Below are positions 1 through 64,000 of a stretch of 64,000 nucleotides of DNA, one piece after another. How positions within the stretch are numbered: the stretch's first letter is position 1; the number at the start of each line of letters is the position of its first letter. Made by a program: the position numbers and the translations under genes. The stretch is from NCBI RefSeq assembly GCF_001523745.2, contig NZ_CP013386.1:2728001-2792000 (forward strand), in the 5' to 3' direction. The notes below the pieces were generated by a model. It had not been told where the DNA came from, did no database searches, and was given only the letters and a program-made list of their open reading frames with translations. This stretch comes from Burkholderia mayonis (GTDB taxonomy: Bacteria; Pseudomonadota; Gammaproteobacteria; Burkholderiales; Burkholderiaceae).

Positions 1-1
1 C

Positions 2-1234
2 ACGTATCCGAGCTTCGTCACGCAGGGCACGTACAGCGGCACGACCTTGCTGACTTCGCCGAACTTCGGCCTTGTTGCCGGCTACAACCCGTACGGCAGC
101 GGCGGCGTGCTGTTCGTGAACATGCCGCTCAGCTACCTCGAAGGGCAAACCGACGGCATGCCGCTCCATGGCTTCCTGCACTACTTCACGACGAACGTGC
201 TGTCGATGCCGCACCTGTCGCTCGAGCCGAAGGCGCAGGCGGGAATGGTGCTCAACTGGCACTTCTGCGCGGAAGAGATGATCCAGCCGGCGCTGTACCT
301 GAAATCGCTCGGCATCTGGAACAACGGCCCGTTCTCGATCGTCGTGACGGCCGGCCCGGACGACGCGGCGATAGGCGACGGCCTCGGCATCAATCTGACC
401 AACAACACGCAGGCGAAGCAGCTGATGCAGTATCTGCTCGGCCGAGGACACAACATCGGCAGTCACGGCGGGTGGGATCACGACTACTGGGGCGCCAATG
501 CGAGCGAGACCGATCAGAGCACGTTCCAGCAGTACCTCACGCTGAATCATCAGGCGGTGCAGTCGGTCACCGGCAAGCCCGACGTCGAATGGGCGGCGCC
601 GGAAGGCAACACGCCGACGTGGGCCGTGACCTGGCTCGAGAGCAACGGCTATTCGGGCTACTACTTCACAGGCCACACCGGCATGGCGCAGACCCGCGCG
701 TACCGCAACGGCGCGCTGCTGAATCCCGGCATCTGGGCGTTCCCGGTCATGCCGTTCGGCAAGTACGCGACGTTCGAGGAGTTCCAGGAGTTCGGCGTAT
801 CGACGACGGACGTCACGAACTGGTACGAATCGCTGATGAACTTCGTCGTCGCCAATCGCACGACCCGCCTCATCTACATGCACCCGCTCGGCGCGTCGTG
901 GTACCCGAACATACTCACGACCATCTTCAGCTATGCGAACACGTTGATCGCATCGGGCCAGTACAAGTGGTACACGATGGACCAGTTGACGCAGTTCGAC
1001 AGGCGGCGCCTGCTCGTCACGTGGACAGCGACCGATACGGGCAGCGGTTGGTCGTTCAGCGCGTCGCAGCCGACGAGCCTGCAGGACATGACGTGGCTGC
1101 TGCCGAAGAACGCTTATCAACTGCCGGCCGTGACCGGGGGATCGGCCACGGTCGTGACCACCGATCCGACCAACTGGCTCGTAATCGCCGGCGCGGGAAC
1201 GGCGTTGACGTTCACGAGCGCCAAAGTGCAATAG
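2..1234 (+). CDS. Polysaccharide-deacetylase-like secreted protein, 5' end outside window
   Basis: The frame is open from the first bases, so the true start lies upstream and only the last 410 codons are visible. The fragment resembles the NodB/polysaccharide deacetylase fold: a Pro-Asp-Asp near nt 356–364 sits where the family has its first Asp-containing motif, and a Ser-His-Gly-Gly-Trp-Asp-His segment near nt 461–481 resembles the metal-binding His-x3/4-His motif. The C-terminal ~80 residues (from about nt 1000) are Thr/Ser/Trp-rich and look like a small beta-sandwich appendage. Such enzymes remove acetyl groups from extracellular or cell-wall polysaccharides. It is followed on the same strand by a secreted peptidase, a haem protein and a copper chaperone. 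The family call is moderate; substrate unknown. Confidence 0.6.
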   Translation, partial: TYPSFVTQGTYSGTTLLTSPNFGLVAGYNPYGSGGVLFVNMPLSYLEGQTDGMPLHGFLHYFTTNVLSMPHLSLEPKAQAGMVLNWHFCAEEMIQPALYLKSLGIWNNGPFSIVVTAGPDDAAIGDGLGINLTNNTQAKQLMQYLLGRGHNIGSHGGWDHDYWGANASETDQSTFQQYLTLNHQAVQSVTGKPDVEWAAPEGNTPTWAVTWLESNGYSGYYFTGHTGMAQTRAYRNGALLNPGIWAFPVMPFGKYATFEEFQEFGVSTTDVTNWYESLMNFVVANRTTRLIYMHPLGASWYPNILTTIFSYANTLIASGQYKWYTMDQLTQFDRRRLLVTWTATDTGSGWSFSASQPTSLQDMTWLLPKNAYQLPAVTGGSATVVTTDPTNWLVIAGAGTALTFTSAKVQ

Positions 1235-1315
1235 CGCTGCGCAGTGCGTTCGCCGACGATCCCTCGATCGAAGGATCGCCGGCGCCGTCCGGATCGCTCA
1301 CAGCAGAGAAACGAC

Positions 1316-2551
1316 ATGAAGCGACACTCGCTACGGCATGCGCTCGGCAAGCTCGCCGCAACGGCCACGCTTGCGCTCTCGACGGCCGCGCCGTTTGCGC
1401 AGCAACCGAATCGGCCGCCTCGCGGCTTCACGCGCCCGCCGTTCCATCTGCGCGGGCATACGGCCGAGAGCCCGGGCGGCCTGTCTCCGGCGCAGATCCG
1501 GAATTTCTACGGATTCGATCAGTTGCCGCGCAATTATCGCGGCAGCAGACAAGTCATCGCGATCGTCGACGCATACGACAACCCCAACGCCGAGGCGGAT
1601 CTCGACGCGTTCAGCCGCAGCTTCGGCCTGCCGCCCTGCAATGCGGCCAATCGATGCTTCGCCAAGATCTACGCCACTGCCGATCGAAGCCGTCCGCCCG
1701 CGGATGCCGGCTGGGCGCTGGAAAGTTCGCTCGACGTCCAGTGGGCGCATGCGATCGCGCCCGACGCGAAGATCGTGCTGATCGAAGCGGCATCCGACAC
1801 CTTCACCGACATGATGAGCGCGGTGGCCGCGGCCGTCGCGGCGCCGCCCGAAGGCGCCGGCGCGAAAGTCGTGTCGATGAGCTGGGGCGGCAGCGAGTTT
1901 CTGTCGGAAACGCAATTTGACGGCCAGTTCATGAGCGCGAACGGCGTGTCGTTCGTCGCCGCGTCCGGCGACGGCGGGAACGCCGTCGACTACCCCGCCG
2001 CGTCGCCATACGTGCTCGGGGTCGGTGCGACGACGATCGTCACCGACGCAAGCGGCCGTTATGTCGGCGAAACGGCGTGGCCCGGAAGCGGCGGCGGCCA
2101 GAGCGCAATCGAATCCGAGCCGCCGTATCAGACACGCTATGGGATTCCGTTCGACACGCCCGGCGTGCGAGGCGTGCCCGACGTCTCCTACGCCGGAGAC
2201 CCGGCGCCGGGTTTCGCGATATACGACTCGTACGGATACGGCGGGCAGCGCGGCTGGTTCGTGGTCGGCGGAACGAGCGCGGGCGCGCCTCAATGGTCGG
2301 GCCTGCTCGCGATCGCGAACGGCGTGCGGGTCGAGCGCGGCAAATCCACGCTGAATGCGGTCAGCGCCGTCGAAGCGGTGCTGTACGGCATCGCGTCCGC
2401 TTCGTACCGAACGACTTTCTACGACGTCACGAGCGGCGCGAACGGCGCATGCGGCGCGTTGTGCGACGCGATGCCCGGCTACGACTACGTCACCGGACTC
2501 GGACGTCCGATCGCCGGCAATCTGGTGCAAGCGCTGATCGATGCGCCGTGA
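1316..2551 (+). CDS. S53 family (sedolisin-type) serine-carboxyl peptidase
   Basis: 411 residues. ATG at 1316 follows a purine-rich stretch and opens a Sec signal peptide (basic start, hydrophobic residues about 12–26, ending near Phe-Ala-Gln). S53 catalytic features are visible: Glu136 and Asp140 in the ESSLDVQWAHA segment, the oxyanion Asp219 in ASGDG, and nucleophile Ser321 in GGTSAGAP (a Gly variant of the usual SGTS). Asp370 and the GYDYVTGLG segment fit the C-terminal calcium site. The long N-terminal pro-kumamolisin activation domain normally found in secreted S53 enzymes is absent; only about 30 residues lie between the signal peptide and the catalytic domain. It is probably exported and active at acid pH. 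The next gene overlaps its 3' end, suggesting one transcript. Confidence 0.85.
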   Translation: MKRHSLRHALGKLAATATLALSTAAPFAQQPNRPPRGFTRPPFHLRGHTAESPGGLSPAQIRNFYGFDQLPRNYRGSRQVIAIVDAYDNPNAEADLDAFSRSFGLPPCNAANRCFAKIYATADRSRPPADAGWALESSLDVQWAHAIAPDAKIVLIEAASDTFTDMMSAVAAAVAAPPEGAGAKVVSMSWGGSEFLSETQFDGQFMSANGVSFVAASGDGGNAVDYPAASPYVLGVGATTIVTDASGRYVGETAWPGSGGGQSAIESEPPYQTRYGIPFDTPGVRGVPDVSYAGDPAPGFAIYDSYGYGGQRGWFVVGGTSAGAPQWSGLLAIANGVRVERGKSTLNAVSAVEAVLYGIASASYRTTFYDVTSGANGACGALCDAMPGYDYVTGLGRPIAGNLVQALIDAP

Positions 2552-4322
2552 CGAGGATCTGCCCGAACGGGCGCTGCCAGAACACGGCGGAGATTCGAAA
2601 CCGCCGATGCCGGACCACGCCCGCTCGCATGGCGGATGGCGTCGGACAGCCGGGGCCGCCGCATCGGCCGCCGCGCATCCGTCCGCTGTGCCGGCGCTTG
2701 TGCCGACGCGGCTCGCGCCGCTGTTCACCCTGACGCTCGCGCTGTCCGCCACCGTGACAGCGCGGGCGGACGGACCGCCGACGAACGATCCCGGCGAGGC
2801 GATCTATCGCAACGGCACGCTGAGTTCCGGCGCGCCGCTTCAGGCGCTGCGCGAAGGCGGCTTACACATGGAAGGACCCGCGGTCGCCTGTGTCAACTGC
2901 CATCGGCGCAGCGGCCTCGGAGCCAGATCGGGATTCACGACGGTCCCGCCGATCGCCGGAACGTATCTGTTCCATCCAAGCACGCTGAGCGGCGAGCGTC
3001 CCGGCATGCCGTACGTGGAGAGCATGCGCAGCGACCGCGCCGCCTATACCGACGTGACGCTCGCCCGTGCGATCCGCGGCGGAATCGATGCGCAAGGCCA
3101 ACGCCTAGGCTACCTGATGCCGCGTTTCGCGTTGAACGACGACGACATGGCGGCGTTGCTCCGCTATCTGAAACGCCTCGATCCGCGGCCCGCGCCGGGC
3201 GTCACCGACACTGTCCTGCATTTCGCGACGATCACGACGCCGGACGCCGATCCCGCGAAGCGCCGCGCAACGCTCGACGTGCTGCGGCGCTACTTCGCCG
3301 ACAAGGACGCGTTTCCGACGAGCGCAGCCCCGCCGCATCTGTCGATGTCGAGCGACGCGCCGGCCTCGGCTTCGCGCCGCTGGCAACTGCACGTCTGGGA
3401 ACTGAGCGGCGCGGCATCGACGTGGGAAGCGCAGCTCGCCCGGCATCTCGCCGCCGAGCCGGTGTTCGCGGTGATCTCGGGGCTGGGCGGGCGAAACTGG
3501 GCGCCCGTTCGCGCGTTCTGCGAGCGCGCCCGTCTTCCATGCCTGTTTCCGAATGTCGAGGTGCCGGACGCCCACAACGACGACTTCTATTCGATCTACT
3601 TCTCGAACGGCGTGCTGCTGGAGGCCGGACTGATCGCGTCGGCAATCGCCCGAGGCGGCCACGACGTCGCGCCACAAACGGTCCACGAAGTGTATCGGGT
3701 CGGCGACAGCGGCGAAGCGGGTGCGCAAGCGCTCGCCACCGCCTTGCGTGCACGGGGATTCGACGTGTCTCGCCACGCGCTGATGCCGGCCGATCGCGCC
3801 GTGAAAGCGTTGAACGGCATCTCGAAAAACGACGCGCTCGTGCTGTGGCTGCGCCCCGCCGATATCGCGACGTTGGGCCAAGCCGCGCCGACGCGGATGG
3901 TCTATATGTCCGGCATGATGGGCGGCCTCGATCATGCGCCGCTGCCTGGCGGCTGGCGTGCGGTCACGCACATCGCGTATCCGTTCGACATGCCCGATCG
4001 CGTGCGCCGACGCGTCGACTACATGCTCGACTGGGCGGCCACCAGACACGTCCCGATCGTCGATCAACAGGTTCAAGCGGACACCTTCCTCGCGTGCGTG
4101 TTGCTCGAAGAAGCGCTCGGCCACGTGACCGGAACCTACGTTCGCGACTATCTCGTCGAGCGCATCGAAGACACGCTCGAACAGCGTGTGATCACCGGCT
4201 ACTATCCGCGCCTGACGCTTGCGCCGGGACAGCGCCTCGCATCGAAAGGCGGCTACATGGTTCACTTCGCGGACACGAGCGGCACGCGCATCGTGGCCGA
4301 CGGAGCGTGGACCGTTCCGTAG
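2541..4322 (+). CDS. c-type cytochrome fused to a periplasmic-binding-like domain
   Basis: 593 residues if the ATG at 2541 (overlapping the peptidase stop) is used; an alternative ATG at 2607 gives 571. A hydrophobic stretch around residues 56–75 of the long form should export it. Residues ~80–215 form a monohaem cytochrome c domain: Cys117-Val-Asn-Cys120-His121 for covalent haem attachment and Met193 in LMPRFALND as likely sixth ligand. Residues ~220–593 resemble a type I periplasmic-binding (Leu/Ile/Val-binding-like) domain, with phrases such as FAVISGLGGRNWAPV and ALVLWLRPADIATLG. A haem domain on a ligand-binding domain suggests periplasmic electron transfer tied to ligand binding, but ligand and partner are unknown. 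The SCO1-like copper chaperone follows 107 bp downstream. Confidence 0.75.
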   Translation: MRRDEDLPERALPEHGGDSKPPMPDHARSHGGWRRTAGAAASAAAHPSAVPALVPTRLAPLFTLTLALSATVTARADGPPTNDPGEAIYRNGTLSSGAPLQALREGGLHMEGPAVACVNCHRRSGLGARSGFTTVPPIAGTYLFHPSTLSGERPGMPYVESMRSDRAAYTDVTLARAIRGGIDAQGQRLGYLMPRFALNDDDMAALLRYLKRLDPRPAPGVTDTVLHFATITTPDADPAKRRATLDVLRRYFADKDAFPTSAAPPHLSMSSDAPASASRRWQLHVWELSGAASTWEAQLARHLAAEPVFAVISGLGGRNWAPVRAFCERARLPCLFPNVEVPDAHNDDFYSIYFSNGVLLEAGLIASAIARGGHDVAPQTVHEVYRVGDSGEAGAQALATALRARGFDVSRHALMPADRAVKALNGISKNDALVLWLRPADIATLGQAAPTRMVYMSGMMGGLDHAPLPGGWRAVTHIAYPFDMPDRVRRRVDYMLDWAATRHVPIVDQQVQADTFLACVLLEEALGHVTGTYVRDYLVERIEDTLEQRVITGYYPRLTLAPGQRLASKGGYMVHFADTSGTRIVADGAWTVP

Positions 4323-4429
4323 ACGCCGACATCGCCCTGTCCGATTCGCAGGACGATGATTCGCCACGCTGCAAGCGCGTCGCCCAAGCCGACGACGAGC
4401 AACGCGGCTCACCACTCAGGGAGACTGAA

Positions 4430-5050
4430 ATGAACATGATCGGGAAGCTTTCCACATTCGCCAACACGCTGATCGCGGCCGGCGCGCTCACGCTTATCGG
4501 ACATCCGGCATCGGCTCAAGAAGACATGCATGCGCATCACCACATGATGATGTCGAGCATGAAGACATCGACGGTGGCCTATACCGTACCGGCCGTGACG
4601 CTCGTGCGCGACGACGGCAAGACCGTCGCGCTGAAAGACGAGCTCGACGACGGACGTCCGGTCGTGCTGACGTTCATCTACACCACCTGCACATCGATCT
4701 GCCCGGTGATCAGTCAGACCCTGTCGCAACTCCAGCACGAGCTCGGCGCGGACCGCGACAAAGTCCACATCGTGTCGATTTCGATCGATCCGGAAAACGA
4801 CACGCCTGCGCGCCTGCGCGAGTACGCAGCGAAGTTCGGTGCGGGACCGGAGTGGCAGCACTACACGGGAACGGCGGCGGCGAGCATCGCCGCGCAGAAA
4901 GCCTTCAACGTGTACCGGCAGGACAAGATGGATCACAACCCGGTCTTCCTGCTGCGCGCGGCGCCGGGCAAGTCATGGCTTCGAATCGACGGATTCGCGA
5001 CCACCGACGATCTGCTGCATCTATACCATTCCGTCCTGGCTTTCGACTGA
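4430..5050 (+). CDS. SCO1/SenC family copper chaperone
   Basis: 206 residues starting at ATG 4430, preceded by AGGGAG. An N-terminal hydrophobic segment (about 8–29) ends in Ala-Ser-Ala, giving export or a membrane anchor. The thioredoxin-like SCO signature is intact: Cys87-Thr-Ser-Ile-Cys91-Pro and distal His169 (in DHNPVFLL), the three Cu ligands of the family. Residues 33–44 are Met/His-rich (MHAHHHMMMSSM), a likely additional Cu-binding tail. SCO proteins deliver Cu to cytochrome oxidase CuA or to other periplasmic copper enzymes. No oxidase gene is nearby, so its client may be encoded left of the window edge or elsewhere. Co-oriented with the cytochrome-fusion gene. Confidence 0.9.
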   Translation: MNMIGKLSTFANTLIAAGALTLIGHPASAQEDMHAHHHMMMSSMKTSTVAYTVPAVTLVRDDGKTVALKDELDDGRPVVLTFIYTTCTSICPVISQTLSQLQHELGADRDKVHIVSISIDPENDTPARLREYAAKFGAGPEWQHYTGTAAASIAAQKAFNVYRQDKMDHNPVFLLRAAPGKSWLRIDGFATTDDLLHLYHSVLAFD

Positions 5051-5062
5051 TCGCGCCGATCT

Positions 5063-5096
5063 GCGTCTTCAGACGCGCCGGCCCGTCTGAAGACGC
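5063..5096. terminator. Perfect 13-bp inverted repeat after the SCO1 gene
   Basis: Arms GCGTCTTCAGACG and its exact complement are separated by 8 bases, 12 bp after the SCO1 stop codon. The stem is strong but is not followed by a T-run on the + strand, so it is at best an unconventional terminator or a transcript 3'-end stabiliser. Confidence 0.45.
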
Positions 5097-5482
5097 CGGC
5101 GGTACGGGCGCGGCGGCCTGCATGCGGCAAGCTCCGCCGGGCTGAATGAGTCGATCCTCGCGCTCCCGATTGACACGCCACGGTGCGTGGCGAACGGCAG
5201 CGAGGCGGCGGCGGTCGACGATGGCCGTTGCCCGACTGATGCGGACGATGCAGCGCCGATGACTGATTCGGCCGAGGACCCGTCGCGCGACACAAAACGG
5301 GAAAATTCGCTACGTCGTGCAAACAGCCGCTCGGTCGACGCTGCTCGAATCGATCGGGCCGTTTGCCGGGCACTCATGCGGCGCAAGAGACGCAGCACCC
5401 TGCAGTTCGATTCGCTGCCGACGCGACTCGGCTGGCGCCGCCGCGATTTGCGCTCGCATTGTAAAAAAACGCCGCGCCCCGC

Positions 5483-6021
5483 TCAGCCCTTGCGCGTCGA
5501 CTTGGGCGCTCGCTCGGTGCAGACCGGCTCGAAATCCGCGTGTTCGTCGAGCGTCGAGCCGCCGTCCGCCAACGGGCGCTCGGCCTCTCCGTGCGATCCG
5601 TATTGCTGTCGAGTTCGGCGGCGCTCGTTTCGAACGCACGAACGTCGCGGTCGGTATCGACGTCGAACGGACGCTCGTTCGCGCCCGCGACGCCGCCGCT
5701 GCCCGGCGAATTCGCCCGGACCGAGCGAACGGTTGCTGCGGCCTTTCCGCCGAATTGCCGCCGGGCGGCTCGTATGGTTCGCATGGCTCGCCGGCGGGAA
5801 TCAGCGTGCGGCTCCAGCCGACGCCCTCTCCCGATCGAGCGCCGGCGCGCGGCACGTCCGATGCGCGCCGCGCGCCCGGTCGGCGCGGTCCGTCCTCACC
5901 CGCCGGCGGATGCGGCGCTGCCGCCCTGCTTCGAGCACGAGGACATCGCTACCGCCAATCCCGCCGCCGTCACGCCGACGGCGACCGCTCGCCATATGCT
6001 TCGAGAAAATTCGGGTCGTAT
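5483..6021 (-). pseudogene. Possible decayed lipoprotein gene with several frame changes
   Basis: On the minus strand an AGGAGG (6026–6031) lies 4 bases before a codon ATA (6021–6019) in the frame where ATG would be expected. From there the frame gives a short basic start, a hydrophobic stretch and a Ser-Ser-Cys-Ser lipobox-like site, then stops at 5896. Protein-like composition then seems to move between frames: GEPCEPYEPPGGNSAERP around 5750–5790, DVDTDRDVRAFETSAAELDS around 5610–5670, and STLDEHADFEPVCTERAP ending in TGA at 5483, just before a T7 run. This would be a lipoprotein gene broken by indels and a lost start codon. Random open frames in GC-rich DNA could look similar, so the call is tentative. 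The remainder of 5097–6100 shows nothing else I can support. Confidence 0.3.
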
Positions 6022-6100
6022 GGTGCCTCCTGCAGTAAACGAGTCCGTCGCGCAGCAAGCGGCGCGCCGCGGATTCACCCAACGCCGCCAGTCGAGCTGA

Positions 6101-6196
6101 GCCGAGCCGAGCCGAGCCGAGCCGAGCCGGGCCGGGCCGGGCCGGGCCGGGCCGGGCCGGTCGATCGATCGATCGATCGAAAAAAAGTCAATCGAT
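6101..6196. repeat. Compound microsatellite (GCCGA)5 (GCCGG)7 (TCGA)5 A6
   Basis: Five GCCGA units (6101–6125) pass directly into seven GCCGG units (6126–6160), then five TCGA tetranucleotides (6161–6180) and an A-run, with a short second TCGA-like stretch to about 6200. It lies about 130 bp upstream of the small ORF at 6331. Short-unit tandem arrays like this change length by polymerase slippage. Confidence 0.95.
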
Positions 6197-6330
6197 CGAT
6201 GGCAATCCGTTCCCGGCGGGAGACAACGAGCTATTCGGGATTCGATCGCCTAGAATTTTCTTCAAAGGACGACAACGAAAAACGACCGCGCGATCGGCGC
6301 CGGGCGCCGGGCGCGACCCAGGAGACAGCC

Positions 6331-6624
6331 ATGTCCGAATCGCCGATTCCGTCTCGACAAGTCGATTACGAAGGCTTCGAGATTCACGTGTCGCCGACCC
6401 CGACGCAAGCCGACGCGAACCGCTACACGTACACGGGCTACGTGTGCCATCCGGGCGCCGATCCAAAGCTGCCCGGCCACACCGTGCCGTTTCACGCGGA
6501 CGGCGAAGAGAGCTTTCGCACCGCCGACGAGGCGTTCCACGAAGCGGTGTCGATCGGCTGCAGCATCGTCGACGGCACGCATCCGGATCTGTCGGTGCTG
6601 TCGCTCGTCACGCACGGCTATTGA
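6331..6624 (+). CDS. Small hypothetical protein
   Basis: 97 residues, ATG at 6331 with AGGAG ten bases upstream. Acidic soluble protein with no signal peptide or membrane segment. It contains an aromatic-rich stretch (ANRYTYTGYVCHPG) and ends TDEAFHEAV-like to THGY. Codon use is typical of the surrounding genes and the ribosome site is good, so it is probably real. I do not recognise a family. It stands alone between two repeat arrays. Confidence 0.65.
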   Translation: MSESPIPSRQVDYEGFEIHVSPTPTQADANRYTYTGYVCHPGADPKLPGHTVPFHADGEESFRTADEAFHEAVSIGCSIVDGTHPDLSVLSLVTHGY

Positions 6625-6693
6625 CCGCGCGGCAGGCGGCGCCGGCTGCTACCTGCGACATCCCGACGAACGACGAAATGCAAGTGGCATGCG

Positions 6694-6802
6694 CGCCGTT
6701 CGCCGTTCGCCGTTCGCCGTTCGCCGTTCGCCGTTCGCCGTTCGCCGTTCGCCGTTCGCCGTTCGCCGTTCGCCGTTCGCCGTTCGCCGTTCGCCGTTCG
6801 CC
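6694..6802. repeat. Tandem array of the 7-bp unit CGCCGTT, about 15.5 copies
   Basis: The heptamer CGCCGTT repeats without interruption or visible mismatch from 6694 to about 6802. As 7 is not a multiple of 3, all frames read a 7-residue repeat, which creates spurious ORFs on both strands. The 6625–7065 interval contains no gene I can support; this array is its only feature. A variable-number locus is likely. Confidence 0.97.
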
Positions 6803-7065
6803 ATCGATCATTGGCCATTCGCAATTCGCCGTCCACCGTCTACCGGACGTCGGACGTCGACATTGGCATTGGCATCGCCCCGCCCAGCGCACGGTGCGCC
6901 TCGCTCACGCGCATCCAGGACGCTCTTCGAAAAATGGCGACCCCGAGCGCCGGCATGCGCATTTGCGCCGCGCCGCACACGCGCTACGATGAAAGATGCC
7001 GGCGCGGTCGGCACGCTCACCAGCGCACAGCGCACGCTGCGCCGCCCATCAACGGAAAACGTCGC

Positions 7066-7395
7066 ATGGCTCGCGATCCCGACCTCGAAGCGCTCGTCGA
7101 CGACGAACTGAAGTTCGAGCGCAACCTCACCGCGAAGGCGATGTTCGGCGGCTGGGCATGGCTGCTCGACGGCAACCTGCTCTGCTGCGCCCGCGACGAC
7201 GGAATGCTCGTCAGGCTCGGCAAGGACAACGACGGCTGGGCGTTGCAGCGGTCAGGCATCGTACGGATGATCTCGCGCGGCAGGCCGATGCAAGGCTGGG
7301 TGCGCGTCGCGCCGGAGGCGTACGGCAACGATGCGCTCCGTCGCCGGCTGCTCGACGCGGCGCTCGAATGCGTCCGTTCGCTGCCGCCGAAGTAG
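7066..7395 (+). CDS. TfoX/Sxy N-terminal domain protein
   Basis: 109 residues from ATG 7066. The protein matches the stand-alone TfoX N-terminal domain: an ARDPDLEALVDDEL start, then LTAKAMFGGWAWLLDGNLLCC, VRLGKDN, and a C-terminal RGRPMQGWVRV followed by a helix. Full-length TfoX/Sxy promotes competence gene expression with CRP; single-domain versions are common and their role is not settled. The longer in-frame extension upstream runs into the heptamer repeat region and is low complexity, so I prefer 7066. It is the last native-looking gene before the IS fragment at 7466. Confidence 0.8.
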   Translation: MARDPDLEALVDDELKFERNLTAKAMFGGWAWLLDGNLLCCARDDGMLVRLGKDNDGWALQRSGIVRMISRGRPMQGWVRVAPEAYGNDALRRRLLDAALECVRSLPPK

Positions 7396-7465
7396 CGCAT
7401 CGCCCGTCGACCGCCGTGCTCGCGCATGCGCGGGCTCACCCCGATCCGCCGATGCCGCGGCGATC

Positions 7466-7868
7466 AGTCCCGTGCCACGCAAGATCGTTACCGATCAGTT
7501 GCGCAGCTATCCGGCGGCAAGCGCGGAAATTCCTGAACCGGCGAGCGTGAAGCATGTGTTCGTCAAAGCGGCGGCCCGGCTATACAACCGGGCTGAGAAC
7601 AGCCGCCAGCCGACGCGCGAACGCGACTGGCGCATGCGGGATTTTCGCAACCCGAAACGCACACCGGCATTCCTCGGCTGCTTCGGTCCGATCCGACAGC
7701 ACTTTGCCCTCGAGCGGCATCTGCCGCGCGCTTCACACTATCGCAAACCGCTCGCAGCAAGGTTTGTGGCCCGGCGCGAATTCACCGAACTCGCCCGAAG
7801 TCCGTCGACAGGTTTCTGAACGATCGCCACACTTGCCGCAGTTCCGCCTGATTCTCTCCACGTTGACA
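7466..7868 (+). mobile_element. IS6-family element remnant, 3' part only (copy 1)
   Basis: This segment repeats 10625–11027 with one mismatch over about 400 bp, in the same orientation. It encodes the C-terminal ~113 residues of an IS6-type DDE transposase, including the IVTDQLRSY Asp and the NRAENSRQPTRER Glu regions, and reaches the right terminal end (GTTGACA). The 5' half is missing; the left break falls 70 bp after the TfoX gene. It forms the left boundary of the low-GC island. Confidence 0.9.
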
Positions 7869-8582
7869 GCGCCCTTTGCAGAACCTGACCGTCGCCCGCC
7901 TCATTTACCGGCATGCGCCGTCGAATGGAACGGGCGTCCGCGTGGCATAACCTTGGTAATTCGCAGTCCATCGATCGTTCAGAACGCGGGAAAGAGAAAA
8001 CAAACAGATTTGCATACGACCAAGTGCACCATTTTAATGATGGAATATTTCTAATTCATATACTGGCATCACCAATCCCGTGCAGTTGTTTCTGCGTCAA
8101 ATAATTACATTATTGCTTGTCAAGCACTCCGGATATCAATCTAACACCGTACAAAATCGCGAGATCGGGTGCATTTTTCCTTCACGAAATCACGAACGAC
8201 GCAGTAGCCGCGCTGGGTAAAAAAGTGGGCTCCTCTCTCCAGAATGTCCCGTCTCTCGCCCGACAACTTATTACAGGAAGATGGAAATTAAGTGACCATT
8301 CCATGGCTGTCGCGCGTCCATGCGCTGACCGATGCGCGGCGTGGCTTCGCATAGAGTTGAATCGATGCTTTATTTGGTGCCACGACAGTAGCGAAAAAAG
8401 TTGTTGCAGACGAGGGACTCCATCCGTAGAGTATGCAGGCCCGTCTATCTGTAAGGCACAGGCCTGCCCATCTGCAAGGCAAGTCGAGAACACGGCGGAT
8501 CGACTTCTAATTCGCTCGCACAAAATTGGAAATATCACCGAGAGAGAGAGCCGTCCAAGTGATCGATATAGAGAGCTGCATT
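7869..8582. other. AT-rich non-coding stretch at the left of the island
   Basis: About 710 bp of base composition clearly lower in G+C than the flanks (for example 8101–8160). Open frames here (8117–8593 on +, 8182–8538 on -) have no ribosome site, no recognisable domain and poor composition, so I leave them out. It presumably contains the promoter of the oxygenase/exporter pair, but I cannot fix a -35/-10 pair with confidence. Confidence 0.7.
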
Positions 8583-9683
8583 ATGCCAGATAATCGTTTT
8601 GCTCAGCTTCCAGTCAAATCCTATTTTGACGAAGACGTTTTAAAACTCGAGCGCGATCTGATCTTCGAAGTCTTTCCGCAGTACCTCGGACATGAGCAGT
8701 GGATCCCGCACGTCGGGGATTATTTAGTGCTCTCTCATGAAAACAACGGACGGATCATGGTTCATGCCGAAAATGGCATCAATTTACTGTCGAACGTTTG
8801 TCGACATCGTCAGGCCACCATACTGCAGGGGCGTGGGACCGCTTCTTACATAACGTGCCCATTGCATCAATGGACGTACGCCCCCAACGGAACCCTGCTC
8901 GGAGCGCCGCATTTCCCCGAGAATCCCTGCCTGAACCTGGAAAATTTCGCGACACAAAAATGGAACGGGATCATATACGAGGCGGCTCCGCATAACGTTG
9001 CGAGCGCGATGGCGTCTTTGCCATCAGAGATCGCCGAGATCATTGATTTCACTCGATATGTACCGGACAAATCGGAAAGCTATCGCGTGAATTACAACTG
9101 GAAAACGTTCCTCGAGTTTTACCTGGAAGACTACCATGTCGCGCCATTTCATCCTGGCCTCGGCAATTTCGTGACTTGCGACAATATCCAGTGGAAATTT
9201 GGCGAGTGGTATAGCGTGCAGATGGTCGGCATCAAAGACACACTGCGGAGGCCGGGAAACAGCGAGATCTATCGAAAGTGGCATCGCGCAGTACTGGATT
9301 ACTATGGATCGGATCTCCCGAACTATGGAGCAATATGGCTCTACATTTACCCGAATGTCATGATCGAGTGGTATCCTCTCGTGCTTGTGATATCAACGGT
9401 CTTCCCCAACGGCGCCGGACACAGCGTCAATAATGTCGAATTCTTCCATCCGGAAGAAATTATTCTGTTTGACACAGATTCGATCACGAGCGCCCGGATT
9501 GCCGCCGAAGCATATATTGAGACTGCAATTGAGGACAACCTGATCGGCGAGAGGATGCACGAAGGCCGGCGCGCACTTTGGGAACGTGGCGGCTGTGAGG
9601 TGGGGCCGTACCAAAGCCCTCTCGAAGATGGCATGCGTCATTTCCATGCGCTCTATCGATCCCAGATCGGCCAATATTTGTGA
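8583..9683 (+). CDS. Rieske non-haem iron oxygenase, alpha subunit
   Basis: 366 residues from ATG 8583; a start at 8526 would add 19 non-family residues. The N-terminal Rieske [2Fe-2S] site is complete: Cys73-x-His75 and Cys92-Pro-Leu-His95. The catalytic domain has the 2-His-1-carboxylate iron site: His185 and His190 in EDYHVAPFH, with Asp318 (in IEDN) as likely third ligand. The residue three before His185, where the bridging Asp of naphthalene dioxygenase sits, is Glu182; Glu there is known from quaternary-amine oxygenases such as CntA. Such enzymes hydroxylate or demethylate small substrates using electrons from a reductase, and none is encoded nearby. The gene is much less GC-rich than the chromosome and lies 10 bp before an SMR exporter. 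Confidence 0.88.
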   Translation: MPDNRFAQLPVKSYFDEDVLKLERDLIFEVFPQYLGHEQWIPHVGDYLVLSHENNGRIMVHAENGINLLSNVCRHRQATILQGRGTASYITCPLHQWTYAPNGTLLGAPHFPENPCLNLENFATQKWNGIIYEAAPHNVASAMASLPSEIAEIIDFTRYVPDKSESYRVNYNWKTFLEFYLEDYHVAPFHPGLGNFVTCDNIQWKFGEWYSVQMVGIKDTLRRPGNSEIYRKWHRAVLDYYGSDLPNYGAIWLYIYPNVMIEWYPLVLVISTVFPNGAGHSVNNVEFFHPEEIILFDTDSITSARIAAEAYIETAIEDNLIGERMHEGRRALWERGGCEVGPYQSPLEDGMRHFHALYRSQIGQYL

Positions 9684-9693
9684 GTCGATAATC

Positions 9694-10023
9694 ATGAGTC
9701 CGTGGATATTACTTTCACTGTCAATTCTTTCCGAAGTAGTCGGAACAGTATTTCTGAAGTGCTCGGATGGCTTAAGTCGCCCCTCGTATACAGTCGCGAT
9801 GGGGGTGTGCTACGTTGGCGCAATATGGCTGATGGGCATTGTTACAAAACAGCTTGAAATTGGAATTACTTATGCGATCTGGGCCGGTGCCGGCACAGCA
9901 ATCACTGCTTTGGTCGGCGTGATCGTATTCGATGAAGGTACGTCGCTTGCGAAGCTTTCGGGGATGGCCTTTATTGTGGCCGGCGTGGTGTTGTTAAACC
10001 TGAGCCAGCGAGCCGCGGCGTAA
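9694..10023 (+). CDS. Small multidrug resistance (SMR/EmrE-like) transporter
   Basis: 109 residues with four predicted transmembrane helices, the usual SMR size. The membrane-embedded glutamate required for proton-coupled cation exchange is Glu14 (LSLSILSEVVGTVFLK), and the ITYAIWAGAGTA motif of helix 3 is intact. SMR proteins work as antiparallel dimers exporting quaternary ammonium compounds, guanidinium or polyamines. ATG 9694 is 10 bp after the oxygenase stop, so the two are almost certainly co-transcribed. Low G+C like its neighbour. Whether it is of the multidrug or guanidinium subtype cannot be settled by eye. Confidence 0.92.
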   Translation: MSPWILLSLSILSEVVGTVFLKCSDGLSRPSYTVAMGVCYVGAIWLMGIVTKQLEIGITYAIWAGAGTAITALVGVIVFDEGTSLAKLSGMAFIVAGVVLLNLSQRAAA

Positions 10024-10208
10024 TGGTTGCCGGGACGGCTTCGCCCAGGCACGGCCGCAAGCCCTCTCCCCCTCCCGGACCGCATGCTCTCTCAGTCGGT
10101 TCGCGCGGTAGCCGCGCTGCCGCCAAATTGCGAACCCGGCGCGAAAGCCATCTGTCTCGGACTCAAAGAGGTTCATGTCTCGCCAAGACGTTGCAGGCAT
10201 TACGTGCC

Positions 10209-11027
10209 GGGGTATTGTCAGGTTGTAGGGTCGAGCGCGTAGGATGTGGTGATGAAGAAATCGAAATCGCTTTTATCACGGTCATCGTTTCCCGACCAGC
10301 GCTGTCAGTTGCGCGGTGCGCGGGCATTTTCGCTTCCAGTCGAGCTTGCGTGACATCGAGGGATTGCTCTTCGAGCGCGGCGTGATCGTGACGTACGAGA
10401 CGATCCGATGCTGGTGCGATAAATTCGGCGCGGACTTCGCACACCTGGTCAGAGCGGCGCGCCGCAAGCCGGGCAGCACATGGCACCTCGGCGAGATGTT
10501 CGTGACGCAGCGCGGCGAGCCATACGTGCTGTGGCGGGCGGTCGACGAGCGCGGTGCCGAGCTGGACATCTTGCGGCGCGACAAGGTTGCCGCCAAACGC
10601 TTCTTCAGGCGCGTTCTGCGCTCAAGTCCCGCGCCACGCAAGATCGTTACCGATCAGTTGCGCAGCTATCCGGCGGCAAGCGCGGAAATTCCTGAACCGG
10701 CGAGCGTGAAGCATGTGTTCGTCAAAGCGGCGGCCCGGCTATACAACCGGGCTGAGAACAGCCGCCAGCCGACGCGCGAACGCGACTGGCGCATGCGGGA
10801 TTTTCGCAACCCGAAACGCACACCGGCATTCCTCGGCTGCTTCGGTCCGATCCGACAGCACTTTGCCCTCGAGCGGCATCTGCCGCGCGCTTCACACTAT
10901 CGCAAACCGCTCGCAGCAAGGTTTGTGGCCCGGCGCGAATTCACCGAACTCGCCCGAAGTCCGTCGACAGGTTTCTGAACGATCGCCACACTTGCCGCAG
11001 TTCCGCCTGATTCTCTCCACGTTGACA
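10209..11027 (+). pseudogene. IS6-family insertion sequence with inactivated transposase (copy 2)
   Basis: About 820 bp, the size of IS6 elements. Ends carry related terminal repeats (GGTATTGTCA left; complement of GTTGACAACG right). The transposase starts at ATG 10252 but reads out of frame after an apparent extra T in CTTTTATCAC (10270–10279). The remaining frame then matches IS6 transposases to the stop at 10978. The first catalytic Asp, expected in WHLDEMF, is Gly (codon 10490–10492), and a few residues are missing in ILRRDKVAAKRF. The Asp in IVTDQLRSY and Glu in NRAENS remain. So the copy is doubly inactive. 10024–10208, just upstream, is GC-rich and shows no gene I recognise. Confidence 0.88.
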
Positions 11028-11480
11028 ACGCAGCGCAAAGGGCATCCGCGCGGGCTCGCGCCGCCCGACCTCGACGCGTACTGCGCGCTCCGGCATGTAA
11101 TCGTGTCGGGCGACGGCGGCGGCTTTCACGGCTTCATGGACGACCGCCTGCGCGCGCTGGGGCGCACGCGGTTCATCGCGGTGTCCGTGCAGCAGTACCA
11201 TCTCGCGCCACCCGTGCTCGAAGCAACCGGCTGCGTGTGTGCGCTGCCCGAGCGCTTCTTCATGTGCTTCGCCGACCGGCTCGATCTGCTGCCGCTGCCC
11301 GTCGCAGTCGGCGGCTTCACGCTCGCGGCCGCATGTCATCCGCGGCTTCAGGCCGGTCCCGCGCATCGCTGGCTGCGCGACGCGCTGTTCGCCGTCGTCC
11401 GGCGGCGCGCGGACGAGCCGGGACCGCAGCCGGAGTCCCAGCCGGGGGACGACGCGCGGGCGGCGGGGCCTCGAGCGTAG
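11028..11480 (+). pseudogene. LysR-type regulator, C-terminal fragment truncated by the IS
   Basis: Directly after the IS right end the frame reads about 150 residues typical of the effector-binding half of LysR-type regulators: a KGHPRGLAPPDLDAYC entry, HVIVSGDGGGFHGFMDDRL, then PPVLEATGCVCALPERFF and a C-terminal HRWLRDALFAVV helix. The winged-helix DNA-binding half is absent and is not found at the left edge of the island (around 7400–7466), so it was lost. No start codon or ribosome site precedes the fragment. It marks the insertion point of the IS/island. Confidence 0.8.
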
Positions 11481-11556
11481 CGCGTCAGTCGATGGATGCG
11501 CCGACGCCGGGCGAGCGACGGAGCGCCGAACATCCGCACATCGCCCCGTTCCCCAC

Positions 11557-11583
11557 TGTCACAAAAGCCCGGCCTGCCGCGTC
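11557..11583 (+). promoter_or_regulatory. ECF41-type promoter of the sigma factor gene
   Basis: TGTCACA at 11557–11563, 16 bases, then CGTC at 11580–11583, 42 bp before the sigma factor start. This is the promoter consensus reported for ECF41 sigma factors, which implies autoregulation. An identical arrangement precedes the next gene. Confidence 0.85.
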
Positions 11584-11625
11584 TTGTTGATTCCAACCGT
11601 CAGCCATTCAAGCCATCACACGAAC

Positions 11626-12519
11626 ATGACCGAAACATCCCGACCGAAGCCATCCGACGAACCGTTCACCGCGCTGCGCCCGCGGCTCTTCTCGATCGCG
11701 TACCGGATGCTCGGCACGCGCGCCGACGTCGAGGACGTGCTGCAGGACGCTTGGCTGCGCTGGCACCTGGCCGATCACGACGCGCTCGATTCGGCCGAGG
11801 CGTGGCTCGTCACCGTTGTCACCCGGCTGTCGATCGACAGGCTGCGCGCCGCGAAGGCGCAGCGCGACGCGTACGTAGGCTGGTGGCTGCCCGAGCCGCT
11901 CGTCGACGCCGACGAGCGCACGCCCGAGACCGCCGCCGAGTTTGCCGACGACCTGTCGGTTGCGCTGCTTTGGGTGCTCGAGCGGCTGTCGCCCGAGGAG
12001 CGCGCGGCGTTCCTGCTGCGTCAGGCGTTCGAACGCGACTACGCAGAGATCGCGCAGTTGCTCGACAAGAGCGAGGCCGCGTGCCGGCAACTCGTCCATC
12101 GCGCGTCGACGCGCGTCCAGCAGGCGCACCGGCGCTTCGACGTGTCGCGCGACCGGCACCGGCAGCTCGTCGAGCGCTTCGCGCGGGCCGCCGCGAGCGG
12201 CGAGCGCGGCGCGATCCAGGCGCTCCTCGCCGACGACGTCGAGCTCGTCGGCGACGGCGGCGGCAAGGTGCCGTCGTTTTTCAAGGTGCTGCGCGGCGCG
12301 CTCCGGATCGCGAATCTGTATTGGGCCGTCGGCAGGCGCAACGTCGGGCGGGTCGCGTATCGGCTCGCGCAGATCAACGGCGAGCCGGGCCTGCTGCGCT
12401 TCATCGACGGGCAGATCGAATCCGCGCAGGCGTTCGTCACCGACGGCGCGCGGATCATCGCGATCTACGCGGTGCGCAATCCGGACAAGCTCGCGCACAT
12501 TCCGACCGGCGACAAGTGA
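11626..12519 (+). CDS. ECF41-group RNA polymerase sigma factor with C-terminal SnoaL-like domain
   Basis: 297 residues from ATG 11626. Order: sigma region 2 (residues ~15–80, FSIAYRMLGTRADVEDVLQDAWLRW), linker with the ECF41 hallmark WLPEPL (87–92), sigma region 4 (~110–170), then a SnoaL/NTF2-like domain (~178–290) with DGGGK (210–214) and the C-terminal NPDKL motif (285–289). In this group the C-terminal domain modulates the activity of the sigma factor in place of a separate anti-sigma factor. The group is typically encoded beside a carboxymuconolactone decarboxylase, oxidoreductase or epimerase, and the former is the next gene here. Autoregulation is expected from the promoter at 11557. 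The inducing signal is unknown. Confidence 0.93.
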   Translation: MTETSRPKPSDEPFTALRPRLFSIAYRMLGTRADVEDVLQDAWLRWHLADHDALDSAEAWLVTVVTRLSIDRLRAAKAQRDAYVGWWLPEPLVDADERTPETAAEFADDLSVALLWVLERLSPEERAAFLLRQAFERDYAEIAQLLDKSEAACRQLVHRASTRVQQAHRRFDVSRDRHRQLVERFARAAASGERGAIQALLADDVELVGDGGGKVPSFFKVLRGALRIANLYWAVGRRNVGRVAYRLAQINGEPGLLRFIDGQIESAQAFVTDGARIIAIYAVRNPDKLAHIPTGDK

Positions 12520-12756
12520 ACGCGGCGATGGCGCGCGGCGCAATCGCGCTGGCGCGATGTCTCGCGTGACGCCCGCCCCGCCAAGACCGGACAGGGCTGC
12601 CCCGGCTCAGCCCAGCTCTCCTCAGCTCGATTCAGCTCGGTTCGTCTGGTACTGGATATGGTATGGCACAGCCCGAAGCCCATCCCATCGTCCGAACGGC
12701 CATCGATGCCGACCGCGTCGCACCACACTGCCCCGCGACGCCTCCTTGCAAAAATC

Positions 12757-12783
12757 TGTCACAAACGCGCGACGTGCCGCGTC
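12757..12783 (+). promoter_or_regulatory. ECF41-type promoter of the AhpD-like gene
   Basis: TGTCACA at 12757–12763, 16 bases, CGTC at 12780–12783, 51 bp before the start of the AhpD-like gene. Spacing and both boxes equal those upstream of the sigma gene, and the flanking GCCGCGTCTTGT is also shared. The rest of 12520–12834 holds no gene. Confidence 0.85.
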
Positions 12784-12834
12784 TTGTAGGCGAGGGCCGC
12801 ATCGAGCGGCCCCGCCTTCACGAGGAAACCGATC

Positions 12835-13287
12835 ATGGCACACGCCCCCCGCCTCCCGTACCCCAAGCTCGCATCGAAGTCGTTCAACGCGCTACTCCAT
12901 CTGTCCGAAACCGTGTGGAGCGGCGCGCTCGACAAGCGGCTCGTCGATCTCGTGTTCCTGCGCGTGTCGCAGATCAACGGCTGCGCGTACTGCATCGACA
13001 TGCACTGGCGCGATCTCGTGCGGCTCGGCGTCGACCAGCGGCACCTGAACGCCGTCGCCGGCTGGCGCGAAGCGCCATTCTTCGACGCGCGCGAGCGCGC
13101 CGCGCTGCAATGGGCGGAAAGCGTCGCGCGGATTCCGCACACGGACCCGAGCGACGCGGCGTTCGCGGAACTGCAGGCGCACTTCTCCGACGCCGAAATC
13201 GCGGAACTCGGCTTCGCGATCGCGACCATCAATGCGTGGAACCTGCTCAACGTCAGCTTCAGGAATCCGATTCCGGAAACGGTGTAA
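12835..13287 (+). CDS. Carboxymuconolactone decarboxylase / AhpD-like protein
   Basis: 150 residues from ATG 12835. All-helical CMD/AhpD fold with redox motif Cys50-Ala-Tyr-Cys53 and His57 (NGCAYCIDMHWRDL), matching the CxxC-x3-H signature of alkylhydroperoxidase AhpD-like proteins. It is therefore more likely a thiol peroxidase-type or redox protein than a true decarboxylase. It sits downstream of the ECF41 sigma factor with its own ECF41 promoter, the classic target gene of that sigma group. No oxidoreductase or epimerase partner is present. Confidence 0.92.
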   Translation: MAHAPRLPYPKLASKSFNALLHLSETVWSGALDKRLVDLVFLRVSQINGCAYCIDMHWRDLVRLGVDQRHLNAVAGWREAPFFDARERAALQWAESVARIPHTDPSDAAFAELQAHFSDAEIAELGFAIATINAWNLLNVSFRNPIPETV

Positions 13288-13301
13288 GGGAACGTCGGGC
13301 G

Positions 13302-13320
13302 GCCGGGCGTCGCGCCCGGC
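13302..13320 (+). terminator. Hairpin after the AhpD-like gene
   Basis: GCCGGGCG, 3-base loop, CGCCCGGC, starting 14 bp after the stop codon and followed by GCTCGTTTGG. The stem is strong but the T-tract is weak, so termination is only probable. The remaining 13321–13694 shows no gene. Confidence 0.45.
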
Positions 13321-13694
13321 GCTCGTTTGGCCGAGAGCCAACGCACGGCGCTCCAGCGTCGCCGACCGCCGGGCATCCCGGCCGTCGCGTCGTGCGGGCG
13401 GGCGGCCGGTTCGCGCCTCGCGGACGCAAGGAAATCGCCCGACGCGCGTCGGGGAACGGCTGAATCGTTCGCCATTCGCCATCGACCGTTCCCGCCCCAT
13501 CCGCTACCTGCCCCGCCGCCGCCCGCACGGGCGTACCATTCCGTTCAGACGTCCCGCATCGGCATCCGCCGCGCGCCGCCGTCGCCGTTTTCCCGGCACG
13601 TATTCCTCACAGGTTAAACTCTGTCCTCCCGCGATGCCCTCCGGGCGTCAGCCATCATCGACAGCCATGCCGCCCATGCGGCCTGCCCCAGTCC

Positions 13695-14681
13695 ATGGAG
13701 TATTTCTTGATGAGCGGCGGATTCCCGCATCCTGCCTTCCGTCTCCCCCGTCCCGTCGCCACTGCGGCTCCCGTCGTCCTCGCCACGCTCGCACTGTCCG
13801 GCTGTGCGCTGTTCCGCGCGCCGCAAGCGCCCGCGCCCGTCGTCGAAGCGGTCGCCGTGCCCGTCGAGCCGGCGAGCGAGCCCGTCGCGGCGCCCAAGCC
13901 GGCGAGCGCGCCCGAGCCCGCCGAAGCTGCGGCGCCGCCGAAGCCGCGCCGCGAGGCCGCGCCGCCGCGCAAGCCCGCGCGCGCCGCGCCGCCACTGCCG
14001 CCTCCCGCGCCTGCGCCCGCGCCGCTCGTCACGACGCGCGCGATCGAGCGCAGCCAAGTGCATGCACTCCTCGACAGCGAAGTGCGGCGCAGCGGCAAGG
14101 TGATCGGCCGCGCGGTCGACATGACGGCCGACGCGAGCGGCGCGCCGCGAGAAATGCTCGTGAACCTGCAAGGCTTCATGGGCGTCGGCGACCGCAAGGT
14201 CAGCTTCCCGTGGAAGCTGTTCCGCTTCATGCCGGGCGGCAGGCAGGAGCCGATCGTCCTCGACATGCCGGCCGCCACGCAACTGCCGCCCGCCGACCGT
14301 CCGAAGGCGGTGCCGCTGACGGGATCGACGCACGCGGGCGCCGCTCCCGGCCAGATGCGGATCATCGATGCCGACGTCGAGCGCCCGAACGGCGCGAAGG
14401 TCGGCCGCGTCGTCGACGTGCTGATCGGCCGCGACGCGCAGCCGCAGGCGGTCGTGCTCGACGTCGGCGGCCTCGTCGATCCGGACCGGCACACGATCGC
14501 CGCGAACTGGTCGGCGCTGCGCTTCGCGCCGAAGGACAAGTCGCTGCGCGCGCTCCTCGATCTGAACGAAGCGCAGTTGAAGGCGTCGCCGCCCTATGCG
14601 GGCGACAAGCCGATCCTCGCCGTCTCGCCCGCCGCGCCCGCAGCCGCGCCGGCCGCCGCTCAGGCAGGTGCGAAACGATGA
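13695..14681 (+). CDS. PRC-barrel-domain lipoprotein
   Basis: 328 residues from ATG 13695; ATG 13710 is an alternative. The signal peptide ends in a lipobox, Leu-Ser-Gly-Cys37. Residues ~40–115 are an Ala/Pro/Lys-rich spacer. Two related beta-barrel-like units follow (about 120–190 and 220–290): SGKVIGRAVDMTADASGAPREM and GAKVGRVVDVLIGRDAQPQAVV, the pattern of PRC-barrel domains. The tail is Ala/Pro-rich. It should be anchored in an envelope membrane with the barrels in the periplasm. Function is unknown. Its stop overlaps the next gene's start (ATGA), so it is co-translated with the MFS transporter. Confidence 0.8.
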   Translation: MEYFLMSGGFPHPAFRLPRPVATAAPVVLATLALSGCALFRAPQAPAPVVEAVAVPVEPASEPVAAPKPASAPEPAEAAAPPKPRREAAPPRKPARAAPPLPPPAPAPAPLVTTRAIERSQVHALLDSEVRRSGKVIGRAVDMTADASGAPREMLVNLQGFMGVGDRKVSFPWKLFRFMPGGRQEPIVLDMPAATQLPPADRPKAVPLTGSTHAGAAPGQMRIIDADVERPNGAKVGRVVDVLIGRDAQPQAVVLDVGGLVDPDRHTIAANWSALRFAPKDKSLRALLDLNEAQLKASPPYAGDKPILAVSPAAPAAAPAAAQAGAKR

Positions 14682-15946
14682 CGGTCCGGCATGCGGTCAG
14701 CGCGCGTAGCCTGCGCGCCCTCGACTGGCTCAACTTCTTCGTCGCAAACGTGCAAACGGGCTTCGGTCCGTTCATCGCGTCGTATCTGGCGTCGCACAAA
14801 TGGACGCAGGGCGAGATCGGCATGGTGCTGTCGATCGGCACGATCAGCGCGATGGTGAGCCAGGTGCCGGGCGGCGCGGCCGTCGACGCGCTGAGGAACA
14901 AGAAAGGCGCGGCCGCATGGGCGATCGCCGCGATCATCCTGTCCGCGGTGCTGCTCGCCGCGAGCCCGACCATCGTGCCGGTGATCGCGGCCGAGGTGTT
15001 CCACGGCTTCGCGAGCTGCATGCTCGTGCCGGCAATGGCGGCGATCTCGTTCGCGCTCGTCGGCCGCGAGAGCCTCGGCGGCCGGCTCGGCCGCAACGCG
15101 CGCTGGGCGTCGCTCGGCAGCGCAGTCGCGGCGGGTCTGATGGGGCTCACGGGCGAGTACTTCTCCGCGCGCGCGGTGTTCTGGCTGACGGCCGCGCTCG
15201 CGCTGCCCGCGCTCGTCGCGCTCGCGATGATCGAGCCGACCCACCACCACCATCACGCGACGCCGCGCGCACCCGCCGCGCGCGACGACGCCGACGAAGA
15301 CGAAGACGAAGAGCGCGAGACACTGCGCGAGCTGCTGCGCGACCGGCGGATGCTGATCTTCGCCGCGTGCGTCGTGCTGTTCCACCTGTCGAACGCGGCA
15401 ATGCTCAACCTCGCGGCGGGCGAAGTCACGGCGGGCATGGGCGAGAACGTCCAGCTCGTGATCGCCGCGTGCATCATCGTCCCGCAAGCGATCGTCGCGA
15501 TGCTGTCGCCGTGGGTCGGCCGCTCCGCGCAGCGCTGGGGACGCCGGCCGATCCTGCTGCTCGGCTTCGCCGCGCTGCCGCTGCGCGCGCTCTTGTTCGC
15601 CGGCGTGTCGAGCCCTTACCTGCTCGTGCCGGTGCAGATGCTCGACGGCATCAGCGCCGCCGTGTTCGGCGTGATGCTGCCGCTCATCGCCGCCGACGTC
15701 GCGGGCGGCAAGGGCCGCTACAACCTGTGCATCGGGCTCTTCGGGCTCGCGGCGGGCATCGGCGCGACGCTCAGCACCGCGGTCGCGGGCTTCGCCGCCG
15801 ATCACTTCGGCAACGCCACGAGCTTCTTCGGGCTTGCCACCGCGGGCGCGCTCGCGACGCTGCTCGTCTGGTTCGCGATGCCCGAGACGCGCGACGCGGC
15901 GCTCGTCGAAGACGCGCAGCGTTCGAGCGCCGAGCCGGCGCGGTGA
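14678..15946 (+). CDS. MFS transporter with His-rich/acidic central loop
   Basis: 422 residues, about 12 predicted helices in two halves, with the MFS-type loop GGAAVDALRNKKG after helix 2 and a related VGRSAQRWGRRP in the second half. The central cytoplasmic loop holds five consecutive His (189–193) and an Asp/Glu run (203–213), suggesting metal or proton sensing. ATG 14678 overlaps the stop of the lipoprotein gene. Substrate cannot be told; it resembles drug/metabolite exporters rather than sugar importers. Confidence 0.85.
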   Translation: MTVRHAVSARSLRALDWLNFFVANVQTGFGPFIASYLASHKWTQGEIGMVLSIGTISAMVSQVPGGAAVDALRNKKGAAAWAIAAIILSAVLLAASPTIVPVIAAEVFHGFASCMLVPAMAAISFALVGRESLGGRLGRNARWASLGSAVAAGLMGLTGEYFSARAVFWLTAALALPALVALAMIEPTHHHHHATPRAPAARDDADEDEDEERETLRELLRDRRMLIFAACVVLFHLSNAAMLNLAAGEVTAGMGENVQLVIAACIIVPQAIVAMLSPWVGRSAQRWGRRPILLLGFAALPLRALLFAGVSSPYLLVPVQMLDGISAAVFGVMLPLIAADVAGGKGRYNLCIGLFGLAAGIGATLSTAVAGFAADHFGNATSFFGLATAGALATLLVWFAMPETRDAALVEDAQRSSAEPAR

Positions 15947-16154
15947 CTGGCGCGCAACGGCACACGGCACGGTCACGGTTGATGCGGCGGCGATGCGCGC
16001 AGCCGCCCGCCGCGGTCTCCGTTCGCCGCCGTCGGTGCACCGGCACCGTCTCGAAACGCAGACGGCGGGAAGCGATGGGCGCTACGCACCGCCTCCTTCG
16101 CCTTTTGTCTGCCCGGCATCCCCCCTTCTATTTCCCGATCCTCGCCTGAACGAG

Positions 16155-16712
16155 ATGGAAACGATCAAAGCTTTCAACGACGCACGTCGGCAAATCCAGC
16201 AGTCGGTGCTCGACCTGTTCAAGGGCCTGTCGCTCAAGGAGCGCCTGATGCAGGGCGTGCTGATGGCCGTGCAGGCCGCAGGCGGCGCGTGTCTCGCGTA
16301 CGGCATCGGCCGCGCGCTGCACACCGAGCAGGCCGTATGGGCAGCGATCACAGCGATCGCGGTCACGCAGCACAACTACGCGGACACGATCAATCTGTCG
16401 CGCGACCAGTTCATCGGCGCGATGGTGGGCGGCCTGATCGGCTTCGCGGCCGCGGCGACGGGCTCCGGCCACGTCGTCACGTACGCGGTCACGATCGTGA
16501 TCGCGATCATCTGCTGCTGGTGCCTGAACGTCGGCAGCGCGGCGCGGCTCGGCGCGATCACCGCGACGATCGTGCTGCTGTTTCCGGGCGAAGGGCCGCT
16601 GTGGGACATCCCGCTCGTGCGGCTCGGCGAGGTGACGCTCGGCACCGCGTGCGCGATGGCGGTCGGCTGGACGATGTCGCAGATCGAGCGGCGCTGGTTT
16701 GCCAAGGGCTGA
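16155..16712 (+). CDS. Small FUSC-type membrane protein
   Basis: 185 residues from ATG 16155. A short amphipathic N-terminus (LFKGLSLKERLMQGVLMAVQ) is followed by about five hydrophobic helices. The motif TEQAVWAAITAIAVTQHNYADT fits the FUSC / aromatic acid exporter family, which has 'W..i..a.v.q' in its N-terminal membrane module. At this size it contains only the membrane module, without the cytoplasmic domain of full-length FusC/AaeB. It may act as a homo-oligomer. It stands alone on the + strand; 16713–16945 contains nothing I can support. Confidence 0.75.
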   Translation: METIKAFNDARRQIQQSVLDLFKGLSLKERLMQGVLMAVQAAGGACLAYGIGRALHTEQAVWAAITAIAVTQHNYADTINLSRDQFIGAMVGGLIGFAAAATGSGHVVTYAVTIVIAIICCWCLNVGSAARLGAITATIVLLFPGEGPLWDIPLVRLGEVTLGTACAMAVGWTMSQIERRWFAKG

Positions 16713-16945
16713 CGTCGCTGCAGGAGCAGGACAGCAGGCGGCGGAGCGCGGAAATGGAGGAACGGCGACGGGCGGCGACGCATCCATCGCGTCCGGACCG
16801 ATGGGCGGACGCCCCGCGCCGCCACGGGCCGAGGCCGCAGCGCCCGCCCCGAATCGCCCGGAAACGGATAGCCGGCACCCGCTCCGCCCCATGCCATCGT
16901 GGAGCGGACGGCAGACAGCGGGCAGCGTGCCGCGCGTCGACCGGC

Positions 16946-17323
16946 TTACGGCCCGATCTGCAGAATGACGCCCGTCGAGATGCGCACGAGCAGGTAATCG
17001 CCGCCGATCCCGACCCAGTGATAGCCGCGCGGCGGCGGCGACAGGTGGTACCCGCGCCAGTCGTCGATCACGTACTGGCGGTCGCGGTATTCGTCAGGCA
17101 GGCGGTCGCCGCGACGCCATGCGGCATTTTCGCCGCCGCGATGCTCGCCCGGACGCGGGCCGCCGTGATCACCGTGATCGCGTTCGTCATGCGTGCCGGG
17201 AGGCTGCCCGTAGCGTTCGTCGCCCGGTCCGCCCGGACCATGCGACGGTTGAGCGATTGCAAGCGACGACACGAGCGCGCCGGCAGCGACCATCGAAACC
17301 CACAGCAAACGATGTGCTTTCAT
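16946..17323 (-). CDS. RcnB-family periplasmic protein
   Basis: 125 residues; ATG at 17323 with GGAGAG upstream. Signal peptide (residues 1–25, ending Ala-Ile-Ala). A His/Gly/Asp/Pro-rich linker (26–75) may bind metal. The C-terminal domain, YRDRQYVIDDWRGYHLSPPP then YHWVGIGGDYLLVRISTG, is typical of the RcnB/DUF family. E. coli RcnB affects nickel/cobalt efflux in the periplasm; most homologues are uncharacterised. Some longer in-frame starts exist upstream but lack the signal peptide at their N-terminus. Confidence 0.85.
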   Translation of the reverse strand: MKAHRLLWVSMVAAGALVSSLAIAQPSHGPGGPGDERYGQPPGTHDERDHGDHGGPRPGEHRGGENAAWRRGDRLPDEYRDRQYVIDDWRGYHLSPPPRGYHWVGIGGDYLLVRISTGVILQIGP

Positions 17324-17752
17324 CGAGTCTCTCCGTGAAAAGGCGCAACCGGCTGTCAGCGCCGGCGCGCATAGACATAGAAAAAGGTAGCACATTGCAC
17401 CAGATCCGCCCGGAATTACGGGTCGAGATGAAAAAGCGTGAGGAGACGCAAATCGACGACGCATCGGCCGCGCTTGCGCGTTCCTCCTTCCCGCCGCCGT
17501 CCTCCTGCCGTTCCGCCTTCCCGCCCTCGATTCGTCGGACCCTCCGATCCATCGGCGTCCCCGCCCGGCCGAGCCCCTCCATTCCGCCCAACCCCGCCTG
17601 AAGACCGTAGACGGGCCACAGCCGCCGTCCCCGGCGCTCGCCGCAAGCGCGCCATCCCGCCCCGGTTGCGCGATCTCGCCAGCCGCCGCGCGACGCGCGG
17701 GTATACTCGCGCTCACCGCCCAACGCCCACCTCGTATTCAGACACCGCTTTC
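17324..17752. other. 429-bp divergent intergenic region
   Basis: Lies between the RcnB-like gene (minus) and the GT2 gene (plus). An AT-richer patch around 17375–17400 probably holds the RcnB promoter, but I cannot name clear boxes. No gene or RNA recognised. Confidence 0.5.
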
Positions 17753-18517
17753 ATGGCAGAACCCACTCTCGGCGTCGCCCTTATCGCCCACAACGCCGCG
17801 GCCCGGCTGGCCGAATGCCTCGACGCGCTGTCGTTCGCCGACGACGTCGTCGTCGTCGACGTCGGCAGCACCGACGCGACCGTCGAGATCGCGAAAGCGC
17901 ACGGCACGCGCGTGATCGTCGCGGCCGACTGGCCCGGATTCGGACCGCAGAAGAATCGCGCGGTCGCCGCGCTCGACACCGACTGGATCCTGTCGATCGA
18001 TACCGACGAGGTCGTCACGCCCGAGCTCGCCGCATCGATCCAGACGGCGATGCGCGCGCCGCACGCGCAGGTCTACGCGCTCGACAGGCTGTCGAGCTTC
18101 TGCGGCCGCTGGGTGCGGCACGGCGGCTGGTATCCGGACTGGGTGCCTCGGCTTTTCAAGCGCGGCGCGGCGCGCTTTTCCGACGACCTCGTCCACGAGC
18201 GGCTCGTGTTCGACGGGCCGGCCGCGAAGCTCGACGGCAAGCTGCTCCACTATTCGTACGAAGACTTCGAGACCGTGCTGCGCAAGCTCGACGCGTATTC
18301 GAGCGCGGGCGCTGCGCAACGGCGCGCGGCAGGCAAGCGAGGCGGATTCGCGAAGGCGCTCGGCCGCGGTGCGTGGGCGTTCGTGCGAACCTATCTGCTG
18401 CGGCGGGGTTTCCTGGATGGACGGGCGGGCTTCATGATCGCCGTGTTCAATGCGGAGACGGTCTATTACCGCTTCCTGAAACTCGGGTATTCGCGGCCGG
18501 AACAAACACGCGACTGA
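17753..18517 (+). CDS. Family 2 glycosyltransferase, WaaE/KdtX-like
   Basis: 254 residues from ATG 17753. GT-A fold signature: LGVALIAHNAAARLAECL at the N-terminus, VVVVDVGSTDAT at 31–43, and the metal-binding SIDTDE at 81–86. WaaE-type features are the WPGFGPQKNRA segment and GGWYPDWVPRLFKRG after it. These enzymes add a glucose-type residue to the LPS inner core heptose. It lies at the edge of the LPS cluster but on the opposite strand. A duplicated fragment of another glycosyltransferase follows 24 bp after its stop. Confidence 0.85.
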   Translation: MAEPTLGVALIAHNAAARLAECLDALSFADDVVVVDVGSTDATVEIAKAHGTRVIVAADWPGFGPQKNRAVAALDTDWILSIDTDEVVTPELAASIQTAMRAPHAQVYALDRLSSFCGRWVRHGGWYPDWVPRLFKRGAARFSDDLVHERLVFDGPAAKLDGKLLHYSYEDFETVLRKLDAYSSAGAAQRRAAGKRGGFAKALGRGAWAFVRTYLLRRGFLDGRAGFMIAVFNAETVYYRFLKLGYSRPEQTRD

Positions 18518-18540
18518 TGCGCTGCGGGGCGGCGCCGGCA

Positions 18541-18717
18541 ACGTGAAGGACATCGAGGACGGCTATCGCGCCGCCGATTTCACGATCCTCGCGTCGAGAT
18601 ACGAGCCGTTCGGGCTCGTCGGCATCGAGTCGGTGATGTGCGGAACGCCCGCCATCCTGTCGTCGAATATCGGCTGCTGCGACGCGATCGCGCCGTCGGC
18701 GAAGCGCGTGTTCGCGC
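18541..18717 (+). pseudogene. 177-bp fragment of a GT4 glycosyltransferase gene (inverted duplicate)
   Basis: This stretch is the reverse complement of 24347–24523, inside the GT4 gene at 24153–25244, with two mismatches. It encodes the conserved nucleotide-sugar site (RYEPFGLVGIESVMCGTP). It starts at an in-frame GTG but has no N-terminal domain, and after 18717 the frame becomes low-quality sequence. With the intact gene it forms a long-range inverted repeat around 24347/18717. 18718–18886 holds nothing else recognisable. Confidence 0.93.
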
Positions 18718-18886
18718 GAGGCGGCCGCCTGCGCAGCGCGGGCGCGCCGCTCACAGGAACCGCGCCGGCTCGGTCGCACAACACGCGTCCCGCAAGCGCG
18801 TCTTGCGTCTCCCGCCCACACACGCCCGAGCGAGCGCGTCCGCGACAGAACCGCCAGCACACCGGCTCGCCAAGATCGACGCCCCC

Positions 18887-20071
18887 CTACTTCCGTGCGC
18901 CGAGCTTGCTGATGCCGACCGGCACCGCAATATCGGTCTGCGTATTCGATGCATCGAGACCGAGCATCTCGGTCGCGATGCCGATCACGCGTGCCGACGA
19001 CATTTCCGTCAAACATCGGCTCCAACTGTCCAGATGCCGATCGCAGCCTTCGAGCTTGCACGGCACGCAATCGCCCTCGCCCTGCAGCAGATAGACGTTG
19101 CCGCGCCGCCCCGAGCCGCGCAGCGGCCACGGCTCGTTGCCGGCAGGCCAATGCACGGGCCACGGGCCCCAGCGAGTCGGATTCGACGGCCCGAACAGCG
19201 CGATCGTCGGGACGCCGGATGCGGCTGCGACATGCGTCGCGCCGGTGTCCGGGCCGATGAAGAGCCGCGCGCGCCGGAACATTTCGGCGCTCTCGCCGAA
19301 CGACAGCTCACCCGCCATGTTCAGCACCGGCTCGCCCGACGCCTGCGCGATCCGCGCGGCGTAGTCGCGCTCGGCCTGCGCGGGACCGCCGCTCAGCGCG
19401 ACCGCGAAGCCCTGGCTGCGCGCCCAGCGCACGAGGTCGATCCATCCGTCCTCGCGCCACTGCTTGTAGCGAAACATCGGATACGGATGCAGCACGACGT
19501 ACGGCTCGCCGCGCGACAGCGCGGGCGTCGCGTACAGCTTTGCGTCGAAACGCGCGCGCGCGGCGGGATCGTCGCCGATGCCGGGCGCGACGACGTCGGC
19601 GTGCGGCGTCACGCCGAGCACGTCGGCGAGTGCGAGGTTGCTCGTGACCGTATGCACGTCGCGATGCTGGTCGAGCGCGATGCCGTTCAGGATGAAGCGC
19701 GTGAGCCGCGTCACCCGCTCGGGATCGACGAGCCCGACCCGCTTGCGGCCCGCGAAGAACGCGTAGAAGCGCGCGCGATCGGAGCTGATCGCCGCGCATG
19801 CGAGGTCGTACTTGCGCCAGATGCGCAGCGCGTCGGCGATGCGCGCCTTCGGCCGCGCGCGCGGCGCGACCGTGATCACGCGGCGGATGTCCGGATTGTG
19901 CTCGAGCACGCCTTCGGTACCGCGGAACACGATCATGTCGATCTGCGCATCGGGCCAACGCGCTTTCAGCGACCGGACGAGCGGCGTCGTCAGCAACACG
20001 TCGCCGAGGCGGCGCGTACAGGACACGAGGATGGTGCGCGGCGGCCGGAGAAGCGTCAACTGAGCAGTCAC
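18887..20071 (-). CDS. GT9 heptosyltransferase-like protein (LPS core)
   Basis: 394 residues from ATG 20071. GT9 features: N-terminal ILVSCTRRLGDVLLTTPLVRSL, nucleotide-sugar half with YVVLHPYPMFRYKQW, and the signature FIGPDTGATHVAAASGVPTIALFGPSNP. A Cys-containing insert near the C-terminus (GDCVPCKLEGCDRH) occurs in some WaaQ-like members. The family transfers L-glycero-D-manno-heptose onto LPS core at the inner membrane. Last gene of a minus-strand run of glycosyltransferases; which heptose linkage it makes is unknown. Confidence 0.85.
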   Translation of the reverse strand: MTAQLTLLRPPRTILVSCTRRLGDVLLTTPLVRSLKARWPDAQIDMIVFRGTEGVLEHNPDIRRVITVAPRARPKARIADALRIWRKYDLACAAISSDRARFYAFFAGRKRVGLVDPERVTRLTRFILNGIALDQHRDVHTVTSNLALADVLGVTPHADVVAPGIGDDPAARARFDAKLYATPALSRGEPYVVLHPYPMFRYKQWREDGWIDLVRWARSQGFAVALSGGPAQAERDYAARIAQASGEPVLNMAGELSFGESAEMFRRARLFIGPDTGATHVAAASGVPTIALFGPSNPTRWGPWPVHWPAGNEPWPLRGSGRRGNVYLLQGEGDCVPCKLEGCDRHLDSWSRCLTEMSSARVIGIATEMLGLDASNTQTDIAVPVGISKLGARK

Positions 20072-20145
20072 GATGAAGGCAGGAAGAACGGGCGACTGGA
20101 CATTTTAGCGAATTCGCGCCGCGCACCTGTGCGGCGCGGGCGAGC

Positions 20146-21396
20146 TCACGCCGATTCGAGCAGCTTCGCGACGAGCGCCTGCATGCGCGCGTTCGCCGCG
20201 CGCGGCCCGAACGATTCGATCTTGTGCGACGCATGCGCGACGAGCGCAGCGCGCAACGCGTCGTCGGCAAGCATCCGCTCGATCGCGTCGGCAAGCGCGT
20301 CGGCGTCGCCTGGCGACACGAGGAGCCCGCCGCGGCCGCCGTCGAGCAGGTCGCGCGGCCCCGTCGGACAATCCGTCGAGATCACCGGCTTGCCGAGCGC
20401 CATCGCCTCGCCGAGCACCATCCCGAAGCCTTCGTAGCGGCTGCTCAGGATCAGCATGTCGGCCGCGCGCACGTATGGAAACGGATTCGCACAAAAGCCG
20501 GCGAACTGCACCGCGTCGCGCAACCCGAGTTCGTCCGCAAGCTGCTCGAGCACTCGGCGATCCGGACCTTCGCCCACCAGCACGAGACGCGGCGCATCGG
20601 CGCGGCGCGCGCGCACCTTCGCATATGCGCGCAGCAAGGTGCGGTGATCCTTCTGCCCTTCGTCGAGCCGCGCGACCGACACGATGAAGCGCCCGGCCGG
20701 CAATCCGGCCGGATCGGCCGCCCGCGCGCGCAGCGCGACCGGATCGATCACATTCGGCAGCTCGGTGACGGCGACGCGAGTATTCGCGAAGAGCCGCTCC
20801 GCTTCGCGCCGCATGTCGGGCGTAAGCACCGCCAATGCCGCGTAGCGCTCGTACTGGCCGATGCGCCGCGCCATGTACGACGCGCTCTTGCCGCCGAACC
20901 GCGCGGCGAAGCTGTAGTGACTGACGCCGATCCATCGCACGCCGCCCTGCCCCGCGATGCGACGCAACGAGAAATCGAAATCGCAGACGACATCGTAGCC
21001 GCGCGCGAGCCGCAGAAAGCGACGCGCAACGAGCGGCCGGATCAACGCATGCGTCGACGCCTTGTGCAGCACCTTCTCGCCGCCGCGCAGCTTGCGCACG
21101 CGCTCGCGCTGATGCAGCGCATGCATCCAGCGCTCCGGCGCGAGCACGTGCACCGCGACATCGGACGGAATCGCCCTCGCGCACCAGGTCGCCAGGTCCT
21201 GCGTCGGGTACGCGACCGACAGCCCGATCTCGAACGCACGGCGATCGAGCGCATTGAGCCACGCGAGCAGCGCAGTCTCGGTGCCGCCCTTGCCGAAGTC
21301 GTCGATGTGGAACAGGATGCGCACGCGCCGCGCACTCGTGTGAACCACGTCCGCCGCCGGTGCGGCGGCGGTCGCGGGAGCGGCAGGCGTCGTCAT
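20146..21396 (-). CDS. GT4-family glycosyltransferase
   Basis: 416 residues from ATG 21396, which overlaps the stop of the O-antigen ligase gene (ATGA). GT-B fold: N-terminal acceptor domain beginning VRILFHIDDFGKGGTETALLAWL, and C-terminal donor domain with FIVSVARLDEGQKDHRTLL, LVLVGEGPDR and the E-x7-E motif in SSRYEGFGMVLGEAMALGKPV. It probably adds a hexose to LPS outer core, given its place between ligase and heptosyltransferase. The longer open frame upstream is antiparallel overlap with waaL and is not coding. Confidence 0.87.
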   Translation of the reverse strand: MTTPAAPATAAAPAADVVHTSARRVRILFHIDDFGKGGTETALLAWLNALDRRAFEIGLSVAYPTQDLATWCARAIPSDVAVHVLAPERWMHALHQRERVRKLRGGEKVLHKASTHALIRPLVARRFLRLARGYDVVCDFDFSLRRIAGQGGVRWIGVSHYSFAARFGGKSASYMARRIGQYERYAALAVLTPDMRREAERLFANTRVAVTELPNVIDPVALRARAADPAGLPAGRFIVSVARLDEGQKDHRTLLRAYAKVRARRADAPRLVLVGEGPDRRVLEQLADELGLRDAVQFAGFCANPFPYVRAADMLILSSRYEGFGMVLGEAMALGKPVISTDCPTGPRDLLDGGRGGLLVSPGDADALADAIERMLADDALRAALVAHASHKIESFGPRAANARMQALVAKLLESA

Positions 21397-22691
21397 CGCG
21401 CGCCCCCGGTCTGCAACGCGCGCGAAACGCCCGCCTCGCGTTCGCCGTGGCCGAGCAGAAAGCCCGCGAACGACCAGAACGCGAGCATCGTCGTCTGCCA
21501 CATGAAGTCGTCGACGGTGTTCTTTGCGATCATTCCGACGACGAGCGCAAGCCCGGCCGCGGACATCGCCGGCACGTCGCGTCGCAGCCGCCAGAACGCG
21601 CCCGCGAGGCTCAGGAACAGCATCGCCTCCAGCGCGACGCCGATGTAGCCCGTCTGCAGCCACGTATTGAGAAACAGGTTGTGCGCGTGAGTCAGCGCCT
21701 GCGGCTCGATCTGCAGCAGCAGCGGCGGTGCATCGGCCGCGTATGCATGCCCCGGCAGCGGCTTGCCGAAACCGACGCCGAGCCACGCGTGGTGCTTGCC
21801 CTCCTTGGCGTAGAACGCCCAGAGCTTCGGCCGCGTGTCGGACGACAGCGTATCGCCGAGCGCGTTCAGCTCGCCCGGCACGTAGACTCGCTGGCCCGCG
21901 ACCTTGATGTCGCGCGCGGCCGACGACGCTGATGCCGCCGCCGTGGACGCCGACGGGTCGCGCTCGCGCGCGCTGTATTCGAGCATTCCGAGCGCGGCGG
22001 CGCCGAGGATCGCGATCGCGACGACGCTCACGCCGAGCCGGCGCCGATAGACCGGGAAGAACGCGACGACGAGCGTCGCGCCCGCGGCCGGCCAGAAGAA
22101 GCGGTTCAGGCTCGCGAGCCCGACGAAGCCGCACGCGAGAAGCCCGATCGCGCCGATCACGCGCCAGCGGGCGCGCAGCAGCAACGCCGCGAAGAGCGGC
22201 ATCGCGAAGACGACGAGCGTGCTCGTATGGCCAACGCGGTTGTAGAAACGGATCGGAAAGTTCGTCGGCGTCGGCGGCTGCAAGCGCCCCCAGTAGAACG
22301 CGCTCAAGAGCGCAAGCAGCACGCATGCCCCCGCCACGACGAGCACCGGCCATTCCGGACGCTTCACGCGCGAGCCGAAAAGCCAGAAGCCCCAGAACGT
22401 GACGAGCGGATACAGCACCTCGTCGAGCCAGGCGCGCATGCTGACGTGCCGGTACAGCGACCAGCCGACCGACGCGAGGCTCCAAGCGGCCCACGCGACA
22501 ATCGGCAGAACGAGCGGCCATTGCCGGAGCGGCGGCCTGCTCGCGGACAGGATGCCGGCGAGCGTGCCGACGCCGATCAACGCGAGCGTCGTGTTGACGA
22601 CCCCGTTCATGTGACCGAACATCACGGCGAACATCAACGTAGGACAAGCAATCCAGAGCACGCGCTCGACGCGCGATGTTGTTATCGTCAT
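21393..22691 (-). CDS. waaL: O-antigen ligase (WaaL/Wzy_C family)
   Basis: 432 residues from ATG 22691. About 10–12 hydrophobic helices, with a large periplasmic loop containing the conserved region ALTHAHNLFLNTWLQTGYIG, where the His corresponds to the essential ligase His. WaaL-type enzymes join undecaprenyl-linked O-polysaccharide to lipid A-core on the periplasmic side. Wzy polymerases share the domain, but the position among core glycosyltransferases favours ligase. Both ends overlap neighbours (start with the GT9 stop, stop with the GT4 start), so translation is coupled. Confidence 0.85.
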   Translation of the reverse strand: MTITTSRVERVLWIACPTLMFAVMFGHMNGVVNTTLALIGVGTLAGILSASRPPLRQWPLVLPIVAWAAWSLASVGWSLYRHVSMRAWLDEVLYPLVTFWGFWLFGSRVKRPEWPVLVVAGACVLLALLSAFYWGRLQPPTPTNFPIRFYNRVGHTSTLVVFAMPLFAALLLRARWRVIGAIGLLACGFVGLASLNRFFWPAAGATLVVAFFPVYRRRLGVSVVAIAILGAAALGMLEYSARERDPSASTAAASASSAARDIKVAGQRVYVPGELNALGDTLSSDTRPKLWAFYAKEGKHHAWLGVGFGKPLPGHAYAADAPPLLLQIEPQALTHAHNLFLNTWLQTGYIGVALEAMLFLSLAGAFWRLRRDVPAMSAAGLALVVGMIAKNTVDDFMWQTTMLAFWSFAGFLLGHGEREAGVSRALQTGGAR

Positions 22692-23833
22692 CGACTTGAA
22701 CTTGACGGCGCAAGCGCCAAAACGTTTTGCAGCGCACGATGCACCGCATCCACTGAAAGACGGCCCATGCAGTCCGCATGGTCGCCGCGCCAGGCGACGC
22801 ACGTTGTCGCATTGCGGTCGCAGCGCCGCACCCACGCGACATGGCGCCGGAAAATCGACGGCTGGTCGCGGCACGGCATGTCCGCAATCGTCAGCGCGAC
22901 GAACGGCGCATCTTGCCAATAACGGCCCGCGCCGTGAATGCCGGCGTTGCCAGGGCCGAACAGCGCAACGGTCGGCGCGCCGACGAGACGCGCGAGATGC
23001 GCGATACCGGTATCGGGGCACACCACCGCCCGCGCACTGCTCAACAGATGCCACAGGTCGGCGAGGCCGAGCCGTCCCGCGAGATTCGGTTGCGCGGGAT
23101 CGGGACCGATCTCGGCGACGAGTCCGACTTCGCTCGGCCCGCCGCTCCAGACGGGCAGATAGCCTGCCGCCTCCACGCGCTCCGCGAGCTCGCGCCAGCG
23201 CGTGGCCGGCCAGCGCTTGACCGCAGTGCTCGCGCCCGGATGCAGCACCACGTAGGGCCGCTCGCGCAATTCGGCAGGCAGCGGCGCGCTCGCCTGCGGC
23301 GCAGGCCAGTCGGCCGGACGGTACGGCCGCGGCGCAGGCCCGCCGACCAGCTCGGCGGCGAAATCGGCCCACGCGGCAGGCGCGTCCGGATACGGGATCA
23401 ATTCGTCGACCGGCCAGTTCTTCCACGCGGGCGCGTCGCCCGCATGCGCGACGATCCAGTGGCAGCCCGCGCCGAGCGCAAGCCAGCTATGCCGGTTATC
23501 GCCCGCGACGATGCCGAGGTCGTATGGCCCCGACGCGAGGAGACGCCTGACCGACGCGCCGTCGCGCGGATCGAACGCGAACGCGTCGACGCCAAACGGC
23601 CGCTTCGCATACAGCGGCGCAATCGACTTTGGGCAAGCCAGCACGATCTGCGCATCCGGATGCTGGTCGCGCAGCTTTGCGACGAGCGCCGTCAGGAGCA
23701 GCGTGTCGCCGAGCAGCAGATGATGCGCGATCAGGATGCGCCGCAACTGCGCAGGCCTGCGCCGCAACCGCTTGAGGGCGAGCTTCGGCAGCGCTCGCGC
23801 GAAGATGTGGATCCGGCCGTGAAGTCTGCTCAT
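22688..23833 (-). CDS. GT9 heptosyltransferase-like protein (LPS core)
   Basis: 381 residues from ATG 23833. N-terminal RRILIAHHLLLGDTLLLTALVAKL, central YVVLHPGASTAVKRWPATRW and the GT9 signature VCPDTGIAHLARLVGAPTVALFGPGNAG. The C-terminal part is Cys/Arg-rich (CDRNATTCVAWRGDHADCMG). LPS heptosyltransferase or related nucleotide-heptose-dependent enzyme. The stop overlaps the waaL start by 4 bp. The other GT9 (18887–20071) is clearly diverged, so they are not recent copies. Confidence 0.85.
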   Translation of the reverse strand: MSRLHGRIHIFARALPKLALKRLRRRPAQLRRILIAHHLLLGDTLLLTALVAKLRDQHPDAQIVLACPKSIAPLYAKRPFGVDAFAFDPRDGASVRRLLASGPYDLGIVAGDNRHSWLALGAGCHWIVAHAGDAPAWKNWPVDELIPYPDAPAAWADFAAELVGGPAPRPYRPADWPAPQASAPLPAELRERPYVVLHPGASTAVKRWPATRWRELAERVEAAGYLPVWSGGPSEVGLVAEIGPDPAQPNLAGRLGLADLWHLLSSARAVVCPDTGIAHLARLVGAPTVALFGPGNAGIHGAGRYWQDAPFVALTIADMPCRDQPSIFRRHVAWVRRCDRNATTCVAWRGDHADCMGRLSVDAVHRALQNVLALAPSSSSR

Positions 23834-24022
23834 TCGATTAGATCAACGGCTGGTCGATTCCGCCACCTGGGATGCAATGCGCCGGAGGCCGGCCAAAAGC
23901 CGTTTCGTCATGCAGAATTTCCACGATTCGTATTGCGGAGGACAGATCAGAACGCCTGGAAACCCGCGCAGGACCTGCGCGAAATCGACGCGCTTTCCTC
24001 GCTTCCGGGTCTGGGCATGCAG

Positions 24023-24062
24023 CTCAGCCCGCGACGCGCTTTACCGCGCGTCGCGGGCTGAG
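24023..24062. repeat. Perfect 17-bp inverted repeat with 6-base loop
   Basis: CTCAGCCCGCGACGCGC and its exact complement are separated by TTTACC. It lies in the 319-bp gap between the GT4 gene (24153–25244) and the GT9 gene, the largest gap in the LPS run. There is no T-tract on either strand, so it could be an attenuating or processing hairpin, a factor-dependent pause site or a protein site. Nothing else is recognised in 23834–24152. Confidence 0.9.
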
Positions 24063-24152
24063 CCGAACTCGCGGAGTATACCATTCGGCCCAAGCGCTTC
24101 CTGAGCCAATATCCTGATGAAAGAATGACTGTAAGCGACGCGCGAACGCGCG

Positions 24153-25244
24153 TCATGCCCGGGCGACGCGCCCGCGGCCGGCCGCCTCGGCGGCCAGATC
24201 GAGCAGTTGCGCGACATGGCGCGCGACGCTCGGATCGTACTCGATCGCCGCGTGCGCGGCCGCGGTCGATTCGACCCGGGCCGCGCACGCGCGCACCTGG
24301 CGCACTGCATCGTCGAGCGTGGCGCGCAGCCCGGCCGTATCCCCCGGCGCGAACACGCGCTTCGCCGACGGCGCGATCGCGTCGCAGCAGCCGACATTCG
24401 ACGACAGGATGACGGGCGTTCCGCACATCACCGACTCGATGCCGACGAGCCCGAACGGCTCGTATCTCGACGCGAGGATCGTGAAATCGGCGGCGCGATA
24501 GCCGTCCTCGATGTCCTTCACGTAGCCGACATAGCGCAGCCGCTCGGACGTCCGCTCGGGCGGCCGGCCCGCGACCGCGACGACGACGGGCGGCCCGCCG
24601 TCGCGCAGCACCGCTTCGATGAGCGGCAGCCCCTTGCGCTCGTGGCTGCTCGACGGAAACAGCAGCACGACCTCGTCGTCGGCGAAGCCGAAACGCCTGC
24701 GCAGTTCGGCGCGCCGCGCCGCATCGACAGGCGTGAAGCGCGCGGCGTCGACGGGCGGGAACAGCACGCGAATCTTGTCGTCGCCGAGCCCGTAGAAGCG
24801 GCGCAGCTCATCGCGCATCAGCATCGAGTGCGCGACGACGAAGCGCGCGCGCTCGTATTGACGGCGCTCGAGCGCGATCTGCCTGCGATCGAAGAATGTC
24901 GGCGCACGGCCGATCGCGTCGAGAAAACCGAGATGGGTGCCGCCGCAGATCGCGATCTCCGACGAATCGACCCGGTTGCAGCCGATCAGCACGTCGACGG
25001 GCGACGCGCGGCGGGCGGCGCGCAGCCGCCACGAGAACCAGGCGTCGCGGCACTTGCCGGGCAGAAACGATACGTCGATCCGGTGTGGCTCGACACAACC
25101 GTATTCCGGCATCGACGGATCGAACGATCGCGCAAAAACTGCGGGCCGGATGCCGAAACCGTCGAGACCGCGCGCGAGGTCGATCGCGTAGCGCTCGAGC
25201 CCCCCGCCATACTTGAACGCGTTGCAGGACAGGCCGATTTTCAT
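24153..25244 (-). CDS. GT4-family glycosyltransferase, WaaG-like
   Basis: 363 residues from ATG 25244. GT-B fold: N-terminal MKIGLSCNAFKYGGGLERYAIDLARG (acceptor side, glycine-rich loop), FVVAHSMLMRDELRRFYGL, and donor domain with VVLLFPSSSHERKG and the E-x7-E segment SRYEPFGLVGIESVMCG. This matches WaaG-type LPS core transferases that add the first hexose. It follows msbA by 50 bp on the same strand. A 177-bp piece of this gene is duplicated in inverted orientation at 18541–18717. Confidence 0.87.
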   Translation of the reverse strand: MKIGLSCNAFKYGGGLERYAIDLARGLDGFGIRPAVFARSFDPSMPEYGCVEPHRIDVSFLPGKCRDAWFSWRLRAARRASPVDVLIGCNRVDSSEIAICGGTHLGFLDAIGRAPTFFDRRQIALERRQYERARFVVAHSMLMRDELRRFYGLGDDKIRVLFPPVDAARFTPVDAARRAELRRRFGFADDEVVLLFPSSSHERKGLPLIEAVLRDGGPPVVVAVAGRPPERTSERLRYVGYVKDIEDGYRAADFTILASRYEPFGLVGIESVMCGTPVILSSNVGCCDAIAPSAKRVFAPGDTAGLRATLDDAVRQVRACAARVESTAAAHAAIEYDPSVARHVAQLLDLAAEAAGRGRVARA

Positions 25245-25294
25245 CACGCGGCGATCCTGCTCGCCGGGGCGCCGTCCGCCCGAATGCCCGCCGC

Positions 25295-27085
25295 TCACCC
25301 TGCGTCCTGCTGGAACTGAATGCGATGCAGATGCGCGTACAACCCGCCTTGCTCCAGCAGCTCGCGATGGCTGCCGCTCTCGACGATCCTGCCCGCCTCG
25401 AGCACGAGGATCCGGTCCGCCCGTTCGATCGTCGACAGGCGGTGCGCGATCACGAGCGTCGTGCGGCCCTTCATCAGCGTCTCGAGCGCAGCCTGCACGT
25501 GCCGTTCGGATTCGGAATCGAGCGCGGACGTCGCCTCGTCGAGAATCAGGATCGGCGCATCCTTGTAGATCGCGCGGGCGATCGCGAGCCGCTGGCGCTG
25601 GCCGCCCGACAGGCGCATCCCGTTGTCGCCGACGAGCGTATCGATGCCGTCGGGCATCGCAGTGACGGTATCCCACAGATTCGCCGCGCGCAGCGCCGCC
25701 TCGACGCGATCGCGCTCCGCCGTCTGGCCGTACGCGACGTTTGCCGCGATCGTGTCGTTGAACAGCACGACGTCCTGGCTCACCATCGCGATCTGGTTGC
25801 GCAGGTCATGCAGGCTGTATTCGGGCAGCGCGACGCCGTCGACGCGCACCGCACCCGACGATGGATCGAAGAAGCGCGGCAGCAGATTGACGAGTGTCGT
25901 CTTGCCGCTGCCCGACGGCCCCGCGAGTGCGACCATCTCTCCCGGCGCGACGGTGAACGACACGTCGTCGAGCGTATGCCTCCCGTCGCGCGACGCGCCG
26001 TACGAGAACGACACGTGGCTGAACTCGATCGCGCCCGACGCGCGCGCGAGCGGCTTGCCGCCGCCCTCGGGCTCGCGCGGCTCGTCGATCAGCCCGAAGA
26101 TCAGCTCGGCCGCCGTCATCCCGCGCTGCAGCGGCTGGTTCACGTCCATCAGGTGCTTGAGCGGCGAGATGATGAGCAGCATCGCCGTCACGAACGCGAC
26201 GAAGCCGCCGACCGTCGTCTGATCGTTCGAGGACTGGACGACCGCGATCGTCAGCACGACGGCGAGCGCGATCGACGCGAGGAACTGCGTGAGTGGCTGC
26301 GCGAGCCCGCCCGACACCGTCATTCGCATCGAATAGCCGCGCAGCTTGCGGCTCAGTTCGTTGAAGCGTCCGATCTCGTACGGCTCGCCGTTGTGGACCT
26401 TGACGACCTTGTAGCCGCCGACAGTCTCCTCGACGATGTACGCGAGCTGGTTCGTGAGCGTCTGGTGCTCGCGATTCAGGCGCCGCAGCCGCCGGTTGAT
26501 CTTGCCGACGAGCCAGCCGATGCAGGGCAACAGGACCGCGACGATGAGCGTCAGGCGCCAGTTCAGATAGAACAGGTAGCCGAGCAGGAATAGGACCGTG
26601 AGCGAATCGCGCACGAGCGTGATCGTGACGCTCATCAGCACACTGAGCACCTGATTCACTTCGAACACGATCGCGTTGATCACCGTGCTCGCCGTCTCGC
26701 GCTGAAAGAACGACACGCCCGTGTGAATCATCCGGTCGAACATCTGGATGCGCAGATCGAGCAGGATGCGGTTCGATACGTACTGCAGCAGATAACCAGA
26801 CGTGTATTGCGCGATCGCGCGCACGAGCGCGAGGCCGACGACGGCGACAGGCACGTACAGCTTCGTCGTCATGTCGCCCTTCGAGCCGAAGCCGTGATCG
26901 AGAAGCGGCTTCAGCAGCATCGGAATCCCAGCTTCCGTCGCGGCGACCCCGGCCATCGCGAGCACGCCGGCGACGAGCACCCATACGAGCGGTTTCACAT
27001 GCGGCCAGAGGCGGCGCATCACGACGGCAGGCGACGACGCGTCCTGACCGCCGATCGGTTTGCTTAGGGTAGGCTTGACGCTCAA
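25295..27085 (-). CDS. msbA: Lipid A export ABC transporter MsbA
   Basis: 596 residues from ATG 27085. N-terminal six-helix ABC transmembrane domain (~30–330) fused to an ATPase domain: Walker [12 protein letters not shown]-loop [12 protein letters not shown], signature [14 protein letters not shown], Walker [13 protein letters not shown] and switch His in VIAHRLST. Length and layout are those of MsbA, which flips lipid A-core across the inner membrane. It heads the LPS-core gene run, fitting its role. 36 bp separate it from the stop of dnaE on the same strand. Confidence 0.94.
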
Positions 27086-27121
27086 AATGCCCTCAAAAAA
27101 ATCCGAAAAACGTGCTTGGGG

Positions 27122-30100
27122 TCAGTAGACGATCTCGACGACGCTGCCGCCGAACGCCGCGCGCAGATCCGCGAGCAGCGCATCGCTCGGCTTTACGCGC
27201 CAGGCGTCGCCCAGGCGCATCTCGCCTTGCGCGCGCGCGTTGCTGTACGCGATCCGCACGGCGAGGCCGTTCGGTATCACGGGCGCCGCGCGGCGCCCGC
27301 CGTCGCGGCCGCCGCGCGGCGCCGGGGCTTCGACGGCCGGCGTCTCGTCGGGCTTCGCGACGTGCGCTTCGAGCACGCGGCGCAGCGCCGCTGCGTCCGC
27401 ATTGCCGTTCATCGTCATCCGCACCGCCTGCGCGTAGCGGCTGCGTGCGCGCTCGATATCCATCACCGAATCGGCGGTGAAGCGGATCCCGCCCGTGAAC
27501 GCGTCGTTGCGCGCCTGCCCCTGGACGATCAGCAACTCGTCTTCCTTGAAAAGCGCACGGTTCACGTCGAACTGCTCGTTGAACACGGTGACTTCGCACT
27601 GGCCGGTGCCGTCGTCGAGCAGCGCGATCACCATCTTGCCGCGCTGGGTCATCTGCGTGCGCAGCGACGCGATCACGCCCGCAACCACCTTGTCGCGCCC
27701 TTCCTTCAGCTCGCCGAGCTTCTGGCGCACGAAGCGTCGCACCTCGTCGCGATACGCGTCGAACAGGTGGCCGGACAGATAGAAGCCGAGCGCACCCTTC
27801 TCTTCCTGCAAGCGGCGCTTGTCGTCCCAAGCGGGCTCGTCGACGAGCGCGTGCTGGTGCGCGGGCTCGCCGCCGATGTCGAAGAGTCCTGCCTGCAGCG
27901 CGTTCGCGGCCGCCTGCTCGGCAGCCTCCATCGCGAGCGGCACCGACGCGAGCAGTTGCGCGCGATTCGCGTGCAGCGAATCGAGCGCGCCCGCGCGAAT
28001 CAGCGCCTCGATCGTCCGGCGGTTCACGACGCGCCGGTCGATCCGCTCGCAGAAATCGAACAGATCAGTGAACGGCTTCTCTTCGCGCGCGCGCAGAATC
28101 TCTTCGATCGCGTTCTGGCCGCTGCCCTTGATCGCGCCGAGGCCGTAGCGGATCGTGCGCGAGCGCTTGCCGTCGGCTTCCGCGACCGGCTCGAAGCGGT
28201 AATGCGATTGATTGATGTCGGGCGACAGCACGGCGAGCCCATTGACGACGCAGTCGTCGAACAGGATCTTCACCTTGTCGGTGTCGTCCATCGCGAGCGT
28301 CATGTTGGCCGCCATGAATTCGGCCGGATGGTGCGCCTTCAGCCAAGCGGTGTAGTACGCAAGCAGCGCGTACGCGGCCGCATGCGACTTGTTGAAGCCG
28401 TAGCCCGCGAACTTCTCCATCAGGTCGAAGATCTCGTCTGACTTTTCGCGCGAGAGACCGTTTTTCGCGGCCCCCTCGGCGAAAATCTCGCGATGCTTGG
28501 CCATCTCCTCGGGCTTCTTCTTGCCCATCGCGCGACGCAGCAAGTCCGCGCCGCCGAGCGAGTAGCCGCCGATGATCTGCGCCATCTGCATCACCTGCTC
28601 CTGATAGACCATGATGCCGTAGGTCTCTTTCAGGACGGGTTCGACGCGCGGATCCGGATACTCGACCTTCTCGCGCCCGTGCTTGCGCGCGCAGAAGCTC
28701 GGGATCAGGTCCATCGGGCCCGGACGGTACAACGACACGAGCGCGATGATGTCCTCGAAGCGGTCGGGCTGCGCATCCTTCAGCATCCCCTGCATCCCGC
28801 GGCTTTCCAGCTGGAACACGGCGACGGTGTTCGCCTTCTTGAGCATCTGGAACGACGCGGGATCGTCGAGCGGCACTTGCGCGAGCGACCAGTTCTCCTT
28901 GCTCGGATCGAGACGGCGGATGTAGCGCTCGGCCCAGTCGAGGATCGTGAGCGTCGTCAGACCCAGAAAATCGAACTTCACGAGGCCGACGGCTTCGACG
29001 TCGTCCTTGTCGTACTGGCTGACGACGCCGCCGTCGTCGCCCTGCGTGTAGAGCGGGCAGAAATCGGTGAGCTTGCCGGGCGCGATCAGCACGCCGCCCG
29101 CGTGCATCCCGACGTTGCGCGTGAGGCCCTCGACGCGCTGCGCGAGATCGAGGAGCTGATGAACTTCGTCCTCGTTGTCGTAGCGCTCCTGCAGGAGCGG
29201 CTCTTCCTTCATCGCGTCGGCGATCGTCACGTGCTTGCCCGGCTTGAACGGGATCAGCTTCGCGACGCCGTCGGTGAACATGTAGCCGAGATCGAGCACG
29301 CGGCCGATGTCGCGCACAGCCGCCTTCGCGGCCATCGTGCCGAACGTCGCGATCTGCGACACCGCGTCCGCGCCGTACTTCTCCTTCACGTACTGGATCA
29401 CGCGATCGCGCCCGTGCTGGCAGAAGTCGATGTCGAAGTCGGGCATCGACACGCGCTCCGGATTCAGGAAGCGCTCGAACAGCAGGTTATAGCGCAGCGG
29501 ATCGAGATCCGTGATGCCGAGCGAGTATGCGACGAGCGACCCCGCGCCCGAGCCCCGGCCCGGGCCGACCGGCACGCCGTTGTTCTTCGCCCAGTTGATG
29601 AAGTCCGCGACGATCAGGAAGTAGCCCGGAAAGCCCATCTTCTTGATCGTGCCGCATTCGAAATCGAGGCGCTGGTAGTACGTGTCGCGCTGCGCTTCGC
29701 GCTCGGCCTCGTCCGGATAGAGCTGCACGAGACGCTTCTCGAGCCCTTCCTTCGACAGTTGCACGAGATAGTCGTCGAGCGACATGCCGTCGGGCGTCGG
29801 GAAGAGCGGCAGCTTCGGCTTGCCGAGCTCGAGCGTCAGGTTGCAGCGCTTCGCGATCTCGACCGTGTTCGCGAGCGCCGACGGCAGGTCGGCGAACAGC
29901 GCGGCCATGTCGCCCTGTGTGCGGAAGAACTGATCGGTCGTGAAGCGCTTCTGGCGGCGCGGATTCGCGAGGATGTCGCCTTCCGAAATGCACACGCGCG
30001 CCTCGTGCGCGGTGAAGTCGTCGGAGGTCATGAACTGCAGCGGATGTGTCGCGACGACGGGCAGCTTCAGCTCGGCGGCGATCGTCGCCGCCTGCTGGAC

Positions 30101-30646
30101 GTACGCTTCCGCGCCCGGCTGGCCGTAGCGCTGCAATTCGATGTAGAAACCGCCGGGGAACGTCTTCGCCCAGCGCTCCGCGTGACGGCGCGCGGCCGCT
30201 TCGTTGCCGGCCGCGAGCGCGAGGCCGATGTCGCCCTGCTGCGCGCCCGACAGCGCGAGCAACCCTTCGGCGAGCTCGCCTTCGAGCCAGCTCGCGTCGA
30301 GTTCCGCGCGGCCGCGGTATTGATTCGTGAGCCACGCCTTCGACAGCAGCTCGCAGAGATTCAGGTAGCCGCGCTTGTCCTTGACGAGCAGCAGCAGCCG
30401 CGACGGCTTGTCGCGATCGTCGTGATTGGTGATCCAGACGTCGCAGCCGGCGATCGGCTTGATGCCCGCGTCGCGGGCTTCCTTGTAGAAACGGACGAGA
30501 CCGAACGCGTTGCCGAGGTCGGTCAGGGCGAGCGCGCCCTGACCGTCGGCGGCCGCCGCCTTGACGATATCGTCGAGACGCACGATGCCGTCGGCAATCG
30601 AGAATTCGGAGTGAACGCGAAGATGAACGAAACGGGGATCTGACAT
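27122..30646 (-). CDS. dnaE: DNA polymerase III alpha subunit
   Basis: 1174 residues from ATG 30646 ([20 protein letters not shown]). N-terminal PHP domain (residues ~1–280), then the C-family polymerase core: [29 protein letters not shown] (catalytic aspartates), [13 protein letters not shown], followed by tandem helix-hairpin-helix, OB-fold ([13 protein letters not shown]) and C-terminal regions. Length matches proteobacterial replicative DnaE. An in-frame upstream extension is unlike any DnaE and lacks a ribosome site. Confidence 0.97.
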
Positions 30647-30866
30647 GGGCGCTATTGTAGCTGGCCCCGGGGTCGGCCACCGTTCGGGCCGGCCAAAAAA
30701 TGCGGCGTTGGCCGTTCGGCCGAGTGCCGGCGCGGGTCGGCGGGCGGCTTGGTCGTGCGAGACCGCGCGGGAGGCGATTCGCGGTTGCTCAGGCCCTGTC
30801 CGATATGGGACGGCCCGATATCCGGTGGATCGACGGACCAGCAATGCGGCGGTCCGGCGTCCCCCC

Positions 30867-30898
30867 GTCAACCCATCAACCCATCAACCCATCAACCC
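30867..30898. repeat. Tandem 8-bp repeat (ATCAACCC)4
   Basis: Four units, the first differing by one base (GTCAACCC). Situated in the 496-bp region 30647–31142 between the divergent dnaE and trhO genes. No other feature recognised there apart from a possible promoter near 31040 (GGATAATACGG). Confidence 0.93.
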
Positions 30899-31142
30899 GG
30901 CGATTCGACGATCCGGCAGCGCTGAGAATCGACGGCACCCCGCCCAAGCGGCCGAGCCGATTTGCCTTCTGCGACGGTGCCGCGTCCCGCCGTCGCACAT
31001 CGTCCGTTCGGCCGACTGCGGAAAGCCGCGCAGTTTGCGGGATAATACGGCTTTCCGTTTTCGTCCGCTCCTGCCCGCCCGCCCCGCCGCGCCCTTTTTC
31101 GCGCTGCAGCGCCGTCGGGCCGCAGCCGCCTTACCGACCGAC

Positions 31143-32024
31143 ATGACTACCGTCAACCTCGCCGCCTACCGCTTCGTCTCGCTCGACTCGATCGAGCAAT
31201 GGCGGCCGCTCATCACCGCGCGCTGCGATGCGCTCGGGCTGCGCGGCACGATCCTGCTCGCCCCCGAGGGCATCAATCTGTTCATCGCGGGCTCCCGCGA
31301 AGCGACCGACGCCTTCGTCGACTATCTCCGCCACGATCCGCTGTTCGAAGACAAGCTCGCGGACCTGCAGTTCAAGGAGAGCCTGTCCGATTCGCAGCCG
31401 TTCCGCCGCATGCTCGTGCGCCTGAAGCGCGAGATCATCACGATGAAGAAGCCGGCGATCAAGCCGGAGCTCGGCCGCGCGCCGTCCGTCGACGCGCAGA
31501 CGTTGAAGACCTGGCTCGACCGGGGGCACGACGACGCGGGCCGCCCCGTCGTGATGCTCGATACGCGCAACGCGTTCGAGGTCGACGTCGGCACGTTCGA
31601 CAACGCGCTCGACTACCGGATCGACAAGTTCAGCCAGTTCCCCGCAGTGATCGAGGCGAACCGCGCGGACCTCGACGGCAAGACCATCGTGTCGTTCTGC
31701 ACGGGCGGCATTCGCTGCGAGAAGGCGGCGATCCACATGAAGGACGTCGGCATCGACCACGTCTATCAGCTCGAAGGCGGCATCCTCAAGTACTTCGAGG
31801 AAGTGGGCGGCGCGCATTATCACGGCGACTGCTTCGTGTTCGATTACCGCACCGCGCTCAATCCGAGCCTCGAGCCGACGCCCGACGTCACGTGCTTCGC
31901 GTGCCGCGCGGTCGTGCCGGCCGAAGCGCAGCAATCGCCGCTCTACGTGCCCGGCAAGTCTTGTCCCGCGTGCCATTCCGGCGAGCGTGCGAGCCGTCCT
32001 GCCGAGCCGGCGCACGCCGCCTGA
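31143..32024 (+). CDS. trhO: tRNA uridine(34) hydroxylase TrhO (rhodanese-like, YceA family)
   Basis: 293 residues from ATG 31143. N-terminal acylphosphatase-like domain (residues ~1–95, [16 protein letters not shown]) followed by a rhodanese domain (~115–225) with active-site Cys in [12 protein letters not shown]. The C-terminus has two CxxC pairs (CFAC and CPAC), a zinc-ribbon-like ending found in this family. TrhO makes 5-hydroxyuridine at tRNA wobble position 34 using O2. The next gene, gluQ, also modifies a tRNA position 34 nucleoside. Confidence 0.93.
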
Positions 32025-32066
32025 CGCCGCGCGTCCGCTTCTGCGCTTCGTCACGCGCCACATCGA

Positions 32067-32960
32067 ATGACAGGCTATCGCGGGCGCTTCGCGCCGTCGC
32101 CCACCGGCCCGCTGCATTTCGGCTCGCTCGTCGGCGCGCTCGCGAGCTGGCTCGACGCGCGCGCATGGGGCGGCGCGTGGCTCGTGCGGATCGAGGACAT
32201 CGACGGTCAGCGCACGGTGCCCGGCGCGGCCGAGGACATCCTCGCGACGCTGACCCGCTTCGGATTCGTCCCCGACGAGCCGCCCGTCCGGCAAAGCATG
32301 CGCGTCGCACACTACACGGCGGCGCTCGAACAGCTCACGGCCGCGGGGCTCGTCTATCCGTGCGGCTGTTCGCGCAAGGAGATCGCCGATTCGCTGCGCG
32401 CCGCGCACGAGCGGCATACGACGCTCGCTTATCCCGGCACCTGCCGCGACGGCCTGCGCGGCAAGCCCGCACGCGCGTGGCGGCTGCGCGTGCCGGACGG
32501 CGCGGCAGCCGTCGTCAGTTTCGACGATCGGTGGCAGCACACGCAGACGCAGAATCTCGCGACGGAAGTCGGCGATTTCGTACTGAAGCGCGCGGACGGG
32601 CAATGGGCGTACCAGCTCGCGGTCGTCGTCGACGACGGCGACGCGGGCATCACGCACGTCGTACGCGGCGCGGATCTGCTCGACTCGACCGCGCGTCAGA
32701 TCCACTTGCAGCGCTGCCTCGGGCTGCCGACGCCGAGCTATCTCCACGTGCCCGTCGTCGTCGATGCGAACGGCGAAAAGCTCAGCAAGCAGACGGGCGC
32801 GACCGCGCTCGACCCCGCCGCGCCGCTGCCCGCGCTCGCCGCCGCCGCGCGGCATCTCGGGCTGTCGCTCGACGCCGGGGCGTGCGCGTCGCTCCACGCG
32901 TTCTATCCGGCTGCAATCGCTGCGTGGGATTGGCGTTTCGGACCGAACGCGCGTCGGTGA
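32067..32960 (+). CDS. gluQ: Glutamyl-Q tRNA(Asp) synthetase
   Basis: 297 residues from ATG 32067. Catalytic core of class I glutamyl-tRNA synthetase without the anticodon-binding domain: HIGH-equivalent [18 protein letters not shown] (7–24), Cys/Tyr/Cys zinc-site region CGCSRKE to YPGTCRDG, and KMSKS-equivalent KLSKQTG. This length is that of GluQ-RS, which attaches glutamate to queuosine in tRNA-Asp. 42 bp after trhO and probably co-transcribed. Confidence 0.95.
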
Positions 32961-33180
32961 CGTCTGCGCGGCGCGTGGCTGCATTCGCATTGCTTCGCCC
33001 CGTCGCTTGACCCATCGCCTGGCTGCACCATTTCCTGCCGCAATCGTCGGCATCGCCGCGCATCCGTCGCGACATCTTCTTCTCGGCCGTCCTCCTGCCG
33101 ACCGGTTCATGTGCAGTCCGGCCGCGACAACGCCGCCCGTTCGCCCCAAGCTCGACCGACGCCCCGCGCGCCCCGCGCGC

Positions 33181-33218
33181 AAAACAAAGCGGGCGGGTGC
33201 TCACGCACCCGCCCGCTT
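33181..33218 (-). terminator. Intrinsic terminator of rhlE
   Basis: 14-bp arms (33187–33200 and 33205–33218, AAGCGGGCGGGTGC and complement) with a 4-base loop. On the minus strand the stem is followed by a T-rich TTGTTTT. It lies 50 bp after the rhlE stop. 32961–33180 shows no gene. Confidence 0.85.
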
Positions 33219-33268
33219 CTCATGTACCGCAGCGCCATTCCCGGCGCCCATCGACGCTCAACCCCGCA

Positions 33269-34714
33269 TCACGACGACGTCTTGCGCGGCATCCCGAACC
33301 CGCCGAGCAGCGCGGCGAGCGGCTGCTTCGGCGCCTTCTTCTCCGGCTGCACGGGCTTCGCCTCTTCCGAACTGCGCGCCGGCGTCGACGGCTCGTACGG
33401 CTTCAGGAAGAAATCGTCGATCGGCGCTTCGCGGCGCGCATGATGCGGGCGCTCGCCGCCCGCCGAACGGCGGCCGACGGATGGGCCGCGGCGCTCGTCA
33501 CGGTCGCGCTCGCGGCGGCCGCCGCGGTCGTCGTGGCGGTGACGCGGCAGGTCGAGCTCGAGCGCCTCGAGCGGCAGCACGCGCTTGATCAGCTTCTCGA
33601 TGTCGGCAAGCTGCTTGCGCTCGTTCGGGCTGCATAGCGACAGCGCGTCGCCTGACGCGCCCGCGCGCCCCGTGCGGCCGATCCGGTGCACGTAGTCTTC
33701 CGCGCTGAACGGCAGATCGAAGTTGATGACGGCCGGCAGCTCGACGATGTCGAGACCGCGCGCAGCGACGTCGGTCGCGACGAGCGCTTCGATCTCGCCG
33801 CGCTTGAACGCGTCGAGCGCCTGCATCCGCTCGCTTTGCGAACGGTCGCCGTGGATCGCCGACGCGACGATCCCGTCGCGCTCGATCTGGCGCGCCAGGC
33901 GGCTCGCGCCGATCTTGCTGTTGCAGAACACGATCACCTGCTTGAGCGCGCGGTCGCGGATCAGCTTGACGACGGCCGCCTGCTTGTCGCCCTCGGCGAC
34001 GTCGTAGACGACCTGTGTAACGTTCGTCGCGGTCGCGTTGCTGCGCGCGACTTCGATCGTCTGCGGGTTGCGCAGATAGGTCGACGCGAGCTTCTTGATT
34101 TCAGGCGAGAACGTCGCCGAGAACAGCAGCGTCTGACGCTCTTTCGGCAGCAGGTTCAGGATGCGCTGCAGATCGGGCAGGAAGCCCATGTCGAGCATCC
34201 GGTCCGCTTCGTCGAGCACGAGGATCTGCACCTGGCCGAGATTCGCGGTCTTTTGCTGGACGTGATCGAGCAGGCGGCCCGGCGTCGCGATCAGGATTTC
34301 GACGCCGCGGCGCAGCTCGGCCATCTGCGGATTCATGTCGACACCGCCGAACACGACCGCGCTCCGCAGCGGCGTGAGCTTCGCGTACGCGTGCACGTTC
34401 GCGGCGACCTGGTCGGCGAGCTCGCGGGTCGGCGTGAGGATCAGCGCGCGCACCGGGTGGCGGGCGGGCGACGCGCTCGTGTTCGCCTGCGGCAGCAGGC
34501 GCTGGATGATCGGTAGCGAGAAGCTCGCGGTCTTGCCGGTGCCCGTCTGCGCGGCGCCCATCACGTCGCGGCCGGACAGCACGACCGGAATCGCCTTCGC
34601 CTGGATCGGCGTCGGCGTCGTATAGCCCTGGTCGGCAATCGCTTTCAGGATCTCGGCGGCAAGGCCGAATTGATCGAACGTCGCGTCGACAGGCGTGGCA
34701 ACAGAATCGGACAT
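33269..34714 (-). CDS. rhlE: DEAD-box ATP-dependent RNA helicase RhlE
   Basis: 481 residues from ATG 34714 (MSDSVATPVDATFDQFGL). Q motif FDQFGL...PTPIQAKAIP, motif I AQTGTGKT, motif II VLDEADRM, motif III SAT, and motifs V/VI (ATDVAARGLDIVELPAVINF, HRIGRTGRAG). The C-terminal ~90 residues are Arg/Asp-rich (HRHDDRGGRRERDRDERRG), a basic RNA-binding tail typical of RhlE-like proteins. Acts in ribosome maturation and RNA turnover. A few in-frame codons upstream of 34714 are unlikely to be used. Confidence 0.93.
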   Translation of the reverse strand: MSDSVATPVDATFDQFGLAAEILKAIADQGYTTPTPIQAKAIPVVLSGRDVMGAAQTGTGKTASFSLPIIQRLLPQANTSASPARHPVRALILTPTRELADQVAANVHAYAKLTPLRSAVVFGGVDMNPQMAELRRGVEILIATPGRLLDHVQQKTANLGQVQILVLDEADRMLDMGFLPDLQRILNLLPKERQTLLFSATFSPEIKKLASTYLRNPQTIEVARSNATATNVTQVVYDVAEGDKQAAVVKLIRDRALKQVIVFCNSKIGASRLARQIERDGIVASAIHGDRSQSERMQALDAFKRGEIEALVATDVAARGLDIVELPAVINFDLPFSAEDYVHRIGRTGRAGASGDALSLCSPNERKQLADIEKLIKRVLPLEALELDLPRHRHDDRGGRRERDRDERRGPSVGRRSAGGERPHHARREAPIDDFFLKPYEPSTPARSSEEAKPVQPEKKAPKQPLAALLGGFGMPRKTSS

Positions 34715-34981
34715 GGTGGCGTTTCGCTCAAAAGGCGCGGCGGGACATCTAGCGCGCGGCATGCTCGCTCGCGAGACAGGCTGCGCAAACCACTTCGGAA
34801 TGAAGACGAAGCTGCGGCGCGCCGCAGGGCACCGCCGGCGCTTGAGGCCGTCCAGGCCGCGCGCGAAGCTTCGTCCGGCAGGAGTGCCGGCAGAAAGGGC
34901 AGTATTGTAGCATCCATTGTGAAACGGCTTCGTCGGCGCGGCCCGCGCGACGCTCAGTGTAGCTCGGCCGCGTCCCCCCGC

Positions 34982-35362
34982 TCAGCCCTTCTTGCGCTTC
35001 TTCTGGATCTCGCTGCAATCGCCGAGCACGGGCGACGCTTTCTCGCCCGCGATTTCGTCGTACAAATTCGCGTCGCGACCCTTCGTCCACCAGATGTAGC
35101 GGCCCGCCTGATAGCGGACGCCCGACGCCGACACGGTATCGACGAACAGCAGCCGCGATTCGTTGACGGGCACGAGCGCGAAGCTCTGCCCGTTGTCCGC
35201 GCGCCAGTACGACACCCGCACCGGCTTCGGCTCGTTCGCACACCGATAGACGACCGTTTCGCGCGCATCGGTGTCGATCTCCTCGATGGTCAGCCGCGCC
35301 GCATGCGCCGCGCTCGCGGCCACGCACAGACCGGCGACGCCGAGCACAGCCAGCGTTTTCAT
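34982..35362 (-). CDS. MliC-type lysozyme inhibitor
   Basis: 126 residues from ATG 35362, with AAAGGA upstream at better spacing than for the ATG two codons earlier. Signal peptide (1–21, ASAAHA). The mature domain fits the MliC/COG3895 fold: YRCANE, VRVSYWRADNGQSFALVPVNE, and the conserved SASGVRYQAGRYIWWTKG loop, which inserts into the active site of C-type lysozyme, with a second Cys (GDC). There is no lipobox Cys, so it may be periplasmic (PliC-like). Ends in a basic KKRKKG tail. Confidence 0.83.
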   Translation of the reverse strand: MKTLAVLGVAGLCVAASAAHAARLTIEEIDTDARETVVYRCANEPKPVRVSYWRADNGQSFALVPVNESRLLFVDTVSASGVRYQAGRYIWWTKGRDANLYDEIAGEKASPVLGDCSEIQKKRKKG

Positions 35363-35421
35363 GTTCATTCCTTTCCTCGTCGAGCAATGGACGCGCGCCG
35401 CGCATCCAGGCCGTTGCTTCG

Positions 35422-35586
35422 TCAATCCGGATCGATGACGCCCGCGCACGCGTCGGTCGGCGCCGCCGCGACATGGCCGACGACGGGCACGATCTTGAGC
35501 CCCGTCGACGCGATCCGGCACGGCGCGGCGGCAAGCCCGCAGCCCGCCGTCGACAGACACAATGCAAGGATCAACATCCACTTCAT
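35422..35586 (-). CDS. Small putative lipoprotein
   Basis: 54 residues from ATG 35586, preceded by a strong AGGAGG. Hydrophobic N-terminus with lipobox Leu-Ser-Thr-Ala-Gly-Cys16, then a short Cys-containing mature part (CRIASTG, DACAGVIDPD) with three mature Cys in all. Small Burkholderia lipoproteins of this kind exist, but I cannot name a function. 59 bp after the MliC-like gene on the same strand; the two may share a transcript. Confidence 0.7.
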   Translation of the reverse strand: MKWMLILALCLSTAGCGLAAAPCRIASTGLKIVPVVGHVAAAPTDACAGVIDPD

Positions 35587-35723
35587 CGCCACCTCCTCTC
35601 CCGGCCCGCTGCGCCCCCTTCGCGTCGATGCTCGCGCGCGGCGGCCCGGAAACCTCGACTTGCCGCTTGCGGACCGACGCGGCATCGCGACCGACACGAA
35701 CCGATCGCAGCCCCCCGCCGTAT

Positions 35724-35777
35724 CCGCTACATCCGCTACATCCGCTACATCCGCTACATCCGCTACATCCGCTACAT
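35724..35777. repeat. Tandem 9-bp repeat (CCGCTACAT)6
   Basis: Six exact units between the small lipoprotein gene and the 3' end of purT. It is a multiple of 3, so frames stay open through it (Ala-Asp-Val on the minus strand), producing a spurious N-terminal extension of the lipoprotein. Likely variable-number locus. Confidence 0.96.
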
Positions 35778-35802
35778 CCGCCGATGCGCGCAACGCGCAT
35801 CG

Positions 35803-37017
35803 TCAGCGCGCGGACACCGGCCGCACCGCGGCGGCCGCCCGCTTCGCGCGCTCGCGCGCTTCGTCGACGTTCGCGCCCGTCGCGAGCGCGACGCCCATCC
35901 GGCGCTTGACGAAGCTCTCCGGCTTGCCGAACAGACGCAGGTCCGCGCCCGGCACCGCGAGCGCGTCGCGCACGCCTTCGAACGCGATGCCCGCTTCGTC
36001 GAGCCCGCCGTAGATCACGGCCGACGCGGCGGGCGTCGTGAGCGCGGGCTCGACCGGCAAGCCGAGAATCGCGCGCGCGTGCAGCTCGAACTCCGACTGG
36101 CGCTGTGACGCGAGCGTGACGAGCCCCGTGTCGTGCGGACGCGGGCTCACTTCGGAGAACCAGACGTCGTCGCCGCGCACGAACAGCTCGACGCCGAAGA
36201 TCCCGCGGCCGCCGAGCGCGGCCGTCACGCGATGCGCGATGTCGCGCGAGCGCTCGAGCGCCTTCGCGCTCATCGGCTGCGGCTGCCACGACTCGACGTA
36301 GTCGCCCGCGACCTGCACGTGCCCGATCGGCTCGCAGAAATAGGTGCGCGTCTCGAGGCTCGCCGGATCGATCGCGCGCACCGTGAGCTGCGTGATCTCG
36401 TAATCGAACTGGATGAAGCCCTCGACGATCACGCGGCCGTGATTCACGCGGCCGCCTGCCATCGCGTACTGCCACGCGGGCTCGACGTCGGCGTCGCGCC
36501 TGACGACCGACTGCCCCTTGCCCGACGACGACATCACGGGCTTCACGACGCACGGGAAACCGATCTGCGCGACGGCCGCCTTGAATTCGTCGAACGACTG
36601 CGCGAATGCGTACGGCGACGTCGGCAGCCCGAGTTCCTCGGCCGCGAGCCGGCGGATGCCCTCGCGGTTCATCGTGAGCTGCGTCGCACGCGCGGTCGGA
36701 ATCACTTCGGCGACGCCGGCCGCTTCGATCGCGGCGAGCGCGTCGGTCGCGATCGCCTCGATTTCGGGCACGACGAGATGCGGGCGCTCCGCATCGACGA
36801 GTGCGCGCAGCGCGTCCGGATCCGTCATGTCGATCACGTGCGCGCGATGCGCGACCTGATGTCCGGGCGCGTTCGGATAGCGGTCGACGGCGATCACTTC
36901 GACGCCGAGCCGCTGCAACGCGATAATGACTTCCTTGCCCAACTCGCCCGCGCCGAGCAGCATGACGCGCGTGGCGGACGGCGAAAGCGGCGTGCCGAGC
37001 CGCTGACCGATCTGCAT
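35803..37017 (-). CDS. purT: Formate-dependent phosphoribosylglycinamide formyltransferase
   Basis: 404 residues from ATG 37017. ATP-grasp enzyme: N-terminal Rossmann-like [21 protein letters not shown], substrate segments [13 protein letters not shown], glycine-rich [11 protein letters not shown] loop and metal/ATP site [12 protein letters not shown] to [11 protein letters not shown]. PurT uses formate and ATP for the third step of purine synthesis, parallel to folate-dependent PurN. Monocistronic. The longer in-frame region upstream is rich in Arg/Cys and not coding. Confidence 0.96.
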
Positions 37018-37610
37018 GAGATTTCCCGCTGGATGATGGATGGCGAAAACGACTTGCGATGTTAACACGCAGGGACTGTGCGCCGCCCGTCGATTTGGCG
37101 GGTCGCGGCCGTTGGGCGCCGCGCGGCGGCAAGCGCGGCGCAGCGGCTCGCGGGCGCCAGGACGTCGCGACGGCGAGGCTTTGCAGCCGCCACGTTCATT
37201 CATGCGTTCGACGAACATCGCAGCCCTTGCGACCTTCGCGACTTCCACAGCCTTCGCGACGCTCCCGCCGTCGCGTCGTCCACATCCACAAAATGATCGG
37301 CGACTTCGACGCGCCTCGGAAGCCCGGCATCGTCGCGCCATCCGCGATCCCCGCGCGCCAACGACGCTCACAACGACGTCTCGCCTCGCATATGCGTCGC
37401 GCGCAAAGCCATCGCGACCATCGCGACGATCCGATGCAATCCTCGGCAACGCACCGCATTGCCGGCGAATCGCGCAAGAAACGCCCCGCGTCATTGCCGC
37501 AAGACGCACGAACGAACGCGTGCGGCGACTGTCCGCTCGCGTCCGACGACGCTAGTGCGTTACCCTTACGGCTTCGCCAGCAACATTGAAATTCGAAGAG
37601 GAACGAGGCC
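37018..37610. other. 593-bp intergenic region, nothing recognised
   Basis: Lies between divergent purT and the META lipoprotein gene. Several open frames cross it but all are Arg/Ser/Ala-rich and without ribosome sites. I see no hairpin, repeat or RNA gene. Confidence 0.6.
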
Positions 37611-38159
37611 ATGTTCAATTCATCCGCAGCCGCGCACATGCGCTTTCGCGTTGTCCGCTCGCTGCGCGCGCCGCTCGGTGCGCTGACCGTCGCCGCGCTT
37701 CTCGCCGCCTGCACGATGCCGACGCATCCCGACTCGAGCGCCCCCGCCCCCGATCCGTTCAATCCCGCGACGGTCCAGCTGATCGACGACACGAGCTGGG
37801 CGCTCGTCAACTGGCGCAATGCCGACGGCTCGCAACGCGACGTCCCGCACGGCGACAACGGCGAGCCGATCAAGCTCGCGCTGTCGACGCAGTCCGGCGT
37901 GCGGCGCGCGGCCGGCTTCTCGGGCTGCAACCGCTATGCGGGCGCCTACGACGTGAAGAACGGCGTACTGAGCTTCGGCCCGCTTGTCGGCACGCGGATG
38001 GCGTGCATCGCGCCGGCGCGCGCCGCGCTCGAGCGAGACTATCTCGCCGCGCTCGACCACATCGCGAAGGCCGGCGTGCAGATGCGCGATCCTCAACAGT
38101 TGATCCTCATCACCGACGACGGCGCGACGCTGACGTTCGCGCGCCGCGACAGCAAGTAA
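37611..38159 (+). CDS. META-domain lipoprotein
   Basis: 182 residues from ATG 37611, with GAGGAACGAGG upstream; an internal ATG at residue 10 is also possible. Signal peptide ending in a lipobox, Leu-Ala-Ala-Cys34. The META/HslJ domain (residues ~55–180) shows the hallmark FSGCNRYAGAYDVKNGVLSFG followed by VGTRMACIAP. The family includes HslJ of E. coli, linked to novobiocin resistance and envelope stress. Envelope-anchored, function unknown. Confidence 0.87.
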   Translation: MFNSSAAAHMRFRVVRSLRAPLGALTVAALLAACTMPTHPDSSAPAPDPFNPATVQLIDDTSWALVNWRNADGSQRDVPHGDNGEPIKLALSTQSGVRRAAGFSGCNRYAGAYDVKNGVLSFGPLVGTRMACIAPARAALERDYLAALDHIAKAGVQMRDPQQLILITDDGATLTFARRDSK

Positions 38160-38334
38160 GCAGCGACGCGCGTCGGACGGCCCCGCCGGCGAAGCGGACG
38201 GCGGGCGCTGCCCGCCGGGTTGCGCGCGCACGACGACGGCGCGACGACGCGCGCCGTTCCCGAAACCAACTTCGTCGACCGGTTAAACTCGACGGGGTCG
38301 CGCGTCGCGCCCCGTCCTCCTCCAGTTTCTGAGC

Positions 38335-41300
38335 ATGCAAACGGTAGTTCTCGGCTGGTTCGGCCTCTCGGCCGTCTGGTTCATTCCTCTTTTCTGGCGG
38401 CTCGTCAAGGCGATGTTGCCGGGCGGCGGCGGCCTCGCGGGCCACGGCTCGATCCGGCTATGGCTCGGCTTCTTCTGCGTGCTCGTCGCGAGCTGCACGC
38501 TCGCGACCGCGCTGCCGGGCGACGCGACGACGAACGCGCTCGGCCACACGCTCGCGGGCGGCTTCGAACGGGTGTTCGGGCACGTCGGCACGCCGCTCGC
38601 GATGGTCGTGCTGTTCTTCGTCGGGCTGCCGTGGCTCGTCGGCGTTCGCTGGCAGCAGGTGAACGCGTGGCTCGACGCGTCGTTCGGTATCCGCTTCGCG
38701 CGCGAGCGCGGCGGCGAATCGCGCGGCGTCGCGGACCTGCCGCGCGCCGCGCTGCATCGCGACGACGACCGGCGCGTGCGCCGCGCAGCCGACGTGCAGC
38801 CGACGACCGCGCACACGGTCAACTCGATGGCGCCTCGGCAGAATGGCCGCTTTTCACGGCCGACGCTGTGGAAGCCGAACGACGCGCAGCGCGGCGATCG
38901 ACGCAACGCCGCGGCGCGACCCGCGGTGGAACCGACCGCGCCCTCCGGATGGCTCAAGCCGGGGGCGTCCGCGCGCGGCACGGCGTCGGCAGCCGCGGTG
39001 GCGGGAGCGGCGGCGAGCGGCGTCGCGAAGGCGGCCGCGGTCGCAGCACCCGCGAGCGGACTCTCGAAGACGGCGGGCAGCGCCATGACGACGGGCGAGC
39101 CGGCGAAAACGGCCGGCGCCGCCAGGCCCGTGAGCAGCACGTCCCAAGCGGCCAACCCGACGACGCCGGCGATGTCGGCGAGCGGCGTATCGAAAGCTGC
39201 GAGCCCGGCGACGCAAGGAAGCATTGCGGCGAAAGCGCCGCATCCAGTCTCGACCGCACCCGCGGCCGGCCCGGCAAGGGCTGCCGGAACGATGCCGGCG
39301 GGCGGCCTCGCGAAGCCGGCAAGCGGCGCCGCGTCGGCAGGCGGAGCGGCCGCCCCGCTCGGCACGCACGTTTCGTCCGGCACGCCCCACGCACCGTTCG
39401 CACCGGCTGCGGCCGGCATCGCCAAGCCGATCGGCTCGACCGCGGCCGTCGCGGCGATCGGCAAGCGGTCGGGACCGCATCCCGCCACGCCCGACGAGCG
39501 CTTCGTGCTGCGCCGCCCGGCGACGCAGGCCGCCGTATCGGCTGCTCGCAATCGGCCGATGACGTTCACGCCGTCGCGGCAGGCGGCGGCCAGCGCGCCG
39601 CGCCGCAATCTTGCCGCGACGCTGCCACAGCCCGCCCGCGCGCCGATCACGGCACCCATCGCAGAATCCGCACGCAAGCGGCCGGCCGGCCCGGCGCGCG
39701 CGCCGCTCTACGCGTGGACGGAAAAACCCGCGGAACGCATCGCGCCCGCAGCAAGCGTGCACGAGACGCTGCGCTCGATCGAGGCCAACGCCGCGCAATG
39801 GACGACGATCGCCGGCGCGACGAGTGTCGCCTCGGTGCCGGAAGCGGCGCGCGCGCCGTCCGTGCCGTCGGCCATCGAGGCGGCGGCGGTTGCATCGAGC
39901 ATTCCAGCGGCAGAGGAAGTGACTGCGGCTGCGGTTTCTCCTGTCGTCGAGGCTGTCGCACCGGCGGCCGAAGTAGCCTGGTCAACGGTCGACGCCGATG
40001 CCGCCGCCCCTGCCGAAGCCGACGCGCCCGCCGCTGAATCGGCGGTAGCAGCATCCGACGCCCCGGCCGTCGACGTCATGGGCAAGATCACGTCCGTCGA
40101 AGCCGCGGCTGCATCGGTCGATGCCGCTCGCGGCATCGACGTCGGCACGCCCGTCGCGCATGCCCCCGAAGTCGGCGCGGCCGGAACGTCCCTGTCGCCG
40201 GCTGCCGAGACGACTCACCGGATTGACGCGTCCGTCATGCCCGCTGCAGCCGCCAATGCGGCCGTCGAAGACGCCCCGCCCGTCGCCGATGTCGGCGCGC
40301 CTGCCGGCAATCCGGCAGAGCAGAACGCCGCATCCGTCACGGTATCGGCGAGCGACGTCGTCGCCGCCGCTGCGCCTATTGCGACGGCCGACGCGCCGAT
40401 CGTCGCCGAGGCGGTCCGGTCGGCCGCCGTGACGAAACCTGCATCGGTTGCAACGTCCGAAGCAGCCGACGCAAAAGATCCGACCGGCGCGCCCGATATG
40501 AAGCCGCGAGACGACGCTGCGCCGCACGAGCCGGCATTCGGCATTGCCGACACGCCATCGCCAAGCCAGGAACCGGCGACCGCCGTCGTCGCAAGCGAGC
40601 AGCGATCCGTAGCCGCACCGAGCGTCGCTCCCGCGTCGCAAACCGCCGCCCCGATCGCGGCAGGCGCCGCGCTGACCGCCACGTCGAACGGCGGCGCCGT
40701 GGACCGCAAGCCGATCGCGCCGGCCAGCGGCAACAGCACACAAGCCGTGCCGCAACCGGCTGTCGCTTTCGGCTCGCGCACGATGGCGAGCGCTTCGCAA
40801 GCCGTCGACACGCGGCGCGCGATCGCGCCATGGGAAGACGCGGTGGACGCCGGCGTCCCGGCTGCGCCTTCCGCGACGATGCAAACCGAATCGCACGCGC
40901 AACCGCAATCGACACGAGCTGCGGCCACGATCAGTGCGGCCGCCTCGCAACCGGCGCCCGCCGAATCGTCGGCGAGTGCTGCAACCGCCCTGCCCCGGAC
41001 GGGCGACGCGGCACGCCCCGCGACGAGCGCCCGGAACAGCGACGCATTGGCCGCGACCAAAAACGCGACTGCGCCGATGCTGGAGAAGGCCGCGGTCGTA
41101 TCGAACGAATCGAAGGCTCAGACAATGCCGGCCATGGATACGTCGCCGTCTGCCTCGACTGCTCCGACTGCCTTGACCGCTCCGGCCATCTCGGCCGCCT
41201 CGCTCGTTCCACCGCCTTCGACGACACAGACCTCGACGGGCAATGCAGCCGGCGCAGTCGGCATGGCCGGCGCGGCCTTCGGCATGCAGGGCGCCGCCCG

Positions 41301-43764
41301 TGCGGCGGCAGCGACCGCCCAGACCGTCTCGGGGACCGCCGCCCCGGCAAGCGCCCCGACGACGCCCGCCAGCACGCCCGCGATCAATCGAGCGGCGTCC
41401 GCCGCCATGCCGTCGCCTGCATCGACGACAGCCGTTCCGAACACGCCTTTCGCCGCCACCGCCACCACCGCCGGCTCCGCCGGATCGACGTCCGCTGCGA
41501 CGTCACCCGCGCCAGCGACGCAATCGCCGAGCGGATCGAGCGCCGCCGCACCATCCGGCGCTGCATCGGTCGCCACGCCGGATACGACGATGCCCGCTCC
41601 CGTCGCGTCGGACACAGTCACGAAGGCCGTGGCGTCACGCACCGTCGCGCCTGGGGAGACGTCGAACTTCGCCGCGCCTCGCGCGGCCGCGACGTTCTCC
41701 AGCGTGCCCGTCGCGATCGCGACGGCCGTCCCCACATCGCGCCCGGCCATGCCGCCCATCGGTGCGTCGAATATCCCGCCAGCCGCAGCCGGGCCAAGCG
41801 CAGTCGCGCCGAGCGGCGGCGTGCCGCCCGCCGGCGCGGCGGGCATCGCCGCGCCGAACTTCGCCGCCGCGCCCGCAGTCACCTCGAACGCAGTCGCCGC
41901 GCCCGCAATCACGTCGCCCGCCGGCGCACCGTCCGTCATGCCGAGCGTGAGCGCGCCGACGGCCGCAACGACAGGCGTCGCCGCTCCCGGTGCAGTCGCC
42001 TCGCCGATCGTCGCGCCGAGCATGACGCCGCCGAACGTCACCGTATCGTACGCGCCGGCGCCGACCGGCCACGTGTCGAGCGTGCCGAACGCAACCGTGC
42101 CGGGCGCGTCGCCGTCGCCGCACACCGCCGCACCTGGGGCGCCGCAAGCGCCGGGCACGCCAACCATGCCACCCACATCGGATGCTGTCGCCGCCGCGCC
42201 GTCAAGCGCCGCCCCCGCCGAGCGCCCCCGCCCGATGCTCCAGCCGGGCCCGAACGCGTTCGAATTCCACGCGCCCGCCGCGTCGAACGTCGAACTGCCG
42301 ACGCTCGATCTGCTCGAACCCGCGGCCGACACCATCGAGGCGATCTCCGACGAGCATCTCGCGCAAACCGGTCAGATCATCGAGCAGCGTCTGCAGGAGT
42401 TCAAGGTGCCGGTGACGGTCGTCGGCGCGTCGGCCGGCCCCGTGATCACGCGCTTCGAGATCGAGCCCGCGCTCGGCGTGCGCGGCAGCCAGATCGTCGG
42501 CCTGATGAAGGACCTGTCGCGCGGCCTCGGCCTCACGTCGATCCGCGTCGTCGAGACGATCCCCGGCAAGACCTGCATGGGCCTCGAGCTGCCGAACGCG
42601 AAGCGGCAAGTGATCCGCCTGTCCGAAATCCTCGCGTCGCGCCAGTACCAGCACTCGGCGTCGCAGCTCACGCTCGCGATGGGCAAGGACATCACCGGCA
42701 ATCCCGTCGTCACCGATCTTGCGAAGGCGCCGCACATGCTCGTCGCCGGCACGACCGGCTCGGGCAAGTCGGTCGCGATCAACGCGATGATCGTGTCGCT
42801 CCTCTACAAGGCGACGCCCGAGGACGTGCGGCTCATCATGATCGATCCAAAGATGCTCGAGCTGTCGGTCTACGAAGGCATCCCGCATCTGCTCGCGCCC
42901 GTCGTCACCGACATGAAGCTCGCCGCGAACGCGCTCAACTGGTGCGTCGGCGAGATGGAAAAGCGCTATCGGCTGATGTCGGCCGTCGGCGTGCGCAATC
43001 TCGCGAGCTTCAACCAGAAGATCCGCGACGCCGCCGCGAAGGAAAAGAAGATCGGCAACCCGTTCTCGCTCACGCCCGACGATCCGGAGCCGCTGTCGCC
43101 GCTGCCGCTCATCGTCGTCGTGATCGACGAGCTCGCGGACCTGATGATGGTCGCCGGCAAGAAGATCGAGGAGTTGATCGCGCGGCTCGCGCAGAAGGCG
43201 CGCGCGGCGGGCATCCATCTGATCCTCGCGACGCAGCGGCCGTCCGTCGACGTGATCACGGGCCTCATCAAGGCGAACATTCCGACGCGCGTCGCATTCC
43301 AGGTGTCGTCGAAGATCGATTCGCGCACGATCCTCGATCAGATGGGCGCCGAATCGCTGCTCGGCCAGGGCGACATGCTGTTCCTGCCGCCCGGCACCGG
43401 CTACCCGCAGCGCGTACACGGCGCGTTCGTCGCGGACGAGGAAGTGCACCGGATCGTCGAGTATCTGAAGCAGTTCGGCGAACCGCAGTACGAGGAAGGG
43501 ATTCTCGACGGGCCGGGCTCCGAAGGCGGGTCGCAGGATCTGTTCGGCGAGGCGCCGGACGCGGAAGCCGATCCGCTCTACGACGAGGCCGTCGCGTTCG
43601 TCGTGCGCACGCGGCGCGCGTCGATCTCGTCGGTGCAGCGGCAGTTGCGCATCGGCTACAACCGCGCGGCGCGGCTCGTCGAGCAGATGGAGGCGGCGGG
43701 CCTCGTGTCGCCGATGGGCATCAACGGCAGCCGCGAGGTGCTCGCGCCGCCGCTGCCCGAATAA
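38335..43764 (+). CDS. ftsK: DNA translocase FtsK with very long low-complexity linker
   Basis: 1809 residues from ATG 38335. Three hydrophobic segments (~1–25, 42–62, 82–104) anchor it, one fewer than the usual four-helix FtsK N-terminus. Residues ~130–1300 are an Ala/Pro/Thr/Ser/Val-rich linker without recognisable domains. The motor follows: [10 protein letters not shown] near 1302, Walker A GTTGSGKS near 1472, Walker [15 protein letters not shown] near 1593, and the C-terminal gamma winged helix ([24 protein letters not shown]) that reads KOPS. FtsK pumps DNA at the septum and activates XerCD. The linker is several times longer than in E. coli and accounts for the many overlapping open frames. 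Confidence 0.95.
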
Positions 43765-43833
43765 GCGCGCGGTGCATGTGCCGCCGCGCGGCACGGCTTC
43801 GACACCGCGCGGCACGACGCAATGCAGCAAAAG

Positions 43834-43861
43834 CCCCCTCGCGACACGCGAGGGGGTTTTT
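43834..43861 (+). terminator. Intrinsic terminator of ftsK
   Basis: CCCCTCGCG, 3-base loop, CGCGAGGGG followed by TTTTT, about 70 bp after the ftsK stop. Confidence 0.93.
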
Positions 43862-43982
43862 CATTCTCGAACTCGAACGAACCACCGGAACGCACTCGGC
43901 GCCCGGCGTCCGGCTCCCGCCTCGTCCCTGACTGATCCGACCAGCCGCTGCGGCGTTCGCGCGCGCTGCGCGCCGCTCGCCG

Positions 43983-45218
43983 CTACTGCACCGGCACGAA
44001 CTCGAAGTCGACCGGCTTGCCGACCTCGATCTTCGCCGGATTCGGCTCGAGCCGGCCGCTCGCGACGTCGCGCCGGAACACGAACACGCTGTCGCTGTCC
44101 TGGTTGCCGACGATGAGCCACTTGCCGCTCGGATCGATCGCGAACTCGCGCGGCGTCCTGCCGAGGCTCGATTGACGGCCGGCGAGCTTCAGCTTGCCGT
44201 CGGCCGGGTTCACCGCATAGATCACGATGTCGTTCGCGTCGCCGCGGTTGCTCGCGTACAGGAAGCGCCCGTCCGGCGACAGGTGCAGCGCGCCCCCGCC
44301 AACCTTGCCGGCGAAACCCGGCGCAGTCATCGAAACGGTCTCGACGTGCGCGAGCCGGCCATCGTCGTAGCGATACACGTCGACCGACGCGTTCAGCTCG
44401 TTGGTCACGTAAGCGAACCGCCCGTTCGCGCCAAACACGAGATGGCGCGGGCCCGAGCCCGGCTTCACGAGCGCGTAGCGCGCACCGGTCGGGCCGACGA
44501 GCCCGCGGCTGCCGTCCGGCGTGTAGCGGTACGAATAGATCTTGTCCGCGCCGAGGTCCTGCACGAACAGATACTTGCCGTCCGGCGAGAACACGGTCGA
44601 ATGGACGTGCGCGCCGTCCTGGCGCCCCTTCACGGGGCCCGTGCCCTCGTGATGCACGTTCAGCACGGCAGCGCCGAGCGCGCCCGTCGCCTCGACCGGA
44701 AATACCGAGAAGCTGCCGCCCGGATCGGACGCGACCGAATAGTTCGCCGCGACGAGATACTTGCCGTCCGGCGACAGGCTCAGGTAGCACGGATCGTTGC
44801 CTTCCGACGACACGCGGTTGACGAATGCGAGCGCGCCCGTCTTCGCGTCGAAGTCGAATGCGCTGACCCCGCCGCGCACGCTCGCCGGACCGGCGTCGCC
44901 GGGCAGCTCGTTGACCGCGTACACGTGGCGGCCGTCGCGGCTTGCGACGAGGTACGACGAGTTCTCGGCCTTCGCCGACGACACGGGCGTCACGCGCCCC
45001 GAATCGGTGTCGAAGCGATACACATGGATGCCATCGCTGCCCGGGCCCGCGTAGGTGCCGACGAGCAGGTTGTAGACGCCGCCCGCAGGGCCGGCGCTCG
45101 CATCTTGTGCGAACGCATGGGCGCTCAGGAGCGGCAGCGCGAGCGCGAAACCTTTCATCCAGTGGCTCAGCCTAAGCGGGAAAGTGAAAGACGAAGGCGC
45201 GTGAGCGCGTTGGGTCAT
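43983..45218 (-). CDS. Lactonase-family beta-propeller protein (Pgl-like)
   Basis: 411 residues; ATG 45218 has AAGGAGG at good spacing. Signal peptide (hydrophobic ~20–36, ending AHAFAQ) indicates export, unlike cytosolic Pgl of E. coli. Repeats of the type LSPDGKYLVAANY, FSPDGKYLFVQDLG, LSPDGRFLYASNRG mark a seven-bladed propeller of the 6-phosphogluconolactonase/YbhE family (COG2706), with HVYAVNELPG and RHLVFGANGRFAYVTNEL. As a secreted member its substrate may be another lactone or sugar derivative. Divergent from the GH15 gene. Confidence 0.85.
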   Translation of the reverse strand: MTQRAHAPSSFTFPLRLSHWMKGFALALPLLSAHAFAQDASAGPAGGVYNLLVGTYAGPGSDGIHVYRFDTDSGRVTPVSSAKAENSSYLVASRDGRHVYAVNELPGDAGPASVRGGVSAFDFDAKTGALAFVNRVSSEGNDPCYLSLSPDGKYLVAANYSVASDPGGSFSVFPVEATGALGAAVLNVHHEGTGPVKGRQDGAHVHSTVFSPDGKYLFVQDLGADKIYSYRYTPDGSRGLVGPTGARYALVKPGSGPRHLVFGANGRFAYVTNELNASVDVYRYDDGRLAHVETVSMTAPGFAGKVGGGALHLSPDGRFLYASNRGDANDIVIYAVNPADGKLKLAGRQSSLGRTPREFAIDPSGKWLIVGNQDSDSVFVFRRDVASGRLEPNPAKIEVGKPVDFEFVPVQ

Positions 45219-45360
45219 CGGAACCTCCTTGCATCGATCCGTCTCAAGTGATGTGATGTTGCGAAGCGCGGGCCGTCCGGACTCCCCGCGCGGCGTCGTC
45301 CGCCGGAGTATACGGGTCCCCGCTTGCCGCCGTACAGCGCGGCGCGGGCGTGCCCAGATC

Positions 45361-47232
45361 ATGAACGACAAGATTGTTGGAGTTGGAGGATCGTCGCCCA
45401 TGCCCGCCCTCATCGAAGACTATGCCCTCGTCGGCGACGGCCACACGGCCGCGCTGATCTCCCGGGACGGCTCGGTCGACTGGCTGTGCTGGCCCCGTTT
45501 CGATTCCGGCGCATGCTTCGCCGCGCTCGTCGGCACGCCGGAGCACGGCCGCTGGCTCGTCGCGCCCGCCGCCGACGTCCGCGTGAGCTCGACGTCGCGC
45601 CGCTACCGCGGCGACACGCTGATCCTCGAAACCGACTACGAGAGCGACGAAGGCGCCGTCACCGTGATCGACTTCATGCCACCCGACAGCGGCTGGTCGG
45701 AGCTCGTGCGGATCGTCGTCGGCCGGCGCGGCGAGATGAAGATGCAGATGCAGCTCGTGTTGCGTTTCGACTACGGCTTCTCGGTTCCGTGGGTCACGCG
45801 GCTGCCGCGCGAAGCCGGCGTGAAGGCGATCGCGGGTCCGGACACGGTCGTGCTGCGCACGCCGGTGCCGCTGTCGGGCCAGAACCTGCATACGGTCGCC
45901 GAATTCACCGTGAAGGCCGACGAGCGCGTGCCGTTCTCGCTCAGCTACGCGGCGTCGCACCTGCGGCTGCCGCCCGCCCGCGAGCCGCTGTCGATGCTCG
46001 CGCGCACCGAGAACTACTGGCTCGAATGGTCGACGCGCTGTCCGTTGCGCGGCCGCTACGCCGCGGCTGTGCGCCGCTCGCTGATCACGCTGAAGGCGCT
46101 CGCGTACGAGCCGACGGGCGGCATCGTCGCCGCGCCGACGACGTCGCTGCCCGAACAACTGGGCGGTTCGCGCAACTGGGACTACCGCTACTGCTGGCTG
46201 CGCGACGCGACAATCACGCTGCTCGCGCTGATGCGCGGCGGCTACTACGACGAAGCGCGCGCATGGCGGGCGTGGCTCGGCCGCGTGATGGCGGGCTCGC
46301 CCGAGCAGATCCAGATCATGTACGGGATCGCGGGCGAACGGCGCCTGCCCGAAATGGAGCTCGACTGGCTGCCGGGCTATCACGACTCGCGGCCGGTGCG
46401 GATCGGCAACAACGCGGCGAACCAGTTGCAGCTCGACGTGTTCGGCGAAGTGATGGCCGCGCTGCACATCGCGCGCGTCGGCGGCCTGCAGGCGGACGAC
46501 ACGGTCTGGTCCGTCCAGACGACATTGCTCGCGCACCTCGAGAAGATCTGGCGCGAGCCGGACGAAGGCATCTGGGAGACGCGCGGCGGCCGCCGGCACT
46601 TCACGTTCTCGAAGGTGATGGCGTGGGTCGCGTTCGACCGCGCGATCAAGTCGGCCGAGATGTTCCGCCTGCCCGCGCCGCTCGACCGCTGGCGCGCGGT
46701 GCGCGACGAGATCCACGCGGACGTCTGCGCGCACGGCTGGAATGCGCGCGTGCGCGCATTCACGCAAAGCTACGGCAGCGACGCGCTCGATGCGAGCGTG
46801 CTGATGCTGCCGCTCGTCGGCTTCCTGCCGCCGTCCGATTCGCGCGTGGCGGACACGGTCGCCGCGATCGAGCGCGGCCTGATGCACGACGGCCTCGTGC
46901 TGCGCTACCACACGACCGAATACGACGACGGCCTGCCGCCCGGCGAAGGCACGTTTCTCGCGTGCAGCTTCTGGCTCGTCGACAATCTCGCGCTACTCGG
47001 GCGCATCGACGACGCGCACGCGCTCTTTCGGCGCCTGCTGTCGCTGACGAACGACCTCGGCCTTCTCGCCGAGGAATACGATCCAGTCACGCGGCGTCAG
47101 GTAGGGAATTTCCCGCAGGCGTTCTCGCACGTCGGGCTCGTGCACACGGCGTTCAACCTGATGCATCACGAAGAGGAAATGCTGCGTGCGGCCGGCCAGC
47201 CAACGCCCGCCGATGCCGTCGCCGGACAATGA
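45361..47232 (+). CDS. Glycoside hydrolase family 15 (glucoamylase/trehalase-like)
   Basis: 623 residues from ATG 45361, or 610 from ATG 45400, which has GGAGG ten bases upstream and begins at the conserved MPALIEDYALVGDGHTAA. An N-terminal beta-sandwich domain (~15–250) is followed by an (alpha/alpha)6 barrel: SRNWDYRYCWLRDATITLLAL, RRLPEMELDWLPGYHDSRPVRIGN and the C-terminal EGTFLACSFWLVDNLALLGR with the likely catalytic Glu. Bacterial members of this type hydrolyse alpha-glucans or trehalose. No signal peptide, so cytosolic. Confidence 0.88.
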   Translation: MNDKIVGVGGSSPMPALIEDYALVGDGHTAALISRDGSVDWLCWPRFDSGACFAALVGTPEHGRWLVAPAADVRVSSTSRRYRGDTLILETDYESDEGAVTVIDFMPPDSGWSELVRIVVGRRGEMKMQMQLVLRFDYGFSVPWVTRLPREAGVKAIAGPDTVVLRTPVPLSGQNLHTVAEFTVKADERVPFSLSYAASHLRLPPAREPLSMLARTENYWLEWSTRCPLRGRYAAAVRRSLITLKALAYEPTGGIVAAPTTSLPEQLGGSRNWDYRYCWLRDATITLLALMRGGYYDEARAWRAWLGRVMAGSPEQIQIMYGIAGERRLPEMELDWLPGYHDSRPVRIGNNAANQLQLDVFGEVMAALHIARVGGLQADDTVWSVQTTLLAHLEKIWREPDEGIWETRGGRRHFTFSKVMAWVAFDRAIKSAEMFRLPAPLDRWRAVRDEIHADVCAHGWNARVRAFTQSYGSDALDASVLMLPLVGFLPPSDSRVADTVAAIERGLMHDGLVLRYHTTEYDDGLPPGEGTFLACSFWLVDNLALLGRIDDAHALFRRLLSLTNDLGLLAEEYDPVTRRQVGNFPQAFSHVGLVHTAFNLMHHEEEMLRAAGQPTPADAVAGQ

Positions 47233-47241
47233 TGCCGATTC

Positions 47242-47278
47242 ACGTTTGCACGACAAACGTAAGACATCGTCAGATGTC
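47242..47278. promoter_or_regulatory. Two adjacent inverted repeats between the GH15 and phaZ genes
   Basis: ACGTTTG-N5-CAAACGT (47242–47260) lies 9 bp after the GH15 stop, followed by GACATC-N4-GATGTC (47263–47278). The first may be part of a transcript end; the pair could also be operator sites, as they lie 35 bp upstream of the phaZ promoter. Confidence 0.4.
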
Positions 47279-47310
47279 GAGGCATCCCTCGAAAATGCGG
47301 GTATGCTGCG

Positions 47311-47339
47311 TTGCGACACCCCTGATTGTCCGATATGAT
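47311..47339 (+). promoter_or_regulatory. Sigma-70-type promoter of phaZ
   Basis: TTGCGA (47311–47316), 17 bases, TATGAT (47334–47339). One of the few good -35/-10 pairs visible in this GC-rich window. Start of transcription expected near 47346, giving a leader of about 105 bases before the phaZ ATG. Confidence 0.6.
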
Positions 47340-47450
47340 CGGTCGCGACTGATTCGATCTCATGAGCGAATCGGTCCGATTGCTGACTGACACGGCACGC
47401 CGCGACGCTCCGCGCCGCCTTCGCGCACCGTTCTCCCATCGGGAGCTCGC

Positions 47451-48932
47451 ATGCTTTACCAATTTCACGAATTCCAGCGGGCGATGCTGAGCCCGCTGAC
47501 CGCCTGGGCACAGGCCGCCTCGAAATCGTTCGCGAATCCGTTGAGCCCGCTGTCGCTCGTGCCGGGCGCGACGCGCCTCGCGGCAGGCTACGAATTGCTG
47601 TTCCGGCTCGGCAAGGATTACGAGAAGCCGGAATTCGCGATTCACCAGATCGTCAAGGACGGGCACAACATTCCGATCGTCGAGCAGACGATCGTCGAGA
47701 TGCCGTTCTGCCGCCTGCTGCGCTTCAAGCGCTACGCGGACGACTCGGACGCCGTCGGGCAACTGAAGGACGAACCCGTCGTGCTCGTGTGCGCGCCGCT
47801 GTCCGGCCACCACTCGACGCTGCTGCGCGATACGGTCCGCACGCTGCTGCAGGATCACAAGGTGTACATCACCGACTGGATCGACGCGCGGATGGTGCCC
47901 GTCGAAGTCGGCCCGTTCCACCTCGACGACTACGTCGACTACATCCAGGCATTCATCCGACATATCGGCGCGCGCAACCTGCACGTGATCTCGGTATGCC
48001 AGCCGACCGTGCCCGTGCTCGCGGCGATCTCGCTGATGGCGAGCCGCGGCGAGGACACGCCGCTCACGATGACGATGATGGGCGGTCCGATCGACGCGCG
48101 GAAGAGCCCGACGTCGGTGAATTCGCTTGCGACGAACCGCTCGCATTCGTGGTTCGAGAACAACGTGATCCACACGGTGCCCGCGAACTATCCGGGCGAA
48201 GGCCGCAAGGTCTATCCGGGCTTCCTGCAGCACACGGGCTTCGTCGCGATGAATCCAGAGCGCCACGCGCAATCGCACTGGGACTTCTACCAGAGCCTGT
48301 TGCGCGGCGACGAGGAAGACGCCGAAGCGCACCGCCGCTTCTACGACGAATACAACGCGGTGCTCGACATGGCGGCCGAATATTACCTGGACACGATCCG
48401 CATCGTGTTCCAGGAATTCCGTCTCGCCGAAGGCACGTGGGACATCCATGGCGAACGCGTGAAGCCGGCCGACATCCATTCGACCGCGCTGATGACGATC
48501 GAAGGCGAGCTCGACGACATCTCGGGCAGCGGCCAGACGCACGTCGCGCACGAGCTGTGCACGGGCATTCCGCAGGCGCACCGCCGCAGCCTCACCGCCG
48601 AGAAATGCGGCCACTACGGTATCTTCTCGGGCCGCCGCTGGCGCACGATCATCTATCCGCAGCTGCGCGACTTCATCCGCGAGCACGCGTCGCAGCCGAA
48701 GAAGCCGACGCCGCAGACCACGCGCCCGCCGACTTCGCCGACCACGCCGAGCGAATCGACGTCGGGCAGCGAGACGGCGAGCACCGCGCCGGCGGCGGCG
48801 GCGGCGACGCTCCGGCTGGCGGACGCGAAGCGCCCGGCGGCGAAAGCGCGCGCGGCAAAACCGGCCGCCGCGAAGCGCACCGCAGCGAAGGTCGCGGCAA
48901 CGCGCGTGCCGCGTTCGCGCAAGGCTGCCTGA
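47451..48932 (+). CDS. phaZ: Intracellular polyhydroxyalkanoate (PHB) depolymerase
   Basis: 493 residues from ATG 47451. The catalytic triad of Cupriavidus PhaZ1-type enzymes is at identical positions: Cys183 (VISVCQPTVP), Asp355 (EGELDD) and His388 (KCGHYGIF). These enzymes mobilise native PHB granules using Cys instead of Ser. The depolymerase ends near residue 415. It is followed by a Thr/Ser/Pro-rich spacer and a 40-residue Ala/Lys/Arg-rich tail (AAKARAAKPAAAKRTAAK) resembling histone H1 or PhaM-type DNA-binding tails, which is unusual and could tether the enzyme to DNA or granules. Monocistronic. Confidence 0.95.
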   Translation: MLYQFHEFQRAMLSPLTAWAQAASKSFANPLSPLSLVPGATRLAAGYELLFRLGKDYEKPEFAIHQIVKDGHNIPIVEQTIVEMPFCRLLRFKRYADDSDAVGQLKDEPVVLVCAPLSGHHSTLLRDTVRTLLQDHKVYITDWIDARMVPVEVGPFHLDDYVDYIQAFIRHIGARNLHVISVCQPTVPVLAAISLMASRGEDTPLTMTMMGGPIDARKSPTSVNSLATNRSHSWFENNVIHTVPANYPGEGRKVYPGFLQHTGFVAMNPERHAQSHWDFYQSLLRGDEEDAEAHRRFYDEYNAVLDMAAEYYLDTIRIVFQEFRLAEGTWDIHGERVKPADIHSTALMTIEGELDDISGSGQTHVAHELCTGIPQAHRRSLTAEKCGHYGIFSGRRWRTIIYPQLRDFIREHASQPKKPTPQTTRPPTSPTTPSESTSGSETASTAPAAAAATLRLADAKRPAAKARAAKPAAAKRTAAKVAATRVPRSRKAA

Positions 48933-49001
48933 CGCCGGTCCGCCGCTTATCGCCGAACGAGCGTGGCGAAAATCCGAAACCAGCCGGGCGCCCTGCCCGG
49001 T

Positions 49002-49634
49002 TCAACGCCTGAGCAGATACGCGAGCAGCAGCTCGGTGTTCATCTTGACCATCTCGGTTCGCTCGCCGGGCGTGCTGAAATCGCGGCCGAACGTCGCCGC
49101 GAGCGTGAAGCGGTTCGACACCATGTAGTAGCCGAGCCCCGACAGCGTCACGTAGAAGCGCAGCGGATCGATGTCCGTGCGAAAGAGCCCCGCCTTCTGG
49201 CCGCGTTCGAGCACGCCGTCGAGCGTCGCGACGATCGGCGAGATCATCTCGCGGATGCGCGTCGACTTCTGCAGATAGCGCGCCTCATGCAGGTTCTCGT
49301 TGTTGAGAAGACGTAGCAGATCGGGATGATCGCGGTAATAGTCCCACACGAAATGCGCGAGCCGCGTGATCGCCTCGACGGGCGCGACGCCCTCGAGATC
49401 GACCGCCCGCTCGGCCTCCGTCAGCGCGGAGAACGCGTATTCGAGCACCGCAGTGAACAACTGCTCCTTGCTGCCGAAGTAGTAATAGAGCATGCGCTCG
49501 TTGGTCTCGGCACGGCGTGCGATCTGGTCGACTCGCGCACCGAACAGCCCCCCTGTCGCGAATTCGTCGGCTGCCGCGAGCAGGATCCGGCGCCGGGTTC
49601 CCTCTGGGTCTCTTTTGATTTTTGGCTGATTCAT
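49002..49634 (-). CDS. TetR-family transcriptional regulator
   Basis: 210 residues from ATG 49634. N-terminal helix-turn-helix: TRRRILLAAADEFATGGLFGARVDQIARRAETNERMLYYYFGSKEQLF is the standard TetR DNA-binding domain. The C-terminal part resembles the TetR_C (YcdC/RutR-like) group of fatty-acid or aromatic responsive regulators: FVWDYYRDHPDLLRLLNNEN and RFYVTLSGLGYYMVSNRFTL. Divergent from rnfB. The target genes and ligand are not evident. Confidence 0.92.
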   Translation of the reverse strand: MNQPKIKRDPEGTRRRILLAAADEFATGGLFGARVDQIARRAETNERMLYYYFGSKEQLFTAVLEYAFSALTEAERAVDLEGVAPVEAITRLAHFVWDYYRDHPDLLRLLNNENLHEARYLQKSTRIREMISPIVATLDGVLERGQKAGLFRTDIDPLRFYVTLSGLGYYMVSNRFTLAATFGRDFSTPGERTEMVKMNTELLLAYLLRR

Positions 49635-49763
49635 AGTGGCGTTTTGCTATGTGAGCCGCGTAGTCCGGCTCGCGCCGCCGGCCCTGCGTCGATCGCCAGC
49701 AGCATGAACGGGCGCGCCGTCGTTAAGGGACACCCTGCTATAGTCACGCGGAAAAGCGTTTTG

Positions 49764-49791
49764 ATTATGGCACATGCGTTGTTAAGCGCAA
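49764..49791 (-). promoter_or_regulatory. Possible promoter of the TetR gene
   Basis: On the minus strand, TTGCGC (49791–49786), 16 bases, CATAAT (49769–49764). The element GCGTTTTG occurs at about 49640 and again at 49755, once close to the start codon and once next to this promoter, so it could be part of a repressor site. Not verified. Confidence 0.35.
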
Positions 49792-49891
49792 TGCGAAAAA
49801 TCGGCGATAATTGTCGTTTCGAGAAAGATCCTGGCCGCATTCGAACGCCCGGCCGCCGTGCCGCGCCCGCGCGCCTCCCCACGTAGTCACC

Positions 49892-50752
49892 GTGACTGAT
49901 TCCAAGACCCTCGCGGATCGCATCGAAGATCTGCTGCCTCAAACGCAATGCACGAAGTGCGGCTACGAAGGCTGCCGTCCGTACGCGGAGGCGATCGCGG
50001 CCGGCACCGCCGGCTACGACCAGTGCCCGCCGGGCGGCGTCGAAGGCGTCGCGCGCCTCGCGAAGCTGCTCGGCAAGCCCGTGATTCCGCTCAATCCGGA
50101 GCACGGCGTCGAGCGCCCGCGCCCCGTCGCGTTCATCGACGAGCAGCTGTGCATCGGCTGCACGCTGTGCATGCAGGCGTGCCCCGTCGATGCTATCGTC
50201 GGGGCACCGAAACAAATGCATACGATCGTCGCCGAGCTCTGCACCGGCTGCGACCTGTGCGTGCCGCCCTGTCCCGTCGACTGCATCGCGATGATACCCG
50301 TCACGGGCGAGACGACCGGCTGGGACGCGTGGTCGCAGCAGCAGGCGGACGCCGCGCGCACGCGGCACGACGCACGCCTCGCGCGCCAGACGCGCGAGCG
50401 CGAAGCGGCCGAAGCGCGCGCGGCGGCGCGGCGAGCGGCGAGCGCTGCGGCAGCCGCCCCCGCGGTCCCCGCGCCTGCCACGGCCGCCGCCGACGATCCG
50501 GAAGCGAAGAAACGCGCGATCATCGCGGCGGCGCTCGAGCGCGCCCGCAAGAAGAAGGAAGAGCTCGCCGCGCAGGGCGCGGGCCCGAAGAACACCGAAG
50601 GCGTGAGCGCCGCGGTGCAGGCGCAGATCGAAGCGGCCGAAGCACGCCGTCGCCGTCTCGCCGACCCGCGCGACACGAGCGACAAGCCGGACGACGCCGA
50701 CGCTTCGGATGCCGCGGGCGACGCATCGCCGACCTCGAAACCGAAGCCATAA
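49892..50752 (+). CDS. rnfB: RnfB/RsxB-like iron–sulfur protein, soluble orphan form
   Basis: 286 residues from GTG 49892 ([20 protein letters not shown]). The first cluster-binding region is [16 protein letters not shown] with a distal Cys in YDQCPPGG. Two 4Fe-4S ferredoxin motifs follow: [16 protein letters not shown] and [16 protein letters not shown]. The C-terminal ~110 residues are an Ala/Glu/Arg/Lys-rich coiled coil. The N-terminal membrane helix of E. coli RnfB is missing, and no other rnf gene is nearby. It is thus probably a cytosolic electron carrier. nth follows 4 bp after the stop, the same neighbour as at the end of the enteric rnf operon. Confidence 0.9.
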
Positions 50753-50756
50753 CCGC

Positions 50757-51401
50757 ATGAACGCCAACAAACGACGCGCGATCTTCGAAACGCTGCAAAG
50801 CCTCAACCCGCATCCGACGACCGAGCTCGAATACACGACGCCGTTCGAACTGCTGATCGCAGTGATGCTGTCGGCGCAGGCGACCGACGTATCGGTCAAC
50901 AAGGCGATGCGCAAGATGTTCCCGGTCGCGAACACGCCGAAGAAGATCGTCGCGCTCGGCGAGGAAGGCGTCGCCGACTACATCAAGACGATCGGCCTCT
51001 ATCGGACGAAGGCGAAGAACGTCGTCGCGGCATGTCGGATCCTGCTCGAGCGCTACGACGGCGAAGTGCCCGCTGACCGCGAAGCGCTCGAGAGCCTGCC
51101 AGGCGTCGGCCGCAAGACCGCGAACGTCGTGCTCAACACCGCGTTCGGCCAGCCGACGATCGCCGTCGATACGCACATCTTCCGCGTTGCGAACCGCACG
51201 GGGCTCGCGCCCGGCAAGGACGTGCGCGCGGTCGAAGCCGCGCTCGAGAAGTTCACGCCGGAGGAATTCCTGCACGACGCGCATCACTGGCTGATCCTGC
51301 ACGGACGCTATGTATGCAAGGCGCGGCGGCCCGAGTGCTGGCATTGCGCGATCGAGCCGCTTTGCGAATACAAGCCGAAGACGCCGGCGCCGGTGCAGTA
51401 A
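50757..51401 (+). CDS. nth: Endonuclease III
   Basis: 214 residues from ATG 50757. HhH-GPD DNA glycosylase/AP lyase: AMLSAQATD-like VMLSAQATDVSVN, helix-hairpin-helix LPGVGRKTANVVLN with the catalytic Lys, the catalytic Asp in VDTHIFRVANR, and a C-terminal [4Fe-4S] site (CKARRPECWHCAIEPLC, C-x6-C-x2-C-x5-C). Removes oxidised pyrimidines. In operon with rnfB (4-bp gap), which might relate to its iron–sulfur cluster. Confidence 0.97.
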   Translation: MNANKRRAIFETLQSLNPHPTTELEYTTPFELLIAVMLSAQATDVSVNKAMRKMFPVANTPKKIVALGEEGVADYIKTIGLYRTKAKNVVAACRILLERYDGEVPADREALESLPGVGRKTANVVLNTAFGQPTIAVDTHIFRVANRTGLAPGKDVRAVEAALEKFTPEEFLHDAHHWLILHGRYVCKARRPECWHCAIEPLCEYKPKTPAPVQ

Positions 51402-51795
51402 CGGACGTGGGCCGCGTGTGAAGCTGCGCGCGGCTGTGCGAATCGCTTCGTACGCGTGTGGGCGTCGTGAGACGCGGCGGCTGTGCCAGCCGCGCGGCAT
51501 CGCGTTGGAGCCGTCCGTATGCGAGGCGACCGTCCCTTCGGTTGTTCACCCGGTCATCCGTTCCGAGCCGTTCGAGCGGACACGCAGGACGCTCGCCGCG
51601 CGACCGCGTGCTTGTTGCGCGTCCGTTCGTCGCCGGCTCGACGACGTCCGCACAATTGCAGCCGCATCGAAAACGACAGCGTGCTGCGTCGACTTTCCGC
51701 CACCTGCTCCGACCTTCGCGCAGTCCAATCAACGGGCGACGAATCCCAGCCTCGCGGCCGCGCGTATCGCGCCGTCCTGATCGCTGCGTCGCCCC

Positions 51796-51867
51796 GCTCG
51801 ACTTGCTCGACTTGCTCGACTTGCTCGACCCGCTCGACCCGCTCGACCCGCTCGACCCGCTCGACCC
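51796..51867. repeat. Tandem 9-bp repeat, (GCTCGACTT)3 (GCTCGACCC)5
   Basis: Eight 9-bp units of two types, changing from ACTT to ACCC after the third. On the minus strand the array reads (Ser-Ser-Gly)n(Ser-Ser-Lys)n after a short acidic segment (LDLGEEELASHIEDACAM), giving an open frame with no convincing start that I do not call a gene. No other feature in 51402–51998. Confidence 0.95.
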
Positions 51868-51998
51868 GCTCGGCAGAATCACCATCGCACACGCGTCTTC
51901 GATATGCGACGCCAGCTCTTCTTCCCCCAGATCGAGCCGCCGCCCCGTCCAATCGACAATGGACACCCGCCGAACGCCCGCCCAGCGAGCCACACGCG

Positions 51999-52931
51999 TT
52001 ACGCGCCCGCGATCGCCTTCGGCTCCGCTTCGTTGGCCGCATTGCCCGCGCGCACGAGCCACAGCACCGCCGCGAGGATCGCGACGCCGCCCGCCCCTTG
52101 CAACGGCGTCAGCGTCTCGCCGAACAGCGACGCGGCCAGCGCGACCGTCACGACGGGCTCGAGCGTCGACAGCATCGACGTCCGCGCGGCGCCGAGCCGT
52201 TCGAGACCGGCGAAGAACGCGAGCATCGCGGCGACGGTCGACACGAGCGCGATCGCGACGAGCGCCGCCCAGCCGGACGTCGCGCGCGGCCAATGCGGCG
52301 GCGCGTCGAACGCGACTGTGCGCACGAGCGCGAGCATGACGAGCATCGCGGCCGCGGCGCAGCAGATGATCGCGACGGTCGCGAGCGGATCGACACCGCG
52401 CGCCGCCTTCGCGCCGACGACGATGTACAGCGAATAGACGACCGCCGCGCCGAGCGCGAGCGCGATGCCGAGCGGCTCGCCGCGGCCGCCGCCCACCATC
52501 AGCGCCGAGCCGGCGACGCACAGCGCGAGCGCGACCGCCTTCGCGCGCGTGAGCCGCTCGCCGAGCCACCATGCGGCGAGCAGCGTGACGAACGCTGGAT
52601 ACAGATAGAGCAGCAGCGCGACGAGGCTCGCCTGCGCGTGCTGCAGCGCGCTGAAATAGCACAGCGACTGGCCGACGTAGCCGAGCGCGCCCATGCCGAC
52701 GATCGCGCCAAGCGCGCGGCCGCGCGGCCAGTTGACGCGCCGCCGCCGCGCGACGACGGCGAGCAGCGCGCCCGCGATCGAGAAGCGGACGATCAAAAGG
52801 CCGAGCACGTCGGCGCCGCCCGCGTACGCGTAACGGCCGAAGATCGCCATCGCGCCGAACGCGGCGGCGGACAATGCGACGTACAGCGCGCCGCGCAACA
52901 CGGCGGATGGTGCTCCGGCGGCGGAGGTCAT
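51999..52931 (-). CDS. EamA-family (DMT) transporter
   Basis: 310 residues from ATG 52931. Ten predicted helices in two EamA repeats (about 15–145 and 160–295). Typical segments are AAFGAMAIFGRYAYAGGAD, SLVALLLYLYPAFVTLLAAWWLGERLT and ARTSMLSTLEPVVTVALAASLFGETL. The family covers metabolite and amino-acid exporters; substrate unknown. Monocistronic. Confidence 0.9.
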   Translation of the reverse strand: MTSAAGAPSAVLRGALYVALSAAAFGAMAIFGRYAYAGGADVLGLLIVRFSIAGALLAVVARRRRVNWPRGRALGAIVGMGALGYVGQSLCYFSALQHAQASLVALLLYLYPAFVTLLAAWWLGERLTRAKAVALALCVAGSALMVGGGRGEPLGIALALGAAVVYSLYIVVGAKAARGVDPLATVAIICCAAAAMLVMLALVRTVAFDAPPHWPRATSGWAALVAIALVSTVAAMLAFFAGLERLGAARTSMLSTLEPVVTVALAASLFGETLTPLQGAGGVAILAAVLWLVRAGNAANEAEPKAIAGA

Positions 52932-53288
52932 GACGGAAAAGGAATAGTGAAAGCGCTCGATTCTAACGAGCTCCGGGTGACCGCATAAGCGGTGTTTATG
53001 CCGACGCTTGCGCCGCTCGCGACGCACACCGCGGCAAGCATCCCGCCTGGAACGACGGTCGAACAGGAAACGCATCGCAGCACGCCGGCATCCGCCAGCC
53101 GCCGTGCTGCTTCGGGCGCGCGGCAACACGCGCAGGCGAGCCGCGCCGCGGCTCTTCCGTTTCCGGCGTTGGCCCTGTCGCTCGCCGCGCGCGTGCCCGA
53201 CGCGCTTTCGGCAGTCCCGCCGCAGGCGGCGTAAAATGCGCATTCGCGCGGCCGCGACGGCCCGCCACACGCTACCCCGCACTACATC
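52932..53288. other. 357-bp divergent intergenic region, nothing recognised
   Basis: Between the EamA gene and the DUF1841 gene. An AT-richer patch at 52940–53000 and TAAAAT near 53232 may mark promoters of the two genes. No gene seen. Confidence 0.5.
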
Positions 53289-53723
53289 ATGTTCAATCCG
53301 AGCCGCGACGACGTGCGTCGCTTCTTCATCGACACCTGGCGCAAGCAGCGTTCGGGCGAGATCCTCACGCCGCTCGAAGCGATCGCGGCCGACTGGATCG
53401 TCGAGCATCCCGAATACCATGCAGAACTCGAGGACGCAGAGCGTTCGACCGCGCACGATTACACGCCCGACGAGGGACGCGCGAATCCGTTCCTGCATCT
53501 GTCGATGCATCTCGCGATCAGCGAGCAGTTGTCGATCGATCAGCCGCCCGGCATCCGGGCCGCGCACGAGAAGCTCGCCACCCGCTTCGACTCCGCGCAC
53601 GACGCGCAGCACGCGATCATGGAATGTCTCGGCGAGACGATCTGGGAAGCGCAGCGCACGAATACGCCGCCCGATTCCGACGCCTATCTGCAACGGATCC
53701 TGCAGCGCGCTTCGCGTGGCTGA
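53289..53723 (+). CDS. DUF1841 family protein
   Basis: 144 residues from ATG 53289. The MFNPSRDDVRRFFIDTWRK start, LEAIAADWIVEHPEYH and FLHLSMHLAISEQLSID with RHEAxHxxME-like DAQHAIMECLGETIWEAQR are the conserved parts of DUF1841, a family of unknown function in beta- and gammaproteobacteria. Soluble, acidic. The length is the family norm. Confidence 0.92.
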   Translation: MFNPSRDDVRRFFIDTWRKQRSGEILTPLEAIAADWIVEHPEYHAELEDAERSTAHDYTPDEGRANPFLHLSMHLAISEQLSIDQPPGIRAAHEKLATRFDSAHDAQHAIMECLGETIWEAQRTNTPPDSDAYLQRILQRASRG

Positions 53724-53999
53724 AGCCGCGCGGCCCGGCGTCGTCGCGTCGCTACGTCGTCTCGTCGTCGCATCGCTGCGATAGTCGAAGCGACGAGCGA
53801 GCACGCGCGGCACGCCTGCCATAGATGCAAAGGTCGGCCCCGACCGACGACCAGCGACGGGCCGCGACGCACGACTCGCCGGAGCGCATGAATCCGCCGT
53901 CCGTGCGCCCCGCATCTGTCCACCCATCGGCGCGGCGAAGGCCGCGCCCCACGAGCCGCGCCGTTACGCGCCGCCACCGAACGCACGCCCGCGCCGGAC

Positions 54000-54028
54000 A
54001 AAAAAATACCCCGGCGCGAGGCGGGGTA
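54000..54028 (-). terminator. Intrinsic terminator of the cytochrome c genes
   Basis: 7-bp stem (54007–54013 with 54022–54028, TACCCCG) with 8-base loop, followed on the minus strand by seven T. It ends the two-cytochrome transcript about 50 bp after the stop. The rest of 53724–53999 shows nothing. Confidence 0.88.
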
Positions 54029-54078
54029 CTTTCGGCGCGCGCCGCACAAGCGGGCGCACGCGATGCCGGACGTGTCCG

Positions 54079-54447
54079 TTACTTCTTGAACACGAGACTG
54101 CCTTGCAGCGATTCGAGGTACGCGGCGATGTCCTTCATGTCGGCGACCGACAAGCTCTGCACCTGTGCCTGCATGATCGCGTTGTTGCGACCGAGGAGCG
54201 GATTCGTCAGGCCCATCTGGTACTGGCGCATCGCCCAGACCAGGTAGTCGGCGTGCTGGCCCGCGAGGCGCGGATATTCGGCGTTGATCGGATTGTCGAG
54301 CTTTGCGCCGTGGCAGGCCGCGCAGTTGTGCGACTCGACGAGTTCCTTGCCCTTCGCGACGTCCGCCGCATGCGCGGTGCCGATCGCGAAGCCGGCTGCG
54401 AGCGCGAGCGCCGCCGCCGTCTTGAGTGCCGTCTGAGGCTTCTTCAT
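54079..54447 (-). CDS. Monohaem class I cytochrome c (c553-like)
   Basis: 122 residues from ATG 54447. Signal peptide (1–27, AHAAD). One haem site, Cys-Ala-Ala-Cys-His (~42–46), and a distal Met in the NPLLGRNNAIMQAQVQ region; ends YLESLQG, as cytochromes c553/c4 halves do. Periplasmic electron carrier. 40 bp after a related cytochrome gene; together they look like a split dihaem c4. Confidence 0.93.
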   Translation of the reverse strand: MKKPQTALKTAAALALAAGFAIGTAHAADVAKGKELVESHNCAACHGAKLDNPINAEYPRLAGQHADYLVWAMRQYQMGLTNPLLGRNNAIMQAQVQSLSVADMKDIAAYLESLQGSLVFKK

Positions 54448-54487
54448 GGATGCTCCTATCCCGGTGCTGAGATCAGCAAGCGCGAGC

Positions 54488-54856
54488 TTACTTGTAGGGA
54501 TTGTTCTTCGAATCGGGCTTTTGCGCGGCGTAGTAGGCCGCGAGATCGGCGACGTCCTGATCCGTCAGCGATTCGGCGATCGCGTTCATCGACGGGAAAT
54601 GGCGATCCTTCTTCCGGTAGGCCCTAAGCGCGTTCTCGAGATAAACCTGGTTCTGGCCGCCGAGGAGCGGAACCCGGTAGACCTCCGGGTAGGCGACGCG
54701 GTAGCCTTCGATGCCGTGACAGCCGATGCACATCGCAGCCTTGCTCGCCCCGTCCTTCGGGTTGCCGACCACACCGGCCGCCTGCGCACTGGCGGATAGC
54801 GCCGCGAGCGCCGCAAGCACTGTGGCAGCGACATGTTTGCCGACGAATTTGTTCAT
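54488..54856 (-). CDS. Monohaem class I cytochrome c
   Basis: 122 residues from ATG 54856. Signal peptide (1–26, AQAAG). Haem motif Cys-Ile-Gly-Cys-His, then YPEVYRVPLLGGQNQVYLENALRAYRKKDR and a Met in HFPSMNAIAESLTD as likely axial ligand. Resembles the N-terminal half of cytochrome c4. First gene of the pair, facing the MoxR gene across 243 bp. Confidence 0.93.
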   Translation of the reverse strand: MNKFVGKHVAATVLAALAALSASAQAAGVVGNPKDGASKAAMCIGCHGIEGYRVAYPEVYRVPLLGGQNQVYLENALRAYRKKDRHFPSMNAIAESLTDQDVADLAAYYAAQKPDSKNNPYK

Positions 54857-55099
54857 AGCTCTTGTAACCTAGCTTGAGGGGAAACTGGCGCCCGCAAAGG
54901 CAACGGCCGGCGCCGTCATGCCGCCGTTATACTTGTGAGGCCGCCACGCAGGCCAAAAAAACGGCCAGATTGTACCGCGTCGTCGGGGAATGCGTCCACC
55001 ATGCGGCCCCGCCGAATGCGCCCCGCACGATACACCGGCCGCGCAAGGCCGTCGGCGCTTCTGACTTATACTGGGATTTTTTGCCGGAAGCTCGCCGCC

Positions 55100-55942
<843 letters not shown>

Positions 55943-56064
55943 GCGCGCCGGAGCTGCGAGGAGACACGCGAGATGAGCCGCCGGCCCCCATCCGTCACGC
56001 CCGCGATCGCGCACGCGACGTTCGACCGCCGCCCGGCTCGCCACGATTGCGCGAGGGCCCGCCC

Positions 56065-57240
56065 ATGCTGATCGATTTCTTCTATTCGCTGCGCGCCGCG
56101 AAGCTGCCGGTGTCGGTCAAGGAATACCTGACGCTGCTGGAGGCGTTGAAGGCGCAGGTGATCGAGCCGTCGCTCGACGCGTTCTACTATCTCGCGCGGA
56201 TGACGCTCGTGAAAGACGAGCAGTACTTCGACAAGTTCGACAAGGCGTTCGGCGCGTACTTCCACGGCGTGTCTGCGCTGCCCGCGGACGCGTTCGACAT
56301 CCCGCTCGACTGGCTCGAAAAACGCCTGCAGCGCGAGCTCACGCCCGACGAGAAAGCGCAGATCCAGTCGCTCGGCGGCATCGACAAGCTGACGGAGCGC
56401 CTGAAGCAACTGCTCGACGAGCAGAAGGCGCGCCACGAAGGCGGCAACAAGTGGATCGGCACGGGCGGCTCGTCGCCGTTCGGGCACGGCGGCTACAACC
56501 CGGAAGGCATCCGGATCGGCGGGCCGTCGAACGGCAACCGCACCGCGGTCAAGGTGTGGGAGGCGCGCGCGTATCGCGACTACGACGACTCGGTCGAGAT
56601 CGGCACGCGCAACATCAAGGTCGCATTGCGGCGGCTGCGGCGCTTCGCGCGCGAAGGCGCGGCCGAGGAGCTCGATCTGCCCGACACGATCCGCAGCACC
56701 GCCGCGAACGCCGGCTGGCTCGACATCAGGATGGTGCCCGAGCGCCACAACAACGTGAAGGTGCTGATGCTGCTCGACGTCGGCGGCTCGATGGACGACC
56801 ACATCAAGCGCACCGAAGAGCTGTTCTCCGCCGCGAAGGCCGAATTCAAGCACCTCGAGTTCTACTACTTCCACAACTGCGTGTACGACCATCTGTGGAA
56901 GAACAACCGCCGTCGCCACTCGGAGCGCACGCCGACCTGGGACGTGCTGCACAAGTTCACGCCCGACTACAAGCTGATCTTCGTCGGCGACGCGACGATG
57001 AGCCCGTACGAGGTGCTGCAGCCGGGCGGCTCGGTCGAATACAGCAATCCCGAGGCGGGCGCCGTGTGGTTGCGCCGTCTCGCCGATCAGTTCCCGCACC
57101 ACGCGTGGCTCAACCCCGAGCCCGAGCGCCTGTGGGAATACCGGCAGTCGATCTCGATCATCCGCGACGTGCTCGGCGACCGGATGTATTCGCTCACGCT
57201 CGCGGGCCTCGAATCCGCGATGCGCGCGCTCAGCAAATGA
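56065..57240 (+). CDS. VWA-domain protein, CoxE-like
   Basis: 391 residues from ATG 56065. An N-terminal helical region (MLIDFFYSLRAAKLPVSVKEYL) typical of CoxE/YeaD-like proteins precedes a Gly-rich linker (GTGGSSPFGHGGYNPEG) and a VWA domain with MIDAS motif DVGGSMDD near residue 238 (usual form DxSxS; here Gly replaces the first Ser). Forms a MoxR–VWA pair with the ATPase 122 bp upstream. Its client is not identified in the window. Confidence 0.9.
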   Translation: MLIDFFYSLRAAKLPVSVKEYLTLLEALKAQVIEPSLDAFYYLARMTLVKDEQYFDKFDKAFGAYFHGVSALPADAFDIPLDWLEKRLQRELTPDEKAQIQSLGGIDKLTERLKQLLDEQKARHEGGNKWIGTGGSSPFGHGGYNPEGIRIGGPSNGNRTAVKVWEARAYRDYDDSVEIGTRNIKVALRRLRRFAREGAAEELDLPDTIRSTAANAGWLDIRMVPERHNNVKVLMLLDVGGSMDDHIKRTEELFSAAKAEFKHLEFYYFHNCVYDHLWKNNRRRHSERTPTWDVLHKFTPDYKLIFVGDATMSPYEVLQPGGSVEYSNPEAGAVWLRRLADQFPHHAWLNPEPERLWEYRQSISIIRDVLGDRMYSLTLAGLESAMRALSK

Positions 57241-57310
57241 CGCGCCCGCCGTCCCCCGTACCTTTCGACACCTCCGACGCTTCCAGCGCTTCCAACCCGA
57301 CGTTCCACCG

Positions 57311-58528
57311 ATGAGCAGTCAGCCGCCCGCCTCCAATCTGTCGCCCGCCGTCGCGCGGCCGAGTTTTTTCACCGACACGTCGGCGTCCGCGCTCGTCGCG
57401 GGCTTCGTCGCGATGATGACGGGCTATACGAGCTCGCTCGTGCTGATGTTCCAGGCGGGCCGCGCCGCGCATCTGACCGATGCGCAAATCTCGTCGTGGA
57501 TCTGGGCGCTGTCGATCGGAATGGCCGTGACGACGATCGGGCTGTCGATGCGATATCGCGCGCCGATCGTCGTCGCGTGGTCGACGCCCGGCGCGGCGCT
57601 CCTCGTCGCGTCGCTGCCGGGCGTCGCGTACGCGGACGCGATCGGCGCGTTCGTCGTCTGCGCGCTGCTGCTCGCCGCGGTCGGTGCGAGCGGCCTGTTC
57701 GACACGCTGATGCGCAAGATCCCGTCCGGCATCGCCGCCGCGCTGCTCGCCGGCATCCTGTTCGAGATCGGCATCGAGATCTTCCGCGCCGCGCAGTTCC
57801 AGACTGCGCTCGTGCTCGCGATGTTCTTCACGTACCTGATCGTGAAGCGCGCGGCGCCGCGCTATGCGATCGTCGCGACGCTCGCGATCGGCGCCGCAGT
57901 CGCGGGCGCGCTCGGCTTGCTCGACTTCAGCCGCTTCCATGTCGCGCTCGCGCGGCCCGTGTTCACGATGCCGTCGTTCTCGCTGTCGGCGATCGTGAGC
58001 ATCGGCGTTCCGCTCTTCGTCGTCGCGATGGCGTCGCAGAACGTGCCCGGCATCGCGGTGCTGCGCGCGGACGGCTATCGGACGCCGTCGTCGCCGCTCA
58101 TCGCGACGACGGGCATCGCATCGCTCGTGCTCGCGCCGTTCGGCTCGCACGGGGTCAACCTCGCGGCGATCACGGCCGCGATCTGCACCGGCCCCGAAGC
58201 GCACGACGATCGCGCGAAGCGCTACACGGCGGCCGTCTGGTGCGGCGCGTTCTACCTCGTCGCGGGCGTGTTCGGCGCGACGATCGCCGCGCTGTTCGGC
58301 GCGCTGCCGAAGGCGCTCGTCGTGTCGGTCGCCGCGCTCGCGCTGTTCGGCTCGATCATGAGCGGCCTGACCAACGCAATGCAGGACGCCCGCCAGCGCG
58401 AGGCGGCGCTCGTCACGTTCATGGTGACAGCGTCGGGCCTCACGCTGCTGTCGATCGGCTCGGCGTTCTGGGGCCTCGTTGCGGGCGTGCTCACGCAGGC
58501 GATCCTGAATGCGCGCCGCGCCGCCTGA
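57311..58528 (+). CDS. benE: Benzoate/H+ symporter BenE family
   Basis: 405 residues from ATG 57311. About 12 hydrophobic helices. BenE signature segments are FVAMMTGYTSSLVLMFQAG, APIVVAWSTPGAALL, ASQNVPGIAVLRADGY and PFGSHGVNLAAITAAICTGPEAH. Imports benzoate with protons in Acinetobacter. No benzoate catabolic gene is adjacent. 70 bp after the VWA gene. Confidence 0.93.
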   Translation: MSSQPPASNLSPAVARPSFFTDTSASALVAGFVAMMTGYTSSLVLMFQAGRAAHLTDAQISSWIWALSIGMAVTTIGLSMRYRAPIVVAWSTPGAALLVASLPGVAYADAIGAFVVCALLLAAVGASGLFDTLMRKIPSGIAAALLAGILFEIGIEIFRAAQFQTALVLAMFFTYLIVKRAAPRYAIVATLAIGAAVAGALGLLDFSRFHVALARPVFTMPSFSLSAIVSIGVPLFVVAMASQNVPGIAVLRADGYRTPSSPLIATTGIASLVLAPFGSHGVNLAAITAAICTGPEAHDDRAKRYTAAVWCGAFYLVAGVFGATIAALFGALPKALVVSVAALALFGSIMSGLTNAMQDARQREAALVTFMVTASGLTLLSIGSAFWGLVAGVLTQAILNARRAA

Positions 58529-58686
58529 CGCGCGTCGATCCCGTCGTTCGGCACCGGTTCCCGGATCCGGCCTAAAATGGAGGGTCCGGCGGCCGCGCGC
58601 AGCGCGCGCCGCCCTGCATCGCCCCGCGCCCCGCCGCGCGGTCGTCTTCACCGAACCGGCGCGCCGCGCCTTGCTCTCGACTCGTC

Positions 58687-59640
58687 ATGACTACCGCACT
58701 CGACCAGCTCAAGCAGTACACGACCGTCGTCGCCGACACGGGCGACTTCCAGCAACTCGCGCAATACAAGCCGCAGGACGCGACGACGAACCCGTCGCTG
58801 ATCCTGAAGGCCGTCCAGAAGGACGCCTATCGGCCGATCCTCGAGAAAACGGTCCGCGATCACGCGGGCGAATCCGTCGGCTTCGTCATCGACCGTCTGC
58901 TGATCGCGTTCGGCACCGAGATCCTGAAGCTGATCCCGGGCCGCGTATCGACCGAAGTCGACGCGCGCCTGTCGTTCGACACGCAGCGCTCGATCGACAA
59001 GGGCCGCGAGATCATCAAGCTTTACGAAGCAGCGGGCATCGGCCGCGAGCGCGTGCTGATCAAGCTCGCGTCGACGTGGGAAGGCATTCGCGCGGCCGAA
59101 GTGCTGCAACGCGAAGGCATCCGCTGCAACATGACGCTGCTGTTCTCGCTCGTGCAGGCGGCCGCGTGCGCGGAAGCGGGCGCACAGTTGATCTCGCCGT
59201 TCGTCGGCCGGATCTACGACTGGTACAAGAAGCAGGCGGGCGCCGAATGGGACGAGGCGAAGAACGGCGGCGCGAACGATCCGGGCGTCGAGTCGGTGCG
59301 CGGCATCTACACGTACTACAAGCACTTCGGCTACGAAACCGAAGTGATGGGCGCGAGCTTCCGCACGACGAGCCAGATCACCGAGCTCGCCGGCTGCGAC
59401 CTGCTGACGATCAGTCCCGACCTGCTGCAAAAGCTGCAGGACAGCACCGAGACGGTCGCGCGCAAGCTGTCGCCGGACACGGCGAACGACGCGCGGCTCG
59501 AGCGCGTCGCAATCGACGAGTCGTCGTTCCGCTTCCAGTTGAACGACGACGCGATGGCGACCGAAAAGCTCGCCGAAGGCATTCGCCTGTTCTCGGCCGA
59601 CGCGGTGAAGCTCGAGAAGATGATCGAGGCGCTGCGCTGA
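58687..59640 (+). CDS. tal: Transaldolase
   Basis: 317 residues from ATG 58687. Class I aldolase of the TalB type: [15 protein letters not shown] near the N-terminus, Schiff-base Lys126 in [31 protein letters not shown] and [12 protein letters not shown]. Length is that of TalB. Transfers dihydroxyacetone units in the non-oxidative pentose phosphate pathway. Monocistronic. Confidence 0.97.
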
Positions 59641-59782
59641 CGCAAGCGGGCGACGATTCGCGGCGAGCGGGCGTCGTCGACGTGCGCCCGCCGCGCGGTT
59701 CGGCACCGGCATCTTTTTTTCGGATGCCTGAATCGGCGGGCACCGCGCTGCGAAGCGGCGTCCGGGCGTTGCCGCGCGGCAT

Positions 59783-59846
59783 CGATTGCCCGATTGCCCG
59801 ATTGCCCGATTGCCCGATTGCCCGATTGCCCGATTGCCCGATTGCC
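59783..59846. repeat. Tandem 8-bp repeat (CGATTGCC)8
   Basis: Eight exact units. It lies in the 415-bp region 59641–60055 between tal and the VOC gene, which contains no gene. Because 8 is not a multiple of 3, every frame reads an 8-residue repeat (for example Ile-Ala-Arg-Leu-Pro-Asp-Cys-Pro), explaining the spurious N-terminal extensions of the next gene. A TTTTTTT run at 59713 could belong to a tal terminator, but its stem is weak. Confidence 0.96.
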
Positions 59847-60055
59847 CGCCAATTGTCCACCGATTACCCACCCATTGCCCGCTGCCGGCGCCGATTTCTG
59901 GGGGGCGGTTCGATCGCCGCCCTTCTCCCCCACGCCTTCCCGGCCCGCTCGTTGCGGCCCCTTTCAATCTTCCCGTTACTGTCACCCGGACGCACTACAA
60001 TCGTCCGCACGGGCGCGGCTGCGCCCGATCCCAGCCCAAGATCAAGGAGACGACG

Positions 60056-60490
60056 ATGCAAGTACAACCGTGTCTGTTTTTCGGCGGCCGCTGCGACGAG
60101 GCACTGAAGTTCTACGGCGACGCGCTCGGCGCGAAGGTGAATTTCCTCGTGCGCTACAACGAAGCGCCGCCGAATCCCGAGCGGCCGATGCCGCCCGAGA
60201 TGGCCGACAAGGTGATGCACGCGAATTTCCAGATCGGCGACTCAGTGCTGATGTGCTCGGACGGCGATTGCAAGGCAGGCACGCAGCAGGTGCACGACGG
60301 CTACTCGCTGTCGATCGATCCGAAGACCCTCGACGAGGCCAAGAAGATCTTCGACGCGCTGCTCGCAGGCGGCGGCGCAGTGACGATGCCGTTCGAGAAG
60401 ACGTTCTGGGCGCTCGGCTTCGGCATGCTGCGCGATAAATTCGGCGTGCACTGGATGATCAACGTCGAAGATCCAAACATGAAGAAGTGA
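60056..60490 (+). CDS. VOC-family (PhnB/glyoxalase-like) protein
   Basis: 144 residues from ATG 60056, with AAGGAGA upstream. Two beta-alpha-beta-beta-beta units: MQVQPCLFFGGRCDEALKFY and the second with DEAKKIFDALLAGGGAVTMPFEKTFWALGFGMLRDKFGVHWMIN. The pattern is that of PhnB-like 3-demethylubiquinone-9 3-methyltransferase-annotated VOC proteins. Ligand unknown; the metal residues of true glyoxalases are not all evident. Confidence 0.9.
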   Translation: MQVQPCLFFGGRCDEALKFYGDALGAKVNFLVRYNEAPPNPERPMPPEMADKVMHANFQIGDSVLMCSDGDCKAGTQQVHDGYSLSIDPKTLDEAKKIFDALLAGGGAVTMPFEKTFWALGFGMLRDKFGVHWMINVEDPNMKK

Positions 60491-60532
60491 GCGCTTCGGA
60501 AGCCGAAGCTTCTCGCGGTCGACAAATGGACG

Positions 60533-60566
60533 ACGCCCGCGGCGCAAGACGCGCCGCGGGCGTTTT
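60533..60566 (+). terminator. Intrinsic terminator of the VOC gene
   Basis: 13-bp arms (60533–60545 and 60551–60563, ACGCCCGCGGCGC and complement), 5-base loop, then TTTT on the + strand. It also separates the convergent symporter gene. Confidence 0.88.
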
Positions 60567-60599
60567 GGCGTTCGCTTCCGGTCGATGTGAAACCGCGCG

Positions 60600-62150
60600 T
60601 CAACTCTCGACGACGTCGAAATAATCCTCCGGTCGCGTGCGGTCTTCCGCATGCGTCATCCCGAACGCGCGAACGAGCACACTGACGACGATCGACACGG
60701 CGAGATTCACGAGCAGCGACCAGACGGCCGCGTAGCCCGGAATCGCATGGCCGAACAGATGGATCGTGAAGATCGAGCTCGCGAGCTTCAGCGAAATCGC
60801 CATCCACGTGCCGCAGACGAGCCCGGCCACCCAGCCGAGCAGCAGCCCGCGATAGTCGAGCACGCGCGTGTAGAGGCCGAGCACGATCGCGGGCAGCGTC
60901 TGGATGATCCAGATCCCGCCGAGCAACTGCAACTGGATTGCGTACGTGAGCGGCAGCCCGAGAATGAACGCGACCGCGCCGACTTTCACGATCAGCGAAA
61001 CGAGCTTCGCGACGTTCGTCTCCTGGTCGTGCGTCATGTTGCGATTGACGAATTCGCGATGGATGTTGCGCGTGTAGAGGTTCGCGGCCGCGATCGACAT
61101 GATCGCGGCCGGCACGAGCGCGCCGATCCCGATCGCGGCGAACGCGACGCCGACGAACCACGACGGGAAGAAGTGCAGGAACAATGCCGGCACCGCGAAG
61201 TTCGGCCCGAACGCCTTGAAGTACGGCGCGTATTCCGGCATGTCCTTCACGCCCGACGCGAGCGCCATGTAGCCGAGCAGCGCGAGCAGGCCGAGCACGA
61301 ACGAATACGCGGGCAGCATCGCCATGTTGCGCCGGATCGTGTTGCCCGACGACGACGACAGGATCGCCGTCACCGAATGCGGATAGAGGAACAGCGCAAG
61401 CGCCGAGCCGATCGCGAGCGTCGTGTACGCGCTGAAGCCGTTCAGGCTCGATACGTCGGGCGCCTTCAGCAACAGCTTCGCGGGCGGCACCGCGCCGAAG
61501 ATGTGCCCGAAGCCGCCGAGCTTCGCCGGAATCACGATCACGGCCGCGGCGATCGTGATGTAGATCAGGATGTCCTTGACGATCGCGATCATCGCGGGCG
61601 CGCGCAGGCCCGACGTGTACGTGTATGCGGCGAGGATCGCGAACGCGATGATGAGCGGCAGGTCGCCGACGAAGCCCTTCGTGTCGAAGCCGAGCCCGCC
61701 GATCACGACCTCGATGCCGACGAGTTGCAGTGCGATGTACGGCATCGTCGCGACGATGCCCGTCACCGCGACGGCGAGCGCGAGCGAGCGGCTGCCGTAG
61801 CGGGCGCTGACGAAGTCGGCGGCCGTCACGTAGCCGTGGCGCTTCGCGATGCTCCAGAGTTTCGGGAACACGACGAACGCGAACGGATAGATGAGGATCG
61901 TATACGGCAGCGCGAAGAAGCCCATCGCGCCCGCGCCGAACACGAGCGCCGGCACGGCGACGAACGTGTAGGCGGTATAGAGGTCGCCGCCCAGCAGGAA
62001 CCACGTGACGATCGTGCCGAAGCGCCGGCCGCCGAGGCCCCATTCGTCGAGATGGGCGAGATTGCCGCGCCGCCAGTTCGCGGCGAGAAAGCCCATGATC
62101 GTCACGCCGACGAAGAACAGTACGAAGACGAAGGTCGCGGTCAGGTTCAT
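60600..62150 (-). CDS. mctP: Sodium:solute symporter, MctP-like monocarboxylate permease
   Basis: 516 residues from ATG 62150, which overlaps the stop of the DUF3311 gene. About 13 hydrophobic helices of the SSS family: LDEWGLGGRRFGTIVTWFLLGGDLYTAYTFV at the N-terminus, and helix segments AAYTYTSGLRAPAMIAIVKDIL and GIGALVPAAIMSIAAANLYTRNI. The pair DUF3311 + symporter is the known arrangement of MctP-type uptake systems for lactate, pyruvate and other monocarboxylates. Substrate inferred only. Confidence 0.9.
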   Translation of the reverse strand: MNLTATFVFVLFFVGVTIMGFLAANWRRGNLAHLDEWGLGGRRFGTIVTWFLLGGDLYTAYTFVAVPALVFGAGAMGFFALPYTILIYPFAFVVFPKLWSIAKRHGYVTAADFVSARYGSRSLALAVAVTGIVATMPYIALQLVGIEVVIGGLGFDTKGFVGDLPLIIAFAILAAYTYTSGLRAPAMIAIVKDILIYITIAAAVIVIPAKLGGFGHIFGAVPPAKLLLKAPDVSSLNGFSAYTTLAIGSALALFLYPHSVTAILSSSSGNTIRRNMAMLPAYSFVLGLLALLGYMALASGVKDMPEYAPYFKAFGPNFAVPALFLHFFPSWFVGVAFAAIGIGALVPAAIMSIAAANLYTRNIHREFVNRNMTHDQETNVAKLVSLIVKVGAVAFILGLPLTYAIQLQLLGGIWIIQTLPAIVLGLYTRVLDYRGLLLGWVAGLVCGTWMAISLKLASSIFTIHLFGHAIPGYAAVWSLLVNLAVSIVVSVLVRAFGMTHAEDRTRPEDYFDVVES

Positions 62151-62386
62151 TTGCCGTCTCCCCGCGGGACGCCCTTCCAGCAATTCTTCGTCTTGAAGTA
62201 GACGAACGCCGTGATCACGGCGCTAAAGAACACCCACAGCAGCTGGTACCAGTAGAAAAACGGGAATCCGAACCATTGCGGTTCAATCTTGTTGTACGAC
62301 GGCACCCAGACCATCGCAACGAGCGGCAGGACCAGCAGCCAGAGCCAGCGTTTCGCGGCCCGGCTGGCGTCGGCATCGTGAGCCAT
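62147..62386 (-). CDS. DUF3311 small membrane protein
   Basis: 79 residues from ATG 62386. Two hydrophobic segments (RWLWLLVLPLVAMVWVP and QLLWVFFSAVITAFVYF) flank the conserved YNKIEPQWFGFPFFYWYQ. DUF3311 proteins are small partners of SSS-type symporters, and this stop overlaps the symporter start by 4 bp (ATGA). Probably a stabilising subunit. Confidence 0.92.
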   Translation of the reverse strand: MAHDADASRAAKRWLWLLVLPLVAMVWVPSYNKIEPQWFGFPFFYWYQLLWVFFSAVITAFVYFKTKNCWKGVPRGDGK

Positions 62387-62489
62387 GACGTCTCCTCTTC
62401 ACATCCCGGTTATTGATATGTTCTGAACGGGTACGGCAGTGCGAGAGGAACGACACGACGGTTAAGCTGCGCCTCCCCTGGCGTCAGTC

Positions 62490-62520
62490 AGTATAAAAGT
62501 CGGAAATACCCGGTCATACG
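62490..62520 (-). promoter_or_regulatory. Possible promoter of the DUF3311–symporter operon
   Basis: On the minus strand the AT-rich TTTTATACTGAC contains a good -10 (TATACT, complement of 62490–62495), with a weaker TGACCG about 15 bases upstream. Distance to the DUF3311 ATG is about 100 bp. Confidence 0.35.
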
Positions 62521-62590
62521 AGGGCGAACCCGAAGCCCGCGCGCACCGCCGCTCGTCCATCCGGCGGCGGCGCGAGCGGCCGCTTCGACG

Positions 62591-63514
62591 TCAGATCGTG
62601 AAGACGCCGGCGCGCTCGCCGACCGATGCTTTCAATCCTTTCACCCACGAGCGCGCGGGCAGACGCAGCTCGGCTTCGATCAGCTTCGCGCGCTCGGTCA
62701 GCTGTGCGAACGACGTCGACAGCGGCGGACCGGAGAACGCGAGCGCGATCCGGTTGCCGTCGTGCACTTCGGGCAGCGCGATCACGCGCTGGTCGAATGC
62801 GGCGTTCAGGTGCTTCATGTTGCGCACGAAGCTCGGATGGTCGCCGAACAGATTGATCGTCGCGATGCCCGCGTCGGCGAGACATCCGCGCACCGCGCGA
62901 TAGAACGCGACGCTGTCGAGCACCGGGCCGCGCGCGGTCGCGTCATACAGGTCGATCTGGAGCGCGCCGATCGTGCCGCGATTCTTCGGATCATTGACGA
63001 AATCCCACGCGTCCGCTTCGTGGACGGCCAGACGCGCGTCGTCGGACGGCAGCTCGAACATCGAGCGCGCAGCGACGATCACGGCCGGATTCAGTTCGAC
63101 CGCCTCGACGTGCGCGCGCGGCAGGTAGCGATGCGCGAACTTCGTCAGTGCGCCAGTGCCGAGGCCCAGCTGGACGATGCGTTTCGGCGTTTCGAGGAAG
63201 AGCAGCCACGCCATCATCTGCTGCGCGTACTCGAGCTCGATGTGATAAGGCTTCGACAGGCGCATCGCGCCTTGCACCCACTCGGTGCCGAAATGCAGAT
63301 AGCGCACGCCGCGCTCTTCGGAAAACGTGACGGGGGCGAAGCGCGGCTTGCGCGGCGCGTCGAGGACGGCGACGCCGTCGACTTCGTCGCCGAACTCGGC
63401 GCGGCTGCGCTTTGTGCGCATCGGTTCGAGCTTGTCGGAGCCATTATAGGAAGACGGCTTGCCGCGCCGGGACGCGCGCGCCTCGGCGGACGCGCGCTTG
63501 ATCAATCGGGTCAT
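62591..63514 (-). CDS. Spermidine-synthase-like methyltransferase-fold protein
   Basis: 307 residues from ATG 63514; longer in-frame starts exist but add Arg/Ala-rich sequence. N-terminal ~50 residues are basic. The Rossmann fold shows IVQLGLGTGALTKFAHRYLP (nucleotide-binding loop), VEAVELNPAVIVAARSMF and a following GALQIDLYDATARG. This corresponds to the polyamine synthase superfamily (spermidine synthase-like), though the DTDE-type residues that bind aminopropyl acceptors are not clear. Role uncertain. Confidence 0.82.
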   Translation of the reverse strand: MTRLIKRASAEARASRRGKPSSYNGSDKLEPMRTKRSRAEFGDEVDGVAVLDAPRKPRFAPVTFSEERGVRYLHFGTEWVQGAMRLSKPYHIELEYAQQMMAWLLFLETPKRIVQLGLGTGALTKFAHRYLPRAHVEAVELNPAVIVAARSMFELPSDDARLAVHEADAWDFVNDPKNRGTIGALQIDLYDATARGPVLDSVAFYRAVRGCLADAGIATINLFGDHPSFVRNMKHLNAAFDQRVIALPEVHDGNRIALAFSGPPLSTSFAQLTERAKLIEAELRLPARSWVKGLKASVGERAGVFTI

Positions 63515-63682
63515 GGATGAATCTCGTACGGATGTGGCTGTTTGGGCGAACGAGAGGATAGCATTCGCGGCAGCGCGCATAGGCGAACCGCTCGCTTGCG
63601 TCATTGCGTGCGGCGACGCGCGGAAGAAGAAGCAGGCGAACAGGAAACACGCGGTCGACCGCCGCGCCGCGTGCAAGGCATC

Positions 63683-64000
63683 TCAAGCGATGATGCCCTT
63701 CCAGAAAGTCAGCTTCTGCTCGAACGACAGCATCGCATTCGCCGGACTGGAAGAAGGCAGCACGAACGTGTCGAACCCCGCCGCGCGAATCGCCGGCTCG
63801 AAGCGCCCCGCCGTCTTGCCGTTGAAGCACACCTTCCTCAACTTCGGCGCGACTTCCCACAGGGGCGCGAAATCGTTCGGCCGCGCGTTGCGGATCGCCG
63901 CATCGAGGCTGCCTTCGCGATGGCATGCGGCGAGCACGTCCCAGATGCCGAAGCCGTGCGCGAGCACGCGCGTCAGACGCTGCTCGTACGGCAGCGCGTG
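63683..64000 (-). CDS. DNA-deoxyinosine/uracil glycosylase-family protein, 5' end outside window
   Basis: The frame is open to the window edge (105 codons visible), so the N-terminus with the first catalytic motif is missing. The visible part fits the Mug/UDG-like hypoxanthine-DNA glycosylase group: HGFGIWDVLAACHREGSLDAAIRNARPNDF, then KVCFNGKTAGRFE and the C-terminal FVLPSSSPANAMLSFEQKLTFWKGII, in which the LPSSSPAN stretch is the motif 2 region. Removes deaminated bases from DNA. 168 bp separate it from the start of the spermidine-synthase-like gene. Confidence 0.83.
   Translation of the reverse strand, partial: HALPYEQRLTRVLAHGFGIWDVLAACHREGSLDAAIRNARPNDFAPLWEVAPKLRKVCFNGKTAGRFEPAIRAAGFDTFVLPSSSPANAMLSFEQKLTFWKGIIA

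What the first reader, a model, noticed from the sequence alone, without database searches (positions are those of the whole stretch)
7466..11027. Low-GC island with Rieske oxygenase and SMR exporter bounded by direct IS6-type repeats
Seen: about 402 bp at 7466–7868 equals 10625–11027 with one mismatch, same orientation. The DNA between is much poorer in G+C than its flanks and holds a two-gene operon. Inference: horizontally acquired, IS6-mediated insertion, excisable by recombination between the repeats. The left IS copy is truncated and the right one mutated, so it is now fixed unless RecA-dependent deletion occurs.
Basis: partly seen in the sequence, partly recalled or inferred. Interest (0 to 1): 0.75.

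Follow-up and report, generated by a model that had tools for sequence, protein, structure and literature searches.

The report
Fossil IS6 island with oxygenase-exporter pair
A small piece of foreign DNA carrying an oxygenase gene and an exporter gene, bounded by two worn-out copies of a jumping element, has replaced a different exporter and half of its regulator in a Burkholderia chromosome; the mechanism looks ordinary, but the oxygenase is an orphan relative of an enzyme of unknown role found in every Burkholderia genome examined.

Summary
7466-7868 and 10625-11027 are 403-bp direct repeats with one mismatch, parts of an IS6-family insertion sequence, around the only low-GC stretch of the window. 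The interpretation needs correcting. This is a replacement, not a plain insertion: relatives carry an MFS exporter gene and the 5' half of its divergent LysR regulator there (2.07 kb in G017), missing here; the LysR 3' half starts at the junction. Both IS copies are defective and no other IS6 element was found in the genome, so only RecA-type recombination could delete the cassette. A Tn5-type transposase remnant abuts the right copy. The cargo is intact: a Rieske oxygenase with its iron ligands and an EmrE-like SMR exporter. The Rieske gene is an orphan, at most 57% identical to a betaproteobacterial family present in 65 of 65 Burkholderia genomes; in GTDB loci that family lies beside ispA (68 of 71), and a DMT/EamA transporter follows in 22 of 74. 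Best reading: a pseudo-compound transposon relic whose cargo oxidises and exports a cationic compound. Structure well supported; cargo function a hypothesis.

The parts
7066..7395 (+). TfoX N-terminal-domain gene, intact left flank
   Evidence: PF04993 1.5e-9; 84% nt identity to G017 up to 7396
7466..7873 (+). left IS6-family copy, 5'-truncated, right end present
   Evidence: repeat; matches residues 128-244 of a related IS6 transposase; end located by comparison with relatives L224/L225
7886..8582 (.). low-GC leader with no recognised gene or RNA family
   Evidence: 49.7% G+C for 7889-8582; no Rfam match up to E 5; no plasmid match up to E 0.01; ORF 8117-8593 hits no Pfam up to E 0.05
8583..9683 (+). 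Rieske oxygenase alpha-subunit gene, 366 aa, intact
   Evidence: PF00848 3.1e-34, PF00355 8.1e-10; C73 H75 C92 H95, D183, H185 H190 D318 present (roles assigned by motif, recalled); AlphaFold pLDDT 90.3
9694..10023 (+). SMR-family exporter gene, 109 aa, intact, EmrE-like
   Evidence: PF00893 8.7e-21; EmrE chains 1.2e-16; E14, Y40, Y60, W63 present
10130..10210 (+). remnant of a Tn5-type transposase gene
   Evidence: 87-90% nt identity to Burkholderia loci L185/L186/L018; the 104-aa ORF in L185 is PF02281 3.6e-25
10211..11028 (+). right IS6-family copy, nearly full length; left end present, transposase broken, right tip not intact
   Evidence: PF13610
11029..11480 (+). 3' half of a LysR regulator gene (ancestral, truncated)
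   Evidence: PF03466 3.7e-7 for 11031-11480; homology to G035 and G017 starts at 11029; longer LysR ORFs in relatives, the G017 one with HTH_1 and LysR_substrate
11626..12519 (+). sigma-70 (ECF-like) gene, intact right flank
   Evidence: PF04542 4.1e-14, PF08281 2.3e-13

Best explanation
7466-11028 is the relic of an IS6-family pseudo-compound transposon. Shown: two directly repeated, nearly identical but defective IS6 copies bound a low-GC cassette (leader, Rieske oxygenase gene, SMR exporter gene, Tn5-type transposase remnant); the unit sits where relatives have an MFS exporter gene and the 5' half of its LysR regulator. Inferred: an IS6 element landed in the LysR gene, an adjacent deletion removed the MFS gene and the LysR 5' half, and a circular unit (cassette plus one IS6) joined the resident IS6 remnant by transposase or by homologous recombination, giving the cassette between two direct copies. 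Both copies have since decayed, so the island is fixed except for RecA-type deletion of one repeat unit (3159 bp), which would leave one IS6 remnant and not the ancestral locus. Inferred, weaker: the intact pair is a modify-and-export module; the Rieske enzyme oxidises (for instance N-dealkylates) a cationic, perhaps quaternary ammonium, compound and the proton-coupled SMR antiporter expels substrate or product.
Against: No second strain of the same species could be examined, so the order of events is not tested, and the structure alone does not tell circular-unit joining from two independent IS insertions with later loss of their outer ends. The inner 8 bp at the two IS ends (7874-7881, 10203-10210) do not match, so no target duplication supports either route. 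By my count the two IS ends agree at only 8 of 14 positions. Aromatic-acid oxygenases (terephthalate dioxygenase 32.9, salicylate 5-hydroxylase 32.3) tie with CntA in fold. The window's 8 changes at conserved columns equal the most divergent of the 38 relatives (leave-one-out median 1, maximum 8). No reductase or ferredoxin gene is in the cassette. Promoter-like sites are not above chance (2 found, both on the minus strand, 1.6 expected) and no RNA family matched. The SMR subtype rests on sub-threshold scores. No such pair was found elsewhere (0 SMR hits in the 74 loci with enough downstream DNA). The MFS search scored only 26 of 54 first-look candidates in the own genome.
Confidence: 0.6

Rival explanations
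1. Ordinary composite structure: two IS6 copies inserted independently on either side of a cassette that had already arrived by another route, the outer IS ends were lost by deletions, and the copies were kept alike by recent origin or gene conversion. No circular unit was involved.
For: Same anatomy; a left copy without its 5' part and a right copy without its tip are expected from end erosion. No target duplication at the inner ends (sequence).
Against: Needs two insertions in the same orientation plus two end losses, where one joining event on a resident remnant suffices; only these two IS6 copies were found in the genome.
Confidence: 0.25
2. The cargo genes are passengers without a present role, intact only because the arrival is recent.
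For: Very low codon adaptation (0.34 and 0.21); no promoter above chance; no partner reductase in the cassette; 1 mismatch in 403 suggests recency.
Against: Neighbouring pieces (IS transposase, Tn5-type remnant, LysR) are broken while both cargo frames and the catalytic residues are whole.
Confidence: 0.3
3. The pair is ancestral and was lost from relatives.
For: The Rieske family occurs in 65 of 65 genus genomes, and an SMR relative survives in G035 and as a relic in G000 and G017 at another locus.
Against: The host has its own homologue in the ispA-dxs context (C2:2161023-2162084), and the window gene falls outside the supported Burkholderiaceae group (96/95); six relatives hold a different gene pair at this site.
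Confidence: 0.03

Closest known systems
IS6/IS26-family pseudo-compound transposons and translocatable units (PMC7986276 and PMC4894685: passages seen)
   Same: Directly oriented IS6 copies bounding cargo; IS about 820 bp; ends with GG and a G at position 7 as in the published consensus (PMC6807381 passages)
   Different: Both IS copies defective, outer ends missing, outer target duplication not testable; chromosomal locus partly lost; cargo is an oxygenase plus an SMR exporter
Betaproteobacterial Rieske oxygenase gene divergent from ispA-dxs
   Same: Same family, 49-57% identity, iron ligands shared; that locus often has a DMT/EamA transporter or a rhodanese-type sulfurtransferase after it
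   Different: Window gene is a long branch (1.93 changes per site), foreign in composition, paired with an SMR and not in that context
Quaternary ammonium Rieske oxygenases CntA and stachydrine demethylase
   Different: 18-20% identity; aromatic-acid oxygenases score within 1 Z unit; substrate unknown
Mobile SMR exporters carried with catabolic genes, as for metformin breakdown (PMC10829512: abstract and passages)
   Same: SMR gene carried horizontally with enzymes acting on a nitrogenous compound
   Different: There Gdx-type SMR with guanidine-type substrates; here Qac-like by score, next to a Rieske oxygenase

Membership tests
IS6/IS26-family insertion sequence | DDE transposase of the IS6/IS240 type | tested here: met
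   PF13610 1.5e-21, above cut-off; transpos_IS6 121.2 bits against cut-off 125
IS6/IS26-family insertion sequence | length about 800 bp; terminal repeats starting GG with G at position 7 | tested here: met
   right copy 10211-11028, about 818 bp; the surviving left end (right copy) and right end (left copy) both start GG with G at position 7, located by comparison with L224 and L225; consensus from PMC6807381 (passages)
IS6/IS26-family insertion sequence | 8-bp target duplication | tested here: inconclusive
   outer ends are missing; inner flanks 7874-7881 and 10203-10210 differ (sequence)
IS6 pseudo-compound transposon | cargo between directly repeated IS copies | tested here: met
IS6 pseudo-compound transposon | able to move (active transposase, intact ends) | tested here: not met
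   frame broken near the start, catalytic triad incomplete by eye, right tip not intact, left copy truncated; no other IS6 found in the genome. Hence a relic, not a transposon
IS26-type translocatable unit | a circular molecule with one IS plus cargo, joined beside a resident IS | not testable with these tools
   needs same-species strains or PCR; anatomy compatible
Rieske non-haem iron oxygenase, alpha subunit | Rieske C-x-H ... C-x2-H and a 2-His-1-carboxylate site in a Ring_hydroxyl_A domain | tested here: met
CntA / quaternary ammonium Rieske oxygenases | activity on a quaternary ammonium substrate | not testable with these tools
   fold match only, tied with others
SMR transporter | about 100-residue subunit with central Glu, Tyr switch and binding Trp | tested here: met
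   PF00893, E14/Y60/W63; roles from PMC9574504 passages, residue numbering recalled
SMR, Qac subtype | best subtype model above its cut-off | tested here: inconclusive
   best is Qac-pB8 at 78.3 bits against cut-off 200; SugE 57.0 against 126

The most novel reading that the evidence does not exclude
The pair is a mobile offshoot of a betaproteobacterial 'Rieske oxygenase plus DMT-type exporter' module of unknown function, whose core form lies beside ispA-dxs; in the island a four-helix SMR, a fold distantly related to DMT, has taken the place of the EamA transporter. The island would then show what the core enzyme does: oxidise a cationic or amphipathic metabolite for export.
Probability: 0.2. 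Interest if true: 0.65.

Novelty: new member of a known kind. Interest (0 to 1): 0.38.

Why it matters
If right, it shows an IS6-type element replacing one exporter locus of a Burkholderia chromosome with another gene pair. The orphan Rieske gene also points to a widespread oxygenase, lying next to the isoprenoid genes ispA-dxs in most loci examined and often with a transporter, for which I found no described role; that association can be tested directly.

Tried and rejected
Clean insertion with an otherwise intact site in relatives: rejected, about 2 kb of ancestral DNA is missing. Assembly artefact: not favoured, the own genome is in 2 contigs with both copies placed; no reads were available. 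Riboswitch upstream of the genes: no Rfam match up to E 5. Plasmid or phage source: no near match for 7886-10130 in 72,556 plasmid records; distant mode with 7889-10219 gave 11 records at 65-78%, inside the Rieske gene; plasmid tblastn with the Rieske protein matched 735 records, all under 60% (20 listed); with the SMR 13 records, all under 60%; phage records 9, all under 60% and covering about half the protein; viral contigs 2 loci at 46% for the Rieske, none for the SMR. Recent duplicate of the host's own Rieske gene: rejected, the window gene falls outside the supported Burkholderiaceae group; its exact place is unresolved (holding the 30 core rows together is not rejected, p-AU 0.277; the 106-row tree is the quick version because the careful one had not finished; one search used 34 rows of my choice). 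Donor search: 65 genus genomes, best other 54%; 398 family genomes, best 57%; 399 order genomes, no other at E<=1e-136; 369 class genomes, best other 53%; one scan of GTDB contigs, 205 relatives, best 80 kept, at most 54%. The IS ends were first placed wrongly (a recalled end motif) and corrected with relatives. A codon script first read two genes in the wrong frame and was rerun. A Pfam scan of 11601-12519 found nothing because the frame was wrong; 11626-12516 was then scanned. Papers: searches found none; one search listed two with incidental terms (listing only); of the two, passages were seen and do not concern this gene; two searches listed papers not opened; two searches listed those whose passages are cited. 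So these searches found no paper on this pair. Viral-library fold search not run.

Full report
WHAT WAS CHECKED. The window lies in G000:C1:2728001-2792000 of a two-contig, 6.59 Mb genome. Its genus is Burkholderia: G015, listed as the same genus, has a 196,020-base contig with an IS6 match at 58788-59543, the length and place found in B. glumae LMG 2196 record NZ_CP009433.1. The species was not established.

THE REPEAT. 7466-7868 and 10625-11027 agree at 402 of 403 positions. They are parts of an IS6-family element. By comparison with two plasmid relatives (L224, L225) the element starts at about 10211 in the right copy and ends at about 7873 in the left copy. The left copy lacks its 5' part. 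The right copy is nearly full length, but its transposase frame is broken near the start, its catalytic triad is incomplete (by eye) and its right tip is not intact where it meets the LysR gene. Only these two copies were found in the genome, by nucleotide search and by PF13610. Relatives of the element are common on plasmids: 300 of 72,556 records, 172 of them covering at least 80% of the query, the best rows at 77-81% identity.

THE CASSETTE. Between the copies lie a 49.7% G+C leader without recognised gene or RNA, a Rieske oxygenase gene, an SMR exporter gene 10 bp further on, and an 81-bp remnant of a Tn5-type transposase gene that ends where the right IS copy begins. Across the window the 20 of 631 1-kb windows under 56% G+C all fall in 7501-10400. 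Codon adaptation of the two genes (0.34, 0.21) is far below that of 8 host genes (0.63-0.79, leave-one-out); I picked those 8 from two fetched loci.

THE SITE IN RELATIVES. G017 matches the window up to 7396 and again from 11029; between these G017 has 2065 bp with an MFS-type gene on the minus strand and the 5' part of a LysR gene. G035 has the same MFS-LysR pair but no matching TfoX gene. MFS homologues at E<=1e-120 occur in 7 of 65 genus genomes and not in G000 (26 of its 54 first-look candidates were scored); in 6 of the 7 they lie divergent from the LysR homologue (positions). So G000 has lost the MFS gene and the LysR 5' half and gained the cassette. G017 and G035 have no match to 10030-11040 at E<=0.001.

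HOW IT AROSE. One route that needs few steps: IS6 inserts in the LysR gene, an adjacent deletion removes the MFS side, and a circular unit of cassette plus one IS6 joins the resident remnant. Published IS26 work shows such joining by transposase and, about 100 times less often, by RecA when both transposases carry frameshifts (PMC4894685, abstract and passages). The repeat boundaries coincide with the two chromosomal junctions, as this predicts, but truncation of two independent copies gives the same picture, so this is not decisive. One mismatch in 403 (95% CI 0.006-1.4%) against 7-18% divergence in seven right-flank segments from G035 means the duplication is young or homogenised.

CONTEXT OF THE FAMILY. 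In the 80 GTDB loci, ispA lies divergent within 1.5 kb in 68 of the 71 with enough upstream DNA; of 74 with enough downstream DNA, 22 have a DMT/EamA transporter within 500 bp on the same strand, 52 a rhodanese-type sulfurtransferase within 1.5 kb, 18 both and 18 neither; none has an SMR hit. The neighbour queries came from two loci (their families), so divergent neighbours may be missed. Among the Burkholderia genomes this context was looked at only in G000 and G027 and in one B. stagnalis record.

THE SMR GENE. EmrE-like (64 bits against EmrE chains), best NCBIfam score a Qac-type model below cut-off. Its nearest relative found is a 73-75% identical SMR gene in G035 between genes that look like phaR and rimO (names recalled from the proteins); in G000 and G017 the same place holds only a remnant of about 48 codons. 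SMR and DMT folds are distantly related (PMC9574504 abstract and passages). Mobile SMR genes carried with catabolic genes are known from metformin degraders (PMC10829512 abstract and passages).

VERDICT. An ordinary kind of event, now fossil, with an unusual cargo. Mobile structure and replaced locus: well supported. Order of events: inferred. Cargo function: hypothesis.

Noticed in passing
G000:C2:2161023-2162084 (L183) and loci L103-L182: A Rieske oxygenase gene for which I found no described role, with homologues in 65 of 65 Burkholderia genomes, is divergent from ispA in 68 of 71 testable GTDB loci and often followed by an EamA transporter (22 of 74) or a rhodanese-type sulfurtransferase (52 of 74).
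   Followed up: partly
L213/L214 (IMG/VR contigs), Rieske at 5004-6059: Two viral contigs with the same genes carry a 46% identical Rieske oxygenase among genes for GTP cyclohydrolase I, a PTPS-like enzyme, a weak radical SAM match and an aspartyl/asparaginyl hydroxylase-like protein; this resembles a 7-deazaguanine pathway set (recalled).
   Followed up: partly
L200 (Caballeronia grimmiae plasmid p1), 5950-7143: A 45.5% identical Rieske gene sits directly after siderophore genes (IucA/IucC family, siderophore ferric iron reductase).
   Followed up: no
G000:C1 about 2024244-2024399 (L217) and G017 (L218): Remnant of an SMR gene between phaR-like and rimO-like genes (names recalled); in G035 the match lies in a 108-codon open frame.
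   Followed up: partly
window 6694-6802: 15.6 perfect copies of the 7-mer CGCCGTT upstream of the TfoX-domain gene; copy number may vary.
   Followed up: no
window 6093-6159: 13.4 copies of a CGAGC-type 5-mer, 95% matches.
   Followed up: no
window 11626-13287: Sigma-70 (ECF-like) gene followed by a carboxymuconolactone-decarboxylase-family gene, right next to the island.
   Followed up: no
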